This document shows positions 1-64,000 of a DNA stretch of 64,000 bases, piece after piece; the stretch's first letter is position 1, and every line of letters begins with the position of its first letter. Source of the DNA: Archaeoglobus profundus DSM 5631 (lineage in GTDB: Archaea > Halobacteriota > Archaeoglobi > Archaeoglobales > Archaeoglobaceae); contig NC_013741.1 in the NCBI RefSeq assembly GCF_000025285.1, positions 558,001-622,000 on the forward strand, written 5' to 3'. The notes under the pieces were generated by a model, which searched no databases, was not told the origin of the DNA, and saw nothing but the letters and a program-made list of their open reading frames with translations. Made by a program: the position numbers and the translations under genes.

Positions 1-2159
1 GAAGGTCTTACTAGAACTGGATATCCTATCTTCCTCGCAACCTCCTTAGCCTCTTCAACGCTGTGCGCAATCCCGTGCTCGGGCTGAGGTATACCCAGCT
101 CCTCCAGAAGCTTTGAAAACCTCTCTCTATCCTCCGCAAAATCTATTGAATCGACTGAAGTCCCCAAAATCTTAGCTCCGGATTCTTCCAAATCTTTGGC
201 TATGTTCAAGGGCGTTTGTCCTCCGAACTGAACTATCACTCCCTCAGGCTTTTCGTTGTCGTAGATGTTCATGACGTCCTCATGAGTTATGGGCTCGAAG
301 TACAGTCTGTCAGAGGTGTCGTAGTCTGTTGAAACTGTTTCTGGGTTGCAGTTCACCATGATAGTCTCGTAACCCTCTTCTTTCAAGCTAAAGACCGCAT
401 GACAGCAACAGTAGTCGAATTCAATACCCTGCCCTATCCTGTTTGGTCCACTACCTAGAATCATAACTTTCTTTCTCGGAGTTGGTGGAGCATCGTTCTC
501 ATCCTCATAAGTTGAGTAGTAGTAGGGTGTCTTAGCTTCGAACTCTGCGGCACAGGTATCGACCATCTTGAAAACAGCCGAAATTCCCCTCTTCTTTCTA
601 GCCCTTCTAACAGTCCTTTCGTCCGTCTTGAATATGTAAGCGAGCTGGTAATCCGAGAACCCCAAACGCTTTGCTTCCCTCAAAACCTCGTAGGGAACTT
701 TCTCGATGTCGTAGTTGGTCTTCTTAGCCCACTCCTTAAGCTTCTCCTCCATTTCAACTATGTTCTTTATCTTTCTTATAAACCACCTGTCTATCTTCGT
801 TAATTCGTAAATTTCATCGACGGTGAAACCTTTCTTTAAGGCGTAGCGGATGTAGAAAATCCTATCAGCATTCGGTGTTCTCAGCTTTTGAATTATCTCC
901 TCTCTGCTTGGATCCTTATCTTTTCCATCGCAACCCAATCCGTATCTTCCAATTTCCAAGCTCCTTATAGCCTTCTGTAGTGCCTCTTCGAAAGTTCTGC
1001 CTATAGCCATGACTTCTCCAACACTCTTCATCTGAGTGCCCAATGTGGAATCAGCAGTTGGGAACTTGTCGAATGCAAAGCGTGGAATCTTAACTACGAC
1101 GTAATCTATTGTAGGCTCGAAGCTCGCAGGAGTTTCTTTGGTTATGTCGTTTGGAATTTCATCTAGGGTATAACCAACAGCAAGCTTTGCAGCAATTTTC
1201 GCTATCGGAAATCCAGTTGCTTTCGAAGCTAAAGCGGATGATCTACTAACTCTTGGATTCATCTCGATTGCAACTATTCTTCCATTTTCGGGATGGACTG
1301 CGAACTGTATATTACTACCTCCTGTTTCTACTCCAATTGCTCTGATTATCTTAATCGCAGCATCTCTCAATTGCTGATATTCGACATCACTCAGAGTTTG
1401 AGCTGGAGCAACGGTTATACTGTCACCCGTGTGAATCCCCATAGGATCGAAATTCTCAATTGAGCAGATTATCACAACATTATCGGCCAAATCTCTCATT
1501 ACCTCAAGCTCGTACTCCTTCCAGCCGATTACTCCTTCCTCAATTAGCACCTGATGAATTAATGAAAGTTTCAAACCCTTCTCAACTATCTCTCTAAGCT
1601 CCTTCTTGTTATATGCTATACCTCCACCAGTCCCACCTAAGGTGAAAGCTGGCCTTACGACAACGGGGTAGCCGATCTCTTCAGCTATAGCCAAAGCTTC
1701 ATCAACATCTCTAGCGATATCACTTCTAGGCACATCTAAGCCAATTTTGCGCATGCATTCCTTGAAAAGCTCTCTATCTTCAGCCTTCTTTATAGCATCG
1801 AGCTTAGCACCTATTAGCTCGACTCCGTACTCATCAAGCACACCCATCTCACCCAGTTCAACAGCCAAGTTCAAAGCAGTCTGGCCTCCCAGTGTCGGCA
1901 GTAAAGCGTCTGGAGTTTCTCTTTCAATAATCTTTGCAACAACATCTGCAGTTAACGGCTCTATGTAAACTCTGTCGGCCATATCTGGATCTGTCATTAT
2001 AGTAGCTGGATTGGAGTTGACCAAAACGACCTCATAACCTTCCTCTTTCAAAGCCTTGCAGGCCTGACTACCTGAATAATCGAACTCTGCAGCTTGGCCT
2101 ATTACTATCGGCCCACTTCCTATGACCATTATTTTCTTGATATCCCCCCTCTTCGGCAT
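1..2159 (-). CDS. carB: Carbamoyl-phosphate synthase large subunit (3' end outside window)
   Basis: The large subunit makes carbamoyl phosphate from ammonia, bicarbonate and two ATP for pyrimidine and arginine synthesis. The reading frame starts at ATG 2159 ([17 protein letters not shown]) and stays open to base 1, giving about 719 residues of a protein usually near 1,070 long. Visible parts are the N-terminal pre-ATP-grasp and ATP-grasp half, the central oligomerisation region, and the start of the second half ([20 protein letters not shown]). The second ATP-grasp and the allosteric domain lie to the left of the window. It is the last visible gene of the regulator-purE-purC-carA-carB operon, 9 bases after carA, with GGTG just before its start. 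Confidence 0.97.
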
Positions 2160-2168
2160 TTCAACACC

Positions 2169-3245
2169 TCAGAACTCTTTCAACATCTTTACGAACTCGT
2201 CGAAGAAGAAGTACGTGTCGTGTGGACCCGGCCCGGCTTCGGGATGGTACTGAACTGACATTAGAGGTAGCTCCTCATGCCTCAAGCCCTCGACTGTGTA
2301 ATCGTTCAAGTTTATCTGAGTAACCTTCATGCCCTTTGGTAAAGTATTCTCATCGACAGCAAAGTTGTGATTCTGGCTCGATATGAAAACCCTACCAGTT
2401 TCAAAGTCTTTCACAGGCTGATTGCTTCCGTGATGCCCGAACTTAAGCTTGTAAGTCTTTGCACCCATTGCCAGAGCTATAAGCTGATGTCCCAAGCATA
2501 TTCCTGCCATAGGTATCTTCCCTATCAAGCTCTTTACGGTTTCAATAGTCTCCTTAACCCTCGCAGGATCACCTGGCCCATTTGAAACAAAAACTCCATC
2601 AGGATCCATATCTAGGATATCTTTAGCAGGATAGTTGTAGGGAACGAGCGTGATGTTAACTCCTCTCTTCAAGAGTTGTCTGATTATACTCTTCTTGACA
2701 CCACAGTCTATTAGAACGACTTCAAACCTTCCTTTCTCAGCTTCAAATCTCTTTGGCTCTTTTACGCAGACCTTATCGACCAAATCTATATCGCTTATCG
2801 ATGGCTGGGCTCTTGCCCTCTCTATCAATTCTTCTTTATCAACATCCCCAACAGCCAAAGCCGCTTTCATAGTTCCGTATATCCTTATTTTCTTCGTTAG
2901 CATTCTAGTATCAACACCCTCAATCCCCGGAACATCGTACTCTTTGAGAAGTTCGTCTACTGTCATTTCGCTCCTCCAGTTGCTCGGTTCTTTGCAGAGT
3001 TCCCTAACGACGAAGCCCTCCACTTTCACCCCATCACTTTCAAAATCCTCTCTACATACGCCGTAATTTCCTATGAGTGGATAAGTCATCATGAGAATCT
3101 GACCCTTGTAACTAGGATCGGTTAAGGCTTCAACATAACCGGTCATGCTTGTGCAGAATATTATCTCACCTAAGGCATCCCTTTCAGCACCAAAAGCCTT
3201 ACCTTCAACGTAAGTTCCATCCTCCAAAGCCAAAGCTGCTTTCAT
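2169..3245 (-). CDS. carA: Carbamoyl-phosphate synthase small (glutaminase) subunit
   Basis: This subunit hydrolyses glutamine and channels ammonia to CarB. The 358-residue length is normal. The N-terminal CPSase small-chain domain is followed by a class I glutamine amidotransferase domain. The nucleophile Cys250 sits in AGICLGHQ, and His334 and Glu336 in VQYHPEAG complete the triad. The SNGPGDP motif at about 221-227 is also present. The start ATG overlaps the purC stop by 4 bases, so translation is probably coupled. Nothing unusual is seen. Confidence 0.97.
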   Translation of the reverse strand: MKAALALEDGTYVEGKAFGAERDALGEIIFCTSMTGYVEALTDPSYKGQILMMTYPLIGNYGVCREDFESDGVKVEGFVVRELCKEPSNWRSEMTVDELLKEYDVPGIEGVDTRMLTKKIRIYGTMKAALAVGDVDKEELIERARAQPSISDIDLVDKVCVKEPKRFEAEKGRFEVVLIDCGVKKSIIRQLLKRGVNITLVPYNYPAKDILDMDPDGVFVSNGPGDPARVKETIETVKSLIGKIPMAGICLGHQLIALAMGAKTYKLKFGHHGSNQPVKDFETGRVFISSQNHNFAVDENTLPKGMKVTQINLNDYTVEGLRHEELPLMSVQYHPEAGPGPHDTYFFFDEFVKMLKEF

Positions 3246-4249
3246 CTTATCACCTCTTTAATCTCCTTAACTACTTCACCAAGCTTGGGAACGTCGAAGA
3301 ACTTTTTCCCAGTTATCTCATTACACAGAGCCATGTAAAGCTTGGAGGCTAGAATTCTTACATTTTCACTCAACTTCGGAGGTTCTCCGACAATATCTCT
3401 CCAATTGGGTTTGCCTTTAACCTCTTTCAACCTCTCATACCACTCAGTCTTTCTGTAGTATTCTCTCAAAAGTTCTTTGCTGACATCGAATCCCTCATAA
3501 CTAAATCTGCACTCGTCGGGAGTTCCAACTGCATCCACAACAATTATATTTCTAAACTCATCGAGAGCGAATTCTATCTTTCCATCTTCATTCTCAAGCC
3601 CAACTTTCGAAACCTCGGAAGTTATTATTTCATCAACCTTCAACGCAATCTCCTTTAACCTTTCAAACTCTTCATCGCTTAGTCCAGAAATCTCTTTAGC
3701 CTCTCCGTGGCTTAAATACCTATCTACATCTTCAAGCTTCGTGCTGAAGTCTATTATCGGTTTTTCGAGTTTCATTCCCTCTACAATCTCTTTTAAACCA
3801 AAATCTTCTGGTTTAACTTTGCCCTCCTTGATCCTTCTAAGCAGTGAAGAACCTTTGGGAATGCTGTTCCTGTAGATGACTTCCAGAGGGATTAGGAAGT
3901 TGCCTTTAAGCTTTCTAAATACGGAGTAATCGTAACCATTCTTCTTTTCTGGCTTAACAACCCTCGCTAGTTTCACCCTCATGACATTTGTTGGCTTGGA
4001 AATTTCATCAAACCTCTTCACCTTCCCATTCTCAACCAGACCGATGTAATGGGTTTTTATTCCATAATCTTCAAGCTTTTCGAAGAAGTAAGCTGAAATG
4101 AGACATAATGACTCCCCTTTATGCTCTATTAGGTCAGGCATGACTCCATAATCAAAAACGGAATAGCGATCAGAGAATACGAAGTCTGCAAAGCCCATTT
4201 TATCCTCTTTAGGCTCTTCTATAACGATCAAATCTTTTACACTTCCCAT
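3242..4249 (-). CDS. purC: SAICAR synthetase (phosphoribosylaminoimidazole-succinocarboxamide synthase)
   Basis: PurC joins CAIR and aspartate with ATP in step 8 of purine synthesis. The N-terminus carries the family pattern FADFVFSDRYSVFDYG, and the middle has RNSIPKGSSLLRR, where the substrate-binding loop is expected. At 335 residues it is the longer form common in archaea rather than the roughly 240-residue bacterial form. It overlaps the purE 3' end by 13 bases and the carA start by 4. With purE directly before it, two purine steps are joined with carbamoyl phosphate synthesis in one transcription unit. Confidence 0.93.
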   Translation of the reverse strand: MGSVKDLIVIEEPKEDKMGFADFVFSDRYSVFDYGVMPDLIEHKGESLCLISAYFFEKLEDYGIKTHYIGLVENGKVKRFDEISKPTNVMRVKLARVVKPEKKNGYDYSVFRKLKGNFLIPLEVIYRNSIPKGSSLLRRIKEGKVKPEDFGLKEIVEGMKLEKPIIDFSTKLEDVDRYLSHGEAKEISGLSDEEFERLKEIALKVDEIITSEVSKVGLENEDGKIEFALDEFRNIIVVDAVGTPDECRFSYEGFDVSKELLREYYRKTEWYERLKEVKGKPNWRDIVGEPPKLSENVRILASKLYMALCNEITGKKFFDVPKLGEVVKEIKEVIR

Positions 4250-4713
4250 TCCATCACCTCTTTGTCTGCATTCTCAACTTCCATCTTCTTTCTTTCCTGA
4301 TATTCTGCAATCTTTCTTTTTAGATCATCGTATTTGAGTGAAAGAATTTTTACAGCTGCTAAAGCAACGTTTTCAGCCTCCATAACGAGCATGGGTGCAA
4401 CGCCGGAGGGCATTCTTATGCTTGAAAATATATCCACTCCTCCAAATTTATCGCTATAGGGGGGAGCAGCTATAACTGGTTTGGTTGTATTAGCATCTAC
4501 GAATCCGCTCAAGGCGTTACTTCTACCTGCTACGGTTACAAAAACTACATCCTCATGTTCGTACTCTTTTATTATTTTAAGAACTTTTAGGGGTGTCTTA
4601 TGAGCTGAAGCAACTCTCATAACGACGTTCACGCCAAAATCTTTGAGCTTCTTAGCTATCTTGCTCGCATAACCTATATCTGACTTCGAACCCATGATTA
4701 TCACAACTTTCAT
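4237..4713 (-). CDS. purE: AIR carboxylase / N5-CAIR mutase catalytic protein
   Basis: PurE makes CAIR in purine synthesis. The N-terminal GSKSD motif and the downstream SAHKTP and AGRSNALSGFVD segments are family signatures. The open frame extends to 4749, but ATG 4713 is the better start because GGTGATG sits just ahead of it and the product then begins MKVVIIMGSKSD as in the family. That leaves 158 residues. It starts 4 bases after the upstream regulator's stop and overlaps purC. No PurK gene is visible, so whether it uses AIR and CO2 directly (class II) cannot be decided from this window. Confidence 0.93.
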   Translation of the reverse strand: MKVVIIMGSKSDIGYASKIAKKLKDFGVNVVMRVASAHKTPLKVLKIIKEYEHEDVVFVTVAGRSNALSGFVDANTTKPVIAAPPYSDKFGGVDIFSSIRMPSGVAPMLVMEAENVALAAVKILSLKYDDLKRKIAEYQERKKMEVENADKEVMEWEV

Positions 4714-4717
4714 CTCA

Positions 4718-5053
4718 TCACCTTTTGGCCAGCTTGCTTGCAACCGCATTGTAAGCTTTGAGCAATTCTTCCATCTCGGGAATGGATACGTAATATATCT
4801 TCTTCGGAGGGTCGTAAGTATACTCTACAACACCCAAATCGCAAAGCAACTTCAAGTGCTTAGAAGCGTTGTACTCGGCGATACCAACTTTCTCGGCAAT
4901 TTCGCCGACACTAAGCGGACCAGATTTAACGAGCTCTTCAAGGATTCTTCTTCTCGCTCTCGCCCTCAGAGCTCTTGCAAGTTTCTCATCAGGCATTTGC
5001 CAAGTTGGGCAAGTGTGCAGCTTAAAACACTTTTGGTAGAAGATAAGCCCCAT
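4718..5053 (-). CDS. ArsR-like winged-helix regulator heading the pur-car operon
   Basis: This 111-residue protein has a winged-helix DNA-binding domain: RRRILEELVKSGPLSVGEIAEKVG, then a recognition helix around NASKHLKLLCDLGVV and a wing around TYDPPKKIYYV. That pattern fits the ArsR superfamily. The first 20 residues contain two Cys and one His (KCFKLHTC) that could bind a metal or a thiol ligand. The start at 5053 is supported by a TATA-like sequence (TTTATTATC on the minus strand) centred about 28 bases upstream, suggesting a leaderless message. It is the first gene of the operon that continues into purE, purC, carA and carB. Its role as regulator of that operon is inference from position. 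Confidence 0.75.
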   Translation of the reverse strand: MGLIFYQKCFKLHTCPTWQMPDEKLARALRARARRRILEELVKSGPLSVGEIAEKVGIAEYNASKHLKLLCDLGVVEYTYDPPKKIYYVSIPEMEELLKAYNAVASKLAKR

Positions 5054-5059
5054 AGGTCA

Positions 5060-5076
5060 TCATTAGGAGATAATGA
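5060..5076. promoter_or_regulatory. Inverted repeat, candidate operator of the ArsR-like regulator
   Basis: TCATTA-GGAGA-TAATGA is a perfect 6-5-6 inverted repeat. It lies between the minus-strand TATA-like sequence (about 5077-5086) and the regulator start at 5053, covering the expected transcription start. That is where an autorepressor would bind. A separate plus-strand TATA-like box (CTTTAATAAG, about 5087-5096) sits beyond it, 26 bases from the start of the divergent membrane protein. Confidence 0.45.
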
Positions 5077-5118
5077 GATAATAAAGCTTTAATAAGGGAT
5101 AAAATTGTCAATTCTACA

Positions 5119-5862
5119 ATGAGCTTAGCAATAACTAACATTGTTCCAAACATTGTTCCAGCTTTGCTGGGCTTGGTAGCGATTGCACTTTCTGCCGTAG
5201 CTCACTCATCTCTAAGCTCTGAAGAAATAGATGCGAGAATAATTAGTCTTAAGAAATTAGCTACGGCAATACTTCTACTTTTCATAACTTTTGCATACAT
5301 AGGTGTGACTGGTTTCCTAATCGCGTTCTGTGGCATAAATCCGATATACCACTCATTCTACGGACCTTTACTCTTACTTATCGTTGAAGCGGTCATACTG
5401 ACTCAGTTGCTTTATGCATTGAAGTCTGTAGGGGCTCTGAGAATAGGCAAGGAAGCATTCGAGTTCTTGATATATCTCATAGTCTTTCATCTCGCTTTGG
5501 AGGACCTTCATATGCATATAGGAATGTATCTAACTTCAACGGTTGCACGAACAATAGTAATATCCTTAGTCGCCAACACCACACTAATCTTGCTGGGTCT
5601 AGGAGGTTATTTGCTCAAAAAATGTAGGGATTTAATGTTACTAGTCGATGCTATAGATGTCATACCTTCTTTGAAAACAGCATGCTTCGCCCTTGCCCTC
5701 TTCGGTCTTTACGGAATTCACAGACTGTTCGCCCATTCCACCCAGTCCAATTGTCCTCTTTCAGTGTGTGCAACTATCGCTATGATTGTATCAGCAATTC
5801 AACTGTTATATGAGTTGGATAAGAAGTACCTAACGCCGCTCAAAAGGTACAGCAGGATATGA
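5119..5862 (+). CDS. Seven-TM membrane protein of unknown function
   Basis: I do not recognise this 247-residue protein. It has about seven hydrophobic segments, roughly at residues 8-28, 45-70, 80-100, 115-140, 143-168, 185-205 and 215-232. Two histidine-rich spots occur, HLALEDLHMHIGM near 118-130 and GIHRLFAHS near 198-206, which could bind heme or metal. It diverges from the ArsR-like regulator and probably has a leaderless promoter (TATA-like CTTTAATAAG centred 26 bases before the ATG). It has no operon partner. Confidence 0.6.
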   Translation: MSLAITNIVPNIVPALLGLVAIALSAVAHSSLSSEEIDARIISLKKLATAILLLFITFAYIGVTGFLIAFCGINPIYHSFYGPLLLLIVEAVILTQLLYALKSVGALRIGKEAFEFLIYLIVFHLALEDLHMHIGMYLTSTVARTIVISLVANTTLILLGLGGYLLKKCRDLMLLVDAIDVIPSLKTACFALALFGLYGIHRLFAHSTQSNCPLSVCATIAMIVSAIQLLYELDKKYLTPLKRYSRI

Positions 5863-5938
5863 TTAGTTCGCATCCTGCGTTTCCACAAATTTCATCCCTT
5901 CTACTCAAATCCGGAGTTGGGATAGATCAGTTGGGAAA

Positions 5939-6241
5939 CTACTTATCTGGAGTGAAATATCGTGTTTTGAGTTTATTTAGAAGATAAAAAATCATTTCTC
6001 CTTTTTTCTCCTTTTTAATGATTTCCAGCAGTTCACTCTCTTTCGGAACCTTTCCCTGAATGACGACTTCTCCATCAATCCAGACTGCCGGAGTTGCAAT
6101 TACTCCAAGATTTGCTGCTTCATTCATGTCCGTCACGTATTCGAGCTCTGCATCCAACCCTTCCTTATCGATCACTTTCTTCACAATCTTGTATGTTGCC
6201 TTACATCTCGGACAACCAGGCCCAACCACTTTTATTTTCAT
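5939..6241 (-). CDS. Small thioredoxin-like redox protein (MTH895/redox-active disulfide protein 2 type)
   Basis: The N-terminus has a CPRC redox motif (residues 9-12: GPGCPRCKATY) and a thioredoxin-fold pattern ending in the cis-proline segment ATPAVWIDGEVV. The first ~78 residues match the short single-domain family. The C-terminal extension (YYLLNKLKTRYF-like) is unremarkable. The start ATG overlaps the stop of the permease region by 4 bases. Such proteins are often encoded beside UPF0718/ArsP-type permeases, and here it may keep that permease or a metal(loid) substrate reduced. That role is inference. Confidence 0.85.
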   Translation of the reverse strand: MKIKVVGPGCPRCKATYKIVKKVIDKEGLDAELEYVTDMNEAANLGVIATPAVWIDGEVVIQGKVPKESELLEIIKKEKKGEMIFYLLNKLKTRYFTPDK

Positions 6242-7294
6242 GTTGCCACCTCCCCATAGATTGTTCCAGCTAGAGTTGAGAGCATGACTATTGTCATTAT
6301 ATACAAAACCGCTCTTTTAACTCCAAAAAGCCTCCCAATTGCTAACATATTCGGCAAACTCAAACCGGGCCCCGCAAGAAGCAGAGCTAAAGCAGGACCT
6401 TTGCCCATCCCAAGCTTCATGAGTGTATCAACAAAAGGCGCTTCCGTCATCGTAGCAAAGTAGCTTAAAGCCCCAATGATTGCCGCTATAAAGCTCTGTC
6501 TAACTCCCTCCCCACCGAGATAAGTTTCCACTATGTTTGTGGCTTTCAGAACTTCTCCAACAACTCCAACGATGAAAACTCCGACGAGTAACAGTGGAAC
6601 TATTTGTTTAACGAAGAACCAAGTTTCCATCATCCAGTACTTTAGATCCTCCTTCTCGAAGCTTTTTAAAGCATAAATTACCGTTATAAACATTACATTA
6701 AAATCGCAAAAACTTCGACCTTGAAAATGTATGGCCTTCCAACTCCAATATAGTTTGGTAAAAGGAGTGTAGCAACCAAAAGACCAAACAAAATTAAAGC
6801 ATTTCTCTCAACAATCCTACTGGGATTTGCTGAAACAGTTATTTCCTCATGCACGGAAATATTCCTGTCGAAGATGTAATGCAAAACCAGTCCAACAATA
6901 AAAGCTGTCGATACAGCTGCAATTACTCTGGCAACAGCAATCTCTACTCCGAGTACGGCTCCAGTATATGTTAACGCTAAGATGTTAGTCGCTGGAACCA
7001 CCCAGAGTATCATCATTGCTGGTGCAGTAGTATTTGTTCTCTTGAAGATGCCAGATGCTATAGGAATGACAGTACATGAGCATACTGCAAGAAAGAAAGA
7101 TGAAATTATTGCCAAAAAAATGATTTCAGCTTGGATGTTGCCGCTCCGAGATAGTTTATCAAAATAGCCTTATTTATTATCGACATCAACGCTCCTGCAA
7201 TGAGGAAAGCTGGGACTAAGCAGGTTAGCACATGCAGAGCTATATACTCTTTTAAGGCATTTACTCCCGCTGTCACCAGTGTATAAGCATCCAC
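6238..7294 (-). pseudogene. UPF0718-type (ArsP-like) permease split by two -1 frame changes
   Basis: Three consecutive frames together give one family-length permease: 7106-7294 (62 aa, GTG start), 6693-7115 (140 aa) and 6238-6693 (151 aa). The first break is at a run of seven T (minus strand, about 7105-7111), and one extra T would fuse LGAATSKLKSFF to LAVCSCTVIP. The second is a TAATG stop-start at 6691-6695 between the two TM halves. The middle part has the conserved CSC motif and the last part has TMTEAPFVDTLMKLG and GPGLSLPNM. The second junction could be a natural two-subunit split. The first looks like a true frameshift, a sequencing error at the homopolymer, or slippage. The thioredoxin-like gene follows immediately. 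Confidence 0.7.
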
Positions 7295-7388
7295 ATTTTC
7301 AGATTAGAATTTATACTGTATTAAAGACTTTTAGTTTAAAATCTAAACAATTACATTAAAAATTGCAAAGATGATTGTAACCGGTTGT

Positions 7389-8750
7389 TTAACTCTCTAG
7401 AGACTTCTTTCTTACTTCTCCTCTTGCAAGAGATGCAAATATTCCGAAGAAACAGAGTATTGAGAAGATAGCAAAGGATGTGCGTATGCTATCTATCAGT
7501 AGTGGGTAAACTTTGGGAGTAATCGAAACCTTTCCGATGTAAATTGCGAAGACAAGCATAACAATTGCCATGCTGAGCATCTGCCCCACAACACGCATCG
7601 TTGCAAGGGTTGCCGATGCTATTCCATAAAATCTTCTTTCTACGGAACTCATGATCGCATTCGTATTTGGAGAGCTAAACAAAGCGAAACCAAAGCCCAT
7701 TATCATGAGATTTGCCACTATCATCGATATTTCCGTGTTCTCGTCGATCGTTGAGAATATGAGCAGCCCTAATGCTGTTACAGCCATTCCAGCAGATGCT
7801 ACAACTCTCGGCTCTATTCTATCTGAAAGCCAGCCTGCAAATGGAGAAAGTAAAGCCTGAACAACAGGCTGTGCGATCAAAATGAAGCCAGCTTGTTGCG
7901 GAGTTAAAGCTTTAATGTACTGTAAATAAAGACTTAAGAGGTAAGTCACGGCGAAAGTGGCAGCGTAATTCAGTAGTGCTGCGAGGTTTGAAAGTGCAAA
8001 AGTTACGTTTCGCCTGAACAGTCTTATTTCAAGGACGGGATACTCAACTCTACTTTCCCACAGAATGAATGCAACGAGTAAAGCCAATCCAGCAACTATC
8101 AGAGTTATCTCTGACTCTGACACGCCGAGCATTATCAGCACGAGCATTAGACTGTAAATTATCGAACCTACCAAGTCGAACCTTTCTCCCCTTGCATCAG
8201 CCCATTCTGCCTTCAGCTTTAGTGTCGTGAGAAGAGCGATGATGATGCCGAGAGGGACGTTAACGATAAAAACGCTCCTCCATCCGAAGTTTTGGGTTAA
8301 AATACCGCCGAAGAATGGTCCCAAGCTTAAGCCGGTATAGACTGAAGCCACATTTATTCCAAGAACCTTTCCCCTTTCCTGTGGTGAAAAAACAGAAGTT
8401 AAAATTGCTACTCCTGTTGAAAATACCATCGCTCCTCCAATTCCTTGCAGAACTCTAAATGCTATGAGCATTTCTGCAGAAGTGGATAAAGCTGAAAGCA
8501 GTGATCCTGCGGTAAAAATACTCACACCAATAACAAAAATTCTCTTTCTCCCCTTAATATCAGCCAACCTTCCAAACGGAACTAGAAACATGGCAGAAGA
8601 AAGAAGAAATGCAGTAGCTATCCAGTTCAGAGTTATTGCATCCACTTTAAACTCATTGCCGATAGTTGGAAGCGCTACGTTCACTGAAGATAGGGTGAAG
8701 GGAGTAAGGAAAGATGTGAGAGTTACAGCTATCAGCGCGGCCCTTCTCAA
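7389..8750 (-). CDS. MFS drug exporter, DHA2 (EmrB/QacA) type
   Basis: This 453-residue, about 14-TM transporter has family motifs: LNWIATAFLLSSA in TM2, the loop GRLADIKGRKR, and motif C-like GLSLGPFFGGIL in TM5. DHA2 members export cationic or amphipathic drugs by proton antiport. It starts at TTG 8750 with AGGTGA five bases ahead. The MarR-type gene lies 88 bases upstream on the same strand, the usual layout for a repressor and its exporter. The substrate is unknown. Confidence 0.88.
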   Translation of the reverse strand: MRRAALIAVTLTSFLTPFTLSSVNVALPTIGNEFKVDAITLNWIATAFLLSSAMFLVPFGRLADIKGRKRIFVIGVSIFTAGSLLSALSTSAEMLIAFRVLQGIGGAMVFSTGVAILTSVFSPQERGKVLGINVASVYTGLSLGPFFGGILTQNFGWRSVFIVNVPLGIIIALLTTLKLKAEWADARGERFDLVGSIIYSLMLVLIMLGVSESEITLIVAGLALLVAFILWESRVEYPVLEIRLFRRNVTFALSNLAALLNYAATFAVTYLLSLYLQYIKALTPQQAGFILIAQPVVQALLSPFAGWLSDRIEPRVVASAGMAVTALGLLIFSTIDENTEISMIVANLMIMGFGFALFSSPNTNAIMSSVERRFYGIASATLATMRVVGQMLSMAIVMLVFAIYIGKVSITPKVYPLLIDSIRTSFAIFSILCFFGIFASLARGEVRKKSLES

Positions 8751-8838
8751 ACTCTCACCTCTACCGCCAGATCTTCGGGATTTCTAACGGTGAAAGTTTC
8801 CAAACGAAAGCGAGAACGAGTTAGAAGTACGATACTCC

Positions 8839-9246
8839 TCATTTCACCACCTGCTCAATGTTTTTCAGCATTCTCTCTAGCAAATTCTTCAGGTTCTTCA
8901 TTTCTTCTTCACTGAAGTCTTTGAGAAGAATTTTGTTAATTTCTGAAGCAATCTTTTCAAATTTTTTCATTACAGCCATACCTTCGTCCGTTAACTCTAT
9001 CTGGTACTTTCTTCCTACTCTTCTTCTCGTTATCAACCTCTTCTTCTCCAGTCTTCTCAAAGCTTTTGAAACAGTCCCCTTGCTCAATCCAGTTTCTTCG
9101 ATAATCTCTTTTTGAGTTACTGGACTCTTGTAGTAAGCAATTTTAAGACATTTAAACCCAAGAAAAGTCAGTTCTCCAGATAAATTCTTCATTACGAACT
9201 TCTTCATATTTTGGAGTATCATGAACAAAGTTTTCCCTATGTCCAT
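8839..9246 (-). CDS. MarR-family transcriptional regulator
   Basis: The 135-residue protein has a central winged helix, SPVTQKEIIEETGLSKGTVSKALRRLEKKRLI, then the wing RRVGRKYQIELTDEG, and ends in a long dimerisation helix pair. This is the MarR layout. The ATG at 9246 has a TATA-like box (TTTATAC, minus strand, 9272-9278) about 28 bases upstream and no Shine-Dalgarno site, so it is probably leaderless. It likely represses itself and the MFS exporter that follows, because a palindrome sits over its start site. Confidence 0.88.
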   Translation of the reverse strand: MDIGKTLFMILQNMKKFVMKNLSGELTFLGFKCLKIAYYKSPVTQKEIIEETGLSKGTVSKALRRLEKKRLITRRRVGRKYQIELTDEGMAVMKKFEKIASEINKILLKDFSEEEMKNLKNLLERMLKNIEQVVK

Positions 9247-9247
9247 T

Positions 9248-9265
9248 AAGTTTCATACGAAACTT
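9248..9265. promoter_or_regulatory. Perfect 7-4-7 inverted repeat over the MarR gene start, candidate operator
   Basis: AAGTTTC-ATAC-GAAACTT is a perfect inverted repeat of 18 bp between the TATA-like box (9272-9278) and the ATG at 9246. Size and position fit a MarR dimer site that would block initiation. Binding by the neighbouring MarR protein is inference. Confidence 0.5.
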
Positions 9266-9614
9266 TTGAAGTATAAAACAGTATTGGAATTACCTTTATC
9301 TTCTCCAAGATGGCTTAAGGGGATGAACGGCTTAATTATTTGGAGACTACACTTACGAACTTATCACAATCTAGGATAGATTCTTTCCCAATTTCAACGT
9401 TTCATCTTTAACTCAGCGTAACACTCTTCTTTACTTCTTACGGGCAGGTTATAACGACATCCGCCTCTAGATGAAGCATGGCTTCCCCTACCGCACTGTA
9501 ATACTAATGAAGAGTTGTGTATATACACTAAGTATGTAGTATGTACATCATTTCGACAGCGATAGTGTTTCTAAGAGGAAAATCTTAAGATGAAAGATTG
9601 AGTTGTTCTGAGCA
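9266..9614. other. 349-base intergenic stretch with a possible decayed 3' coding remnant
   Basis: No intact gene is seen between the MarR-type gene and fdhD. On the minus strand about 9410-9510 reads like a short coding tail in two frames (one gives GEAMLHLEADVVITCP then stop; another CGRGSHASSRGG), but it has no start and is interrupted by a stop. It might be the 3' end of a decayed gene such as a transposon ORF, but the family cannot be named. The right half contains the palindromic TATA element at 9517-9528. Confidence 0.3.
9517..9528. promoter_or_regulatory. 12-bp palindrome with TATA core upstream of fdhD
   Basis: GTGTATATACAC is a perfect palindrome with a TATATA core, 86 bases before the fdhD ATG. 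It may be a symmetric TATA box or a regulator site. It is followed by the repeated motif AGTATGTAGTATGTA. If it is the fdhD promoter, the message has a leader of about 60 bases. Confidence 0.3.
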
Positions 9615-10196
9615 ATGATTGCAAAGGAAGAACTGTTTGTCATTCGCCTTGGAAATAGATCATACAATATAAAATGCAGTCCGACAGAACTCGAAGACTT
9701 GGCTAAGGGCCTAGCATTCGTAGAGGGATTGGAAAATGACTTCGAAATAGAAAAAATTAGGATTGACGACTTTCTCAAGCTTGAGAAAGTTGTATGTAAC
9801 GAAAGATGGAGTTTAAATGAAATTGAGAGTAGTTTAAAGCTAATTGACCTTAACGATCCCACAAAAGCGCATCACACTGCAGTGATAGTCAGTAAATCAG
9901 GAATGGTTGCAAGAGCAGTAGATGTTAGCAGGCACAATGCGATTTTGAAGGTGATAGGAAAGTGCTCGAATATAGATTTCAGTAGGGTGTTCTTGCTTGT
10001 TTCTTCGAGAATTACATTTGATGTGGCTCTAAGCTGCTACAAAGCTAAGATTCCTATTTTGGTCACAAAAAAGGCCGTCACCGATTTGGCAGTTGAACTA
10101 TGCAAAAAAGCTGGAATTACGCTTGTATCATTCAGTAGCAAGATAATAGTAGGTGATGCGGTTGAATGTAGCTATCTTGGCTGGAGGAAGGGGTAG
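9615..10196 (+). CDS. fdhD: FdhD-like formate dehydrogenase accessory sulfurtransferase
   Basis: FdhD passes sulfur to the molybdenum cofactor of formate dehydrogenase. The signature DVSRHNAILKVIG (residues ~101-113) matches the family's DVGRHNALDK segment, and the C-terminal half (SSRITFDVALSCYKAKIPILVT) follows the family fold. The protein is short (193 aa against about 230-280) and lacks the canonical CGxCG sulfur-carrying motif. Only single cysteines such as C21 and C60 precede the signature. It lies about 3 kb from a formate dehydrogenase catalytic gene, which supports the call. It may use one Cys or have lost transferase activity. Confidence 0.82.
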   Translation: MIAKEELFVIRLGNRSYNIKCSPTELEDLAKGLAFVEGLENDFEIEKIRIDDFLKLEKVVCNERWSLNEIESSLKLIDLNDPTKAHHTAVIVSKSGMVARAVDVSRHNAILKVIGKCSNIDFSRVFLLVSSRITFDVALSCYKAKIPILVTKKAVTDLAVELCKKAGITLVSFSSKIIVGDAVECSYLGWRKG

Positions 10197-10479
10197 CAGG
10201 ATAGGTCTAGACAAAGGATTGAAGAATACCGATCCTTATGATGTCATTTGAGATTACTAGAATATTCTTGGAATCACCTATGTTCTTAAGTTCTCTACAA
10301 GATTAACTGTTGCAGTTATTACTGAAATTTTTCTTTAGATTCTATCTAGAGTTCTGGCTAAATCTGCAAGAATCCGTAATATGTCGGTCAGGAAGTACTT
10401 AAGCTCGAATCCAAGCTTGGGAAGTAAAAATCGAAATCAATATAATTGTTAGAATGTATGACTATTCACGGATTAACAT

Positions 10480-10884
10480 TTGGAGGTGGTGAAGACGGTA
10501 ATTCGCTTTAAGGTTTGGATTGAAAAAGACTCAAAGCCCCTCATCGGTAGGGGAGGATACATGATTCTTAAGGCAATAAATCAATACGGTTCGATTTCTA
10601 AAGCTTCGGAAGTTTTGGGTATGTCCTATAAGTTCATCTGGAGTTACATTAAAAGGCTTGAAGAAAACTTGGGTGAGAGTGTCGTTGAGACAAGGAGAGG
10701 GGGCAGGGGAAAAGGAGGAACTCGACTAACCCCAGCTGGAAGAGACTTACTTGAAACGTATGAAATGGTTGAAAGCGTTGTTAAGGAAGCCCTTCTCGAA
10801 ATAGGTGATCCCATCATAGTAAGTAACGAGCCAGCTGTAAAGGTAAATGAGGTCGTGAAGTCACTTCTTGTGGGTTGCATATAG
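10480..10884 (+). CDS. ModE N-terminal-like molybdate-type regulator
   Basis: The protein has a LysR/ModE-type winged helix: GGYMILKAINQYGSISKASEVLGMSYKFIW and then the wing RRGGRGKGGTRLTPAG, which is diagnostic for ModE. There is no C-terminal molybdate-binding (MOP) domain, only a 35-residue tail, so effector sensing may be lost or done by another protein. The start is uncertain: TTG 10480 begins the open frame, with GTG 10486/10489 as alternatives inside GGAGGTGGTG. A sequence resembling half of the formate dehydrogenase promoter palindrome occurs at 10431-10444. The 3' end overlaps the convergent chaperone gene by 24 bases. Confidence 0.8.
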   Translation: MEVVKTVIRFKVWIEKDSKPLIGRGGYMILKAINQYGSISKASEVLGMSYKFIWSYIKRLEENLGESVVETRRGGRGKGGTRLTPAGRDLLETYEMVESVVKEALLEIGDPIIVSNEPAVKVNEVVKSLLVGCI

Positions 10885-11481
10885 TACAAGTTCCTCTATT
10901 AAGTTTTTATCAATTTTTATAAAATCTCTAAGCATCTCAGCAATACCCTTATAAAACCTTGCTTCACTGTGATTCACAACCCTATCGCAGAATTCGAAAA
11001 CCCACTTTTCGAGTTCCTTCATAACTTCCCTCTGCTTCTTCAGTTCTTCAACATTCCCATTCAAAAGCTCCCTACAGCTTTCCGCCATGAAAGCCATGTA
11101 AACTCCCAAGTGATCCGCCGGCTCTCTATGAATACACTCGTATCCGAATTTTCTGAACATCTCCTTAACTCTCAATGTAACTCTACCGTAGGGATAATCG
11201 CCTTCGTAATCTGATTGATATAGGGAAACGTAACCGTTGAAGGGTCCGACAAAAATTGCCGTGTATTCCTGCCTTACAGCCCTTTCAAAGTCCTCGAACG
11301 ATTCGAATCCTTTTGGATAATTCTTAACTATGTCAACCCCCTTAAGTTTGGGAAACTCAACCTTTCCCTCGTATAAATCCTTCAAAAGCTCCTTCGGTGG
11401 GACATCTATCAATACAGCTGAGAAGAAGGAATACATCCCCATCCTACCCTTCACAACATCCTCAAACTCCATATCACTCAC
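10861..11481 (-). CDS. TorD/DmsD-family molybdoenzyme chaperone
   Basis: TorD-like proteins bind Tat signal peptides and apo-molybdoenzymes before export. The 206-residue all-helical sequence carries the family motif EPADHLGVYMAFMA near residues 120-133. It overlaps the end of the upstream Fe-S protein gene by 8 bases and so is co-transcribed with it. The divergent molybdoenzyme carries a Tat signal, the expected client. The 3' end overlaps the convergent ModE-like gene. Confidence 0.85.
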   Translation of the reverse strand: MSDMEFEDVVKGRMGMYSFFSAVLIDVPPKELLKDLYEGKVEFPKLKGVDIVKNYPKGFESFEDFERAVRQEYTAIFVGPFNGYVSLYQSDYEGDYPYGRVTLRVKEMFRKFGYECIHREPADHLGVYMAFMAESCRELLNGNVEELKKQREVMKELEKWVFEFCDRVVNHSEARFYKGIAEMLRDFIKIDKNLIEELVLYATHKK

Positions 11482-13147
11482 CTAACCTTCTCCTTCTAAT
11501 TTCTTCGATATCCTTAACGATTTCCTCGTAAACCCCTTCAATAATTATCTTAGGTCTGCACTCCTTGCAGAACAGTAAAGATTTCTCCATACCAGTTAAA
11601 GCTTTCATCTTCTCGTATGCTCTCTTTGATATGTGCGGTTTACCGCATTTCGGACACTTTATTATCTCATCCTCAAATACGACCTTCTCGCCCAAATCTC
11701 CGAAATCCAAAGCCTTCTCAACCTCTATAGCTTTTTCTGGGCAAGCTTTTGCACACATCTCACAGGCTATGCAGAGTGCATGATTGAACAGAATTTTTCC
11801 ATCCTCTTTCTTAATAGCTTCCATTGGGCAGAAGTTCATGCAGGCATTGCAGAGTGTGCAGTTATCATTAATTTTTATCTTTCCAAAGTGCTTCGATTCG
11901 AAAATCCTCTCTTTCAAATCGTAAACCATTAAAGATTCGACCAAACTCAACCACATTTCCCTCTTATTTCTTCCTCTAAGCTCAAACTTAACCTCAGGAA
12001 CACCAGCTTTTTTCAGTTCGTTAAAGGTATCTTTAAAATCTTCCCATCTCGTAAGTTTAAGGCAATTGAACCCAAATGCTTTCAAAGTTTTTACCGCTAT
12101 ATCAAAGCAATCTGTTTTGAAGTATTCACAGTCTTTACAAGGAATTGCCAAAACCTTAAATCCCTTTAAAACTGCGTAAAGGTAGTGAACTTCATTTACG
12201 TGGTTTAAGCATGGAACGGTTATAATTGCAACGTCTGGCAGGTTTTTAAACTCGTAAAGCTCTCCTAAAGATCTTTCACAAGTGAATATAATCGTATCAA
12301 GATCCGTAACTTCCGAAACCTTGTCTACTTTCTCTAAGAGCTTATCGTGAGGTGTAACCTTGTTTTCAATTGCTGAAGTAAAGCAAATCGATGAGCAAAA
12401 TCCACATGCCTTACACAACACCGTATCAACGTTAATTTTACCATTCACGATCTCTATAGCAGAATTTGGACATTCTAAGCAGAAATTGCACCCAGATATA
12501 CCACTCTTCATTACACCGCAGATATCGTGATTTACTTTGACTGCAACCAGCTTCATAAACCCTCCTAAGTTCGATAAAACCTTGAAAGCTCCTAGAAACT
12601 CGTCGCCGTATATCCCTTCGACGTGTTTATCGAAATTCGGATATATTACCTGCCCAACCTCGATGAAATCAACCTCTTTTCCTCTAACTACATCGTAGCC
12701 CTCAACGTAAACCTTAAAATTCCCTATCGATCCTTCAACGCCCTTAACCCTACCTCTTATCACTTTAACCTCGTATGGATAAAGCTCTCTGATCGTGTCT
12801 TCGTTCTGAGTTATTACCGTAAGATCGCAGTGTAAAGACAGCTCCTTTATAAGCTCCAAATTGTCTCCGATATAAGCTACTGAGTTTCCTACATTGACTG
12901 CTTCGAATTCTAACTCATTGTAAACGCTCTCAGCTGTCAATAACGCCTTTGCAACTTCGTTTGGATTTCTAAAAGCTTTCAGAATCCTTAAATCTAAGAT
13001 TTTGTAATCTTCAACCTTGTCCTTAACTTTGTGATAGAGTGAAGGACATGTGAAAATCGTGTATTCTTCAACTTCGAAATCATCTTCACAACTTTCAACA
13101 ACCTTCCCGTCAAAATATATTCCAAGTTTTTTGCAAATTACGATCAT
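11474..13147 (-). CDS. Multi-[4Fe-4S] protein with MvhD-like central domain
   Basis: This 557-residue cytoplasmic protein holds two pairs of ferredoxin-type motifs. The first pair is around residues 210-257 (SGCNFCLECPNSAI and CKACGFCSSICF), the second around 428-470 (CTLCNACMNFCP and CIACEMCAKACP). Between them is a cysteine-rich region (IFTCERSLG, VPCLNHVNEVHYLYAVLKG, IPCKDCEY) resembling the MvhD/FlpD hydrogenase-subunit domain. A C-terminal CPKC...CKEC pair looks like a zinc ribbon. The N-terminal part contains VAYIGDN, possibly a degenerate HdrA-like nucleotide fold. It is transcribed with the TorD-like gene and diverges from formate dehydrogenase, so a role as electron carrier or maturation factor for that enzyme is likely but inferred. 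Confidence 0.7.
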   Translation of the reverse strand: MIVICKKLGIYFDGKVVESCEDDFEVEEYTIFTCPSLYHKVKDKVEDYKILDLRILKAFRNPNEVAKALLTAESVYNELEFEAVNVGNSVAYIGDNLELIKELSLHCDLTVITQNEDTIRELYPYEVKVIRGRVKGVEGSIGNFKVYVEGYDVVRGKEVDFIEVGQVIYPNFDKHVEGIYGDEFLGAFKVLSNLGGFMKLVAVKVNHDICGVMKSGISGCNFCLECPNSAIEIVNGKINVDTVLCKACGFCSSICFTSAIENKVTPHDKLLEKVDKVSEVTDLDTIIFTCERSLGELYEFKNLPDVAIITVPCLNHVNEVHYLYAVLKGFKVLAIPCKDCEYFKTDCFDIAVKTLKAFGFNCLKLTRWEDFKDTFNELKKAGVPEVKFELRGRNKREMWLSLVESLMVYDLKERIFESKHFGKIKINDNCTLCNACMNFCPMEAIKKEDGKILFNHALCIACEMCAKACPEKAIEVEKALDFGDLGEKVVFEDEIIKCPKCGKPHISKRAYEKMKALTGMEKSLLFCKECRPKIIIEGVYEEIVKDIEEIRRRRLGE

Positions 13148-13180
13148 GCTTTCGACTTATCAACCGCTAAGTTAAATCGC

Positions 13181-13226
13181 TTTCGATTTCAAAATATTTC
13201 CACCCACACATATTTTAATATCGAAA
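13181..13226. promoter_or_regulatory. Long imperfect inverted repeat in the formate dehydrogenase divergent promoter
   Basis: Two 17-base arms (13181-13197 and 13210-13226) are complementary at 15 of 17 positions around a 12-base spacer. The arms contain TTTCGAT and ATCGAAA at the outside and AAAATAT/ATATTTT inside. The repeat lies between the minus-strand TATA-like box for the Fe-S gene (about 13172-13178) and the plus-strand box (TTTTTATTTTTAT, about 13230-13241). The ATCG-AT-rich layout resembles known ModE operators, and a ModE-like gene is close by. Binding is inference. Confidence 0.5.
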
Positions 13227-13273
13227 AATTTTTATTTTTATGATACTAAAGATTATTCGAAGGAGGTGTTCGA

Positions 13274-16144
13274 ATGAAGCTAAAACTGACGAGGAGAGAT
13301 TTCTTAAAAACTTCAGCAATTAGCTTAGCAGTCGCCGGTGGACTGTTAAAATATGCTAGAGGTGACATAGTCAGAAAGGCTGAAGAAGTCCAAAAGAAGG
13401 AGCAGGAGAGTGGTTACAAGCTCGTTAAGACTATCTGTACGGGATGTGCAGTCGGGTGTGGAATGCTCGCAGTTGTGAAAGATGATCAATGGCTCTGGAT
13501 CGAGCCTTGGATAAACAACCCGATAAACAGGGGAAAGTTGTGCTGTAAGGGTGCTTCGGCCAACTACATCGTTCATTCTCCAAGAAGGCTGAAGTATCCG
13601 ATGATAAAGAGAAACGGAAAGTGGGAGAAGATCAGCTGGGATGAGGCTCTAGAAATTATAGCCAAGAAATTGTATGAAGTCAGACAGAAGTACGGACCCG
13701 ACGCTGTATTCTTTGCCGGCTCAGCTAAGGTTAGCACTGAGATGGCGTACTTGCAGAGAAAGTTCATGGCCTTCTGGGGCTCAAATAACATCGATCATCA
13801 AGCAAGAATATGCCACTCAACAACGGTTGCTGGATTGGGTAACACCTGGGGATACGGAGCTATGACAAACAACTTCAACGACATTAGAAATGCCAAGTGC
13901 ATAATCTTCTTCTCAAACCCGAGTGAAGCACATCCAGTCAGCTTCTACCACATCTACGAAGCTAAGAAGAGGGGGGCAATTCTGATCTGCTGCGATCCGA
14001 GATTCAGCAGAACTGCTGCAGTAAGCGATCTACACCTGCAATTTAGGCCGGGAACGGACATAGCATTGGTTTACGGAATATGCCATGAGATAATTAAGAA
14101 TGGGTGGTATGACGAGGAATTCATAAGGCAGAGAACATACGGGTTCGAATACTTTAAGGAAGAGGTAATGAAGGAAGATTACTCACCAGAGAACGTCGAG
14201 AAGATAACTGGTGTTCCTGCTGAAAAGATAAGAAGGGCTGCATACATCTTAGCTCACAACAAGCCCGCAACAGTGCAATACGCCATGGGTGCTACCCAGC
14301 ATCCTTACGGTTCTCAGAACATCAGAAGTTTCGCAATCCTCCAGCTGTTGTTAGGCAACGCTGGTAAACCGGGCGGAGGAGTAAATGCTTTCAGAGGTCA
14401 CGACAACGTGCAAGGAGCTACAGACATGTGTGTCCTTAGCCACTCCCTACCAGCATATTACGGATTGAGTGAGGCTGCTTGGAAGCACTGGTGCAAGGTT
14501 TGGAATGTCGATTACGAATGGATAAAGAGTAGATTTTCAAGCGAGGAGATGATGCAAAAGAAAGGATTCACGATGTCGAGATTTGCGGTTGGTGCTACAG
14601 CTGAAAAGTACGGCTGGAAGCTCGATCAGCCTAGCCCAATTAAAGTGATAATATGGTGGGGGCACTCCACAGCTTCGATAGGTGACCTTAAGCTTGTTAA
14701 GGAGGCTTTCGAATCTGTTGAGCTGTTAGTGGTAGTAGATCCATTTGTTGAGACTGCTGCAGCGCTACCAGACAGACCAGATGGGATAATAATCTTGCCA
14801 GCTTGCACGGAATACGAAGGAGAAGGGTTCGTAACTAATTCTGGAAGACAGATTCAGTGGAGAAATAGAGTGGTTTCACCGAGATTCGATTCGAGAGAGG
14901 ACATGTGGATACTGCTCAAGCTTGTTGAGAAGCTCGATAAATACGATCCGGGATTGTATGCCAAATTCACGGCAAACTTCGGCGGTAAGAAGCCAGAGGA
15001 GATAAGGCCTGAGGAGGTATGGGACAAGGAGATAACGGTCGGTAGCATTACGATCGGAATGCTCGGACAGAAGAGCTGGAGGATAAAGAGGCAGCAAGAG
15101 TACGATTACACGTTCAGCGAGGAGGATTGCAGAGCTTACGGAGGTCCTTGCGATGGAGAATACTGGGGATTACCGTGGCCGTGCTGGAACGAGAAGCATC
15201 CAGGAACGCCAATACTGTACAGAAACGATATACCGGTATGGGATGGAGGCCACGATTTCAGGGTGAAGTGGGGAACAAAGGCTCCAGACGGCCAGTCATT
15301 GCTGAGTGGAGTAAATCCACAGGATCAGCTGTCCATAAACGGTGTCAAGTGGGTGTTTGCGATAGGTGAGACCTTTGAAGATTACATCAAGAACAACATG
15401 GTTCCATCTGGAAGGGGTAGAGCGAGGTTCTACGCTTGGAACATGAAAGACCCCGTTCCGAAGCACAGAGAACCTCTGTATTCTCCACGCTTGGATCTAA
15501 TAGAGAAGTATCCGATATACGAGGATGAGAAGTACGGCGACTTCCACTACAGGGTTAAGATAAAGGCGAGGAGCTGGCAGATTGCTTGGTTGAATGCAAA
15601 GATGACCGAAGTATTCCCACTTATATGGACATCCGGAAGGCAAGTGGAGCACATGGGTGGTGGAGCAGAAACAAGAAGTAACCCAATACTTGCGGAGTTA
15701 CAGCCACACATGTACGTAGAGATCAATCCTAAGACTGCCAACGAAAGAGGAATTAAAGATGGGGACATGGTTGCCGTAATCTCTCCGAGAAGCTTGGAAT
15801 ACGATGACACGCCAGCTTACATAATAGTCAGAGCTAGAGTGACTCCTGCTGTTCCAGAATGGCTCGTATTCACACCGTACCATTGGGCCGGACAATTCCA
15901 AGGCAAACCTTACCTCGACAGATTCCCAGTAACGGATGACATGGATACAAGACCCATAGTTTACGGAGATTCGTGTAACATCGTTAATCCTCCAGGGTGG
16001 GATCCAGAGACGCAGATGCAGGCTACGAAGTCGGGAATCTGCAATGTTGTCAGAGCAGACAAGTTACAGGAATTCCTAAGCCAGTATAAGAGCAAGATCG
16101 AGCAGTTGAAGGCTGAGTTGAGAAAGATGAAGGTTATGGAGTGA
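13274..16144 (+). CDS. fdhA: Tat-exported formate dehydrogenase catalytic subunit, cysteine type
   Basis: The 956-residue molybdopterin (or tungstopterin) enzyme begins with a Tat signal, TRRDFLKTSA (residues 6-15). A [4Fe-4S] motif follows with Cys55, 58, 62 and 90. The metal ligand and catalytic histidine are Cys180-His181 in ARICHSTTVAGL, the place of Sec-His in FdnG. Other FdnG-like segments are GAMTNNFNDI, EAHPVSFYHIYEA and RGHDNVQGATD, which separate it from nitrate, DMSO and thiosulfate/polysulfide reductases. It should oxidise formate outside the membrane and pass electrons to the three genes that follow. The ATG at 13274 has a strong AAGGAGGTG site. FdhD, ModE-like and TorD-like genes nearby fit. 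Confidence 0.88.
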   Translation: MKLKLTRRDFLKTSAISLAVAGGLLKYARGDIVRKAEEVQKKEQESGYKLVKTICTGCAVGCGMLAVVKDDQWLWIEPWINNPINRGKLCCKGASANYIVHSPRRLKYPMIKRNGKWEKISWDEALEIIAKKLYEVRQKYGPDAVFFAGSAKVSTEMAYLQRKFMAFWGSNNIDHQARICHSTTVAGLGNTWGYGAMTNNFNDIRNAKCIIFFSNPSEAHPVSFYHIYEAKKRGAILICCDPRFSRTAAVSDLHLQFRPGTDIALVYGICHEIIKNGWYDEEFIRQRTYGFEYFKEEVMKEDYSPENVEKITGVPAEKIRRAAYILAHNKPATVQYAMGATQHPYGSQNIRSFAILQLLLGNAGKPGGGVNAFRGHDNVQGATDMCVLSHSLPAYYGLSEAAWKHWCKVWNVDYEWIKSRFSSEEMMQKKGFTMSRFAVGATAEKYGWKLDQPSPIKVIIWWGHSTASIGDLKLVKEAFESVELLVVVDPFVETAAALPDRPDGIIILPACTEYEGEGFVTNSGRQIQWRNRVVSPRFDSREDMWILLKLVEKLDKYDPGLYAKFTANFGGKKPEEIRPEEVWDKEITVGSITIGMLGQKSWRIKRQQEYDYTFSEEDCRAYGGPCDGEYWGLPWPCWNEKHPGTPILYRNDIPVWDGGHDFRVKWGTKAPDGQSLLSGVNPQDQLSINGVKWVFAIGETFEDYIKNNMVPSGRGRARFYAWNMKDPVPKHREPLYSPRLDLIEKYPIYEDEKYGDFHYRVKIKARSWQIAWLNAKMTEVFPLIWTSGRQVEHMGGGAETRSNPILAELQPHMYVEINPKTANERGIKDGDMVAVISPRSLEYDDTPAYIIVRARVTPAVPEWLVFTPYHWAGQFQGKPYLDRFPVTDDMDTRPIVYGDSCNIVNPPGWDPETQMQATKSGICNVVRADKLQEFLSQYKSKIEQLKAELRKMKVME

Positions 16145-16155
16145 GGTGATGTTAA

Positions 16156-16713
16156 ATGCCTTACAAATTTTTAGTAGATACGCACCACAACCTCTGTATA
16201 AAGTGTAAGGGTTGTATGGCGATATGCAAGAACTACAACAAAACTCCTAAGGGTGTGAACAGGATTCAGGTTGTGACAATAAACGAGGGACAACCTGGAC
16301 AGTTAAACATTCCACTCATGTGTTTACATTGCAACGATCCGCTTTGCGTGAAAGTCTGTCCGATGAAGGCTGTATACAAGAGAGAAGATGGAATAGTGCT
16401 CGTCGATAAGGATAGATGCATTGGATGTGGTTACTGTGCATTTGCATGTCCATTCGGAGCACCGCAGTTCCCAGAAGGCGGAGCGTTTGGCAGTAAGGGT
16501 AAGATGGACAAGTGTACCTACTGCGTTTTGCCATATGAGCCCGAGAAGGATGAGAAAGGTAACGTGATATACAGAGATCCTGTGCCGAGATGCGCACTAG
16601 TCTGCCCGTGTGAAACAATATTAGCTGGAGAGATGAGCGAAATAACGAAGAAGCTTAGGGAAAGGGTTGGAGCTTTGACAGCTTCGAAGATTGAAAGTCT
16701 GTTCCTCTTCTAA
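16156..16713 (+). CDS. fdhB: Formate dehydrogenase iron-sulfur subunit (four [4Fe-4S])
   Basis: Sixteen cysteines fall into four ferredoxin-type clusters: C14/17/20/24, C56/59/64/68, C88/91/94/98 and C120/123/146/150. This is the FdnH/HybA/DmsB fold that wires the catalytic subunit to the membrane. At 185 residues it lacks the C-terminal TM helix that FdnH carries, which may explain the separate small membrane gene that follows. No own signal peptide is seen, so it should be exported by riding with the Tat-bearing subunit. GAGGTGAT precedes the ATG, and the gene lies 11 bases after the catalytic gene. Confidence 0.9.
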   Translation: MPYKFLVDTHHNLCIKCKGCMAICKNYNKTPKGVNRIQVVTINEGQPGQLNIPLMCLHCNDPLCVKVCPMKAVYKREDGIVLVDKDRCIGCGYCAFACPFGAPQFPEGGAFGSKGKMDKCTYCVLPYEPEKDEKGNVIYRDPVPRCALVCPCETILAGEMSEITKKLRERVGALTASKIESLFLF

Positions 16714-16730
16714 ATTTTTTGGTGATAGAA

Positions 16731-17021
16731 ATGTCGAGGGCTATAGTAGCTATTGCCTTCATAGTTGCGTTGATAGCAGTATACCCGTACATACTAAACA
16801 TAGCTACGGTATCAAGCTTAAAAGGTAGCTATGTGGTTAAGTGGAGCGAAATTCCGGCGTTCGTGAGAGGAACAATTTATGAAGAAAGTTTGAAGTTGGC
16901 TACGATGATAAACGAAATTATCAAGTTATTGCTCGAAATAGCTGGAATCTTCGTCGTTCTGTTGACCATAATCGAATACTACAAGTATCACAAGATACAC
17001 AAAGAGGAGGTGAGTAAGTAA
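16731..17021 (+). CDS. Small two-TM membrane subunit in the formate dehydrogenase operon
   Basis: I do not recognise the family. With start ATG 16731 (preceded by GGTGAT) it is 96 residues, beginning MSRAIVAIAF. Two hydrophobic helices, at about residues 3-22 and 63-81, flank a loop of about 40 residues, and the C-terminus is charged (EYYKYHKIHKEEVSK). The open frame could begin at TTG 16719, but the Shine-Dalgarno site favours 16731. It sits between the Fe-S subunit and the cytochrome b subunit and overlaps the latter (TAATG). It may replace the TM anchor missing from the Fe-S subunit. That is inference. Confidence 0.65.
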   Translation: MSRAIVAIAFIVALIAVYPYILNIATVSSLKGSYVVKWSEIPAFVRGTIYEESLKLATMINEIIKLLLEIAGIFVVLLTIIEYYKYHKIHKEEVSK

Positions 17022-17929
17022 TGCTTAAGAGGTTCTCTTGGCATCAAAGAATAGCTCACTTCGTCGGAAGTATATCTGGAATGATGCTCTTGGTGACGGG
17101 ATTGCCGATAATGTTTTCAAAGCACTTGGGATGGGTCTTCACCCTCTTTGGAGGTTCAGAAGTTACGATGTTCCTGCATAGGGTATTTGCAATAATACTC
17201 GTGTTCAGCTTCGCATACTTTGGGACTTACTTCATCTTAGAGAGAATAGTCAGGGGTAGGGGTGACTCGAACATAAAGAATTTCGGACTTTCAGCTGAGT
17301 TCATAAGTGAAGTCGTAGCTGGAGCTGTCAGAGATATCCTTTGGACTTTAGGCTTGAGAAAGGAAAGACCCAAGTTCGGCAAGTACGACTGGATAATGGT
17401 CGGAGACATATACCTCTTACCCCTCCTCGCCTTCATAGAAATACTGACGGGCACGATAATGTGGTTCCCGAGGAGCTTCGAATTCATAACGTTTAATCCG
17501 GGAATGTTCTTCGTAATAAGGACTATACATGCCGGAGTGGCTTTCTTCCTACTGCTGTTCGTATTGGCTCATGCGGGGATACTGCACCTAACACCCGGAA
17601 ACTTCCCAATAAACATGAGCATATTCACTGGCAAAATCTCAAGAAAGAAGGCTGAAGTTGAACATGAGAAATGGGTTCCTTTGGCCGAAGAGGTTGGAGG
17701 GGAAGTAGAGAGAAAAGAAAGCAAATTATGCTACATATTCGGAGCAATAACCATCATTAACCTCGTCGCGTTGGCTTACGTGCCTTTCGTAATGGAGTCA
17801 GAGTGGCTCGCGGGTTTGAGGGTGAGTAGTGACGGAATAGTAGCATTTGGATTAAGCTTAGGTGTAATAACCTTGATCGTCTATATCATTGCAAGCGTAG
17901 TAGCGTTTTTCAGGGGACTTAAGAGTTGA
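17021..17929 (+). CDS. Formate dehydrogenase gamma subunit, cytochrome b
   Basis: The 302-residue integral membrane protein has five or so TM helices with the FdnI/cytochrome b561-like pattern. Candidate heme-binding histidines are in SWHQRIAHF (residues 7-12), MFLHRVFAI (near 54), and RTIHAGVAFFLLLFVLAHAG (near 171 and 187). It would take electrons from the Fe-S subunit to a membrane quinone. A charged segment (about 208-230) precedes two final helices, longer than the usual gamma subunit. The start overlaps the previous gene's stop. Confidence 0.85.
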   Translation: MLKRFSWHQRIAHFVGSISGMMLLVTGLPIMFSKHLGWVFTLFGGSEVTMFLHRVFAIILVFSFAYFGTYFILERIVRGRGDSNIKNFGLSAEFISEVVAGAVRDILWTLGLRKERPKFGKYDWIMVGDIYLLPLLAFIEILTGTIMWFPRSFEFITFNPGMFFVIRTIHAGVAFFLLLFVLAHAGILHLTPGNFPINMSIFTGKISRKKAEVEHEKWVPLAEEVGGEVERKESKLCYIFGAITIINLVALAYVPFVMESEWLAGLRVSSDGIVAFGLSLGVITLIVYIIASVVAFFRGLKS

Positions 17930-17930
17930 T

Positions 17931-17950
17931 TTTAGCTTTTTTCTTTTTTT
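17931..17950 (+). terminator. T-rich terminator of the formate dehydrogenase operon
   Basis: Immediately after the last stop codon the plus strand reads TTTAGCTTTTTTCTTTTTTT. A run of Ts without need of a hairpin is the usual archaeal intrinsic terminator. Confidence 0.6.
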
Positions 17951-18114
17951 CAAGTTTTAAGCGATTATTTTATTAGCTCTGCTGAAAGAGTTGTAGCTGT
18001 AGTTTGCACCGTTGGCTTTTTGAATTAAAGCTTCGAACTCGCTCTCAGTTAGTTCAAAGAGTTAAAAATAGTAAACCCTGAAAAATCGATCCGAATTACG
18101 GAGGAAAGACGAGC

Positions 18115-18789
18115 ATGAGAGTTTGTATTTTGTACTCGGGTGGCAAGGATTCAAACTTGGCTTTACTTAAAGCTTGGAAAGAAATGGAGGTAGTTTGTCT
18201 AGTATCTTTAAGCCCGAAGTCTGAGGAAAGTGTTCTTTTCCACTATCCAAATACAGAGCTAGTAAAGCTTCAGGCTAAATCTCTTAAGATACCTCTAATT
18301 ATGAAAGCATGCTCGGATGATGAGGTAGGAAGTTTGAATGCTTTGAGGGAAGCTTTAAAGGAGGCTAAGGAGTTGTACGGTGTCGAGGGAGTTGTTACTG
18401 GCGCAATAAGATCGACTTATCAAGCTACGAGATTTCAGAGAATATGCGATGATTTAGAGTTATGGTGCTTTAACCCTCTCTGGCTAAGAGACGAGGTTTC
18501 GATACTTAGGGAAGCTTTGGAGCTGGGATTCGAAATAGTTTTTACGAGGATAGCCGGCTATCCACTAAGTAAAGACATGCTTGGAAGAAAGATAACGATT
18601 GAGACAGTTGAAATGCTTGAAAATATGAAGAGATTTGTAAACCCGGCTGGTGAAGGTGGCGAGTACGAAACCCTCGTCCTGAATATGCCCCTCTTTACAA
18701 AAAGGCTCAAGATAGTTGATTACGAGATTGTTGGAAGCGAATACGATGCCACGTTAATCGTTAAAAAGGCAGAGCTTGTGGAAACATGA
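18115..18789 (+). CDS. dph6: Diphthine-ammonia ligase (diphthamide synthetase)
   Basis: Dph6 amidates diphthine on elongation factor 2 using ATP and ammonia. The PP-loop motif SGGKDS is at residues 8-13, and the family's C-terminal signature GEGGEYETLVL is near 181-191. Length (224 aa) fits the archaeal single-domain form. CGGAGG precedes the ATG. Its last codons overlap (ATGA) the start of a glutamine-amidotransferase-like gene, which hints at a nitrogen-supply or regulatory link. Confidence 0.9.
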   Translation: MRVCILYSGGKDSNLALLKAWKEMEVVCLVSLSPKSEESVLFHYPNTELVKLQAKSLKIPLIMKACSDDEVGSLNALREALKEAKELYGVEGVVTGAIRSTYQATRFQRICDDLELWCFNPLWLRDEVSILREALELGFEIVFTRIAGYPLSKDMLGRKITIETVEMLENMKRFVNPAGEGGEYETLVLNMPLFTKRLKIVDYEIVGSEYDATLIVKKAELVET

Positions 18790-19328
18790 TAGCAGTAATA
18801 TCAACTTGCAAATACAAGCTAAGCGAAGAGGAATTTGTAAGACCAATCGTGGAGATTGTAAGAGAGTGCAAATTGAATTACAGAATCGTGCGCTACACCG
18901 AGAAGATCGATGTAAGAGACTGCTCAAAAGTTATAATATGTGGAACTGCTTTGAGAGATTACGATTACCTGAATTACATAGACAGCTTTGAACAACTCTT
19001 AGATTTCGAGGGATGTGTTTTGGGGATCTGTGCTGGCTACCACATACTTGCCACGCTGTTTTCGAATGAACTTGAAAAAGTTAAGAAAATGGGTGTTTAC
19101 AATGTCGAAGTTACAAGAGATAATCCATTGATTGAAAAAGGATCAATGAAAAGCTACTTTCTGCACGCCTACGCTTTAAGGAGTATAAACGACAGTCTGG
19201 AATGTTTGGCTGTGCAGAACGATGAAGTCTGCATGTTTAGAGTGGAGGGTATAGATTTTTACGGGGTTTCCTTTTATCCGGAGGTTCTCAATAGGGAAAT
19301 TGTTGTAAACTTTCTAAATTTCGGCTAA
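18786..19328 (+). CDS. Class I glutamine amidotransferase-like protein lacking the catalytic His
   Basis: The 180-residue protein has the class I GATase fold with nucleophile Cys82 in GICAGYH. The second active-site motif, normally FHPE, reads FYPE (Tyr164, Glu166), so the catalytic His is replaced and glutaminase activity is doubtful. Another His, in YFLHAYAL near 127, is not at the usual position. It is translationally coupled to dph6 by a 4-base overlap. It may be a binding or scaffold partner, or use a different base. I cannot assign a specific pathway. Confidence 0.7.
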   Translation: MIAVISTCKYKLSEEEFVRPIVEIVRECKLNYRIVRYTEKIDVRDCSKVIICGTALRDYDYLNYIDSFEQLLDFEGCVLGICAGYHILATLFSNELEKVKKMGVYNVEVTRDNPLIEKGSMKSYFLHAYALRSINDSLECLAVQNDEVCMFRVEGIDFYGVSFYPEVLNREIVVNFLNFG

Positions 19329-19474
19329 ATATTTATGCTCTGTTTGTATTCGTTTGAGAATATCTCTTCCCCTAATAATGGTTAGCTCATCGTAGGATCG
19401 TCTGAAATTGTCGATAGTATATAAAAGTCGATCGAACACATTGGTTAAATATCCTATCACTTTATCACCAAACG

Positions 19475-20476
19475 ATGAAGCTTGAAGAATTGAGGTTCGG
19501 AACGGAGCTTGTTAAAAGGGGATTTGCGAAGATGCAAAAAGGTGGAGTGATAATGGACGTTACGAACGCTGAACAGGCTCAGATCGCTGAGGATGCCGGT
19601 GCTGTCGCTGTAATGGCTCTGCACAAGGTTCCAGCAGATATAAGAGCATCTGGCGGAGTTGCAAGGATGGCTGATCCGAAAAAGATTCAGGAAATAATGG
19701 ATGCTGTAACTATCCCAGTCATGGCGAAGTGCAGAATAGGTCACATAGCAGAGGCGAGAGCTTTAGAGGCTTTGGGAGTTGATATGATTGACGAGAGCGA
19801 GGTTCTAACTCCAGCAGACGTATTCTTCCATATCGACAAGAGAAAGTTCACGGTGCCATTCGTGTGCGGTGCAAGGAGCTTGGGTGAGGCTGTGAGGAGA
19901 ATATGGGAAGGTGCAGCAATGATCAGAACGAAGGGAGAGGCTGGAACAGGTAACGTTGTTGAAGCTGTTAAACACATGAGGATAATAAACTATGCAATTG
20001 CCGAGATCGTAAATATGGATGACGACAGAATATATGAAGTTGCAAAGAAGTATGCTGAGAGATACGTCGAGCTAGCGAAGACAGTTAGAGCTGAAATGGG
20101 CTTGCCGACGGAAATAAAGCCGAGTGATGTCGTTTACGAGGAGTACACACTCGAAGAGATCGTTGAGGGACTTTACGAAGTCTTGCTTGAAATTAAGAAG
20201 ATGGGCAGATTACCAGTTGTCAATTTTGCAGCGGGTGGAATCGCAACTCCAGCAGATGCGGCCCTAATGATGCAGCTAGGTGCAGATGGAGTATTCGTGG
20301 GTTCTGGAATCTTCAAGTCGTCGAATCCAGAGGGATATGCGAGGGCAATAGTTGAGGCGGTACAGCACTGGGACGAACCTGAAGTTATAGCTGAGATCAG
20401 CAAGGGATTGGGAGAAGCTATGAGAGGATTGGAGGTTTCACAGCTCGAAGTCAGAATGCAAGATAGAGGATTATGA
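19475..20476 (+). CDS. pdxS: Pyridoxal 5'-phosphate synthase, PdxS lyase subunit
   Basis: PdxS builds PLP from ribose 5-phosphate, glyceraldehyde 3-phosphate and ammonia supplied by PdxT. The sequence is highly conserved: [16 protein letters not shown], the reactive lysine in MAKCRIGH and the second in [11 protein letters not shown]. Its 333 residues exceed the common ~295 because of an insertion around 193-225 ([19 protein letters not shown]), as in archaeal forms. A TATA-like box (TTAAATAT, 19445-19452) 26 bases before the ATG points to a leaderless message. It overlaps pdxT by 4 bases. Confidence 0.97.
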
Positions 20477-21066
20477 GGATTACCGTTGTCGGTGTGCAGG
20501 GAGCCGTTGAGGAGCACGTAATCATCACAAAACTTGCAATGAAAAAGCTAGGAATAGATGGAGAAGTCGTCGCTACACGTCGTAAAGGAGTAGTTTCAAA
20601 AAGCGACGGTGTAATAATTCCCGGTGGAGAGAGTACTACCATAAGCAGGCTGATATTTAGGGATTCGATTGCAAGCGAAATTCTTGAAAAGGCTGAAGAG
20701 GGAAAGCCGATAATGGGGACTTGTGCCGGATTGATTTTGCTTGCGAAGCACGGGGATGAGCAAGTTGAAAGAACGAACACCAAGCTCTTGGGTTTGCTTG
20801 ACATTTGGATAAAAAGAAATGCCTTCGGAAGGCAAAGAGAAAGCTTTGAAGCAGTTTTAAACATCAAAAACATTGGAAAGTTTCAAGCAGTTTTCATAAG
20901 AGCTCCAGCGGTAACGAAGGTCGGAAAGAATGTGGATGTCCTTGCAACTTTCGAAGATTATATCGTTGCGGTTCAGCAAGACAAGATATTGGGCTTTGCT
21001 TTTCATCCCGAACTAACTAACGATACGAGAATTCACGAATACTTCCTCAAGCTAATTTTTGAATAA
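20473..21066 (+). CDS. pdxT: Pyridoxal 5'-phosphate synthase, PdxT glutaminase subunit
   Basis: PdxT supplies ammonia to PdxS. The 197-residue class I amidotransferase has GGEST near residue 51, the nucleophile Cys in [10 protein letters not shown] near 79, and FHPEL with the catalytic His-Glu near the C-terminus. All three active residues are present, unlike in the GATase-like protein beside dph6. It is coupled to pdxS by an ATGA overlap. Confidence 0.96.
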
Positions 21067-21099
21067 ATTTTTTATAAGCCGTAGTGCAACGTAGCTTCC

Positions 21100-22431
21100 A
21101 TGAAAAAAATCCTACCGATTCTGATTCTACTGGCGATAATTCAAACGGCATCGGCCCAAATAGTGAAAATTGAGATAACACCTCAAACTCTACTACCTAA
21201 CGATGTTGCGGATTGCAAGTTAACGTTTACAGCCCAACACGATACATACGTTAGCGGAATAACCTTGATTTCTCCTACAGAAGTTCAGGTTACGCCCTCT
21301 TCAATATCAGGAGTAGGCTGGATATCAACTGGCTATACCTACGAGTTTCCTTTCACGATAAAGGCCAAGGAGAGCGGAACTTACACGCTAACGGCCTACG
21401 TTCATACATTAAATGGGACTATAAAGCAATCGATAACGATCAGAGTTCTCGATCGAATGCCCGAGATAGTTTTAGATAAGACAATACTCACGCTCAATGA
21501 AGTAAACACAGTTCATTTTACTGTGATCTCTCCACTTGACATAAGAAACGTTGTAGTTCAACCGCTTTTCAAAGCAGACCCTCAAATAATATCCGTTCAG
21601 AGTGGGAAAGGCTCCTTCAAGTTTGAACCTACGAAACCTCAATCTTTGAAGTTCAAGATCAGCTTTTACAACGGGAAAAACTACCATGAGGTGGTTAGAA
21701 CAGTTAATGTGAGCTATATGAGTAGTAAGGGCGTAGTGCTGAACGTTACACCGAAGTATCATGCAACTACGATAGGAGATGTAATCCCAATCGATGTAGA
21801 GGTTGCCAACTTAAGGGGAGATACAATCTACTCAATAGAGGTGACTGCCAACTTTTCGAAAAAGCAATTCCAAATTCCTGTACTGAAGTCGAGCGAAGTT
21901 GCTAGAGTTAAATTCGATTTCTATTCGGAAACATCGGGTGAAAAGATAATCAGGGTAGACGTTAGATACAAAGACGAGTTCGGTAATATTCATTACGAAC
22001 ATAAATTGCTCACGATAAGAGTTATGAACGAAACGGCATTGCAGTTCAGCGGTATCGAAATTGAAAGGAGTTTAAGCGGATTAACTTTGACCGGGGAAGT
22101 TTGTAACGTAGGAAAGAGCGAAGCTTACAACATTTACGTCATTGCAAATTCGAATGGAGTTACTAAAACGTATTATATAGACAGCTTGGAACCTTCAGAC
22201 TTCGATACGTTCGAATTCACATTCAAAAATCACTCGAGAGTCATTATTCTGGAGTTAAAGTGGAGCAACGAGGTTGGAGAAATTCTTGAGACGGAAGAAG
22301 TTGTAGAAATCCCAATGGAAAGTTTTAACGTAAAGACTTCGAGCGAGACAGACTATGTCGCAATCGGAGTTAGTGTCTGTGTTCTAGTTTTCGTTATACT
22401 TCTAATAGTCTTGGCGTGGAGAAGAAAATGA
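21100..22431 (+). CDS. Exported protein with Ig-like domains and C-terminal TM anchor
   Basis: A Sec signal peptide (MKKILPILILLAIIQTASA, then Q) leads a 400-residue beta-rich ectodomain with several Ig-like or CARDB-like repeats, for example around residues 20-115, 120-205 and 210-305. One TM helix (about 418-438) and a short RRK tail follow. N-glycosylation sequons are frequent. The next two genes overlap it and encode an ABC ATPase and a MacB/FtsX-type permease, so it is probably the extracytoplasmic partner of that transporter. A TATA-like TTTTTTATAAG sits about 26 bases upstream, suggesting leaderless transcription. Confidence 0.7.
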   Translation: MKKILPILILLAIIQTASAQIVKIEITPQTLLPNDVADCKLTFTAQHDTYVSGITLISPTEVQVTPSSISGVGWISTGYTYEFPFTIKAKESGTYTLTAYVHTLNGTIKQSITIRVLDRMPEIVLDKTILTLNEVNTVHFTVISPLDIRNVVVQPLFKADPQIISVQSGKGSFKFEPTKPQSLKFKISFYNGKNYHEVVRTVNVSYMSSKGVVLNVTPKYHATTIGDVIPIDVEVANLRGDTIYSIEVTANFSKKQFQIPVLKSSEVARVKFDFYSETSGEKIIRVDVRYKDEFGNIHYEHKLLTIRVMNETALQFSGIEIERSLSGLTLTGEVCNVGKSEAYNIYVIANSNGVTKTYYIDSLEPSDFDTFEFTFKNHSRVIILELKWSNEVGEILETEEVVEIPMESFNVKTSSETDYVAIGVSVCVLVFVILLIVLAWRRK

Positions 22432-23090
22432 TCGAGCTAATTGACGTCTACAAGGTTTACAAGGTGGGATTGCACGAAGTTACTGCATTGAGAGGAATAA
22501 ATCTCAAAATCGAAGATGGAGAGTTTGTCATCGTAATGGGCCCATCTGGCAGTGGAAAATCTACGCTACTGTATCTCATGGGTTGCTTAGATAAGCCCAC
22601 TAGAGGCGAGGTACTAATAGATGGGCTCAACACATCTCAGCTTAACGATAAACAGCTAACCGAACTTAGAAGAGACAAAATCGGTTTCATATTTCAGCAA
22701 TATTATTTAATACCTACTCTGACGGCTTTGGAAAACGTTGAGTTGCCGATGGTGTTTAAAGGTATTCCTAAAGTTGAAAGGGTAAAGAGGGCCAAAGAAC
22801 TTCTGTCCTTGGTAGGTTTGGGCGATAAGCTTAACAGAAAGCCCAACGAGTTGAGTGGCGGGGAACAGCAGAGAGTAGCAATTGCAAGGGCTTTAGCTAA
22901 TGGACCTTCCATTCTTTTGTGCGATGAACCTACTGGAAACCTCGACACAAAAAGCGGTAGAGTTGTTATGGATATTATCAAGAGGCTGAATGACGAAAGA
23001 GGAGTTACGGTCGTCTTAGCAACTCACGATCCCTCACTTAAGGTTTACGCTGACAGAGTAATAACGATTAGGGATGGTGCGATATGCTGA
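22428..23090 (+). CDS. ABC transporter ATP-binding protein, MacB/LolD type
   Basis: The 220-residue ATPase has Walker A GPSGSGKSTLL, Q-loop FIFQQYYLIP, signature LSGGEQQRVAIARAL, Walker B ILLCDEPTGNLD and a switch His in ATHDP. The GEQQR signature and PTGNLD are typical of the MacB/LolD/FtsE group, which pairs with FtsX-fold permeases. ATG 22428 overlaps the previous stop (ATGA) and gives MIELIDVYK; the open frame extends to GTG 22416. It overlaps the permease gene by 7 bases. Confidence 0.92.
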   Translation: MIELIDVYKVYKVGLHEVTALRGINLKIEDGEFVIVMGPSGSGKSTLLYLMGCLDKPTRGEVLIDGLNTSQLNDKQLTELRRDKIGFIFQQYYLIPTLTALENVELPMVFKGIPKVERVKRAKELLSLVGLGDKLNRKPNELSGGEQQRVAIARALANGPSILLCDEPTGNLDTKSGRVVMDIIKRLNDERGVTVVLATHDPSLKVYADRVITIRDGAIC

Positions 23091-24196
23091 TTGAGTTGGC
23101 TCTGAGAAACCTTAAGAGGATCAAAGTTAGGAGTGCTTTAGCGATTGTTGGGATAATTATCGGCGTGATGGCAATAAGCTCGATTGGGATATTTGGTGAG
23201 AGTTTAAAGGCCTCCATTCTTGAAAACTTCAAGGATATAGCTAACGAAGTTATCATTATGCCAGACTACACTCATGGTTACACATCCATAGACGAAAAAA
23301 CTTTGGAAAAACTAAAACGAATTACTTATGCTGAGATATTACCAATCAAGAGCGATTCCGCTTTAGTTAGCTATAAGGACAAGAAAACATATTTGACAGT
23401 TTACGGAATTGATTCGAAGGATGCTGAGAAGTTTTTTGAGGTTGAGGAAGGTAGTTATAAAGGATGTTTAGTTGGTAGTAATGTTGCAGAGTATTTTAAG
23501 CTTAGAGTCGGGTCTAAGATCGAGATAGAAGGAAGGGAATTCAGGGTTGGGGGGATTTTGAGGCAAGAGGCGAGATTCGATATCAATCCGAATTTTGCCA
23601 TAATACTGCCCACGGAAGACTTCGACAAGCTTTTCGATAAAGAAGGATACACCATGGTAATAGTAAAGGTAGATGAGATAGAAAACATAGACAATCTCAA
23701 AGAGTACATCAAGAGCGTGATAAACCGAAAGGAGAGCAAGGTTTCGGTTTTCGAGATGAGGAGCATAATAGAAGGTATAAACAGAGCTTTTGCTCAGATA
23801 ACACTCTTTCTTATGGCGATAGCTGGCGTATCACTTCTAGTAGCTGGTGTGAGCATCTTGAACATAATGTTGATGTCAACAATCGAAAGAACGAAAGAAA
23901 TAGGAATTATGAGAGCTATTGGTGCGTACAGAGAAACCATACTCAAGCTCTTCCTAACCGAAGCTCTAATTTTAGGTTTAATAGGTAGTATTATTGGCGG
24001 TTGTTTAAGCTTCTTGGGTGGTTACGTGATAGATATGCTCATTCTAAAGACTACCAAATACGTTTTTCAACCTTCTTCCGTCTTTTACGTTGTATTAGGA
24101 ATATCATTCGGAACCGCTACAGCCGTACTAAGCGCACTCTATCCAGCTTGGAAAGCTTCACGTCTTGAACCAATTCAAGCCTTGAGATACGAGTAA
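23084..24196 (+). CDS. ABC transporter permease, MacB/FtsX family
   Basis: The protein has the four-TM FtsX plan: an N-terminal helix (about 18-38, ALAIVGIIIGVMAISSI), a MacB periplasmic-core-like ectodomain (about 40-235) and three C-terminal helices, with the motif MLMSTIERTKEIGIMRAIGA between the second and third. These mechanotransmission systems act on the outer face rather than import substrate. The substrate is unknown. The exported protein and ATPase upstream complete the unit. Confidence 0.9.
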   Translation: MLIELALRNLKRIKVRSALAIVGIIIGVMAISSIGIFGESLKASILENFKDIANEVIIMPDYTHGYTSIDEKTLEKLKRITYAEILPIKSDSALVSYKDKKTYLTVYGIDSKDAEKFFEVEEGSYKGCLVGSNVAEYFKLRVGSKIEIEGREFRVGGILRQEARFDINPNFAIILPTEDFDKLFDKEGYTMVIVKVDEIENIDNLKEYIKSVINRKESKVSVFEMRSIIEGINRAFAQITLFLMAIAGVSLLVAGVSILNIMLMSTIERTKEIGIMRAIGAYRETILKLFLTEALILGLIGSIIGGCLSFLGGYVIDMLILKTTKYVFQPSSVFYVVLGISFGTATAVLSALYPAWKASRLEPIQALRYE

Positions 24197-24227
24197 CGTT
24201 TTTAACAGTGTATGATATTTTTCCACC

Positions 24228-24773
24228 ATGATCGAGAAAGAGGAAAACCTTAGAAGCGAAGCGGTAAGAATTTCTGCCCTTCTCATGGCCATTTCAGCAA
24301 GAACTGCACCAAAATCAAAGGGTATAGACGATTTGGAGATAGTATATGTGAGTGGTGAAGACAAGGATAGAATTGCCGATAAAATGATAGAGTTGGCTAA
24401 GGAGAAAGGTGAAGGATGGAAGAGAGACGGAGAAAGCTTGAAGAAGGCTGAAGGGATTCTAGTAATTGGCGTTAAGGGAGACAAATCTTTAGGATTGAAC
24501 TGTTCAGCATGCGGCTTCAGAGACTGTAAGGAATTTGAGAATGCAGTTAGGGTTAAGGGAGATTACGACGGGCCAAACTGTGTTTTCAAAATACTGGATT
24601 TAGGAATTGCACTAGGTTCTGCTGTGAAGTTAGCGAGTATTATTAACGTTGATAATAGAATAATATACAGAATTGGAGTTGTCGCGAAAATGCTTGGTAT
24701 AGTTAAATCAACCGTAGCCTTGGGGATTCCCTTGGCTTGTACGGGTAAGAATCCGTTCTTTGATCGAAAATGA
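24228..24773 (+). CDS. DUF2148 ferredoxin-domain protein
   Basis: The 181-residue protein has the DUF2148 cysteine set: CSACGFRDC near residues 88-96 and a further Cys in GPNCVFK near 113, plus the C-terminal segment GVVAKMLGIVKSTVALGIPL. The family is common in anaerobes and its function is unknown; the cysteines suggest one Fe-S cluster. GTTTTTAAC about 27 bases before the ATG may be a TATA box. It is coupled to cbiX by an ATGA overlap. Confidence 0.8.
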   Translation: MIEKEENLRSEAVRISALLMAISARTAPKSKGIDDLEIVYVSGEDKDRIADKMIELAKEKGEGWKRDGESLKKAEGILVIGVKGDKSLGLNCSACGFRDCKEFENAVRVKGDYDGPNCVFKILDLGIALGSAVKLASIINVDNRIIYRIGVVAKMLGIVKSTVALGIPLACTGKNPFFDRK

Positions 24774-25120
24774 TCGGATTGATAATTTTGGGTCATGGGA
24801 GTAACTTGCCCGATTACAGAAAAGTTGTCGAGATGCACAGAGAGAGATTAGAGAAGCTGGGAATATTTGAGGAAGTTAGAACAGCGTACGTAATAGAAGA
24901 GCCAAAGCTTACAGATGTTTTAAGGGATATGCGGAGCAAAAAAGTTCTGGTAGTTCCTCTGTTCATAGCGTACGGAGAACACTTGAGAGAAATCGAGAAA
25001 GCCTTATCAGAATTTGGTGACAAGGTTGTTATCTGCGATCCCATCGGGGAGAGTGAACTCGTAACCTACGCAATCCTAATCTCTGCTCTGAGAAGGATAA
25101 ACGTTTTAAGTTTTGAGTAA
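24770..25120 (+). CDS. cbiX: Short sirohydrochlorin cobaltochelatase (CbiX-S)
   Basis: CbiX inserts Co2+ into sirohydrochlorin for cobamide synthesis, and in archaea the short form may also serve other tetrapyrrole metals. Family motifs are LGHGSNLPDYR (metal-binding His9) and VVPLFIAYGEH (His76), with CDPIGESELVTYAIL at the end. At 116 residues it is the single-domain archaeal form that works as a homodimer. The His-rich loop seen in some CbiX proteins is absent. Confidence 0.88.
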   Translation: MIGLIILGHGSNLPDYRKVVEMHRERLEKLGIFEEVRTAYVIEEPKLTDVLRDMRSKKVLVVPLFIAYGEHLREIEKALSEFGDKVVICDPIGESELVTYAILISALRRINVLSFE

Positions 25121-25130
25121 ACAATCCCGC

Positions 25131-26399
25131 ATGCTTGAGAAACTCATGGAAATTACCAAAAACCATCACGAGCTTTTCAAGTACTCCATTCCATTAATAG
25201 CCAGCGAGAATGTGACAAGTTATGCCGTGAGGAGATTTTACCTCAGCGATTTTGGGCACAGGTATGCGGAGGGTTGGATCGGAAAGAGGTTTTATCAGGG
25301 TTGTAAGTACATGGACGAGCTTGAGGCTTTTGCTGTTGAGCTAACCAAGAAACTTTTTGGTTGTGAGCATGCAAACGTTCAACCCATTTCTGGAGTAACG
25401 GCCAATCTAGCAGCATTTTTCGCTCTGACTAATCCCGGTGACACAATAATATCCGTCTCAGTTCCAGATGGAGGGCACATATCACACGACAGGTTTTCAG
25501 CTGCTGGAGTTAGAGGTTTGAAGGTTGAGCACTATCCATTCGATGTCGATAACATGAATATAGATGTCGATGCTACGAAGAGGAAGGTTGAAAAGATGGA
25601 CGAAAAACCAAAGGTTTTCGTTTTAGGAGCGAGTCTGTTCCTTTTCCCACATCCTGTGAAGGAATTGGTTGAGGTAGCGCATGAGGTGGGAGCGAGGGTA
25701 ATGTACGATGGCAGTCACGTTTTGGGGTTGATAGCTGGGAAGGAGTTTCAGGATCCTATTAAGGAGGGAGCTGACGTCGTAACAGCTTCAACTCACAAAA
25801 CATTCCCCGGTCCCCAAAGAGCCGTAATCATGTGTAAAAAAGAGCTTGCAAAGAAGATTGATCATGGCGTTTTTCCCGGTGTAGTCAGCAATCACCACAT
25901 ACACAGTTTAGCTGGATATGCAATGGCTTGCATAGAGATGCTGGAATTTGGAAGGGACTACGCAAGGCAGATTGTCAGAAACGCTAAAGCTCTCGCTGAG
26001 GAACTTTACAACCTAGGTTACAACGTCCTTTGCCCTCACTTGGAATTCACCAAGTCTCATCAGGTAGCTGTCGATGTTTCAGATTTTGGAGGAGGAGATT
26101 ACGTAGCGAAGAAGCTTGAATCGTGCGGCATAATACTCAACAAGAACCTTCTACCTTGGGATGACGTAAAAAATGCTGATAATCCATCTGGGATAAGGAT
26201 AGGAGTACAGGAAGTAACGAGGTTGGGGATGAAGGAGGATGAGATGAGGGAGATTGCAAGGTTCATAGACATGGCTCTGAAGGATAAAAAACCTATCAAA
26301 GATATCAAAAACGAAATCAAAGAGTTCAAATCCAACTTCTTAACAGTCAAGTATACTTTCGAGGAGTGTCCAGCTTATGAATTTCCGAAGGTGGTGTAA
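25131..26399 (+). CDS. glyA: Serine hydroxymethyltransferase
   Basis: GlyA moves the hydroxymethyl carbon of serine to a pterin (in this lineage probably tetrahydromethanopterin) and gives glycine. The PLP lysine is in STHKTFPGPQ (Lys223), with QPISGVTANLA near 84 and DGSHVLGLIAG near 193. The sequence is an archaeal variant, with weaker similarity to bacterial GlyA outside the PLP region. The open frame extends to TTG 25113 inside the cbiX end; ATG 25131, 10 bases after the cbiX stop, is preferred but has no clear ribosome site. The next gene follows immediately after its stop. Confidence 0.9.
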   Translation: MLEKLMEITKNHHELFKYSIPLIASENVTSYAVRRFYLSDFGHRYAEGWIGKRFYQGCKYMDELEAFAVELTKKLFGCEHANVQPISGVTANLAAFFALTNPGDTIISVSVPDGGHISHDRFSAAGVRGLKVEHYPFDVDNMNIDVDATKRKVEKMDEKPKVFVLGASLFLFPHPVKELVEVAHEVGARVMYDGSHVLGLIAGKEFQDPIKEGADVVTASTHKTFPGPQRAVIMCKKELAKKIDHGVFPGVVSNHHIHSLAGYAMACIEMLEFGRDYARQIVRNAKALAEELYNLGYNVLCPHLEFTKSHQVAVDVSDFGGGDYVAKKLESCGIILNKNLLPWDDVKNADNPSGIRIGVQEVTRLGMKEDEMREIARFIDMALKDKKPIKDIKNEIKEFKSNFLTVKYTFEECPAYEFPKVV

Positions 26400-26849
26400 A
26401 TGTATTTGGTTGATAAGGAGAAAGGTGTGGCTCTGATCAAGAACGACAGCGTAGTTACAAGGCATTTAAGATTTAGTGGAAGGATTTTAGCGGGGCTAAG
26501 AGTTATATTTTGGGGTAATATAGAAGCTGAAGAAGTTTATCTTGGAAAGGGTTGCGTCGTAATGGGTGATATACTGTGCGATAAGGCGGTTATAGGTGCA
26601 TGCACGAGGTTTAATAGAATAATAGCGAGCGATTTTGCCTTAATTCAGTCCAAATGCATGGGGAGATATGTTAAAGCTAGGAACGTTCAGATAGCTGAGG
26701 GCTGTACGATCGGAGAAGTTGAGGCTGATGAAAATATAATCATAGATGGTAATTCCAAGATCGGGAAGCTGAATGCCAAAAAGATCTTAGCCTTTAGTAA
26801 CGCTGAAGGGATGGGGAGTGAAGCAGGCAAGACCGAGAGCGAAAGTTAA
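26400..26849 (+). CDS. Small beta-helix (polymer-forming/bactofilin-like) protein
   Basis: The 149 residues consist of short, regularly spaced beta strands with hexapeptide-like glycine and valine turns (LGKGCVVMGDILCDKAVIGA, ARNVQIAEGCTIGEVEADENIIIDG). This suggests a right-handed beta helix related to polymer-forming or bactofilin-like proteins, with no enzyme motif. The start is abutted to the glyA stop and has AAGGTGGTG just ahead, so it is co-translated with glyA. Its last 63 bases overlap the convergent M50 protease gene. Family and function remain uncertain. Confidence 0.5.
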   Translation: MYLVDKEKGVALIKNDSVVTRHLRFSGRILAGLRVIFWGNIEAEEVYLGKGCVVMGDILCDKAVIGACTRFNRIIASDFALIQSKCMGRYVKARNVQIAEGCTIGEVEADENIIIDGNSKIGKLNAKKILAFSNAEGMGSEAGKTESES

Positions 26850-27794
26850 AATTCCTATCACATATCTCTTCAAATCTATAGGTTCATCAACCATCGGCTT
26901 TGGATGTCTCTGCATAGCAAAAAACATCGTTATAAAACCCCAAAAAAGCCACAGAGATGAATTCGTTACAAGACCTAGAATTATCAAGATTATCGGAAGA
27001 ATTTTGTAAACGTCTTCAGCCATTTCACCTATCATCGCCCTCAATATATGCCCTCCGTCGAGCTGTCCGACGGGTATGAGGTTAAGGAAAGTAACAAACA
27101 TGCCAACCCAACCAGCAAAAGCTACGGGATGTATGTAAGTCCCGTTAAACCCGGCAAGCCTTGCAATCGCTTCAAACAGTGGTGGAGTTCCGAGCATGAG
27201 CGTAAATTCGCCTCTATAGATCGGTTTGAACTCCATTTTCAAGCCTATGTAAGTTACAAGCATCGATGCGAATATTCCAAAAAGGGGGCCAGATACTCCA
27301 ACATCAAACAGAGCCTTCCTGTTCGGAATTCTACCTCTATGCTTTATAACTGCTCCCAAAGTACCTATAATGCTTGGAAAGGGTATGAAATATGGTAGAG
27401 ATGTCCTCATTCCCCATTTTCTTGCAAAGATATAATGGCCCATCTCGTGAAATCCGAGAACAAACATTATAGCAACAGAATACGTTATCCCTCCAATTAA
27501 ATCGAATCTTTCAAACATCCCAGCACCCATCACAGTCGTTGATGCGAATGTTGCTATGAGAAGGACTAAGTTTATCCAGATTCTTTCTCTATACCTTTTC
27601 AACTCGATTACGAACTGACCTAACTTAGAATTAACTCTTACATCGTAATCTGTAGTTAAATCCTCTAACAGCCTTTTCAAGCCTTCGAAGTCTATTGGCT
27701 GAAGGTGAAACCTTACAACATCTCCCTTCTCTTCAACATGGTAGACTATTGCAAACCTCTCAATCTCTCTTCTCAACGTATCCTTCATACGCAT
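26787..27794 (-). CDS. Site-2 protease family (M50) membrane metalloprotease
   Basis: The 335-residue membrane protease has the zinc motif HEMGH (residues 116-120) and the third ligand region NLIPVGQLDGGH (Asp246). About six TM segments surround these, and a soluble N-terminal domain of about 70 residues comes first. Such proteases cut TM segments of regulators or remnant signal peptides. The 5' end overlaps the AcnX small-subunit gene by 35 bases (or 29 if ATG 27788 is used). The 3' end overlaps the convergent beta-helix gene. Confidence 0.92.
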   Translation of the reverse strand: MRMKDTLRREIERFAIVYHVEEKGDVVRFHLQPIDFEGLKRLLEDLTTDYDVRVNSKLGQFVIELKRYRERIWINLVLLIATFASTTVMGAGMFERFDLIGGITYSVAIMFVLGFHEMGHYIFARKWGMRTSLPYFIPFPSIIGTLGAVIKHRGRIPNRKALFDVGVSGPLFGIFASMLVTYIGLKMEFKPIYRGEFTLMLGTPPLFEAIARLAGFNGTYIHPVAFAGWVGMFVTFLNLIPVGQLDGGHILRAMIGEMAEDVYKILPIILIILGLVTNSSLWLFWGFITMFFAMQRHPKPMVDEPIDLKRYVIGILTFALGLACFTPHPFSVTKG

Positions 27795-28161
27795 TCACAA
27801 CCGCAAAGTCTCCACTTTCAAATACTTCAAGAGGATTTATCTCCAGCTTATCCATAAGCGGAATTTCAGCTATTATTGCTCCAACTGCAATTATAGGTTC
27901 GGTCTCAATGTTTATTATCGCCTTAGGTGCAGTTCCCTTCTTTTTCATCCTAAGAAGGACGTAAGTTCCAACTGTAGATCCTCTACCGTGCGGAAAGATG
28001 AAGATCTTGTTTGCTATCCTTTCTCCACTTATATCACTATCCTCGGCAACAACAACGCCACTCTCAACGTCCACATCCCCTAAGAATGAGAACTTCCTTC
28101 TACTGACAATAACCTCTCCTTCCGCATAGCCCTTGGATATTACCCTTCCTCTAATTCTCAC
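27760..28161 (-). CDS. AcnX-type mevalonate-5-phosphate dehydratase small subunit (DUF126)
   Basis: DUF126 proteins form the swivelling small subunit of archaeal phosphomevalonate dehydratase, in the modified mevalonate pathway to isoprenoids. The 133-residue sequence has the family motifs FLGDVDVESGVV near residue 26, FPHGRGSTVGTYVL near 56 and EPIIAVGAIIAEIPLMD near 87. The start is GTG 28161, with a TATA-like GTTTTAAG (minus strand, about 28181-28188) 25 bases upstream. The Fe-S large subunit is not in this window. The gene is co-transcribed with the M50 protease. Confidence 0.87.
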   Translation of the reverse strand: MRIRGRVISKGYAEGEVIVSRRKFSFLGDVDVESGVVVAEDSDISGERIANKIFIFPHGRGSTVGTYVLLRMKKKGTAPKAIINIETEPIIAVGAIIAEIPLMDKLEINPLEVFESGDFAVVNAYEGYVEKRD

Positions 28162-28235
28162 AGCCTAAGGCGATACTCTTGACTTAAAACTGTTGTTGAA
28201 GTAAGCCTTATAATCAAGACATCGTATGCTGTGCG

Positions 28236-29813
28236 ATGAAAGTACTCGTAGCTGATCCGATTGCAGAAGAGGCTATAGACTTCATGAAAAAGAATGGATT
28301 GGAAGTAGATGTCAAAACTGACATCTCACATGAGGAACTGCTTGAAGTTATACAGGATTATGACGCGCTGATAGTAAGGAGCAGAACGAGGGTTACGAGA
28401 GATGTAATTGATAGAGCAAAGAAGTTGAAAATAATAGGAAGAGCTGGTGTTGGTGTAGACAACATAGACGTCGATTACGCAACTGAGAAAGGTATAGTTG
28501 TAGTTAACGCCCCGGGAGGGAACAGCGTTTCCGCAGCTGAGCACACTATAGGTTTAATCTTATCAATCGCCAGAAAGATCCCTCAAGCGGATAGGAGCGT
28601 TAAGGAGGGTAAATGGGAGAGGAAAAAGTTTGTAGGTATTGAGCTTAGGGGTAAGACTCTGGGAATAGTCGGTTTAGGTAGGATAGGTTACGAAGTTGCT
28701 AAAAGGATGAGATGTTTTGAGATGAACATACTGGCTTATGACCCATACGTTAGTGAGGAGAGAGCTAAAAGCGTTGGAGCTAAGCTTGTGAGCTTGGAGG
28801 AATTGTTAAGAAATTCCGATATAATAACAATACACGTTCCGAAGACTAAAGAGACTGAAAAAATGATCTCTTACAAGGAATTCGAAATTATGAAAGATGG
28901 AGTTTACATAATCAACGCTGCAAGGGGTGGAATTGTAGATGAAAAAGCTCTTTACGATGCTTTGGTTAGCGGAAAGGTCGCTGGAGCAGCTTTAGACGTT
29001 TACGAGAAGGAACCCCCAGATAAGGATAATCCGCTTTTGAAGCTCGAAAATGTTGTTACTACGCCTCACATAGGTGCTTCAACGAGAGAAGCCCAAATGA
29101 TGGTTGGAATGACCGTAGCAGAAGATATTGTCAACTTCTTCAAGGGATTACCTGTCAAAAACGCCGTAAACCTCCCAAGTATAGCTCCAGAGGATTATAA
29201 CTTCCTCATGCCTTTCGTTGAGCTAGCTGAGAAGATTGGTAAGATTGCATGTGCTAGGTTGAACGGAGTCTTTAATAAGGTAAAGATTACCTTCAGAGGT
29301 GAAATTGCGAAGAGGAACACCGAGATTGTTACGAGAGCACTACTCAAGGGTCTGCTCAGCCAAATACTATCCGGAGTAAATATAGTCTCTGCGCCGATAG
29401 TTGCCAAAGAGAGGGGAATAGTTGTCGAGCAGAGCAAGATTGAGGAATCACACGTATACCCAAGCACGATAGAGGTTACCGTTAGCAACGGTAAGGAGAT
29501 TTACATCGAGGGTACATGCGTTGGAGAGGAGTGCAGAATTTTAAGGATAGACAAGTACAAGGTAGATTTTGTTCCGAAAGGACATTATGTAATATCCCTG
29601 CACGAGGACAAGCCGGGAGTGATAGGTAGGGTGGGGACACTGATGGGTAAATACAACATAAACATAGCTGGAATGATCGTTGGGAGATACGGTGATAAAC
29701 CAGGCGGAATCCAGCTGATGCTACTGCTTCTGGATGATCCTCCAACTGAAGAAATTCTTAAAAAGATGGTCGAACTTGAAGGTATAATAGACGCGACTTA
29801 TGTATACTTGTGA
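28236..29813 (+). CDS. serA: D-3-phosphoglycerate dehydrogenase
   Basis: SerA oxidises 3-phosphoglycerate in the first step of serine synthesis. The 525-residue long form has the substrate and NAD domains ([16 protein letters not shown] near 146-161, catalytic Arg/Glu/His region with DVYEKEPP and TPHIGAST), an intervening ASB domain (about 315-450) and a C-terminal ACT domain ([16 protein letters not shown] onward). The long form is usually serine-inhibited. A TATA-like CTTATAATC centred 25 bases before the ATG suggests a leaderless message. The three next genes follow with overlaps. Confidence 0.96.
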
Positions 29814-29815
29814 TT

Positions 29816-30391
29816 ATGAAGGTAGTCGAATACTGTGATGTTTGTGAAGATGAAACGGAACACGAACTCATAAGGCCCGAGAAGAATCTGTACAGGTGTA
29901 GGGTTTGCGGTAGTGTGAGGCAGATAATTCCTGAGAGAGAGATCGAAATAAAGGCGATAATAAGTACCAGCGGAGAAAGCGAAGTGGGTAGAGTTAGGGC
30001 TAAGGAGAGCGAGATGCTCAGGGTTGGGGAGGAGGTCGTAGTAGAGACTGGAGAGGAAGTTAAAGTGGGGGAAATAACGGCTTTGGAACTCAAAGATAGA
30101 AAGAGAGTTGAAATTGCGGAGGCAAAGGATGTCTATACAGTCTGGTTAAGGAACGTCAGCGAGGTCGATGTGAAGTTCAGTTTGCACAAGGGTGCGGTAA
30201 CAACACCTTACAAGATGAGAACTACCGGCGAAACTGAGTTTGAAGTGGGAGAGAGAATAAACATTGACAACTTCATATTCAGAATAACGAGGATAAAAAA
30301 GCTCGATGGAAAACTTTTGAAGAAGAGAGGTGACAGGGCAAAAGCCAAGGAAATAAAGAGAATATATGCCATATTCGAAAGGAAGGTATGA
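29816..30391 (+). CDS. HVO_0476-family zinc-finger protein
   Basis: The N-terminus has a zinc ribbon, CDVCEDETEH and CRVCGSVRQ (about residues 6-36). The remaining ~150 residues form a beta-rich domain with VGEEVVVETGEEVKVGEITALE and VYTVWLRNVSEV, as in the archaeal family named after HVO_0476. The function is unknown, with a role in RNA or translation suspected. ATG 29816 lies 2 bases after the serA stop; GTG 29810, overlapping that stop, is an alternative. It overlaps the next gene by 4 bases. Confidence 0.75.
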   Translation: MKVVEYCDVCEDETEHELIRPEKNLYRCRVCGSVRQIIPEREIEIKAIISTSGESEVGRVRAKESEMLRVGEEVVVETGEEVKVGEITALELKDRKRVEIAEAKDVYTVWLRNVSEVDVKFSLHKGAVTTPYKMRTTGETEFEVGERINIDNFIFRITRIKKLDGKLLKKRGDRAKAKEIKRIYAIFERKV

Positions 30392-31272
30392 GATTCAGAG
30401 ACTTTATTGAAGTCGATAATCACTTATTCTCAGTCTTAAAAGGTGGAGATAAAATAATATGTGTCCTTAGATACGTTCCAAACGGCGATAGAGTAAGAGG
30501 CAAAAATACTTACAGGAAGATCAAACATTCGGAAGCTTACAGATATCTTAGAGAGTTCTACAACGATGGACTGCACTACATTCCGCTAGAGAGAGTTGAG
30601 AAACATTACGATGCTATGAAACTCTTGCCAGAGATTTGCGAGAGGGATGAATGCGTTAAAAAGGTTGCAAACTTCTTTAACCTCGAAAAGATGGGTGTAA
30701 CTGGATCGAGACTTATAGGACTGTCCAAGGAAGATTCGGATGTTGATTTTGTTCTTTACGACGAATGCTTTAATGTTGGAAGGGAGAAAATAAGGAAGGG
30801 TCTGGAGAAAGGAGATTTGGAGAGTCCTGACCTCGAAAAAGTTTATGAAAAAAGAAACGTGGCGCTCCCGTACGAGATTTTTGTTGTTCACGAGAGAAGG
30901 AAGTACAATAAGGCCATTATCGACGGTGTTAGTTTTGATATACTCTATGCTGGTAGAGATGCTAATATTGTTAAGGGCGAGAAGGTTGGAAAAGTTGAAG
31001 TTAGAGGGAAGGTCATTCAAGCTAGGCCTTTTGAATATCCTGCAGTTTACAAACTCCCTGACTGTGATATCTTATGTTACACTCACACATTCGTCGGTCA
31101 AGCTTTCGAGGGAGAATTTATAGAAGCTCGCGGAATACTCGAAATTATTAATGGTAGGAAGGTAGTTATTATTGGAAGTAGAAGAGATATTGAAGATGAG
31201 TACGTTGTTTCGCTAACCTTACTTGAAAGGGAGGGGATGATCGATGACTTCGAGATGTGGAAGCGAATATAA
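30388..31272 (+). CDS. Archaeal nucleotidyltransferase-fold protein
   Basis: A pol-beta-type nucleotidyltransferase motif, GVTGSRLIGLSKEDSDVDFVLY, lies near residues 102-123 with the two catalytic aspartates. About 90 residues precede it and a beta-rich C-terminal domain (about 205-270) follows it. The family is archaeal and uncharacterised; it differs from CCA-adding enzymes in size and layout. It is in the serA/zinc-finger run and its end overlaps the hexuloisomerase start. Confidence 0.7.
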   Translation: MRFRDFIEVDNHLFSVLKGGDKIICVLRYVPNGDRVRGKNTYRKIKHSEAYRYLREFYNDGLHYIPLERVEKHYDAMKLLPEICERDECVKKVANFFNLEKMGVTGSRLIGLSKEDSDVDFVLYDECFNVGREKIRKGLEKGDLESPDLEKVYEKRNVALPYEIFVVHERRKYNKAIIDGVSFDILYAGRDANIVKGEKVGKVEVRGKVIQARPFEYPAVYKLPDCDILCYTHTFVGQAFEGEFIEARGILEIINGRKVVIIGSRRDIEDEYVVSLTLLEREGMIDDFEMWKRI

Positions 31273-31882
31273 ATCGAAATTCTCAAGTATCTTGGCACAG
31301 GGGGGATCGCAGGTGGTGGGTGAGACCTTGATAAGATTCTTGGATAAAGTGTGTGAGCACGTGCAGAATATCAAGAGTAACTTGGATTTTAAGAAAATAG
31401 AGGAGTTTATATCCGCTTTGGAAAATGCGAGATGCATATTCGTTATGGGCGCCGGTAGAAGTGGCTTTGTTGCAAAGGCTTTCGCAATGAGGCTGATGCA
31501 TTTAGGTTACAACGTCTATGTCGTTGGTGAGACTGTAACTCCGAGGATTAAGCCAGAAGACCTACTAATTGCAATATCTGGATCGGGTGAAACGCTCTCT
31601 GTTGTGAACATAAGTAGAAGGGCGAAGGAGGATATAGGTTCAAAGCTTGTAGCAATAACTCAGAGACCTGAATCGACTTTGGCAAAGATGAGCGACATAG
31701 TAATAGTTCTCAAGGGTAAGGACAAATACGAAAGAAATCACGAATTATCAAAGCTCGCCCCATTAGGTACTCTATTTGAACTTACAGCTCTGATATTTCT
31801 GGATGGACTCGTTGCAGAGATAATGAATTTGAAGCAGTTGACCGAAGAGGACTTGGCTGAGAGACACGCTGTTTTAGAGTAG
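31244..31882 (+). CDS. hxlB: 6-phospho-3-hexuloisomerase (SIS domain)
   Basis: PHI interconverts hexulose 6-phosphate and fructose 6-phosphate. In archaea it supplies ribulose 5-phosphate by the reversed RuMP route. Family motifs are MGAGRSGFVAKAFAMRLMHLG, VGETVTPRI and ISGSGETLSVV, ending in TEEDLAERHAVLE. ATG 31244 has GGGAGGGG 7 bases upstream but adds a 28-residue tail not typical of the family and overlaps the previous gene by 29 bases. TTG 31328 would give the usual ~184 residues. The stop abuts that of the convergent nucleotidyltransferase with no spacer. Confidence 0.88.
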   Translation: MTSRCGSEYKSKFSSILAQGGSQVVGETLIRFLDKVCEHVQNIKSNLDFKKIEEFISALENARCIFVMGAGRSGFVAKAFAMRLMHLGYNVYVVGETVTPRIKPEDLLIAISGSGETLSVVNISRRAKEDIGSKLVAITQRPESTLAKMSDIVIVLKGKDKYERNHELSKLAPLGTLFELTALIFLDGLVAEIMNLKQLTEEDLAERHAVLE

Positions 31883-32875
31883 TTATCCCCTCTGAATCTT
31901 TGCATGCATACCTATGATAGAGTTACTTAGGTCAATGCCTCTTATCTCGCAGTCCTCGTCGATTATCGTCCTCCAAATCTTCGCGTTTCTGACAACAGAG
32001 TTCTTGAAGATAACTGACTCACTCACGTCGGTATTCTCAACTACACAACCCTCACCAATGTAGGCGTAGGGACCGACTATCGATCTTCCCTTAATTCTCG
32101 CGTTTTCTTCGATAACAACTGGTGTAATTACCTTAGCGTATCTATCTATCTCAGCATTTTCATCCACGTAATGCTCCATGTAGAACCTCAAAGCTTCCAA
32201 ATACGAATCGGCATTACCAACATCGTGCCAGAGCCCTGTGAACGAATAGCCGTATACATTCGTTTTCTCACACAACCAAGATATAAAGCTACCAAGGTTG
32301 TCACTGTGCATATTGGATGCTACGTACTCCTGAAGAAGATCAATAGCTTCCTTTGGCAATGCGTAGAGGGCAATTCCTACAAGAGTGGATTTTGGCTCCT
32401 TTGGTTTCTCGTAAAATCTTACAATCCTTTCTCCTTCCATTTCGACACTACTGTACCTTTTAACGAGCTCCAAATCACCTACGTCGTACAAACCGACAAC
32501 GCACGATTTCTTCTCTTTGTAGTAATTTACAAAACCGTCTAGTTCGAAGGAGAATATGTTATCTCCAGCAACAACGAGCATCTCATCACCTAGAATCTTT
32601 GAAACCTCAGCCAAGGCTCTAACAGCCCCTAGCTTCTCCTCCTCCTTTGTAGTTTCTTCAACTATCAATTCAACTTCCTTTCCATCAGCCCACCTTCTAA
32701 AATCTTCTTCGAACCTTTTGTTGGTTGAAACGTAAACATCACCGAACTTTTTAACTTTCTCGTAAACGTGATCAATTATTGTCTTTCTGCCTACTGGTAA
32801 AAGCGGCTTCGCCTTCGTCATGGTGATGGGCCAGAGACGAGTTGCGTAGCCGCCAGCCATTATGACGACGTTCAT
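31883..32875 (-). CDS. Sugar-1-phosphate nucleotidylyltransferase with hexapeptide C-terminus
   Basis: The N-terminal domain has the NTP-transferase signature MAGGYATRLWPITMTKAKPLLPVGRK (cut here into its start and end), GDNIFSF, and LWHDVGNADSYL. The C-terminal ~80 residues are left-handed beta-helix hexapeptide repeats (ENARIKGRSIVGPYAYIGEG). It probably makes an NDP-sugar for surface glycans or lipid heads. The nucleotide and sugar cannot be told from sequence. The promoter is back to back with that of nmd3. Confidence 0.85.
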   Translation of the reverse strand: MNVVIMAGGYATRLWPITMTKAKPLLPVGRKTIIDHVYEKVKKFGDVYVSTNKRFEEDFRRWADGKEVELIVEETTKEEEKLGAVRALAEVSKILGDEMLVVAGDNIFSFELDGFVNYYKEKKSCVVGLYDVGDLELVKRYSSVEMEGERIVRFYEKPKEPKSTLVGIALYALPKEAIDLLQEYVASNMHSDNLGSFISWLCEKTNVYGYSFTGLWHDVGNADSYLEALRFYMEHYVDENAEIDRYAKVITPVVIEENARIKGRSIVGPYAYIGEGCVVENTDVSESVIFKNSVVRNAKIWRTIIDEDCEIRGIDLSNSIIGMHAKIQRG

Positions 32876-32953
32876 ATCGCAGGTTGTACAATGGGTAAAA
32901 ATTCTTTCGTCTCGAATGACTTATATAGTTGTGACAACAACTCATCAATTACA

Positions 32954-33952
32954 ATGAGGTGTGCGATCTGCGGAAATACTGCGGTAATAGATGGAATGTG
33001 CATCGATTGTTACATGAAGAGAAATAAGTTGTCGTGGGTAGATGACATTATCGAAGTTGTTAGATGTCCGAAGTGTGGATATTTCAAGGTTGGAAGAAGA
33101 TGGGAGAATTTAGACTTCGAATCAGCTTTACTCGAATTGATCCATTCGAGCGTTAGAATTCACCCACAATTCGATGTAGAACACTTAGAAGTCGAACCTC
33201 TTACAACTGGTGAAGTTGGTAAGTACATCATCAGGCTTGTAGGTAATGTAGAAGGTTACGATGTCGTAGATGAGAGCATTGTTGAAGTCAGGTTGAAGAG
33301 TAGAACTTGTGAGAGGTGCACAAGGTTATCGGGCGGATACTACGAAGCAATTGTTCAAATAAGGGCTGACGACAGAGAGATTGAAAGAGATGAGCTTGAA
33401 ACAGTTAAGGACATAATAAATAGAGTTCTGGAAAGGGAAAGCGATAATCAGAAGGCTTTTGTCAGCAAGATAGTTGAGAGAAAGGAGGGAATCGACTTCT
33501 ATTTCGGAGACAAGAACATAGGTAGGAAGGTTTCGAGGGAAATTGTGAAGGCTTTAGGTGGCAGATTGATTGAAAGCAGGAAGTTGCATACGAGGATTGA
33601 TGGGAGAGATGTATACAGGTACACGTTTGCCGTCAGATTACCTTGCTACAGAATCGGTGACATAGTTTTGGATAATGGCAGGATATGTATTGTGACTGGC
33701 AAGGATAAAGGCATAGACATAGATAACTTGAGCAGTGTGAATTTGAAGGAGCCTAAGGTGGTTAGAAGGAGAGAAGAGCTTGAAAAGGGCGTTGTTGTCA
33801 ATTATGACGAGTATATAGTTGAGATTGCGAATGAGAGCGGTGTCTTGCAAGCTGTGAAAACTGGGAATGTTGAAATAGGTGAAGAGGTTTACTTCTTCGA
33901 GCACGATTCAAGATTCTACGCTATTCCAAAGGAGATGTATGAAGGCGGTTAG
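32954..33952 (+). CDS. nmd3: Nmd3-like ribosome export/60S maturation homologue
   Basis: Nmd3 binds the large ribosomal subunit, and the archaeal homologue presumably acts in late 50S assembly. Two zinc-binding CxxC pairs occur at the N-terminus (MRCAICG..CIDC and RCPKCG), with CERCTRLSGGYYEAIVQIR further on, as in the family. The open frame extends to 32891, but ATG 32954 is the start: it begins MRCAICGNT, and a TATA box (CTTATATAG, about 32920-32928) lies 30 bases upstream for a leaderless message. It overlaps taw2 by 14 bases. Confidence 0.9.
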   Translation: MRCAICGNTAVIDGMCIDCYMKRNKLSWVDDIIEVVRCPKCGYFKVGRRWENLDFESALLELIHSSVRIHPQFDVEHLEVEPLTTGEVGKYIIRLVGNVEGYDVVDESIVEVRLKSRTCERCTRLSGGYYEAIVQIRADDREIERDELETVKDIINRVLERESDNQKAFVSKIVERKEGIDFYFGDKNIGRKVSREIVKALGGRLIESRKLHTRIDGRDVYRYTFAVRLPCYRIGDIVLDNGRICIVTGKDKGIDIDNLSSVNLKEPKVVRRREELEKGVVVNYDEYIVEIANESGVLQAVKTGNVEIGEEVYFFEHDSRFYAIPKEMYEGG

Positions 33953-34940
33953 AGTTCACAAGTTTAAGGCTGAGGAGGTTAGAAAGTTTGCTGAGAGGAT
34001 TGGAGCAAAGGATAAAGATAGATTAGTTGTCTGTAGAGGAGATTACGTTGAAATACCAATATACGATGGTTTTGAGAATTATTTCAAAGAATACGAGATA
34101 GTTGAGCAAGAGGAGCCAGTTTTCGCTAGGAAGTCCGATCTTTATGAAATTTTGAAGGAGAAAATACCTAGGAAGCTTTGGGACTACATTCCGAGGAGAT
34201 ACAAAATAATTGGAGACGTTATACTCATCAAGATACCGGATGAACTCGAAGAATACAAGCAATTGATTGGAGAAACTCTTCTGAGTATTCACAAGCGTTG
34301 CAAGTCTGTATGGAGGGATTTGGGAAGAGAAGGCATGCTAAGAAAGCCGAAAGTCGAGCTTATAGCCGGTAGCGGAAGTGAGACCGTCCACAAAGAGAAC
34401 GGATGTCTCTTCAAGCTAGATGTTACGAAGGTTATGTTCAGTGTAGGAAATCAGGGAGAGAGGATGAGAATAGTCAAGCTTGTTCAGGATGGGGAAGTTG
34501 TTGTGGACATGTTTGCAGGTATAGGTTACTTCACGATACCAATAGCTGTTCACACTAAAGCCAAGAAAATATACGCGATCGAAATAAACCCAGATTCCTA
34601 CTTCTATCTCTTGGAAAACATCGAGTTAAATGACGTTAAAAACGTCATACCGATACTAGGAGATTCCATGTATGTAACTCCAGAAGGTGTAGCTGATAGG
34701 GTGGTTATGGGACACATATTCTGTCACGAATTTCTGCCAGTAGCGATTAAAGCTTTAAAGGGTGACGGCTACATCCACTATCACGAATCCGTACCGGAAG
34801 TAATAATTAACAGGCCGATTGAAAGAATAAAGAGTGCTTGCGAATCTTTAGGTAAAAATGTCAAAATAGAGAATTTCAGAAAAGTAAAGAACTACTCTCC
34901 CGGTGTTCTACACGTCGTAGTCGATGCTTACGTTTACTGA
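33939..34940 (+). CDS. taw2: tRNA 4-demethylwyosine aminocarboxypropyltransferase (Taw2/TYW2)
   Basis: Taw2 adds the amino-carboxypropyl group of AdoMet to wyosine at G37 of tRNA-Phe. The AdoMet motif is VVDMFAGIGYFTIPIA near 206-221. The Trm5 catalytic NPP-type motif is replaced by ADRVVMGHIFCHEFLPVA, and GDGYIHYHESVPE follows, as in TYW2 rather than Trm5. ATG 33939, inside the nmd3 end, has GGAG 4 bases before it; the open frame reaches 33879. Length is 333 residues. Confidence 0.85.
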   Translation: MKAVRVHKFKAEEVRKFAERIGAKDKDRLVVCRGDYVEIPIYDGFENYFKEYEIVEQEEPVFARKSDLYEILKEKIPRKLWDYIPRRYKIIGDVILIKIPDELEEYKQLIGETLLSIHKRCKSVWRDLGREGMLRKPKVELIAGSGSETVHKENGCLFKLDVTKVMFSVGNQGERMRIVKLVQDGEVVVDMFAGIGYFTIPIAVHTKAKKIYAIEINPDSYFYLLENIELNDVKNVIPILGDSMYVTPEGVADRVVMGHIFCHEFLPVAIKALKGDGYIHYHESVPEVIINRPIERIKSACESLGKNVKIENFRKVKNYSPGVLHVVVDAYVY

Positions 34941-34981
34941 AAGAGAAAAATATTAAATAATCTTGAAAGAAACATATACAC

Positions 34982-35602
34982 ATGGATTTTGGCGATATCG
35001 TTGTTAAAAATGCGATCAAGATAGTTGACTTCTTGAAGGTACTCCCAAAAGTTTTGGAGGATCAGAAGGAAAGATTGAACGAATTTGTAAAAATTTTAAA
35101 AGATTCGAAAGCCATTCACGTCTACGGTGTTGGGAGAAGCGGGGCAGTGGCCCTATGCTTTGCCATAAGGCTCAAGCACTTTGAGAAAGTTCTGGGTTGT
35201 AAAGTTTGGTGGGTTGGCGATGAAGTGAGGGAGAAGATTGAAGAGGGAGACACCCTAATAGCGTTTTCTGGTTCGGGAGAGACTGCTGAAGTTCTGATAG
35301 TTGCTGAAAGAGCTAAAAATGCAAATGCAAAGGTTGTGGCGGTAACGTCTTTCGAAGATTCAAGCTTAGCTAGGATGGCAGATTTGGTTATAATTATCCC
35401 CGGTGGACTTGAAAAAAGAAAGGGATGGAAATATCTCGAAGCTCAGTTTGTTGGAGAGTTCTATGGAGGTGGAGAGTTCGAACTACTTGCTTACGCATTT
35501 CAGGAGGTTTTAATAAACGCCATAGGAGAGTACTTTGGAATTCCGAAAGATGTCGTGATAAAGGAGCATGAGAGAAATTCTATACATAGAAAATCATCCT
35601 AG
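34982..35602 (+). CDS. SIS-domain sugar isomerase, hexuloisomerase-like paralogue
   Basis: This 206-residue SIS protein has YGVGRSGAVALCFAIRLKH, WWVGDEVREKIEEGDTLIAFSGSGET and an N-terminal helix, so it is close to 6-phospho-3-hexuloisomerase. It differs from the copy at 31244-31882 at the loop (VGDEVREKI in place of VGETVTPRI) and has an insertion GGLEKRKGWKYLEAQFVGEFYGGGEF. A different sugar phosphate is likely. TATA-like AAATATTAAAT about 28 bases before the ATG suggests a leaderless message. Its end overlaps the convergent DUF63 gene by 23 bases. Confidence 0.72.
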   Translation: MDFGDIVVKNAIKIVDFLKVLPKVLEDQKERLNEFVKILKDSKAIHVYGVGRSGAVALCFAIRLKHFEKVLGCKVWWVGDEVREKIEEGDTLIAFSGSGETAEVLIVAERAKNANAKVVAVTSFEDSSLARMADLVIIIPGGLEKRKGWKYLEAQFVGEFYGGGEFELLAYAFQEVLINAIGEYFGIPKDVVIKEHERNSIHRKSS

Positions 35603-36368
35603 TTATATCTCTCGTTGCCGGAGCTAAACCCAAGACGAGTAGCACGAACTTTATGAAGTTTTTAAGCTGAACATCTCTCTCCTTTTCGAGTATCCAGAGT
35701 ACTAATGTAAAGACTACGAACTTGGTTGGGATTAAAACCCAAGCACCAAACTGGTTTATTAGCAGTCTTGGAATTACGTGGAGCTCCCAGTAGTTCAGAT
35801 AAGTTATCCCGTAAAAGGTAGCACTTGCATCGAGCATGTGAGAGAAGAATACAGAAATACTCAGCTTATCCAATCCTAGGAACCTTGCAGGGAGGTAAAA
35901 GAGTGCTGTTGCGAATGTTGCAATGGCTGCAGATATCGGAAGGACTTCTATGTGAATAATCTCCAGATTGAGCAAGAGGAATGACAATGTCAGAACGGAT
36001 AAGATTACGCCTAACGCAAAGTGATGCTTCCAGTAATTTTCTTTTCTAAGTTTGAGGTTTAGAAGGAGTGATGGAAAGGCTATACAGAACACAACTACAT
36101 AGATGAAAGGAGACATGAAAAAGTAAGATAGTGGTGGTTTCAGAAATCCGGCATCTTCAACAACCCTCAGAAATGAGCCAAAGAATACGTAGGGAACATT
36201 TGAAATAAAAAATCTCTCGTCGAAAGATAAACGCTTTGAAAGATATTTGTAAATCGCGTAGACCGCAAGTATCAGAATGATTGCCCAAGTTACAGTGTTC
36301 ACGGGATTGTACCCGGTCTTGTAAACTATTGAGTCTATATAGTACTTCTTGATGAAATCCCAGATCAT
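35580..36368 (-). CDS. DUF63-family membrane protein
   Basis: The 262-residue protein has about seven TM helices and the DUF63 features: an N-terminal KKYYIDSI...GYNPVNTVTWAIIL segment, FGSFLRVVEDAGF near 64 and a conserved SHMLDASATFYGI near 182. The family is restricted to archaea and its function is unknown. It overlaps the SIS gene tail to tail. Confidence 0.85.
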   Translation of the reverse strand: MIWDFIKKYYIDSIVYKTGYNPVNTVTWAIILILAVYAIYKYLSKRLSFDERFFISNVPYVFFGSFLRVVEDAGFLKPPLSYFFMSPFIYVVVFCIAFPSLLLNLKLRKENYWKHHFALGVILSVLTLSFLLLNLEIIHIEVLPISAAIATFATALFYLPARFLGLDKLSISVFFSHMLDASATFYGITYLNYWELHVIPRLLINQFGAWVLIPTKFVVFTLVLWILEKERDVQLKNFIKFVLLVLGLAPATRDITRMIFYV

Positions 36369-36438
36369 GAGAAAGGCAGATGTTGGAGGAATTAAAGGGT
36401 TGCGATAACGTCTTATTTTCTGATGATTAAAAGGCAGT

Positions 36439-36837
36439 ATGAAGGTTAAGGATGCACCAAAGACTTCGACATCGATAATCGTTAGATCATCAGCAAATGC
36501 AAGGATCTCTCAATCCAAAGACCCCCTTCTCGAACTTATGAGAAGACTCTTTAGAAAGGAGGAAATTGCTTTGAAAGCCGTTAAATTCGTGAGTATGATT
36601 GAAGAGAGAGCTAAATCTGGAAATCCGTTGAAAGTGGAGGAGTGGGAGAAGATTTTGGAGGAGCTTGGAATGGCAAAATCATCGTTTTATGCAATGAGAA
36701 ACAAGCTCTTGGGGGCGGGTATGATTTCGATAAAGAATGGAGAGTACAAGCTTTCTGGAATGTTCAGCAAGGATTTGATGGATATGGCGAGATGGTGGTG
36801 GGTTGTGATGTTGGGTTACGATGCAGAAAGCCTTTAA
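36439..36837 (+). CDS. Hypothetical protein, possible winged helix
   Basis: I do not recognise this 132-residue protein. A region near 65-107 ([39 protein letters not shown], read here as its two halves) resembles a helix-turn-helix followed by a wing, so a small DNA-binding protein is possible. The first 30 residues are Ser/Thr-rich and probably disordered. It ends one base before the nop5 stop on the other strand. The gap before it (36369-36438) is shared with the divergent DUF63 gene. Confidence 0.5.
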
Positions 36838-36838
36838 T

Positions 36839-37642
36839 TTACTTACTTCTCCTTAACTCCTCATACTTCCTTCTGACCTCTTCAGCCAACTTCTCGTCAA
36901 GCTCACCCCTGAAGTAATCCAATCTCGCTGCGATTGCCAGCTTTGCGGCCATGAATCTTGCCATCTTTCCCCTCTTCTTCTTTGGCAGTGTTCTTATGAA
37001 AGGATGGAGGAATATTATACCGTGCTTTGGAGTTTTAGCCCTCTTACCTCTTCTCATCCTAGCCAAAGCCTTGTATAAACTCTTCTCAGCACCTAAAATC
37101 TGTATCTTGCTACCCGGTAAGAATGCTAGTCTTTCCAAGCTACCAGCCTTCTCAAGCAGTCTGGCCGTGATAAGAGGCCCAGCTATCTCAGAGAGGTTCG
37201 GAGCAATCTTCGTAACTATATCCTCTATTTCCTTCTCTATTCTCCTCCTAAGAGCTTTCAACCTGTCTATTGACTCTCTAAACTCTTCAGTTACCTCACT
37301 AACCTTAACCTCTTCAACATCTCTGAGCTTCTCTTCGAGCATGTTTATCGATTCGTTGAGCTTGTCTAAGGCTTTCAAAAGTAGAATTGCATACCTGTCT
37401 TCCCTCTTAAGCTCCCTCTCAACATCCTCCTCAGTTACGGTTATAGCTATCTTTCTGAGAGTTTTGTAGTAATCCTCTAGCGATTTGAAGACCTTCAATC
37501 CCACTTCTGGAAGGTTAAAGGGCAAAGGTTCAGCATTTTCAGCACTTCTAAAGGCTTTTACGAAATTTTCAGCTTTTTTCACTACGTAATCGCCATCTTT
37601 CTCTTCAACTTCACCAAACCAAGTCTTCCACATGAACATCAA
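36839..37642 (-). CDS. nop5: Nop5/Nop56-type C/D RNP core protein
   Basis: Nop5 bridges fibrillarin and L7Ae in box C/D guide RNPs that 2'-O-methylate rRNA and tRNA. The Nop domain has GSLERLAFLPGSKIQILGAEKSLY and PKHGIIFLHPFIRTLP near 172-223, after a coiled-coil region (about 95-150), and the C-terminus is basic. The 267-residue length is typical. In many archaea fibrillarin follows directly, but here the next gene on this strand side is not fibrillarin. Confidence 0.95.
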   Translation of the reverse strand: MMFMWKTWFGEVEEKDGDYVVKKAENFVKAFRSAENAEPLPFNLPEVGLKVFKSLEDYYKTLRKIAITVTEEDVERELKREDRYAILLLKALDKLNESINMLEEKLRDVEEVKVSEVTEEFRESIDRLKALRRRIEKEIEDIVTKIAPNLSEIAGPLITARLLEKAGSLERLAFLPGSKIQILGAEKSLYKALARMRRGKRAKTPKHGIIFLHPFIRTLPKKKRGKMARFMAAKLAIAARLDYFRGELDEKLAEEVRRKYEELRRSK

Positions 37643-37673
37643 TTTTGCTTAGTTGTTAAAAACGTTTGTTCCT

Positions 37674-38258
37674 TCAAAGCTTACACATTACCTTTCTACC
37701 GCTATTATCTATTCCGTAAAGTTCTCCACCAATCTTCAACGGAATTATAATCTCTGAATCAGCATCTTCCACATTGCTAATCCTTCTGACGTCAACTATC
37801 TCGAAATCTTCGAGCGTTACAGCCAAGAATTCTATATTCTCTACTTCTTCACACTCCTTACCCCTAAGAATTGCTGGCATTAGGTTGTAAGAGCTACCAA
37901 CCCAAACACCTAACTCCCTCCCATAAATCATCTCCTGCAAAACTCTGCTGAAGAAGAACCAGTCTTCCTCAACAAGTCTCTGCTTTGGATAGCTTCCGAG
38001 CCTGTAAATAATTTCTTCAGCATTTTCCTTTTCATGCACCCAGTTGCAACCCTTACAACTCCAAATGTATCCGTCCTCAGTTAAAATCAGTTCACCTCCC
38101 AAGTCGTATATCAAGCAAGGATAGAAGGGGCAGTAGCAGAATGTACAGTCCTGACCGTAAAAGTGGCAGGGGTAGTATTTGCACTCGTAATTCGGGCCGT
38201 ATATACCGTCTAAAGCTCTGAACAACTCTATAAGAGTTTTTTCTCTATTCTCGTTCAT
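37674..38258 (-). CDS. Cysteine-rich small-domain protein
   Basis: The N-terminal ~75 residues are the cysteine-rich small domain: CKYYPCHFYGQDCTFCYCPFYPC and then SCKGCNWVH near 68-76, a likely metal site. The remaining 110 residues contain no motif I know. The family often sits near cobamide genes, though its function is not established. It is followed by nop5 and preceded by the DUF89 gene on the same strand with 31- and 32-base gaps. Confidence 0.65.
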   Translation of the reverse strand: MNENREKTLIELFRALDGIYGPNYECKYYPCHFYGQDCTFCYCPFYPCLIYDLGGELILTEDGYIWSCKGCNWVHEKENAEEIIYRLGSYPKQRLVEEDWFFFSRVLQEMIYGRELGVWVGSSYNLMPAILRGKECEEVENIEFLAVTLEDFEIVDVRRISNVEDADSEIIIPLKIGGELYGIDNSGRKVMCKL

Positions 38259-38290
38259 CCTATCAACTTAAAAATGGTGGTATTTTAACT

Positions 38291-39157
38291 CTATCGTCTA
38301 AGCATTGCTATCATATCCCCAACTTCAACTCCCAAATCCATCGCAACTGGCTTACACTTTGCCTTTAATAGGAAAGCAATGGGCTTGAATCTGCTATCTG
38401 ATAAACTCTCGTAGTTTGCCATTCCCTTAGCTATTATCACATCCGCGCTTTCTAACCTTTCCAAGGTTTCAGGCGGTAACTCCTCCTCTATTATCCCTAT
38501 AGCACCTTCCCCGTTTGTTAAAATCTCGTCTGCAATCTTATCAACTCCAACGGCTAGGGCATCTTCGAGTGTTGCATCACTAATAATAGGTTTTCCTCTA
38601 ACAACTACTGTGAGCCTTTCGCAAATTTTCTTTATTTCCTTCATGAAGAGAGTGTCAATAACAATCTCACCACAGTTGTCGGTTAGGTAGCAAACCTTAC
38701 CCTTGCAAAGCTCCCTTATTTCATCTAGATCATCAATTTTCAGTCCCTTCTTGAATTCTCTGATAAAGAACGTTAAAAAGTCTTCATCCTCTACCTCATG
38801 CCCCATAACTCCGTAGTCAAACGTATTTGCGATTATCGAGGCTATTGCAGAAGCTCTAAACGTATCGGGCTGATTTTCGACAAAAGCTTTTACTATTGGT
38901 AGGTTTTCCATAGCAACCTTATTTGCCTTCTCCTTAACTTCTTTGTAAGGATCTTCAACACCCAAAACTTCGTAAACCTTTCTATGCATCTCCGTCGCTA
39001 TATGAGCGTTTATACTTCTAGTGAAGTATTTTTCAGCCAAAACCTTCAGAGCGACACCTACAGCCTTAAATATTAGCTCTTCATCGTCGGTTACAAATCT
39101 GCTCTCCATGTATGCCCTGTTTAGCAGGCAAGCTGGACAGATGGGATAAATTCTCAT
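38291..39157 (-). CDS. DUF89/ARMT1-like metal-dependent phosphatase
   Basis: The 288-residue protein has the DUF89 plan: N-terminal CPACLLNRA, ANTFDYGVMGHE near 121, YLTDNCGEIVIDTLF near 160, RGKPIISDATLEDA near 185 and a C-terminal IIAKGMANYESLSD. The NCGE, SDA and GMANYE segments form the metal and substrate site. Relatives dephosphorylate damaged sugar or metabolite phosphates. The substrate here is unknown. Confidence 0.87.
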   Translation of the reverse strand: MRIYPICPACLLNRAYMESRFVTDDEELIFKAVGVALKVLAEKYFTRSINAHIATEMHRKVYEVLGVEDPYKEVKEKANKVAMENLPIVKAFVENQPDTFRASAIASIIANTFDYGVMGHEVEDEDFLTFFIREFKKGLKIDDLDEIRELCKGKVCYLTDNCGEIVIDTLFMKEIKKICERLTVVVRGKPIISDATLEDALAVGVDKIADEILTNGEGAIGIIEEELPPETLERLESADVIIAKGMANYESLSDSRFKPIAFLLKAKCKPVAMDLGVEVGDMIAMLRR

Positions 39158-39361
39158 GCTCCAAAGTCAGCTTTGGACAGATAAATCATTCTCTTTAAAT
39201 TCCCAACACCTTACCACTACACTTTTCGAAAACCTTAAAAAATTTTAATAAAAAATAAAATTTAAAAATCTAAAAGATTATCGCTTAAAACTATTATCTT
39301 AATGCTTTAAAGCGTTGTTTTAGCCTTCTGTAGAACTCTGCAAGATGTTTATGCCACGTAC
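39158..39361. other. AT-rich intergenic sequence upstream of the cloverleaf RNA promoter
   Basis: I see no gene. The stretch 39230-39300 is strongly A/T-rich with runs of A and T (AAAAAATTTTAATAAAAAATAAAATTT) and may bend or act as an upstream element or insulator between the DUF89 gene and the RNA promoter. Confidence 0.4.
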
Positions 39362-39377
39362 CGAAAAGATTATATAG
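39362..39377 (+). promoter_or_regulatory. Archaeal promoter (BRE + TATA) of the cloverleaf RNA
   Basis: CGAAAAGA (39362-39369) followed by TTATATAG (39370-39377) is a very good BRE-TATA pair. The usual spacing places the transcription start near 39397-39400, exactly at the 5' strand of the first stem of the predicted RNA. Confidence 0.65.
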
Positions 39378-39398
39378 TTTGAAATCTAACTAACTATT

Positions 39399-39514
39399 GG
39401 AGGCGAAGGTCAAATCTCTAAGACTGAAAACCTACGGGTTTTCTAATCTTAGGGATTTGACTGAGAGTGGGTAACCACTCGTTGTTGGCGGTAACATCCG
39501 CCAACAATGCCTCC
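39399..39514 (+). ncRNA. Predicted four-way-junction (cloverleaf) structured RNA upstream of acs
   Basis: Hand folding gives four stems around one junction. P1: GGAGGC 39399-39404 with GCCTCC 39509-39514. P2: 39409-39423 with 39447-39461, 15 pairs with one G-U, then a small internal loop, then 7 pairs 426-432/437-443 closing a C(UACG)G tetraloop. P3: 39465-39470 with 39475-39480 closing a GUAA tetraloop. P4: 39482-39491 with 39498-39507 closing a six-base loop UAACAU. Nearly every base is paired and no protein frame fits. It begins at the predicted transcription start. It could be a free small RNA or the leader (riboswitch) of the acetyl-CoA synthetase gene 106 bases downstream. It is not a tRNA and matches no RNA family I know. 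Confidence 0.7.
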
Positions 39515-39547
39515 TCTCTACATCTTCATACTTAGGACGATTCCGAG

Positions 39548-39581
39548 ACTACACAACGTCTAAATTGTGACTTCGTGTAGT
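39548..39581 (+). promoter_or_regulatory. Competing hairpins between the cloverleaf and acs
   Basis: ACTACAC (39548-39554) can pair with GTGTAGT (39575-39581), a 7-bp stem. The inner CACAA (39552-39556) can instead pair with TTGTG (39565-39569). The two exclude each other because they share bases 39552-39554. This might be a switch or terminator-like element, or chance. Confidence 0.3.
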
Positions 39582-39619
39582 ATAAGTGAGAAATATTTAA
39601 AGTAAATTAGGTGCAAAAA

Positions 39620-41545
39620 ATGTCAAAAAAATTTTCTCAAAAAGATGTATATGAGCCATCGGAAGAAACCAGAAGGTATGCATGGGTTAACAATGAAAGG
39701 ATTTACGAGATGGCTTTAGATTATCTTACATTTTGGGATTCTGTTGCAAAGAACGATATTGAGTGGTTTGAGCCCTACAGAGAGGTGCTCGATAGTAGTA
39801 ACGCTCCTTTTTACAGATGGTTTGTTGGTGGGAAGATCAACATAACCCACAACTGCCTCGATAGACATGTAGAGACAAAAGGAGATAAAACAGCAATAAT
39901 ATGGCAGGGAGAGCCTGAGAACGAGAAGGAGAGGATAACTTACCGCGAACTCTACCGGAGGGTTTGCAGATTCGCCAACGCCCTCAGAGCGCTTGGAGTG
40001 AGGAAGGAAGATGTAGTCACAATCTACATGGGTATGGTGCCTGAGCTACCGATTGCGATGCTAGCATGCGCGAGAATTGGTGCTATTCACAATGTGGTTT
40101 TTGGGGGTTTCTCAGCTACAGCCTTAAGAGATAGAATAAACGATGCAAATTCTAAAGTGGTTGTTACAATGGATGGTTACTACAGAAGGGGTAAGGTTAT
40201 TGAAACTAAACGCATCGTTGATAAAGCTCTGGAGGGTTGCAACGTTGAGAGCGTTGTTGTGCTTGAGAGAATCGGCAATGATGTGAATATGGTCGATGGA
40301 AGAGATGTCTGGTGGCATGAACTGGAAGAAGGTCTTCCTAACAAGTGTGAGTGCAAAGCTCTCGACAGCGAACACACGTTGTTCATACTCTACACATCTG
40401 GAACGACTGGCAAGCCGAAAGGCGTTTTGCACGTTCATGGGGGTTACAACGTTGGCACTCACATTACAACCAAGTGGGTTTTCGATTTGAAAGATAGAGA
40501 TGTATTCTGGTGCACAGCAGATATAGGCTGGATCACTGGACATAGCTATGTTGTCTATGGTCCTCTTAGCAACGGTGCGACCGTGCTAATCTACGAAGGT
40601 GCTCCAGACTATCCACAGCCGGACAGATGGTGGAGCATTATTGAGCAGTATGGTGTGACCGTTTTTTACACTGCTCCCACTGCAATACGCTACTTCATGA
40701 AACTCGGAGAGGAGTGGTTGAAGAAACACAATCTATCTTCGTTGCGTTTGCTTGGAACGGTCGGTGAAACGATAGATCCTAAAGCTTGGAAGTGGTATTA
40801 CAAGTATGTAGGAAACGAGCGATGCCCCGTCATCGACACATGGTGGCAAACAGAAACAGGCATGATCATAATAGCACCTTTACCCGGCATAACAAAGCTC
40901 AAGCCCGGTTCTGTAACGCTTCCTTTCCCGGGAATTTTAGTAAATATACGCGATGAGGATGGAAATCCAGCAGACAGCGGAGAGCTCGTAATAATGAACC
41001 CATGGCCAGCAATGTTCAGGAATCTATGGGGCGAGCCAGAAAGGTTTGTCAAACAATACTGGCGGTTAGATGGCTCGGGTAGACTCATCTACTATGCTGA
41101 GGATGGAGCAAGGAGGGATGGGGACGGATACTACTGGATAATAGGAAGGATCGACGAAGTTCTGAAGGTCAGCGGTCACAGGCTTGGAAGCGCTGAAATC
41201 GAAAGTGCTCTTATATCTCACGAAGCTGTAAGTGAAGCAGCAGTTATCGGTAAGCCCCACGAAATCAAAGGTCAAGTGCCGATCGCATTTGTTGTTCTTA
41301 AGACGGGCTACGAGCCGAGCGTCAAACTTGAAAAAGACCTTAAAACTCATGTTAGAAATGAAATAGGTGCAATAGCCGTACCTGAAGAGATATACTTCGT
41401 CGAACAACTACCAAAGACAAGAAGTGGAAAGATAGTACGTAGGATTCTACTTGCTATCGAGAAGGGCGAAGAAATAGGAGATATCACAACCCTCGAAGAC
41501 GTCACGGTTGTTGAGAGGATCAAGGATGTTAGGAGGGCAAAATGA
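39620..41545 (+). CDS. acs: Acetyl-CoA synthetase, AMP-forming
   Basis: Acs makes acetyl-CoA from acetate, CoA and ATP through acetyl-AMP. Motifs are YTSGTTGKPKGVLHVHGG (P-loop-like), WWQTETGM, GRIDEVLKVSGHRLGSAEIE (hinge and CoA region) and PKTRSGKIVRR with the lysine that is acetylated in many Acs proteins. Length (641 aa from ATG 39620) is normal. TTAGGTG just before the ATG suggests a leadered mRNA; GTG 39611 would add three codons. The structured RNA upstream may control it. Start and end of the gene show no damage. Confidence 0.95.
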   Translation: MSKKFSQKDVYEPSEETRRYAWVNNERIYEMALDYLTFWDSVAKNDIEWFEPYREVLDSSNAPFYRWFVGGKINITHNCLDRHVETKGDKTAIIWQGEPENEKERITYRELYRRVCRFANALRALGVRKEDVVTIYMGMVPELPIAMLACARIGAIHNVVFGGFSATALRDRINDANSKVVVTMDGYYRRGKVIETKRIVDKALEGCNVESVVVLERIGNDVNMVDGRDVWWHELEEGLPNKCECKALDSEHTLFILYTSGTTGKPKGVLHVHGGYNVGTHITTKWVFDLKDRDVFWCTADIGWITGHSYVVYGPLSNGATVLIYEGAPDYPQPDRWWSIIEQYGVTVFYTAPTAIRYFMKLGEEWLKKHNLSSLRLLGTVGETIDPKAWKWYYKYVGNERCPVIDTWWQTETGMIIIAPLPGITKLKPGSVTLPFPGILVNIRDEDGNPADSGELVIMNPWPAMFRNLWGEPERFVKQYWRLDGSGRLIYYAEDGARRDGDGYYWIIGRIDEVLKVSGHRLGSAEIESALISHEAVSEAAVIGKPHEIKGQVPIAFVVLKTGYEPSVKLEKDLKTHVRNEIGAIAVPEEIYFVEQLPKTRSGKIVRRILLAIEKGEEIGDITTLEDVTVVERIKDVRRAK

Positions 41546-41729
41546 TTTATTTATGTAGTATAAACTGCAAACTCTATACTCTTACTTTATCAGCAAAAAT
41601 CCTACTATAAACAGATAATGCTAGTAATTTACCTATAAACGGAGAGCAGACGTATATATTTGCATATATTATTTTAAATCGAAAATATGTAATCGCAAGA
41701 AATAAATATGATGAAAATCAACTATAAAG

Positions 41730-44357
41730 ATGGAAAACAACTTCGAAGTTACGACAGGTAAAAAAGTAGTTCTGGGTACATTTATTGCACTTTTGGTTTC
41801 TTTAGGTATTGCCTTGCATCTTTACACGGAGTTTCTCTGGTTTGAGTCTCTCAATCTCGGTTCTATCTTTATGGCAATGCTGTATTACAAGATTATCTTG
41901 TTCGTAATCTTTTTTGCCTTTGCTCTTGCCATACTTAGCCTCAACCACTTTGCCCTTAAAAGAGTAAGCCACGAGCTAGGTGAATCACTCAAACTGCCAT
42001 TCTGGGTTAATATACTATTAGCTCTAACAGTAGCTTTGATCTTTTCTCGTATGTGGCTTCAGTACGTTTACTTCACAAACTCGGTTGACTTCAACCTTAA
42101 AGATCCGATTTTTGGGCTCGATGTCTCTTTCTACGTTTTCAAACTCCCATTCATTCAGACTGTACTTTTCTTTTTCCTTGCATTGCTCTTGCTTACCATC
42201 TCAATTACAGTAGCGTATTACGCTTTTGTATTCAGAGATGTTAAAAGTTTTGATGAGCTTAAAGATAAATTCCCCCAAACGGGATACGTTCACATCTCTC
42301 TGCTTCTAGCTGGCATTTTTATCTTCATAGCAGTGTACTTCTACTTTGCAAGGTTTGATCTGCTTACATCTCCACACGGAGCTGTAATGGGTGCTGGTTA
42401 TACCGATGTCCACATAAGACTTCCCGCAATGGGACTGATTGCGATACTATCTCTTTTTTTGGCTGTAGCATGTATTTACCTTGGCTATAAACGAAACATC
42501 AATGCTATGCCTATACCCTTCATCATTCTGGCAGTTGTAATACTCCTTTCAATTGTCGTTGCTCCTGCTGTGGTTCAGAAGCTTGAAGTTGAGCCGAATG
42601 AACTTGTTAAAGAGGAGGAATACATACGATACAGCATTGACTTTACGAGGTTTGCTTACGGCTTAAACGTTAATAAAATGTATTACTCTGCCGAGAACAA
42701 CCTCAGCGTCGATACAATTGAGAGAAATCGTGGCACCATAGACAACATTAGAATCTGGGATCACCGTCCTCTACTCAGTGTTTACAGGCAGATGCAGCAG
42801 ATAAGAACTTATTACTTTGTAAATGACGTTGATGTAGATCGTTACTACATTGATGGAAAGTATACACAGATTATGATCTCTGCAAGGGAACTTTCAACCG
42901 ATTTGCTATCGCCAAGAGCAAAAACGTGGCTTAACGAGCATCTAATATTTACTCATGGTTATGGTGTCGTCGCCTCGCCGGTAAATTCCGTAACCAAGGT
43001 GGGGTTGCCAGATCTGATAATTGAGGACATTCCTCCAAAGGGAAAAATAGCTATTGAACGCCCCGAAATCTATTATGGTGAGCTGACAACGAATTACGTG
43101 ATCGTTAAAACCAAACAGAAAGAATTTGACTATCCGTTGGGTGAGGGTAACGTTCTAACAACTTACAATGGTTCTGGAGGGGTTAAGCTCGATTCGTACT
43201 TTAAAAAGCTCATATACGCAATAAAATTCGGCGACGTTAAGTTTCTACTGAGCGATTACATCACAACAGAAAGCAGGTTGATGTTTCACAGAAATATAAT
43301 AGACAGAGTGTCCACGATAGCACCTTTCCTAGTGTATGATAGAGACCCGTATATAGCCATAATAGATGGAAAGCAATACTGGATAATTGATTCATACACA
43401 ACCCTCGACAAATTCCCATACTCTGCAAGATACCCGACATTCAACTACGTTCGAAATCCGGTTAAGGTTTTTGTAGATGCTTACAACGGAACGGCCAAAT
43501 TCTACGTTATTCAGGAAGAACCTGTCATCAGGGTTTTGATGAAAGCGTTTCCAGATCTTTTCATCTCAGCAGATAAAATGAGTGAAGAAGAGAGAGCTCA
43601 CATAAGGTATCCGGTTGATCTGTTCGAGGTTCAGGCACATATTTACGCGACTTTCCACATGGACGATGCAAAAACATTCTACAACCGCGAGGATGTCTGG
43701 GAAATTCCGGAGGAGATTTTTGAGGACGACATAATACAAATGGAGCCCTACTATGTCATTCTGACTCTGCCCGGAAACGACAAGCCGGAGTTCCTGCTAA
43801 TGCTTCCGTTCACCCCTAAGGGAAGGGATAACATCATTGCATGGCTGGCTGCAAGGTGTGATGAGGATTACGGCGAGTTGAGGCTGTATGAATTTCCAAA
43901 AGGACAACTCATCTATGGTCCTATGCAAATAGAGGCGAGAATTGATCAAAATGCTGACATCTCCCAGTTATTCACCCTCTGGGGACAGGTTGGGTCTAAG
44001 GTAATTAGAGGCGATTTGCTCGTTATCCCCATAGAGAACTCAATACTGTACATAGAGCCTATCTATCTGAGGGCTGAAAATGCTCAGATTCCAGAGCTTA
44101 GGGGTGTTATAGTTGTTTACAAAGACATGCTGGCGATGAGACCAACGCTTGATGAGTCTTTGATAGCGGTATTTGGTAAGGAAGCTAAGCCTGAAATCGT
44201 TGAAGAGGAGAGTGTTCAGAATCTTGTGAGGCAATTGGTCGAGCTTTACGACAAGGCAAGGGAGGAAGCAGGGGCTGGTAACTGGACAGGATTCGGTGAA
44301 TACATTGAGAAGCTTGGAAAAACTATTAGCAAGCTAAACGAGACTGCAGGGCGTTAA
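41730..44357 (+). CDS. UPF0182-family large membrane protein
   Basis: The N-terminal third has seven TM helices (about residues 15-37, 48-70, 90-112, 130-165, 185-205, 228-250, 258-280). It includes the family features YTEFLWFESL and DPIFGLDVSFYVFKLPF. A long extracytoplasmic part (about 285-875) follows, with NRGTIDNIRIWDHRPL and FTPKGRDNIIAWLAARCD. Family members in actinobacteria and cyanobacteria are of unknown function. In archaea it is patchy, so transfer is possible. At 875 residues it is nearly full length. Confidence 0.87.
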   Translation: MENNFEVTTGKKVVLGTFIALLVSLGIALHLYTEFLWFESLNLGSIFMAMLYYKIILFVIFFAFALAILSLNHFALKRVSHELGESLKLPFWVNILLALTVALIFSRMWLQYVYFTNSVDFNLKDPIFGLDVSFYVFKLPFIQTVLFFFLALLLLTISITVAYYAFVFRDVKSFDELKDKFPQTGYVHISLLLAGIFIFIAVYFYFARFDLLTSPHGAVMGAGYTDVHIRLPAMGLIAILSLFLAVACIYLGYKRNINAMPIPFIILAVVILLSIVVAPAVVQKLEVEPNELVKEEEYIRYSIDFTRFAYGLNVNKMYYSAENNLSVDTIERNRGTIDNIRIWDHRPLLSVYRQMQQIRTYYFVNDVDVDRYYIDGKYTQIMISARELSTDLLSPRAKTWLNEHLIFTHGYGVVASPVNSVTKVGLPDLIIEDIPPKGKIAIERPEIYYGELTTNYVIVKTKQKEFDYPLGEGNVLTTYNGSGGVKLDSYFKKLIYAIKFGDVKFLLSDYITTESRLMFHRNIIDRVSTIAPFLVYDRDPYIAIIDGKQYWIIDSYTTLDKFPYSARYPTFNYVRNPVKVFVDAYNGTAKFYVIQEEPVIRVLMKAFPDLFISADKMSEEERAHIRYPVDLFEVQAHIYATFHMDDAKTFYNREDVWEIPEEIFEDDIIQMEPYYVILTLPGNDKPEFLLMLPFTPKGRDNIIAWLAARCDEDYGELRLYEFPKGQLIYGPMQIEARIDQNADISQLFTLWGQVGSKVIRGDLLVIPIENSILYIEPIYLRAENAQIPELRGVIVVYKDMLAMRPTLDESLIAVFGKEAKPEIVEEESVQNLVRQLVELYDKAREEAGAGNWTGFGEYIEKLGKTISKLNETAGR

Positions 44358-44452
44358 CGTCAATTCTACGTTGACAGCGATGGATGGAATATGCTACTAC
44401 TACCTGCAGTACGCTTAAGATTTTATACTTCTTTTAGTTTAACTTTATCGAC

Positions 44453-45121
44453 ATGTTCGTAATCCAAGATGAGAAATACTACAACAAGTTTGGAGTTTTC
44501 AGAGACAGAATCGATGCGGGAAACAAGCTCGCCAACTTAATTTTGAAGAATCTTGATGTAGATAAAGATAAAACGGATGTGGTCGCGATACCTGCTGGAG
44601 GAGTTCCCGTAGCTTCGGCAATGGCTAAAAAAATTGGTTTGAAGTTGAAAGTCCTCTTGGTCTCAAAAATCCTATTTCCGTGGACGACCGAAGCTGGTTT
44701 CGGTGCACTAAGCATGTTTAGCGACTTTGAATTGAACGAGGATGCAATTCGCTATTACAACATTAGTGAAGAAGTTGTTGATGTGCAGATAAAGAAGACC
44801 AGAGAAAAGATTGCAAAAAGGCTGAAGATAATTCCTAAGAAATTTTTAATTGGAGAGGGAAATAAGGTTACATTCATAGTTGATGATGGTTTAGCGTCTG
44901 GATATACAATGTTGGTGGCTTTAAAAAGTGCAAGAAGATTTTACGATAAAATATACGTTGCAGTCCCTACAGCTTCTTCGCATGCAATTGACTTAATCAT
45001 CAAAAACTGCGATGGCATTTTCTGCATAAACCTGAGAGATATTTATCCCTACGCGGTCGCTGACGCTTATTTAGAGTGGCACGATATCAGCGATGAAGAG
45101 ATGCTAGAGTTTTTGAAATAG
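44453..45121 (+). CDS. Phosphoribosyltransferase-domain protein
   Basis: A type I PRTase fold is seen: VVAIPAGGVPVASAMAKKIG (residues ~43-62) near the N-terminus and the PRPP loop VTFIVDDGLASGYTML near 140-155. It resembles the archaeal/bacterial group of PRTases of unknown substrate rather than a named purine or pyrimidine salvage enzyme, because no specificity loop is recognised. A TATA-like ATTTTATACT about 28 bases before the ATG suggests its own promoter. Confidence 0.8.
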   Translation: MFVIQDEKYYNKFGVFRDRIDAGNKLANLILKNLDVDKDKTDVVAIPAGGVPVASAMAKKIGLKLKVLLVSKILFPWTTEAGFGALSMFSDFELNEDAIRYYNISEEVVDVQIKKTREKIAKRLKIIPKKFLIGEGNKVTFIVDDGLASGYTMLVALKSARRFYDKIYVAVPTASSHAIDLIIKNCDGIFCINLRDIYPYAVADAYLEWHDISDEEMLEFLK

Positions 45122-45133
45122 CAAAAACTCAAT

Positions 45134-47731
45134 TTAGTTTCTATTTTTATAGAAATTTGTCATATATTTTTCCAGCTCAACGAGGATAAATACTAAAGAA
45201 GATACAGCTACAATTTCGAACCACATACCCGCATCAAGTGGAACGGTGTGCAAAATTTTGTTGAAGTTAGGCAAATACGTCGCTACCAGCTGTAAAGCGA
45301 TCGTTGCGAAGATTCCCAAATACACAGCTTTATTTTTAAACTTAAGAGTCTTTAAAAAACTCAAGTCGATGCTCCTTGAGTTCAGTAGGTAGAATATTTC
45401 AAAAAAGACTATGGTGTTCATTGCAATAGTTCTTGCTATCATCTCGTTATCATCATATCTGAAGTAAAGAAAGTATGCACATGCAACGAGAACTATAGCT
45501 ACCCAGATTATCCTAAATAAAATCGCCGGATTCAGCAACTCCTCAGTCATTGGCTTGAGCTTAAGCAGATTTGGTTCTCTTGGCTCAAAAACCAAAGTAG
45601 TCCCCAAAAGCACAGCCGTGACCGTATTAATCCAGAGAATCTGCACCGGTAAAATCGGGAGTGTGATACCTAAGAGAAAAGCTACAAGAATCACGATCCC
45701 CTCTCCAACGTTGGTTGGTAACATCCATGCAAGAATCTTTTGAATCTTTCTGAAAACGTTTCTACCTTCATCGATTGCTTCTACAATCGTTGCGAAGTTA
45801 TCGTCAAGCAAAATTATTTCAGCCGATTCCTTAGCTACTTCCGTGCCAGATCCCATCGCAACGCCAATATTTGCCCTCTTTAAAGCGGGAGCATCGTTTA
45901 CACCGTCCCCTGTAACTGCAACTATTTCACCCAGTTCTTGCAACAACTTGACTATTCTTAGCTTAACTTTCGGCAATATTCTTGCAAATACGTTCGTTTT
46001 CTTCAATACTTCTTTAAGCTCATCATCGCTCATTTTTTCAATTTCGTCGCCAGTAACAACTTCACCGCTAATGTCGAGCTCTTTTGCAATAAACAATGCT
46101 GTACTGGGATGATCTCCAGTTATCATGATAACTCTTACTCCAGCTTCCTTACACCTTCTAATTGCCTCATAGCATTCCTCCCTTGGAGGATCAATCATGC
46201 ATTGAAGACCGAGAAAGATTAAGTCGTCCAGTTGTTCTTCAATGCTACCGAATTCCTCTAAATTGACAGATTTGTATGCAAACGCCAAAACCCTCAAACC
46301 CTGAAGGGCTAACTCTGACGCAATTTTGTGAATGTTGTGCCTATCAAGCTCTACAACCTTTTCTTCTATTAAAGCCCATCTGCACATTGAAAGAACGGCC
46401 TCCACTGATCCTTTTACATAGATTTCTACCGATTTCCCCTCCTTTACTGCGGTTGCCATGTAGCGTAATGTTGGATCGAATGGGATTTCATCGATAACCT
46501 TAAAACGTTCTTCGATCCCCGTCAGCGATGCCACTTCAAGGAGGGCAATTTCAGTTGGATCTCCGCTCGTTACTGGTTCTCCATCTTTTAGAAAGTAAAG
46601 TGCTTTATTGCACACATACCCGGCCTTTATTGTGAGATAAACCTCAGGATGTTTTGCGAGTTCTTCTCTACCAACTCTCTCAACGTCGTACTCTTTTCCC
46701 CCAGCAAATATCCTTATTACTTTCATTCTATTCTGCGTAAGTGTTCCAGTTTTGTCTGTACATATCGTCGTAACACTTCCTAGAGATTCTACAGCTGGTA
46801 GCTTTCTAACTACAGCCTTTCTTTTTGCCATGTCTCTAACACCGATTGCAAGGCTCATCGTTACGAGAGTGGGCAAGCTTTCGGGGATTGCCGCAACAGC
46901 CAAGCTAACGGAGGCTAAGAACATGAATGTGGGATTGTAACCTCTTAACAATCCAATTGTGAAATTTAAGATTGAAACTGCAACAATTATAAAGAAAATG
47001 AACTTGCTAAGTCGTTTTATTCTGCGTAGCAAAGGTGTTTCAACACCTTTTTCTGTTTTAACTGTCTTTGCGATTTTACCTAACTCGGTATTCTCGCCTG
47101 TAGCAACAACAACGGCTTTTCCATATCCTTCAAGAACTAGTGTCCCGGCAAAAACCATGTTGTTCCTTTCAACAGCTGTCTTCTTTAGAATAGTTTCAGA
47201 AAATTTCTCAACAGGCGTGGACTCGCCCGTTAGCAGAGATTCATCGACAGTTAGATTCTTTACTTCTAAAAGCCTTGCATCTGCTGGAACCTTCGTTCCA
47301 GCTTCTAGTATTATTACATCTCCCGGAACGAGCTCTCTTGCAGGAATTTCTTTTTCAACCTTTCTTATTACTCTTGCTCTAATCTCTACCATCTTTTTTA
47401 AAGATTCAATCGTTTTCTTTGCTTTTCTTTCCTGAACGTAACCAATTACTGCATTTATCAACACGACCAGAAATATTATGATCGTATCTACATATCGACG
47501 AAGGATTGCCGTTATTGTTCCGGATACTATTAAGATGTAAATTAAAGGATCGCTGAAATGAGACAGGAACCTTAAAATTTCGCTAATTTTCTTTTCCTCC
47601 TTAATCTCATTGTAACCATATAACACAAGCCTTCTTGCGGCTTCTTCATCTGTTATACCCTGAGGCGAGCTTTTTACTAACTTAAGAACTTCCGATGTTG
47701 GTATTCTGTACCATTCGATATCTTTTTCCAT
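45134..47731 (-). CDS. P-type cation-transporting ATPase (type II)
   Basis: The 865-residue pump has an N-terminal cation-ATPase domain, TGES (168-171), the phosphorylated Asp in DKTGTLT (326-332), TGDGVNDAPAL near 620 and ten TM helices. The M4 ion-site motif reads AAIPESLP, in place of the PEGLP of Ca2+ pumps. The M5 segment is LAWMLPTNVGEGIVILVAFLLG. Overall similarity is to type II (PacL-like/PMA-like) pumps, but whether it moves Ca2+, H+ or Na+/K+ cannot be decided. It is a single gene convergent with the PRTase gene. Confidence 0.92.
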   Translation of the reverse strand: MEKDIEWYRIPTSEVLKLVKSSPQGITDEEAARRLVLYGYNEIKEEKKISEILRFLSHFSDPLIYILIVSGTITAILRRYVDTIIIFLVVLINAVIGYVQERKAKKTIESLKKMVEIRARVIRKVEKEIPARELVPGDVIILEAGTKVPADARLLEVKNLTVDESLLTGESTPVEKFSETILKKTAVERNNMVFAGTLVLEGYGKAVVVATGENTELGKIAKTVKTEKGVETPLLRRIKRLSKFIFFIIVAVSILNFTIGLLRGYNPTFMFLASVSLAVAAIPESLPTLVTMSLAIGVRDMAKRKAVVRKLPAVESLGSVTTICTDKTGTLTQNRMKVIRIFAGGKEYDVERVGREELAKHPEVYLTIKAGYVCNKALYFLKDGEPVTSGDPTEIALLEVASLTGIEERFKVIDEIPFDPTLRYMATAVKEGKSVEIYVKGSVEAVLSMCRWALIEEKVVELDRHNIHKIASELALQGLRVLAFAYKSVNLEEFGSIEEQLDDLIFLGLQCMIDPPREECYEAIRRCKEAGVRVIMITGDHPSTALFIAKELDISGEVVTGDEIEKMSDDELKEVLKKTNVFARILPKVKLRIVKLLQELGEIVAVTGDGVNDAPALKRANIGVAMGSGTEVAKESAEIILLDDNFATIVEAIDEGRNVFRKIQKILAWMLPTNVGEGIVILVAFLLGITLPILPVQILWINTVTAVLLGTTLVFEPREPNLLKLKPMTEELLNPAILFRIIWVAIVLVACAYFLYFRYDDNEMIARTIAMNTIVFFEIFYLLNSRSIDLSFLKTLKFKNKAVYLGIFATIALQLVATYLPNFNKILHTVPLDAGMWFEIVAVSSLVFILVELEKYMTNFYKNRN

Positions 47732-47899
47732 CTATGCATGTTGTTTACATTTAATAATAACTTTACCTCAAAAGTAGGATCGTAGCTTTCTACCAATTGC
47801 GAGATACTCCCAACTATAAGCACTAGGCAAGCACAAGCGCTTAAATTTTTTCTTCGCCTAAGCAAATAAATCTACAGCCTAAGTTTAATCGAGATGCCA

Positions 47900-49288
47900 T
47901 TATCCTCCGAGCTTAAACTCGTCGTGTATTACTCTAACTGCCTCCCTACCCTCATCTCTCTTGACGGCAAATGATACGTTGTATTCTGAACAGCTCTGGC
48001 TTATCATTATCACGTTTATGCCTTTCTTGCCCAAAGCGGAGAATATTCTACCTGCTACACCCGGAGTTCCAGCCATTCCAGCTCCTACGGCACTCACTAC
48101 AGCAACATCGTCGATCTTGTCTATCTTGACGTTTTCACCGTTCAGGTCTTCAAGGGCCTCCAACGCTCTCGGAAGGTCGGATTTCTCTATCACTATTGAC
48201 AGATTGAGTTCCGAAGAACTCTGAGCGACCATTATGACATTCACCTTTGCATTTGCAAGCCTCCTAAAGACTTTGGCCATTATTTCAGCAAAGTCAAACC
48301 CAGCTCCACTTACGTTGACTATTGCAACCTTCTCTATCAAACTCAAAGCTTTAACGATGTCACTTGTCGACTCTGTGGATTCACATATTACTGTTCCTTC
48401 GGCATCTGGGTTGAATGTGTTCTTTATCCTCACCGGTATCTTCTTCTTAATAACGGGATCCAAAGCTTTTGGATGTAGAATCTTTGCGCCGAAGTGTGAA
48501 AGCTCCATAGCCTCTTGATACGATATCTGGGGAATTACCCTTGCGTTTGGGACGATCTTTGGATCGGCTGTCATGATTCCATCAACTTCTTTCCAGAGCC
48601 AGACCTCATCGGCATCTATTGCCGAAGCTATCAGCGTTGCCGTAAGATCACTACCTCCTCTTCCCAGAGTCGTTATTATTCCGTCCTCCGTAGTACCTAT
48701 GAATCCCGTAATGACTGGGACTATCTTGTTTATCTTTATAAGAGGTTCTATCCTATTCCTTATTAGTTGATACGCTTTTGGTAGTGGTCTAGCCCTTCCA
48801 AAGTTTCTGTCAGTTATTATCCCAGCCTCTCCACCCGTTAAAGCTACGGAATTCACACCTAAGGAGATTAAACACGCTGAGAATATTGGAGCCAAAAGTC
48901 TCTCACCGAAGGATAGAATGTAATCTCTGCTTCGATTTGTAAGCTCACCCAAATAACTTATACCGAGCAAAACCTTCTCAAGCTCATCAAATAAAGAACC
49001 CAATGTCGCATAAACCTTGTTCTTTATTTCCTCGCTCTTTACGGCAATCTCAACAGCTTCGTAATGTCTCTTCATCATATCCGCTATAAAGAGCTTAATC
49101 TGTCCGCGTGCTCTTTCAACGCAACACTTTTCGGCTATATTTAGAAGAGCATCCGTGACACTGGCCATTGCAGAGACTACAACAACGACCTCGTTGTCGT
49201 TGACGTATCTCTTTACGAGCTTTGCACAGTGAAGTATGCTCGAACCATCCTTAACGCTTGTTCCACCGAACTTCATGACGATTCTCAT
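47900..49288 (-). CDS. ask: Aspartate kinase
   Basis: Aspartate kinase phosphorylates aspartate, the first step to threonine, methionine, isoleucine and lysine. The N-terminal signature is KFGGTSVKDG. TLGRGGSDLTA follows near 215, and two ACT domains come after about residue 320 (SGAGFDFAEIMAKVFR and AVGAGMAGTPGVAGRIFSALG), indicating feedback control. ATG 49288 is preferred to TTG 49294: the symmetric TATA palindrome (centre 49314.5) lies 26.5 bases ahead of it. This gives 462 residues and a leaderless message. Confidence 0.94.
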   Translation of the reverse strand: MRIVMKFGGTSVKDGSSILHCAKLVKRYVNDNEVVVVVSAMASVTDALLNIAEKCCVERARGQIKLFIADMMKRHYEAVEIAVKSEEIKNKVYATLGSLFDELEKVLLGISYLGELTNRSRDYILSFGERLLAPIFSACLISLGVNSVALTGGEAGIITDRNFGRARPLPKAYQLIRNRIEPLIKINKIVPVITGFIGTTEDGIITTLGRGGSDLTATLIASAIDADEVWLWKEVDGIMTADPKIVPNARVIPQISYQEAMELSHFGAKILHPKALDPVIKKKIPVRIKNTFNPDAEGTVICESTESTSDIVKALSLIEKVAIVNVSGAGFDFAEIMAKVFRRLANAKVNVIMVAQSSSELNLSIVIEKSDLPRALEALEDLNGENVKIDKIDDVAVVSAVGAGMAGTPGVAGRIFSALGKKGINVIMISQSCSEYNVSFAVKRDEGREAVRVIHDEFKLGG

Positions 49289-49303
49289 CTGCAAAAGCGA
49301 AGT

Positions 49304-49325
49304 GAAAGAGTATAATAACTCTTTC
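49304..49325. promoter_or_regulatory. Palindromic shared TATA promoter of ask and pus10
   Basis: GAAAGAGT-ATAATA-ACTCTTTC is a perfect 8-6-8 inverted repeat with a TATA-like core in both directions. Its centre (49314.5) is 26.5 bases from the ask ATG (49288) and 26.5 bases from the pus10 ATG (49341), the archaeal TATA-to-start distance. Neither gene has a Shine-Dalgarno site. One box may serve two leaderless divergent messages. A bound regulator could affect both. Confidence 0.6.
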
Positions 49326-49340
49326 TGATATCCTTAGCAA

Positions 49341-50435
49341 ATGATCGAAGTCTGCGAAAAATGTTATAATGCTCTAAAGATCGGGAAGATCGTAGAGGCG
49401 AACGAGTGCATGATCTGTTCGGGCTTACTCTATAGGCTAGACAGCATAGCCGATGAAATATTGAAGAGACTAAAAGATTACGAGTTTGATACGTTCCTGA
49501 TTGGAAGTAGGAGTTACGGAAGTTTGAAGGCTTTGGAGGATTACCTAAATTTGGACGATAAAAAGAGGCTTAAGCACAGGTTCAACAGAGAGCTTTCAAA
49601 GGTTCTTGCAAGAAAGAGCGGTAAATCTTACTCAACTGATCCCGACGTAACGATAATCTACGATCTCGAAAATCCAAGTTTCGAAGTTCAGGTAGCTCCC
49701 CTTTACATCTACGGTAGATACAAGAAGAGAGTAAGGGGTTTATCTCAAACAAGATGGATTTGCAGGTTTTGCAACGGTAAGGGCTGTGAAGTTTGCAATT
49801 GGACAGGAAAGAGGTATCTCTCTGTTGAGGAACTTATAACAGAGCCTATTAGAGAGTTTGTAGGAGGGAAGCATGCAATTCTGCACGGAGCCGGGAGAGA
49901 GGATGTTGATGCGAGAATGTTAGGAAATGGAAGACCGTTTATAGTTGAAATTCAAGATCCTAAGAGGAGAAAAATTGATCTGAAAGAGCTTGAGAAAATT
50001 GTAAACGAGTTCTGCAGAGGAAAGGTAGTTGTGAGCGATTTGAAGTTTGCTAAGGCTAAGGATGTTGAGTTCATAAAATCCGCGGGGTTTGTGAAAGTTT
50101 ACAGAGCTAAGGTCGTGTTTGAGAAGGAAGTCAGTAGAGAGGAACTCGAAAAGGCAGTCGAGAAGCTGAAGGAACAGCCGATACACCAGAGAACACCGCT
50201 TAGAGTTTTGCACAGAAGAGCAGATTTGGTGAGGGTTAGAAGAGTTTACGATGCAGAGATAATTCTGCATAGGGGTAAAGTTGCTGTTATAAAGATAGTT
50301 GCTGAGAGCGGGTTGTATATCAAGGAGCTTGTAAGCGGTGATCAAGGAAGGACTAAGCCAAGCTTAAGCGAACTTCTGGGTGTTAACTGTTGGGTTGAAA
50401 AGTTGGATGTGATAGAGGTCAGGGGTGGGCTTTAG
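49341..50435 (+). CDS. pus10: tRNA pseudouridine synthase Pus10
   Basis: Archaeal Pus10 makes pseudouridine at positions 54 and 55 of tRNA. The N-terminus has a zinc ribbon (CEKCYNAL and CMICSG) and a THUMP-like region. The central motif CRFCNGKGCEVCNWTGKRY binds metal. The catalytic Asp is in HGAGREDVDARMLGNGRPF near 180-198. The C-terminal half has the PUS fold (YDAEIILHRGKVAVIKI onward). Length 364 is normal. The leaderless start matches the shared promoter. Confidence 0.93.
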   Translation: MIEVCEKCYNALKIGKIVEANECMICSGLLYRLDSIADEILKRLKDYEFDTFLIGSRSYGSLKALEDYLNLDDKKRLKHRFNRELSKVLARKSGKSYSTDPDVTIIYDLENPSFEVQVAPLYIYGRYKKRVRGLSQTRWICRFCNGKGCEVCNWTGKRYLSVEELITEPIREFVGGKHAILHGAGREDVDARMLGNGRPFIVEIQDPKRRKIDLKELEKIVNEFCRGKVVVSDLKFAKAKDVEFIKSAGFVKVYRAKVVFEKEVSREELEKAVEKLKEQPIHQRTPLRVLHRRADLVRVRRVYDAEIILHRGKVAVIKIVAESGLYIKELVSGDQGRTKPSLSELLGVNCWVEKLDVIEVRGGL

Positions 50436-51478
50436 GGTGCATAAGCGAGCAGGAACTTGTTGCCAATGTGAACTCTCCTCAAATACTTTTTAGCAGTTCT
50501 GTAGCACCTCTCAACCTGAGCTTTTGGAGTTACAGGCAAATCCGAAAGTTTGTAATCCGGATGGAAAACTAGAAGGCTGTAAGGTATTTCATCGCTCAAA
50601 CTTGCTAAGAACCTTGCAATTCCCTCAACTTCCCTTTCATCAACGTAGTAGGGAACTAAGAGTGTTGTAGCTGAGAGTACTTCAGGATAATGATCAAAAA
50701 TCTTTTCAAAGTTCTTTAGAGTTTGCTCGTTACTCCTACCGGTTAAAATCATGTGTAGATACGGATTCCAAGCTTTTAAATCGAATTTTACCGTTCCTCC
50801 GCTCTCATGACTAAGTTTTGATGCCTTCAACGCTAAAGATGTTCTACCGGCACCGTTCCACTCCCAACAGATCACAACTTTTCTTCTCTTCAAGACTTCT
50901 CTGCTGAACTTGATTGCAAAGGGTAGTTGAGGTTCGGGAGATCCTCCAAAGTGGCAGATACATTTCACCCTTTCAGGCATAGCCCTCTCAACCATTTCAT
51001 CGACGCTGACAATCCTTCCCTCTCCGATGTTTTTATGACTCCAGTTCTGGCAAAATAGACAGCCAAAGTTACAACCGTAGTAAAAAACTGCCAGATTAGT
51101 TCCTTTGAGCTTCGAACCATCACAGAACCAAGCGTTGCAACAGTTTGTTGGCAGTGGATCTTCGTAAGCGTATAAAACTGCTTTATTCGAGTTCGAAAGC
51201 GATACCAACTTATCATCCCTAGCAAATCTCAATCCACACAATCCAAAATCGTCAAAACCGCACTCATTTGAGCAGAGTCTACACTTGAATTTCCCCCTAC
51301 CTTTAATCTTCTCAACGCCTCTATGCAACATTCCAACGTAATCTAAAGCCTTCTTAGTTCTTGCACAATCTGGGCATATCGGAATTGTTTTCGTATACGT
51401 CTCTTTTCCGCAAATTTCGCACTTCACATCTTTATGTTTGAGCAAATGTTTAATGTTTTGATGTACATATGCTATCAT
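50432..51478 (-). CDS. Radical SAM protein, PflA-like (AmmeMemoRadiSam/archaeal type)
   Basis: The radical SAM cluster is in YYGCNFGCLFCQNWSH (about residues 140-151). Before it are two CxxC zinc pairs (CEICG, CPDC) and a cysteine set CRLCSNECGFDDFGLCG, as in PflA-like archaeal proteins. The substrate is unknown. The ATG at 51478 lies 7 bases from the end of a perfect 21-bp palindrome. Its 3' end overlaps the pus10 end by 4 bases. Confidence 0.8.
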   Translation of the reverse strand: MIAYVHQNIKHLLKHKDVKCEICGKETYTKTIPICPDCARTKKALDYVGMLHRGVEKIKGRGKFKCRLCSNECGFDDFGLCGLRFARDDKLVSLSNSNKAVLYAYEDPLPTNCCNAWFCDGSKLKGTNLAVFYYGCNFGCLFCQNWSHKNIGEGRIVSVDEMVERAMPERVKCICHFGGSPEPQLPFAIKFSREVLKRRKVVICWEWNGAGRTSLALKASKLSHESGGTVKFDLKAWNPYLHMILTGRSNEQTLKNFEKIFDHYPEVLSATTLLVPYYVDEREVEGIARFLASLSDEIPYSLLVFHPDYKLSDLPVTPKAQVERCYRTAKKYLRRVHIGNKFLLAYAP

Positions 51479-51485
51479 ACTATCA

Positions 51486-51506
51486 TACTTCTAACTGTTA
51501 GAAGTA
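51486..51506. promoter_or_regulatory. Perfect 21-bp palindrome before the radical SAM gene
   Basis: TACTTCTAAC-T-GTTAGAAGTA is a perfect 10-1-10 inverted repeat immediately upstream of the radical SAM start. The 8-base direct repeat TATCATAC occurs twice just left of it (51473-51488). No clear TATA box for the radical SAM gene is seen within 30 bases, so the palindrome is probably an operator or an mRNA hairpin. Confidence 0.5.
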
Positions 51507-51578
51507 CGTGTAGAACGAATGATGCTTTTACAATTCCGAGGAACGAAACTCTAAATACTGTTACAGCTAGTTTAAATC

Positions 51579-52082
51579 ATGTTCCTAGTGGACAAGATAA
51601 CTGGTAAAGCTGTGTTTGACACTCCCACAGAAAGGGCGAGGCAGAAAGCTGAAGAAGTTCTCTTAGCTAAGGGTTATTTAAAGGATGAAATTTTTGTCGA
51701 TTACGTTTTCGATGTAGAGTTACCAGAGGGCGTTGCTAAGGCTATAGCCGATCTACTCGTTCAGGTGGATGGAAGAAATGCGATAGTTGTGATGTGCGCC
51801 CCTCCAACAGCTTTAGTTCCTTATGAGAGAATGGCCCTAGCATGTGCGAGAGTTTTGGGAGCTACCTACGCCGTAGCTTTGAATATAGATGAAGCCACAG
51901 TTATGAAAGCAAAGGATGGTGCTATCGTGTGTAAAGATTTGGAATGCATACCTGAGCGGAATAAATTCAAATTCGACGATTACATTCTTCCAGAAGAAAA
52001 ACTTGAAAAGGAGAAGAGGATTTTGATCACATACCTCAACATATTGCACTGTGTGGGATGCAGAATAGAAAGAAAGGATTAA
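51579..52082 (+). CDS. HSDR_N_2-like (restriction-endonuclease fold) archaeal protein
   Basis: The 167-residue protein resembles the N-terminal HsdR endonuclease fold found alone in archaea. IADLLVQVDGRNAIVVMCAPP matches the core ...D-x(n)-ExK pattern, but MCAPP replaces the ExK strand, so the nuclease site is probably lost. ALVPYERMALACARVLGATYAVALNIDEATVM resembles the family's later segment. It is not next to any restriction-methylation gene. The assignment is moderate. Confidence 0.5.
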   Translation: MFLVDKITGKAVFDTPTERARQKAEEVLLAKGYLKDEIFVDYVFDVELPEGVAKAIADLLVQVDGRNAIVVMCAPPTALVPYERMALACARVLGATYAVALNIDEATVMKAKDGAIVCKDLECIPERNKFKFDDYILPEEKLEKEKRILITYLNILHCVGCRIERKD

Positions 52083-52108
52083 AAATTTCAGACCACCCAC
52101 ATTTAGCC

Positions 52109-52303
52109 ATGCCCAAAAAAGTAGTCACGGTAAACAGGTTCAAATGTGCCTATTGCGGTGCTTGTGTTTCTGTCTGTAAGTTCAATGCAAACGAGCTGAT
52201 CGAGACATTCTTGCAGATTTACGAGGATAAATGCACAGGATGTGGAATTTGCGTTAAAGTTTGTCCTATGGGCGCTTTAGAGGTGATCAAATGTACGACG
52301 TAG
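52109..52303 (+). CDS. 2[4Fe-4S] ferredoxin, partner of geranylgeranyl reductase
   Basis: The 64-residue protein has two ferredoxin motifs, [11 protein letters not shown] and [12 protein letters not shown]. The open frame begins at 52058, but ATG 52109 gives a normal ferredoxin N-terminus ([13 protein letters not shown]), and a TATA-like TTAAAAAT 22-30 bases upstream suggests a leaderless message. Its end overlaps the reductase start by 13 bases. In Methanosarcina a ferredoxin encoded beside this reductase is its electron donor, so the same role is likely here. Confidence 0.88.
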
Positions 52304-53451
52304 TTGTTGTCGGAGCTGGCCCCGGAGGTAGTATCGCTGCAAAAACTTGTGCAGAAAATGGCTTGAACGTTCTTTTGGTTGAAAAGAGACAAGAAATAGG
52401 TGTTCCGGTTAGATGTGCCGAAGGAATAAGTAGAGATGCTTTGGAAAGGTTTGTGGAGCCTAAAAAGTTCTTCATATCAAGAGAAGTCGTAGGAGCTAAG
52501 ATTTTCGCACCGGACGGAACTGAAATAACTTTGAGTGAGGAGAAAGCTGGAAATGAAGTGGGATACGTTTTGGAGAGAAAAGTCTTCGACAGGTATCTTG
52601 CCACGTTAGCTTCTCAGGCTGGAGCGGAAGTTTTGGTTAAAACTACAGCCTACGACTTCGAGAGAAAAGATGGGATAGTTAAAGTTAAGCTAAGGAGAAT
52701 GGGTGAAGAGTGGGAGGTTGAAACGAAGCTCGTAATAGGAGCGGATGGAGTTGAGAGTAGAGTGGCCAAATTCTTCGGAATAGATACAACGCTAAAGCCA
52801 GACGGTATAGAAAGCTGTGTTCAGTACCTCATGACGAACATAGATTTCGATCCGGATTACTGCTACTTCTGGCTTGGAAAGTCCATAGCACCGGGAGGAT
52901 ACATCTGGCTTTTCCCAAAGAGGGTTGGAGCTAACGTGGGAATAGGTGTAATGCCTTCGATAGCTAAAAAAACTCCTAAAGAGTATTTGGACGATTTTGT
53001 TCAGAAGAAGTTTCCAGATGGAAGAATTGTTGAGCTCGTCGCCGGCGCTGTTCCAGTTTGTGGAGAGATAAAAACGGCTGTTGCAGATAACGTCATGTTG
53101 GTGGGAGATGCGGCAAGACATGCCGATCCAATCACGGGTGGAGGAATTGCAAATGCAATGAAAGCTGGATACTACGCTGGTAAGGTGGCTGCTGAGGCTG
53201 TTAAAAAGAACGATTTCAGTGCTAAGTTCTTGAAAAGATATGACAAGCTCTGGAAGGAAGATTTCGGTAAGGAGTTGGCTAAAAAGAGGAAGTTGCAGCA
53301 GAAGTTGATAAAAATGGATGACGAGACTCTGAACAAAATCGCTCACAGCATTCCGAAAAACATAAAGGAGTTAAGCGTTAGAGCGATAGTATTAGAGATT
53401 TTCAAAAAGCATCCAAAACTACTCTGGGATGTAAAGGATCTGATACTTTAA
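52291..53451 (+). CDS. Geranylgeranyl reductase (archaeal lipid double-bond reduction)
   Basis: The flavoenzyme saturates the geranylgeranyl chains of archaeal lipids. It has the FAD Rossmann motif [14 protein letters not shown] (about 5-18), the second [14 protein letters not shown] near 150, and [22 protein letters not shown] near 270. Length is 386 residues from ATG 52291, which has GAGGTGA ahead. The open frame reaches 52261 within the ferredoxin gene. The ferredoxin gene immediately upstream is the likely donor. Confidence 0.92.
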
Positions 53452-53519
53452 ATTTTAGTTTTCTATATTACCAAGACTTAATCATTAACTTTAATTACGG
53501 AGAATCGTAACATTGGCAA

Positions 53520-53927
53520 ATGATAAGCAATAGAAGTGGGCAGTTCGAGCTCGATTATCTAGTTGCTCTAAGCTTCTTCATAATGTGCATAGTCTTCGTA
53601 TACTTTTACTCACTGAATGTTTCAAGTCTTAGTTACAGTGATAAAGCGTACATGGCATGCGCTGTTTCCGAAGTCATAGTAAACTATCTTCACGAAGGCT
53701 GTGAACCCAACTCGATCAACGAAACCAAGTTAGAGACAATTCTCACAAATCCAAATGTGTTTTATGAGGTTGTAAATTCGTATGATGTTAACTTAACCGT
53801 AAGGGACTTGTCTGGTAATTTGGTGGGGTGTATTGGTGAAGAATTTCCGAGCAGTGACGTTGGTTACTGCGAAAGGCTAGTCTTTAACTCTTCAAACGTT
53901 TACATCTTAGAGGTGAGGGTTTGGTGA
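53520..53927 (+). CDS. Pilin-like protein 1 (class III signal type)
   Basis: The 135-residue protein starts MISNRSGQFELDYLVALSFFIM: a short basic leader, GQ, then E and a hydrophobic helix. This matches archaeal EppA-type prepilin cleavage before Q. The small ectodomain (about 40-135) has sequons and cysteines (ACAVSE, HEGCE, VGCIGEE, GYCER). A TATA-like CTTTAATTAC centred 26 bases before the ATG suggests a leaderless start. It is the first of a run of overlapping small genes and is probably a minor pilin. Confidence 0.6.
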   Translation: MISNRSGQFELDYLVALSFFIMCIVFVYFYSLNVSSLSYSDKAYMACAVSEVIVNYLHEGCEPNSINETKLETILTNPNVFYEVVNSYDVNLTVRDLSGNLVGCIGEEFPSSDVGYCERLVFNSSNVYILEVRVW

Positions 53928-54439
53928 AGGGACAAACGTTCACGCTTGAAGCGATTCTTACGGCTTTTATAGTACTCATTACTCTCTACTACCTAATCAT
54001 ATCTTTTCCTTTGACGAATCTGCAGAAGGTACACACTACGGACGAGATTTATGTGCGTGATGTTTTCAATTTTCTTGAGAACAAAACTCTAAAAGAATCT
54101 ATCCTGTGCTGGAACGGCAAAGTTGTTTACGGAGGAGCGTCTGCAGACGATTTCAACGAATCCTTTAACTGCTCTACCGAGCTTAAATACTATCTGAAGA
54201 GACTTCTTGACGACAAGCGCTTTGCCTACAACATCTACGTAACATACTCTTCAAACGGAAGCCTTAGAGAGTTAAAGTTCATATACGATGGTGCTCCACC
54301 ACCAAATGCGATAGCGTTATCTAAGATAGTTGTTATCTACGACTGGGATAGCGGATCGATAAAATCTCTAGTACCAGACGACTTTGATTCCCACCTATAC
54401 AACGTTCTCTATGTAAAGGTGGTTGTATGGAGGGTTTAA
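53924..54439 (+). CDS. Pilin-like protein 2
   Basis: GTG 53924 (GTGA overlap with the previous stop; TTG 53921 is an alternative) starts VKGQTFTLEAILTAFIVLITLYYLI. The KGQ followed by a Glu and a helix is the prepilin-type leader. The rest (about 150 residues) is a small beta-rich ectodomain with sequons near NKTL, NESF, NCST and NGSL. The family is unknown. Confidence 0.58.
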   Translation: MKGQTFTLEAILTAFIVLITLYYLIISFPLTNLQKVHTTDEIYVRDVFNFLENKTLKESILCWNGKVVYGGASADDFNESFNCSTELKYYLKRLLDDKRFAYNIYVTYSSNGSLRELKFIYDGAPPPNAIALSKIVVIYDWDSGSIKSLVPDDFDSHLYNVLYVKVVVWRV

Positions 54440-54906
54440 AGGGTCAGCTGATGTTACTGAGCGGAATAATCATGCTTTTCGGATGTATTACGCTGACTAT
54501 GATTTTGAATGAGTATATTCAGACGATGAGCATACCAATAGACATTTCAGGAAAGTACATCGTATTGGATGTCGAGAATCTCGTAAGAAAATCATTTGAG
54601 GATTCTCTTGAAAATGTAACTCGGTCGATAGCAGCGCTAAATGTGACTAACGAGACTCTAGCTTATTACATATCCTCAAATGTCAGTCAAATCCTGCAAG
54701 ATGTAGCCAACGCCACAAAGATGTACTATGGAATTGAGGGAAGATATGTCAACGTGGATATAGACAGAATTGACGTAGTCGCCTACAACGAGTCTGAAAG
54801 GGTTGTGGCAAACGCAAACATCACGGTACTAATTATATATAATGATGAAGGACTTGAAGCTCGTACGGTAGTTAACGTAAGCAGCACTTCGGAGGTGATA
54901 AAGTGA
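54427..54906 (+). CDS. Pilin-like protein 3 (sequon-rich)
   Basis: The N-terminus MEGLKGQLMLLSGIIMLFGC again has KGQ before a hydrophobic helix. The 130-residue ectodomain has about eight N-x-S/T sequons (for example NVT, NET, NVS, NAT, NIT), which implies heavy N-glycosylation. It overlaps the genes on both sides. No enzyme motif is seen. Confidence 0.58.
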   Translation: MEGLKGQLMLLSGIIMLFGCITLTMILNEYIQTMSIPIDISGKYIVLDVENLVRKSFEDSLENVTRSIAALNVTNETLAYYISSNVSQILQDVANATKMYYGIEGRYVNVDIDRIDVVAYNESERVVANANITVLIIYNDEGLEARTVVNVSSTSEVIK

Positions 54907-55295
54907 AGGGTATTTCTACAGCTTTTGAAGTTCTCATGCTCCTCTCAATACTCTCAATCTTCACATTGGCAGTTATTCTAAGCTTTCAAAGTAATGTACA
55001 AAGTATTAAGGGTGTTAAATCTTATGATGAGGCATACATGGTAGCGTCCAAAGTTGTTTTTGAGATTGAATCTTTATCAAACCTGCAGTATGCGAAAAAA
55101 AGGCTCGAAATACCTGAAAATATTGGTGGTAAAGGATACTTCATAACTTTGAGCGATAATTCAGTCAGAATTGAAAACGATATTGTAAACGTAAGTGTAA
55201 AAGTTTCCGGAGTTAACATCATTGAATCTTCTGCGTATAGCACAAAAGCATACTTAATTGTAGAGAATGGATACGTGAGGGTTGAAAATGAATAG
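54903..55295 (+). CDS. Pilin-like protein 4
   Basis: The protein begins KGISTAFEVLMLLSILSIFTLAV after the start GTG 54903, which overlaps the previous stop (GTGA). A Glu in the helix and the KG leader resemble the other members. The ectodomain (about 35-130) is beta-rich. It overlaps the next gene by 8 bases if that gene starts at ATG 55288. Confidence 0.55.
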   Translation: MKGISTAFEVLMLLSILSIFTLAVILSFQSNVQSIKGVKSYDEAYMVASKVVFEIESLSNLQYAKKRLEIPENIGGKGYFITLSDNSVRIENDIVNVSVKVSGVNIIESSAYSTKAYLIVENGYVRVENE

Positions 55296-55941
55296 GCTCG
55301 GTGTTTCAATTCAAGTAGGTATGATCATGTTACTCGTAACTTTAACAATTGCTGTAGCGGTTGTGTATACAAGCCTGAAACCATCTGTTACCAAGGCAGT
55401 CGAGATAAGTCAGGAAGATACGGTTTTGCATTACTTTAAGCTTTTGAGGTTTTCACTCCTGAAGATAGTCAGAGGATGTCCTCTGTCAGAAGTTGTTGTT
55501 AAGTCGTTTGGAGGATACTACAGTTTTGAGAGAACGGGTTTTGTTAGTGTGAATGGTACAACATATTCAGTATACTCTCTAACGTATCGCTCAGACACGT
55601 TTGAAGTTTCTTTAGAAAACGGTGCGTTGCTCCTGAATTCCCGAATTTTTGAAGAGCCAATAATACTTTGCAATAGCTCTTGCTTGATTGTACTACCTTT
55701 GATAGAAGGTGAAGGCTCTGTTGGAGGAAGGGGTAACGTTATTGTGGCGCTGGAGGAGGTTGGTAGGAAGTACTATCGGAATGCTACAGCTATAACCATA
55801 AACTCTTCTAGAGGCAATGTTTGGCTAGATTACTTCAAATCCAAAGGCTTTGACACCGATATTACTGACGGCAACATAACCGTAAAATTTCCAAATGCAA
55901 CAGACATAATAATAGTAAGAATTGGGTGTACCTTGGGGTGA
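55288..55941 (+). CDS. Pilin-like protein 5
   Basis: ATG 55288 gives MNRLGVSIQVGMIMLLVTLTIAVAVVYTSL, a short basic leader and a helix. The open frame extends to TTG 55282. The ~180-residue ectodomain is beta-rich, with sequons and the cysteine pair CNSSC near 140. This resembles uncharacterised archaeal pilin-operon proteins. Its end overlaps the next gene's frame by 20 bases. Confidence 0.52.
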   Translation: MNRLGVSIQVGMIMLLVTLTIAVAVVYTSLKPSVTKAVEISQEDTVLHYFKLLRFSLLKIVRGCPLSEVVVKSFGGYYSFERTGFVSVNGTTYSVYSLTYRSDTFEVSLENGALLLNSRIFEEPIILCNSSCLIVLPLIEGEGSVGGRGNVIVALEEVGRKYYRNATAITINSSRGNVWLDYFKSKGFDTDITDGNITVKFPNATDIIIVRIGCTLG

Positions 55942-57190
55942 TAATATTCCGACAGAGAATTTGGGATGGGTACTAGGAGTCCTAACACTTGCTACCCTTG
56001 TAGTCTATCTGTACGCAACAATGTACCCTTCATCTCTCTCAATTATGGAGAGAAATGTTAAAGAGTTGGATGTGGCAAAGCTCTCGCTTATCAAGCATGC
56101 GATTGATAGTGGAGGTACTGTGACGGTAAATTTGAACGATGAGAGTATAACTGTAGAAGATGATGGCAACTGGCTGGAAATATACTTAATGTTCGAAGAT
56201 GGTACAAAAGCTATCATTTACAACGATACATTTGGTAGAATCACGATTGATGGACTAGTATACGAATGTGGTGGTGTTTTTGAGGAAGATAGAGTGATAA
56301 TTCCACCCGAACTTCATTACAAAGGAAGTACACTATCGCTGTCGATAGTTAAGATAACGAACGACTTTTCAATAAGTGGTAGAACTAAAATATCTTTGAA
56401 AGTCAATAAAAGTCTGCATAAAGTATTTCCTGATTCACTGAAAAATCCTGTTAACGGTAGCTTTAACTTCGAGCTTAGAAGTGACTGCTACAAAGCTTGG
56501 GCCAAGTTTCTCGAATATGAAGGAATAGACGTTACCGTAGATGATGTTAACAGAACGGTCAAATTTACACTACCTCCAGACCTTTCTGGAATACCCATCT
56601 CACTAAAGATGTTTGAAGGAGGTTTATCCGCTGGGCTCTCAGGCAACATCTCCAGCTTTATAATGCACTTGATGGGATTACATCAGGACTTAGATTTGCC
56701 GATAGTTATTGATGCAAATCGTTATGAACTTGTAATACAGTTGAAGAAGACTGGCGGTGGTTCTAATGAGTCATACCTTGTGATTGCTTTTATTGATAAG
56801 GTTGAGGGATTTTACGAAACTTGGAGATCTGAAGATCCTATACCTTGGAAAGATTCAAGCCTAGATCTGAACATCTTGGACGATAGCATAACAATGGTAT
56901 ATACTGATCAGCTTGGGGGTGTTGTTGTGTACGATCTAGAAGGTGAATTCGCAGATCCAAGTATAACGTGGGGTGGTGATGTCGTTAAGGGTACTAGGAA
57001 AAGCTTGAACGAAGTTTTTTCTCACTACATCTCTTTATTCTCGAACAGCAGGATAATCATAAAGAAGCCCACAGACGTGAAATATAAGGGCTGCGATATG
57101 GATAATTCGTGGATATATATTGAAGGTGAATTTGTAAACTGTATAAAGTTCCTATACATAGCTGAGCATAGGGTCAGAATTGAGTGGTGA
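55922..57190 (+). CDS. Large pilin-operon membrane-anchored protein 6
   Basis: The 422-residue frame has one N-terminal helix, NLGWVLGVLTLATLVVYLYA near residues 13-32, and a large beta-rich ectodomain with sequons. The start is uncertain: TTG 55922 opens the frame, but GGGGTGA at 55935-55941 and later candidates such as TTG 55961 could give a start nearer the helix. It resembles the previous protein in layout. It overlaps the convergent membrane component gene by 17 bases. Confidence 0.5.
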   Translation: MGVPWGDNIPTENLGWVLGVLTLATLVVYLYATMYPSSLSIMERNVKELDVAKLSLIKHAIDSGGTVTVNLNDESITVEDDGNWLEIYLMFEDGTKAIIYNDTFGRITIDGLVYECGGVFEEDRVIIPPELHYKGSTLSLSIVKITNDFSISGRTKISLKVNKSLHKVFPDSLKNPVNGSFNFELRSDCYKAWAKFLEYEGIDVTVDDVNRTVKFTLPPDLSGIPISLKMFEGGLSAGLSGNISSFIMHLMGLHQDLDLPIVIDANRYELVIQLKKTGGGSNESYLVIAFIDKVEGFYETWRSEDPIPWKDSSLDLNILDDSITMVYTDQLGGVVVYDLEGEFADPSITWGGDVVKGTRKSLNEVFSHYISLFSNSRIIIKKPTDVKYKGCDMDNSWIYIEGEFVNCIKFLYIAEHRVRIEW

Positions 57191-59027
57191 AGACTATATA
57201 CGCTATCAACAGCATAACGATTGAGTGCTTTAAGCCAGATGACACACTGCCCTCGCCCATGATGCCGGCAACGAGTCCACCGAAGAGCCCCTGAAAAATC
57301 GCACCGTGCATGAGTAAATTCTTGTAGAAGTCAACGTTCAAGTTTAGCTGGACTACTGGTGTTGTGGTGCCTGTGGTGAATGCTGTAAGAAACATGGATG
57401 AAATAATATATGTTATCCCTATAAATACAAAGAATGCAACATAAATTATAATAGTGTACGTCATCATGCTGTAGTACCTTTCCCTTTTAATTAGTTCACT
57501 CCTGCTAGCCTCCTTTGCTGAGATAACCAGCACCTCTGTTAAGTTCCCTGTAGTCTTCATAGCCTCGTTTAGCATTGTTACAACTCTCGTCACATCAAAC
57601 ACCCTTATCCTGTTTGCAAATCTTACAAAAGCTCTACTCAAGTCTAATCCCCAATCTATGTCAGTCTTGATCTTCCTAATTTCGTCTCTAAGCGGGCTGG
57701 TGTCAGTTTTTGCTAAGATAGATATTGCTCTGTAAATAGGTACTCCACTCTCGTTTATCGTTGCTAACCTGTTGAAGAATATCGGAATGTACCTTAAGTA
57801 TCTTCCAACACTTCTAACCCTAATTTCGTGGAGTATAACAAAAGGTAAAAGAGTTAAAATTATTGAAACGAAGAGATAATCGTCAAAAGAAAAGAACCAA
57901 CCTATACTTGGATAAAAACCTACAACGCTCAATCCGTAGATTGCAAACAATATGCCTAACGGAATAGAAAGCACGAATACGTAGTATGGCTTTATTTTGA
58001 GTACTTGGATTGGATTTCTTAGTACCTTCTTAATTTCATACATTTTAATATTCTTTTTCAAGATCTTGAACTCCTTATCACCCTCTTTTATTTCTGGCGC
58101 TTCTATGGTGTCTGTAGGAGACATCATCTTGACAATTCCAGCAAACAGCGCTGAACCAATCGGGATAAAGAGGTATATGACTGCATACAAAACGTACTCA
58201 TTGCCTTCACCCATGAGCAACATAACGATCTCTATTATCATCAAAAAGAGTGGTGCCGCGACAAGTGCAGTTACATAGCTTTCAGCCATCATTCCCAAAA
58301 GTTCCAGAAAAGCCTTCTGACTTTGTCTAGCCTTCTCAAAGAAGTATTCTACCCTCTCTTCGAGATAGCTCCTAATATCACCACCACTATCTATTACGGT
58401 AATTAAGCCGTGAAGGAATTCCTTATAATTCTCCGATGGGCTGAGTTCAACTGCATTGGTCAAAGCCGATCTTAAATCCATTCCACCGTACTCAACATCT
58501 TTAACAATCCTAGATACTTCCCTTGAGACCTCTCCGTACACATCTTGATGCTCGGCTAACGTCTTGAATATTCTGTAGATGTCCGTGCCTCCTATGCTTA
58601 ACGCATGCATAAATGCCACAGCGTGATGTAACATACGGTCTATCTTGCTCTTCCTATCTCCGACAACTATCGACGGATATATCTTAAATGCTGAGAAAGT
58701 CAACTCATATGCTGCAAAGGATAAGGCTAGAGCCATTAAAATCGAAAAGACAGTTGATCTGTAACTCATCCAGAAACTGTAAATGGGTTCTGGTATGTAA
58801 AATGGAAACTGAGGAACATATACGAATCTTGAAACGATTATACCAATTATCAAGCCGATTATGCCAACAAGCACAGCGGAAATTTTGGCTGTTGCGATGT
58901 ACAGTTCGAGAGGAATTGGAATCATTGCTTTCTTTAGATTTACCCCTACTTCGTGATACTTCTGAATTTCCTTTTGAATTTTCTTTCCAAATACTCTAAG
59001 ACCCAACGTTGTTAGAAATTTCATCAT
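57174..59027 (-). CDS. Type II/IV secretion membrane core protein, duplicated TadC-type
   Basis: Archaeal GspF/TadC-type protein with two T2SF domains: the first around 130-300 (HHAVAFMHALSIGGTDIYRIFKTLAEHQDVYGE, cut here) and the second around 420-560 (FFNRLATINESGVPIYRAISILAKTD). About seven or eight TM helices are spread between them. It anchors the pilus ATPase to the membrane. Start ATG 59027 is directly next to the ATPase stop; ATG 59024 is an alternative. Length 617 fits the archaeal duplicated form. Confidence 0.85.
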   Translation of the reverse strand: MMKFLTTLGLRVFGKKIQKEIQKYHEVGVNLKKAMIPIPLELYIATAKISAVLVGIIGLIIGIIVSRFVYVPQFPFYIPEPIYSFWMSYRSTVFSILMALALSFAAYELTFSAFKIYPSIVVGDRKSKIDRMLHHAVAFMHALSIGGTDIYRIFKTLAEHQDVYGEVSREVSRIVKDVEYGGMDLRSALTNAVELSPSENYKEFLHGLITVIDSGGDIRSYLEERVEYFFEKARQSQKAFLELLGMMAESYVTALVAAPLFLMIIEIVMLLMGEGNEYVLYAVIYLFIPIGSALFAGIVKMMSPTDTIEAPEIKEGDKEFKILKKNIKMYEIKKVLRNPIQVLKIKPYYVFVLSIPLGILFAIYGLSVVGFYPSIGWFFSFDDYLFVSIILTLLPFVILHEIRVRSVGRYLRYIPIFFNRLATINESGVPIYRAISILAKTDTSPLRDEIRKIKTDIDWGLDLSRAFVRFANRIRVFDVTRVVTMLNEAMKTTGNLTEVLVISAKEASRSELIKRERYYSMMTYTIIIYVAFFVFIGITYIISSMFLTAFTTGTTTPVVQLNLNVDFYKNLLMHGAIFQGLFGGLVAGIMGEGSVSSGLKHSIVMLLIAYIVFTTQF

Positions 59028-60569
59028 TCACGACACCTTTCTGAGGACTTTTTCTGGATTTGTTTGGTAGGTGTGTATTATGTCGCTTACACTTCTAAAG
59101 TCCCTTATGTTGTGTTCAACCATAAACTCTAGTATGGCTTTCCTTCTTTCAAGCTCCTCCTCAAGTTCTGAACGGCTCCAGCCCCTGTGCATTCTTATAT
59201 CTTCAAGCACCTTCGAACTTCCGACAAGTACATGTCTATCTTTAACGCTATCCCACTGAAAAATCGTGGATGTTCTCAGCATCTTTGTATGAGGATCGAG
59301 ATGAACAATCTCTGCAATCTCTACATTCCTCCTAACCCTTTTTCCTTCTATATACACCTGAGATTGAACGCTTATTATGTTTAGAGCTTCAAGCATGGGA
59401 CGGGGGACTTCAATAGGTGGACTTTCGAGACGGTGTATCGCACCGCTAACACTATCTGCATGAAGTGTGGAATATGTCGTGTGTCCTGTTGCCATTGCCT
59501 GAAAGAGTGTCAAAGCTTCTCTACCTCTGACTTCTCCAACTATAATGTATTCGGGTCTCTGCCTCAAAGCTGCTCTGAGCAAGTCGTACATCTCTATCTT
59601 ACCCCTCTCACCAAAAGCCTCTCGCGTAACAAGGGGGATCCAGTTCTCGTGAGGTAACATAACTTCTCTCGTATCCTCTATCGTCACGATCTTCGACTTT
59701 CTCGGTATGAAAAGAGAAACGGCATTCATAGATGTAGTCTTACCGCTTGCAGTTCCACCGGCAAATATTAAGTTTTTCCTATTCTCTATACAGAGCCAGA
59801 GATAAGCCATCTGCTCTGATGAAAATGTCTTCCAAGCTATCAAATCTACAGGTGTCAACGGCTCATCTCTAAACTTCCTAATCGTAAAGGTGGAACCGTG
59901 ATCAGATACTTCCCTACCAAGAGTCATCTGAATTCTTGAGCCATCCGGAAGGGCAGCGTCAACCATAGGTTCTGCTAAGCTTATATGCTTACCACTGATC
60001 TGAGCCAATCTTATGACTAGTGCGTCGAGCTCATCTTGATGAAATTCTAAATTGGTTTCGAGGTTTGTATAATCCCTATGGAAGACAAAGACAGGCTTAT
60101 TGTATCCATTGCAAGATATATCCTCAAGCTTTCTGTCAAACATGAGAGGAGTCAGCTTACCGTAGTAGACAAAATCCCTGATGATATAATACAAGATCTT
60201 AAAATATGATTCTTCTTCCAGCTTAACGTTCAAGTCCTTTAACAACTTATCGACAGCAGATTTGACAATCTCTTCCTTTTCACCCTTACCTTCAAAGCTC
60301 TCTAAGTAGCTTATTAATTCATCCTTTAGCCACTTTAGCAACTCAAGTTCGAAATCGTTTAGTTCTGGCTCCGCAACCACGTACTTGTAGTCGCTCAAAT
60401 CATCGTTGTATATGATATACACTTTGCTGAATGGTTCCATAAGCCAATATTCCTCAACAACTCTCCAACCTTCTTCAGGTACGTATGACACTAGCTCTTT
60501 ATCGAATTTCAAAATTTTGTGTACTCTTTTAGCTCTGTCGATTACCCTTAAAGCTCTCTCCTCATACAC
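59028..60569 (-). CDS. Type IV pilus / secretion ATPase (GspE2/TadA-like)
   Basis: This hexameric ATPase powers assembly of the pilus-like machine. It has Walker A GGTASGKTTSMNA near residues 257-269, ASP-box EVRGREALT near 333, and His box TGHTTYSTLHADS near 351-363. The N-terminal domain is about 220 residues. There is no ArlI-specific context (no archaellin or ArlB genes near), so a pilus rather than an archaellum is favoured. It is followed directly by the TadC-type gene. Confidence 0.92.
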   Translation of the reverse strand: MYEERALRVIDRAKRVHKILKFDKELVSYVPEEGWRVVEEYWLMEPFSKVYIIYNDDLSDYKYVVAEPELNDFELELLKWLKDELISYLESFEGKGEKEEIVKSAVDKLLKDLNVKLEEESYFKILYYIIRDFVYYGKLTPLMFDRKLEDISCNGYNKPVFVFHRDYTNLETNLEFHQDELDALVIRLAQISGKHISLAEPMVDAALPDGSRIQMTLGREVSDHGSTFTIRKFRDEPLTPVDLIAWKTFSSEQMAYLWLCIENRKNLIFAGGTASGKTTSMNAVSLFIPRKSKIVTIEDTREVMLPHENWIPLVTREAFGERGKIEMYDLLRAALRQRPEYIIVGEVRGREALTLFQAMATGHTTYSTLHADSVSGAIHRLESPPIEVPRPMLEALNIISVQSQVYIEGKRVRRNVEIAEIVHLDPHTKMLRTSTIFQWDSVKDRHVLVGSSKVLEDIRMHRGWSRSELEEELERRKAILEFMVEHNIRDFRSVSDIIHTYQTNPEKVLRKVS

Positions 60570-60595
60570 ACTATGAGTATTGTAAAGTCCCCTAT

Positions 60596-61279
60596 TTAAG
60601 CTATATCTCTTGATGTATCTATGACAACTCCCTCAATACCGACATAGTATCTAAACGTATCAATGAACGGTGTTCTGCCCCTTATCTTTGGTATGGCCAA
60701 TCTTCTATAGATCTTGTCGCCTATCTTCTCAACATCAAGATCAAAAACAACATCAGAAACATCTATAACTAGGCTAGCTATATCCGGAGAGTGCACATTT
60801 TTTATGACATATATATACACGGCGTTTCTCAGCTGTTTAGACAAGTTGTATAATTTCATTAATAGCCATTCCTTCAGACCCTTGCTCACTCTCAAATTTA
60901 AAAAGAATGAGAAGTTATCTACTATGATCGTACAATCATTATCCGATATTTTCCCCAACACCTCTCCAACAAAATCGAATATTCTCGTATCTCTGTACGT
61001 GTCCTCTATGACAAACTGTCCATTCTCACCGAGATAGTATTCTTTGAACACGTCTATGAACTCGACTTTTGGGTTAAAACCCATTGAAATCATACTGCTC
61101 CTTACGTGCTCAGACGGACGGGAAGTGTTGATGTAGTACGTCTTCTTGACAGAAGCAAAACTGTACAGGAAAGCTTCTGGCATACTCAAGGGGTTAGCAT
61201 AAACACAGACAAGGCTACCTTCGGGTATTCCTCCATCCAATCTACTGTCAAGAACACGAATACCTGTTGGTATAGCCAT
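60596..61279 (-). CDS. KaiC/RecA-like protein with lost P-loop in pilus operon
   Basis: The 227-residue protein has the KaiC/RadA opening TGIRVLDSRLDGGIPEGSLVCVYA, but where the Walker A GxxGxGKT should follow it reads NPLSMPEAF. The Walker B-like strand CTIIVDNFSFF is kept. It should not hydrolyse ATP like KaiC and may be an ArlH-like regulator or scaffold of the ATPase. A TATA-like TTAATATATTG (about 61300-61310) 26 bases before the ATG suggests leaderless transcription. The ATPase gene follows after 26 bases. Confidence 0.72.
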   Translation of the reverse strand: MAIPTGIRVLDSRLDGGIPEGSLVCVYANPLSMPEAFLYSFASVKKTYYINTSRPSEHVRSSMISMGFNPKVEFIDVFKEYYLGENGQFVIEDTYRDTRIFDFVGEVLGKISDNDCTIIVDNFSFFLNLRVSKGLKEWLLMKLYNLSKQLRNAVYIYVIKNVHSPDIASLVIDVSDVVFDLDVEKIGDKIYRRLAIPKIRGRTPFIDTFRYYVGIEGVVIDTSRDIA

Positions 61280-61367
61280 ACTGATAGTCGAACTTTCTCA
61301 ATATATTAATCTGCTTGTTCCGTTTTGCATTTGCTTAACTTTTTAAACCTCATGTGTATGGGCTGTT

Positions 61368-62495
61368 GTGGACTATAAAAGTAAACCCTTCATAGTGTTT
61401 TGGGAAGTAACGAGAGCTTGCCTTTTAGCCTGTAAGCACTGTAGAGCAAAGGCTCAGACAAAGCCACACCCTAACGAGCTTAATCTTGAGGAGTGCTATG
61501 ATCTGATAGATCAGTTGAAGAAGTGGAATCCTCTACTAATTATAACCGGTGGCGATCCTCTGATGAGGAAAGACCTCTTTGATATCCTCGAATACGCTGA
61601 TGGAATGAGAATTGCAATAGCTTTCAGCGGGACTAAGCTTGCTACTGAGGATAAGCTGAAAAAAATGCACGACTTGGGTATTGCGAGGATCGCCGTAAGC
61701 ATTGACGGAAGTAATCCAGAGATTCACGACCACTTTAGGGGTAGAACTGGAACATTCGAGATGAGCATGAAAATTTTGGATATGGCGAAGGAGATTGGGC
61801 TTTCGACTCAGATAAATACGACCGTGACGAGTTACAACATCTTCGATTTACCCAACATAATGAAACTCTGTTTGGAAAAGGGAGTTGACATGTGGGACGT
61901 GTTTTTCGTTGTACCAACCGGTCGAGCCAAACCAGAGCTCATGCCTTCGGCAAGGGAATTTGAGGACATTATGTGCTGGCTATACGATGTAAGTAGGAAA
62001 ACTCCCTTAAACGTAAAAAGCTCTGCCGGATGTCATCTTAGAAGAATTGAGTTCATGAGAGATAGAGGTATATACGATATTCCTCACGGCAAAACGTACT
62101 ACGAGCTTGCGAAAAGCCTAGAAGGATTTAAAGGAAATAGCAAGGAAATCGTAGCTGGAGCCTACGGTAGGAGTATGGCTTTAAGAAGAATTCCGGGAAT
62201 AACAGACGGGAGAGGTATGCTTTTCATTAGCCATGTCGGTGATGTCTATCCAAGTGGTTTCCTGCCCTTGAAGGCTGGAAACATTAGAGAGCAGAGCCTA
62301 AGAGAGATTTACAATGAAAGCAAGATATTTCAGGATTTGAAGGATCCAGAGAGGTTGAAGGGTAAGTGTGGAAGATGCCAGTTCAAGCACATCTGCGGTG
62401 GAAGTAGAGCAAGAGCTTACGCAGTTTTCGGAGATTACCTAATGCAGGAGCCTAAGTGCATATATACACCAAGCTCTCACGACTTTAGCCCTTAA
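61368..62495 (+). CDS. Radical SAM/SPASM-domain protein
   Basis: The radical SAM cluster is CLLACKHC (residues ~18-25) in the family pattern WEVTRACLLACKHCRAKA. The C-terminal SPASM region has CGRCQFKHICGGSRARAYA near 337-355. The whole sequence is like the TIGR04053 / AhbC-AhbD-like group tied to heme or peptide modification. The start is GTG 61368 with TTTTTAAACC about 25 bases upstream, so it is probably leaderless. The substrate is unknown. The next gene starts 3 bases after the stop. Confidence 0.82.
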   Translation: MDYKSKPFIVFWEVTRACLLACKHCRAKAQTKPHPNELNLEECYDLIDQLKKWNPLLIITGGDPLMRKDLFDILEYADGMRIAIAFSGTKLATEDKLKKMHDLGIARIAVSIDGSNPEIHDHFRGRTGTFEMSMKILDMAKEIGLSTQINTTVTSYNIFDLPNIMKLCLEKGVDMWDVFFVVPTGRAKPELMPSAREFEDIMCWLYDVSRKTPLNVKSSAGCHLRRIEFMRDRGIYDIPHGKTYYELAKSLEGFKGNSKEIVAGAYGRSMALRRIPGITDGRGMLFISHVGDVYPSGFLPLKAGNIREQSLREIYNESKIFQDLKDPERLKGKCGRCQFKHICGGSRARAYAVFGDYLMQEPKCIYTPSSHDFSP

Positions 62496-62498
62496 GCT

Positions 62499-63104
62499 AT
62501 GAAAAAGTCTATCGAAATTGCACTTGAGAAACTGAAAGGTTTTGAAAATCCAAAGATCGAACTAGAGCAGTACGTCACACCACCAGCCTTGGCGAGCGAG
62601 ATTGTTGTTAATGCCAAGCTCATAAGTGATTTGGATAACTTAGTTGTTGATTTGGGGTGTGGAACTGGTATTCTTTCCATAGCTTCATCGCTCCTAGGTG
62701 CTGAGGCTGTAGGGTTTGATATAGATAGAGAAGCTTTGAGAATTGCGAGGGAAAATGCAAGAGCTATGGAAGTTGAAGCTGATTTTGTGCTTTGTAGTGT
62801 TGAAAAGGTCTATCTAAAAGTTCCGCCTAGAAACGTAACTGTAATAATGAACCCGCCATTTGGAATTCAGAAAAGGCATGCAGACAGACCCTTCCTCTTC
62901 AAAGCGATGGAGATTGCAAACGTCATTTGGACAATTCATTCCGCTGGAAGCGAGAAATTCATCAGAAAGATCTGCAAAGAAAAGGGTTTTGAAGTAACAC
63001 ACCTATTCAAATTAAAAATTCCGTTGAAAAGGACTTACTCATTCCACGAAAAGCCCTACAGGATGATAGCGGTGGAGGTTTACAGGATGGAACGCTACAT
63101 TTAA
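62499..63104 (+). CDS. METTL5-like RNA methyltransferase
   Basis: The AdoMet motif is VVDLGCGTGILSIASSLLGA and the N6-adenine catalytic motif is MNPPFGIQKRHADRPFL. This is the METTL5 family, which in eukaryotes methylates an 18S rRNA adenine; the archaeal form likely acts on 16S rRNA. The 201-residue length is usual. It is coupled to the radical SAM gene before it and is 23 bases before rpoL. Confidence 0.88.
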   Translation: MKKSIEIALEKLKGFENPKIELEQYVTPPALASEIVVNAKLISDLDNLVVDLGCGTGILSIASSLLGAEAVGFDIDREALRIARENARAMEVEADFVLCSVEKVYLKVPPRNVTVIMNPPFGIQKRHADRPFLFKAMEIANVIWTIHSAGSEKFIRKICKEKGFEVTHLFKLKIPLKRTYSFHEKPYRMIAVEVYRMERYI

Positions 63105-63127
63105 ATAGCTACGATCGATTTGCCTTT

Positions 63128-63388
63128 ATGGAAGTTAAGGTCGTTGAAATGGACGGGAATTACGTCAAGCTTGAAATTAGGGGTGAGGATCACACTTACC
63201 TGAATTTGCTCCAGCACTACCTCCTTGAGGATGAGGATGTAGAGATTGCGAGGTATTACATCCCCCACCCACTTCAAGACAGGGCGGAGCTTGTGGTCAA
63301 GACAAAAAGTAAGAACCCGCTTGAAGCGATTAAAGAAGCTAACGAAAAGATAGTAAAAGCCTGCGATGAGCTTTTAGCCCAGATTTAG
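63128..63388 (+). CDS. rpoL: DNA-directed RNA polymerase subunit L
   Basis: The 86-residue Rpb11-like subunit pairs with subunit D in the polymerase assembly platform. Motifs: LEIRGEDHTYLNLLQHYLLEDEDVE and YYIPHPLQDRAELVVKTK. It follows the METTL5-like gene with a 23-base gap. Length and sequence are normal. Confidence 0.93.
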   Translation: MEVKVVEMDGNYVKLEIRGEDHTYLNLLQHYLLEDEDVEIARYYIPHPLQDRAELVVKTKSKNPLEAIKEANEKIVKACDELLAQI

Positions 63389-63411
63389 CTATATCAAAGG
63401 ATTTTAAAAGA

Positions 63412-64000
63412 TTAAATCAAATCGATTCTAATTTCTTTACCGGTCTTAACATCTTCATCGTTCAAGCTGAAAGTTTTTGTAACGTTTCCAGCCTTTATCG
63501 TGTAGGGCGTTATGGCTTTGACTGGATAGCTCGTATCTTGGGCGTATGGAACCACTATTTCATAAGTTCCGTTCACGACTTTTGCTGCATTTGAGTAAGT
63601 AAAAATCCTACCCTGATTTGTTTTAACCTTTACTTCAACCGTAACAGTGTCCGCATTTGCCTTTCCGTATATCTTGGCACCCTTAACTCTCTCAAAGATT
63701 TTCACGTATCCGCTTGTAGTGACATTAACGGGTTTTAGGCCAAATTTATCAGCATACTTCTGGTTGAATATTTGCTTGTAGATTGTTTCCTGAAATCCCA
63801 TCCAGCTCAGCTGTGAAACTGGCTGGGATTCGTATATCAACCTATAATGCGACAGACCGGAGCAGTCCAAGAGGTGCAACTTAGCTTCGGTAGTTTCATA
63901 CCACTTTTCACTTGGAATATTTATTGGACCGACAACTTTGGCATTCGGAGGAACTTCGTAGATCGTCGGAGCCAATCCCATGCCGTACGGAGTAACGTAA
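63412..64000 (-). CDS. aglB: Oligosaccharyltransferase AglB, C-terminal part
   Basis: AglB moves lipid-linked glycan to Asn in N-x-S/T sequons on the outer face. The frame continues through the right edge (YVTPYGMGLAPTIYEV), so only the last ~196 residues are seen. KLHLLDCSGLSHYRLIYES is the family's C-terminal-domain signature, and the tail is beta-rich. The catalytic WWDYG region and the TM domain lie outside. Many exported proteins in this window are sequon-rich and would be clients. Confidence 0.75.
   Translation of the reverse strand, partial: YVTPYGMGLAPTIYEVPPNAKVVGPINIPSEKWYETTEAKLHLLDCSGLSHYRLIYESQPVSQLSWMGFQETIYKQIFNQKYADKFGLKPVNVTTSGYVKIFERVKGAKIYGKANADTVTVEVKVKTNQGRIFTYSNAAKVVNGTYEIVVPYAQDTSYPVKAITPYTIKAGNVTKTFSLNDEDVKTGKEIRIDLI

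Follow-up and report, generated by a model that had tools for sequence, protein, structure and literature searches.

Upstream of the acs gene in the window, the 64,000-nucleotide stretch of Archaeoglobus profundus DSM 5631 DNA analysed here, lies a short segment that a preliminary description, made from the letters alone, regarded as a four-way-junction RNA with its own promoter. The question that it raises is whether the segment acts as a leader of acs or is the gene of a separate RNA. The element (39399-39514, + strand) is probably the gene of a free-standing, trans-acting and highly structured ncRNA, part of a family of the Archaeoglobaceae. This assignment draws on what can be read from the sequences, that is the fold with its covariation and strand specificity, the conserved place of the promoter, the joint duplication of promoter and RNA and the independence from the genes that follow, and it presumes that the element is transcribed. 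The own promoter, the duplication and the independence from neighbours are the properties that point to a separate RNA gene, not to an acs leader.

RNAfold closes 39399-39514 into a four-way junction of -70.5 kcal/mol, against -28.7 ± 3.3 kcal/mol for 200 dinucleotide shuffles (z -12.75; none of the 200 is as good), which is the same closed junction as first proposed. All arms lie on the + strand. P1 has 6 bp, formed by GGAGGC at 39399-39404 and GCCTCC at 39509-39514, and carries double changes in homologues. Junction J1/2, GAA at 39405-39407, is kept in 20 of the 21 aligned copies and is AAA in G009. The P2 arm (39408-39462), seen both by RNAfold and in the alignment, has a 16-bp stem continued by a 7-bp arm with a UACG cap; its basal pair is G·U in 17 of the 21 copies and A-U in the remaining four, and its distal length differs from copy to copy. 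Directly 3' of the U of this basal pair lies J2/3, GA at 39463-39464, and the triplet that follows P2 is GAG in 20 of 21 copies and TAG in G018. P3 (39465-39480) is a 6-bp hairpin with a GUAA loop and double changes in five of its six pairs, and P4 (39481-39508), supported by RNAfold and covariation, has 11 bp and a 6-nt loop, with a basal G·U pair in 19 of 21 copies. No unpaired base separates P3 from P4 or P4 from P1, so that the unpaired bases of the junction are the GAA of J1/2 and the GA of J2/3; they are nearly invariant, in contrast to the distal portions of P2 and P4, which differ between subtypes. The six pairs of P1 and of P3 and the GUAA cap had been described correctly, as had the 7-pair P2 arm, its UACG cap and the 6-base P4 loop; the stems given as 15 pairs in P2 and 10 pairs in P4 are lengthened by RNAfold to 16 and 11.

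The element matches no known RNA class among those compared. No family of Rfam 15 reaches its gathering score in the window, and the element alone, searched at E values up to 10, scores no more than 21.8 bits, with a threshold of 95; the near-threshold matches on it (miRNA families, a nematode sRNA and FsrA) are all far below gathering. The element is also unmatched by Rfam 15 in nine homologue loci, and the paper titles and abstracts searched hold no description of it, so within this Rfam release and these titles and abstracts the impression of an undescribed RNA is borne out. Like a tRNA (RF00005), it is a cloverleaf of four helices, with the fourth arm joined to the closing stem without an intervening unpaired nucleotide. 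Unlike a tRNA, its arms have 16+7, 6 and 11 bp and the window copy lacks an anticodon, a D loop and a T loop; neither ARAGORN nor the tRNA covariance model detects a tRNA in the window, in agreement with the earlier exclusion of a tRNA. A tRNA-like T-arm directly after P1 is found only in the G017-G019 copies (L040, L041, L042, L048), where P1 is followed directly by TCCGGGTTCGAATCCCGG (TCTGGG.. in G018) and then by (G)GYACC, which is a tRNA T-arm sequence without the 5' tRNA half. The tRNA genes of the G017-G019 genomes that share this T-arm have different acceptor ends. Inspection of the alignment reveals no C box, pseudouridylation pocket or ACA tail, and no Rfam match to box C/D or H/ACA RNAs was obtained. 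The compact junction with conserved unpaired bases resembles that of multi-way-junction riboswitches; these differ from the element, which lacks a constant downstream gene or orientation, has its own promoter and ends before the acs homology begins. Closest in kind are lineage-restricted candidate structured RNAs from comparative genomics (PMC2864571 is a survey of this sort), which were also found by covariation and are free-standing; the element differs from them in having no Rfam 15 match and no description in the titles and abstracts searched.

Homologous copies were found by BLASTN in G014, G006, G011, G024, G025, G019 and G017, and all refold into the same junction. Two covariance models, one built from nine copies including that of the window and one from 21 copies, give 22 copies, spread over 14 of the 55 Archaeoglobaceae genomes, a lower bound since the family searches used stricter filters, which can drop weak copies. 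Carrying genomes have 1-4 copies each, and the distribution is patchy: the element was not found in 41 of the 55 genomes, among them the near-complete congener G016. The fold z of the 20 homologues ranges from -2.7 to -8.7, and the predicted RNA length is about 95-130 nt across copies and about 116 nt in the window. Type 1 comprises G000, G006, G011a and G014a, and type 2 comprises G009, G011b, G012a/b, G013a/b, G014c, G020, G021a/b and the damaged G014d; the remaining subtypes are G024/G025, the G017-G019 group and G014b. At L092, L091, L029 and L031 a tRNA gene is found 78-570 nt from the copy, a proximity that may exceed chance expectation.

Outside the family, the covariance model gave no convincing copy in four other genomes of the class or in a sample of the phylum. 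Scanning 84,980 genomes for the pattern yielded eleven loci of the family (same order) and one Pseudomonas locus, which was rejected because the covariance model gives no match there. The weak match in G245 was not accepted; those in G032, G008, G050, G045 and G013:C38 are also weak, and the ones refolded fail to form the structure, while the second match at L035, on the - strand (1577-1682), was discarded as a false, overlapping hit. Searches against viral, phage and plasmid sequences gave no match, in collections that may contain few viruses of this family, and an origin from such elements was rejected on these searches.

Across 27 core pairs in 21 copies, 96.6% of cells are paired compared with 86.9% after shuffling, in an alignment that was fitted to the covariance model and thus leans towards the structure. 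Covariation scores 0.475, whereas structures with slid partners do not exceed 0.157. The independent MAFFT alignment of nine copies gives the same picture (98.9% paired; double changes in 11 of 30 pairs). Judged from compensatory changes on both sides of 18 of the 27 core pairs (84 cells), the structure is kept by selection as an RNA; the compensating changes that had been proposed as a check are present in all four arms. Among pair cells, G-U outnumbers A-C by 62 to 7, so it is the + (sense) strand RNA that is under selection.

The BRE/TATA-like promoter element, gaaaaga ttatatag at 39363-39377 (+ strand), keeps its position in homologues. When only sites that are unsurpassed within 130 nt are counted, a TATA-like site lies 28-32 nt 5' of P1 in 18 of the 20 copies with upstream sequence, against 3.4% after shuffling, the 18 cases not being independent events since copies of the same subtype are related. 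The position is identical even between subtypes whose upstream sequences barely align. The element thus has an own promoter at a fixed distance from its structured start, as a free-standing ncRNA should, and the promoter with a start near the first base of P1 that was predicted for the window has its counterpart in the other copies. Type-2 copies have an inverted repeat, TTGACAAC..GTTGTCAG, immediately 5' of the TATA box. The box is missing from G017a and lies at -23 in G014b, and G014d has deletions around P1 and in P2, so some copies may be inactive. On the 3' side, a pyrimidine-rich flank (39515-39530, + strand) is a weak candidate for a termination zone: in the 21 copies, T+C is 72% in the first 6 nt after the RNA and 68% in the next 6 nt, versus about 50-60% further out.

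Within genomes, promoter and RNA are duplicated alone at unrelated loci, as a unit of 177-283 bp. The two G021 copies (G021a/b) share 177 nt at 96.6% and no similarity beyond, and G014c/d (L054, L088; G014:C1:1051561 and 324942) are a 283-bp duplication with promoter and RNA and none beyond. G017a (L048, G017:C66:3280-3373) matches G017b only from about -5 on, as if it had been copied from a transcript. A repeat-like stretch beside G014c/d raised a CRISPR association, which was discarded as no array was found near any copy.

In the window, a block at 39364-47773 comprises the RNA, acs, UPF0182 and a P-type ATPase; its DNA is 79-88% identical to G014, G011 and G021 where present, with order and orientation changed; in G021, a type-2 RNA adjoins the ATPase. 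The DNA identity of the block is with other genera, unlike that of the genes just upstream of the RNA, which are 77% identical to the congener G016 and about 66% to G014 and G011. From this difference we infer that the acs-UPF0182-P-type-ATPase block was laterally exchanged, with the RNA as its left edge. A comparison with Geoglobus gave no clean empty site, as G026 aligns only through the upstream UbiD gene. UPF0182 occurs without the RNA in other genomes, so a functional link between the two would be conjectural, and no protein family recurs beside most copies, for which reason a constant protein partner gene was rejected.

The gene context decides the question of an acs leader. A cis-acting leader, riboswitch or attenuator, of acs would suit the window, where acs begins about 105 nt downstream on the same strand, and G014, where the RNA also lies upstream of acs, 464 nt away. 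The genes downstream of the copies are unrelated, however, and the next gene is convergent in at least eight copies (G006, G011a, G024, G025, G017a, G017b, G012a and G011b); the acs orthologues of G011 and G019 are not preceded by the RNA, and the similarity of acs between genomes begins only at 39592, 78 nt past the RNA end. A riboswitch would be expected to keep one place and direction in front of the gene or pathway that it regulates; the copies do not, and the riboswitch-like role and link to the acs leader considered in the preliminary description are rejected; a leader is very unlikely. Between the RNA and acs, the window has an inverted repeat, CTACAC...GTGTAG (39549-39580), which is possibly an operator. 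A DNA-level palindrome, such as a recombination or attachment site that makes no RNA, is the least probable of the alternatives, hardly credible although the arms are inverted repeats and some copies lie at the above distances from tRNA genes: the TATA box at fixed distance speaks against it, and a DNA cruciform was rejected on the G-U and A-C counts.

Two other explanations accept the RNA structure and give it a different role. In the first, the most serious competitor though unlikely, the segment would be a mobile or selfish element that is not autonomous, similar to a MITE or carried along by mobile islands, and its RNA structure would do no more than promote its own spread. This explanation would account for the patchy presence with 1-4 copies per genome, the duplication of promoter and RNA at unrelated loci, the place in a shuffled and laterally exchanged gene block and the integrase genes near G013b and G024; against it, inspection of the unit ends reveals no terminal inverted repeats or target duplications, and the strong compensatory selection and conserved promoter despite about 70% identity imply a function of the RNA. 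Some ribozymes share with the element a compact four-way junction whose joints carry conserved unpaired bases. A self-cleaving or other ribozyme built on the junction is nevertheless slightly less probable even than an acs leader, since the conserved unpaired bases are GAA and GA only, no internal loop is conserved and the hairpin loops vary by subtype.

In the preferred reading, that of a free-standing RNA gene, transcription from the TATA promoter would begin at P1 or a few bases away from it, the transcript would end soon after P1 closes, and the RNA would fold into its compact four-way junction. The conserved junction and arm bases would then most likely bind a protein, which would make the product the RNA of an RNP; that the conserved joint bases and the compact stacking form a protein-binding core has about an even chance. 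The outer parts of P2 and P4, which differ between subtypes, may carry loop contacts. In type 2, the P2 loop ACGG is complementary to the P4 loop CCGU in nine of ten intact copies, both being invariant and without covariation, and G020 breaks the match by an uncompensated change. The contact is thus only a possibility in type 2, and a universal one was rejected, complementary loops being confined to that subtype. It is a tentative and rather doubtful proposal that the family is a new class of archaeal RNP RNA, in which a putative protein recognises the junction and contact between the type-2 P2 and P4 loops keeps one RNA, or several, together.

To our knowledge, apart from guide RNAs, tRNA, rRNA, RNase P and SRP RNA, only a small number of structured RNAs have been characterised in archaea other than a handful of model species. 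The element would add a new RNA family with a strong comparative signature and a start site predicted to within a few bases; it is new to the extent of Rfam 15 and of the titles and abstracts searched, and lineage-restricted structured RNAs are already known as a kind. The copy-bearing genomes include cultured species, which we take to be A. profundus, A. sulfaticallidus, A. veneficus and Geoglobus acetivorans, and their presence there makes the RNA directly testable. Its patchy spread with accessory gene blocks raises the question whether a structured RNA can belong to the mobile gene pool of hyperthermophiles.
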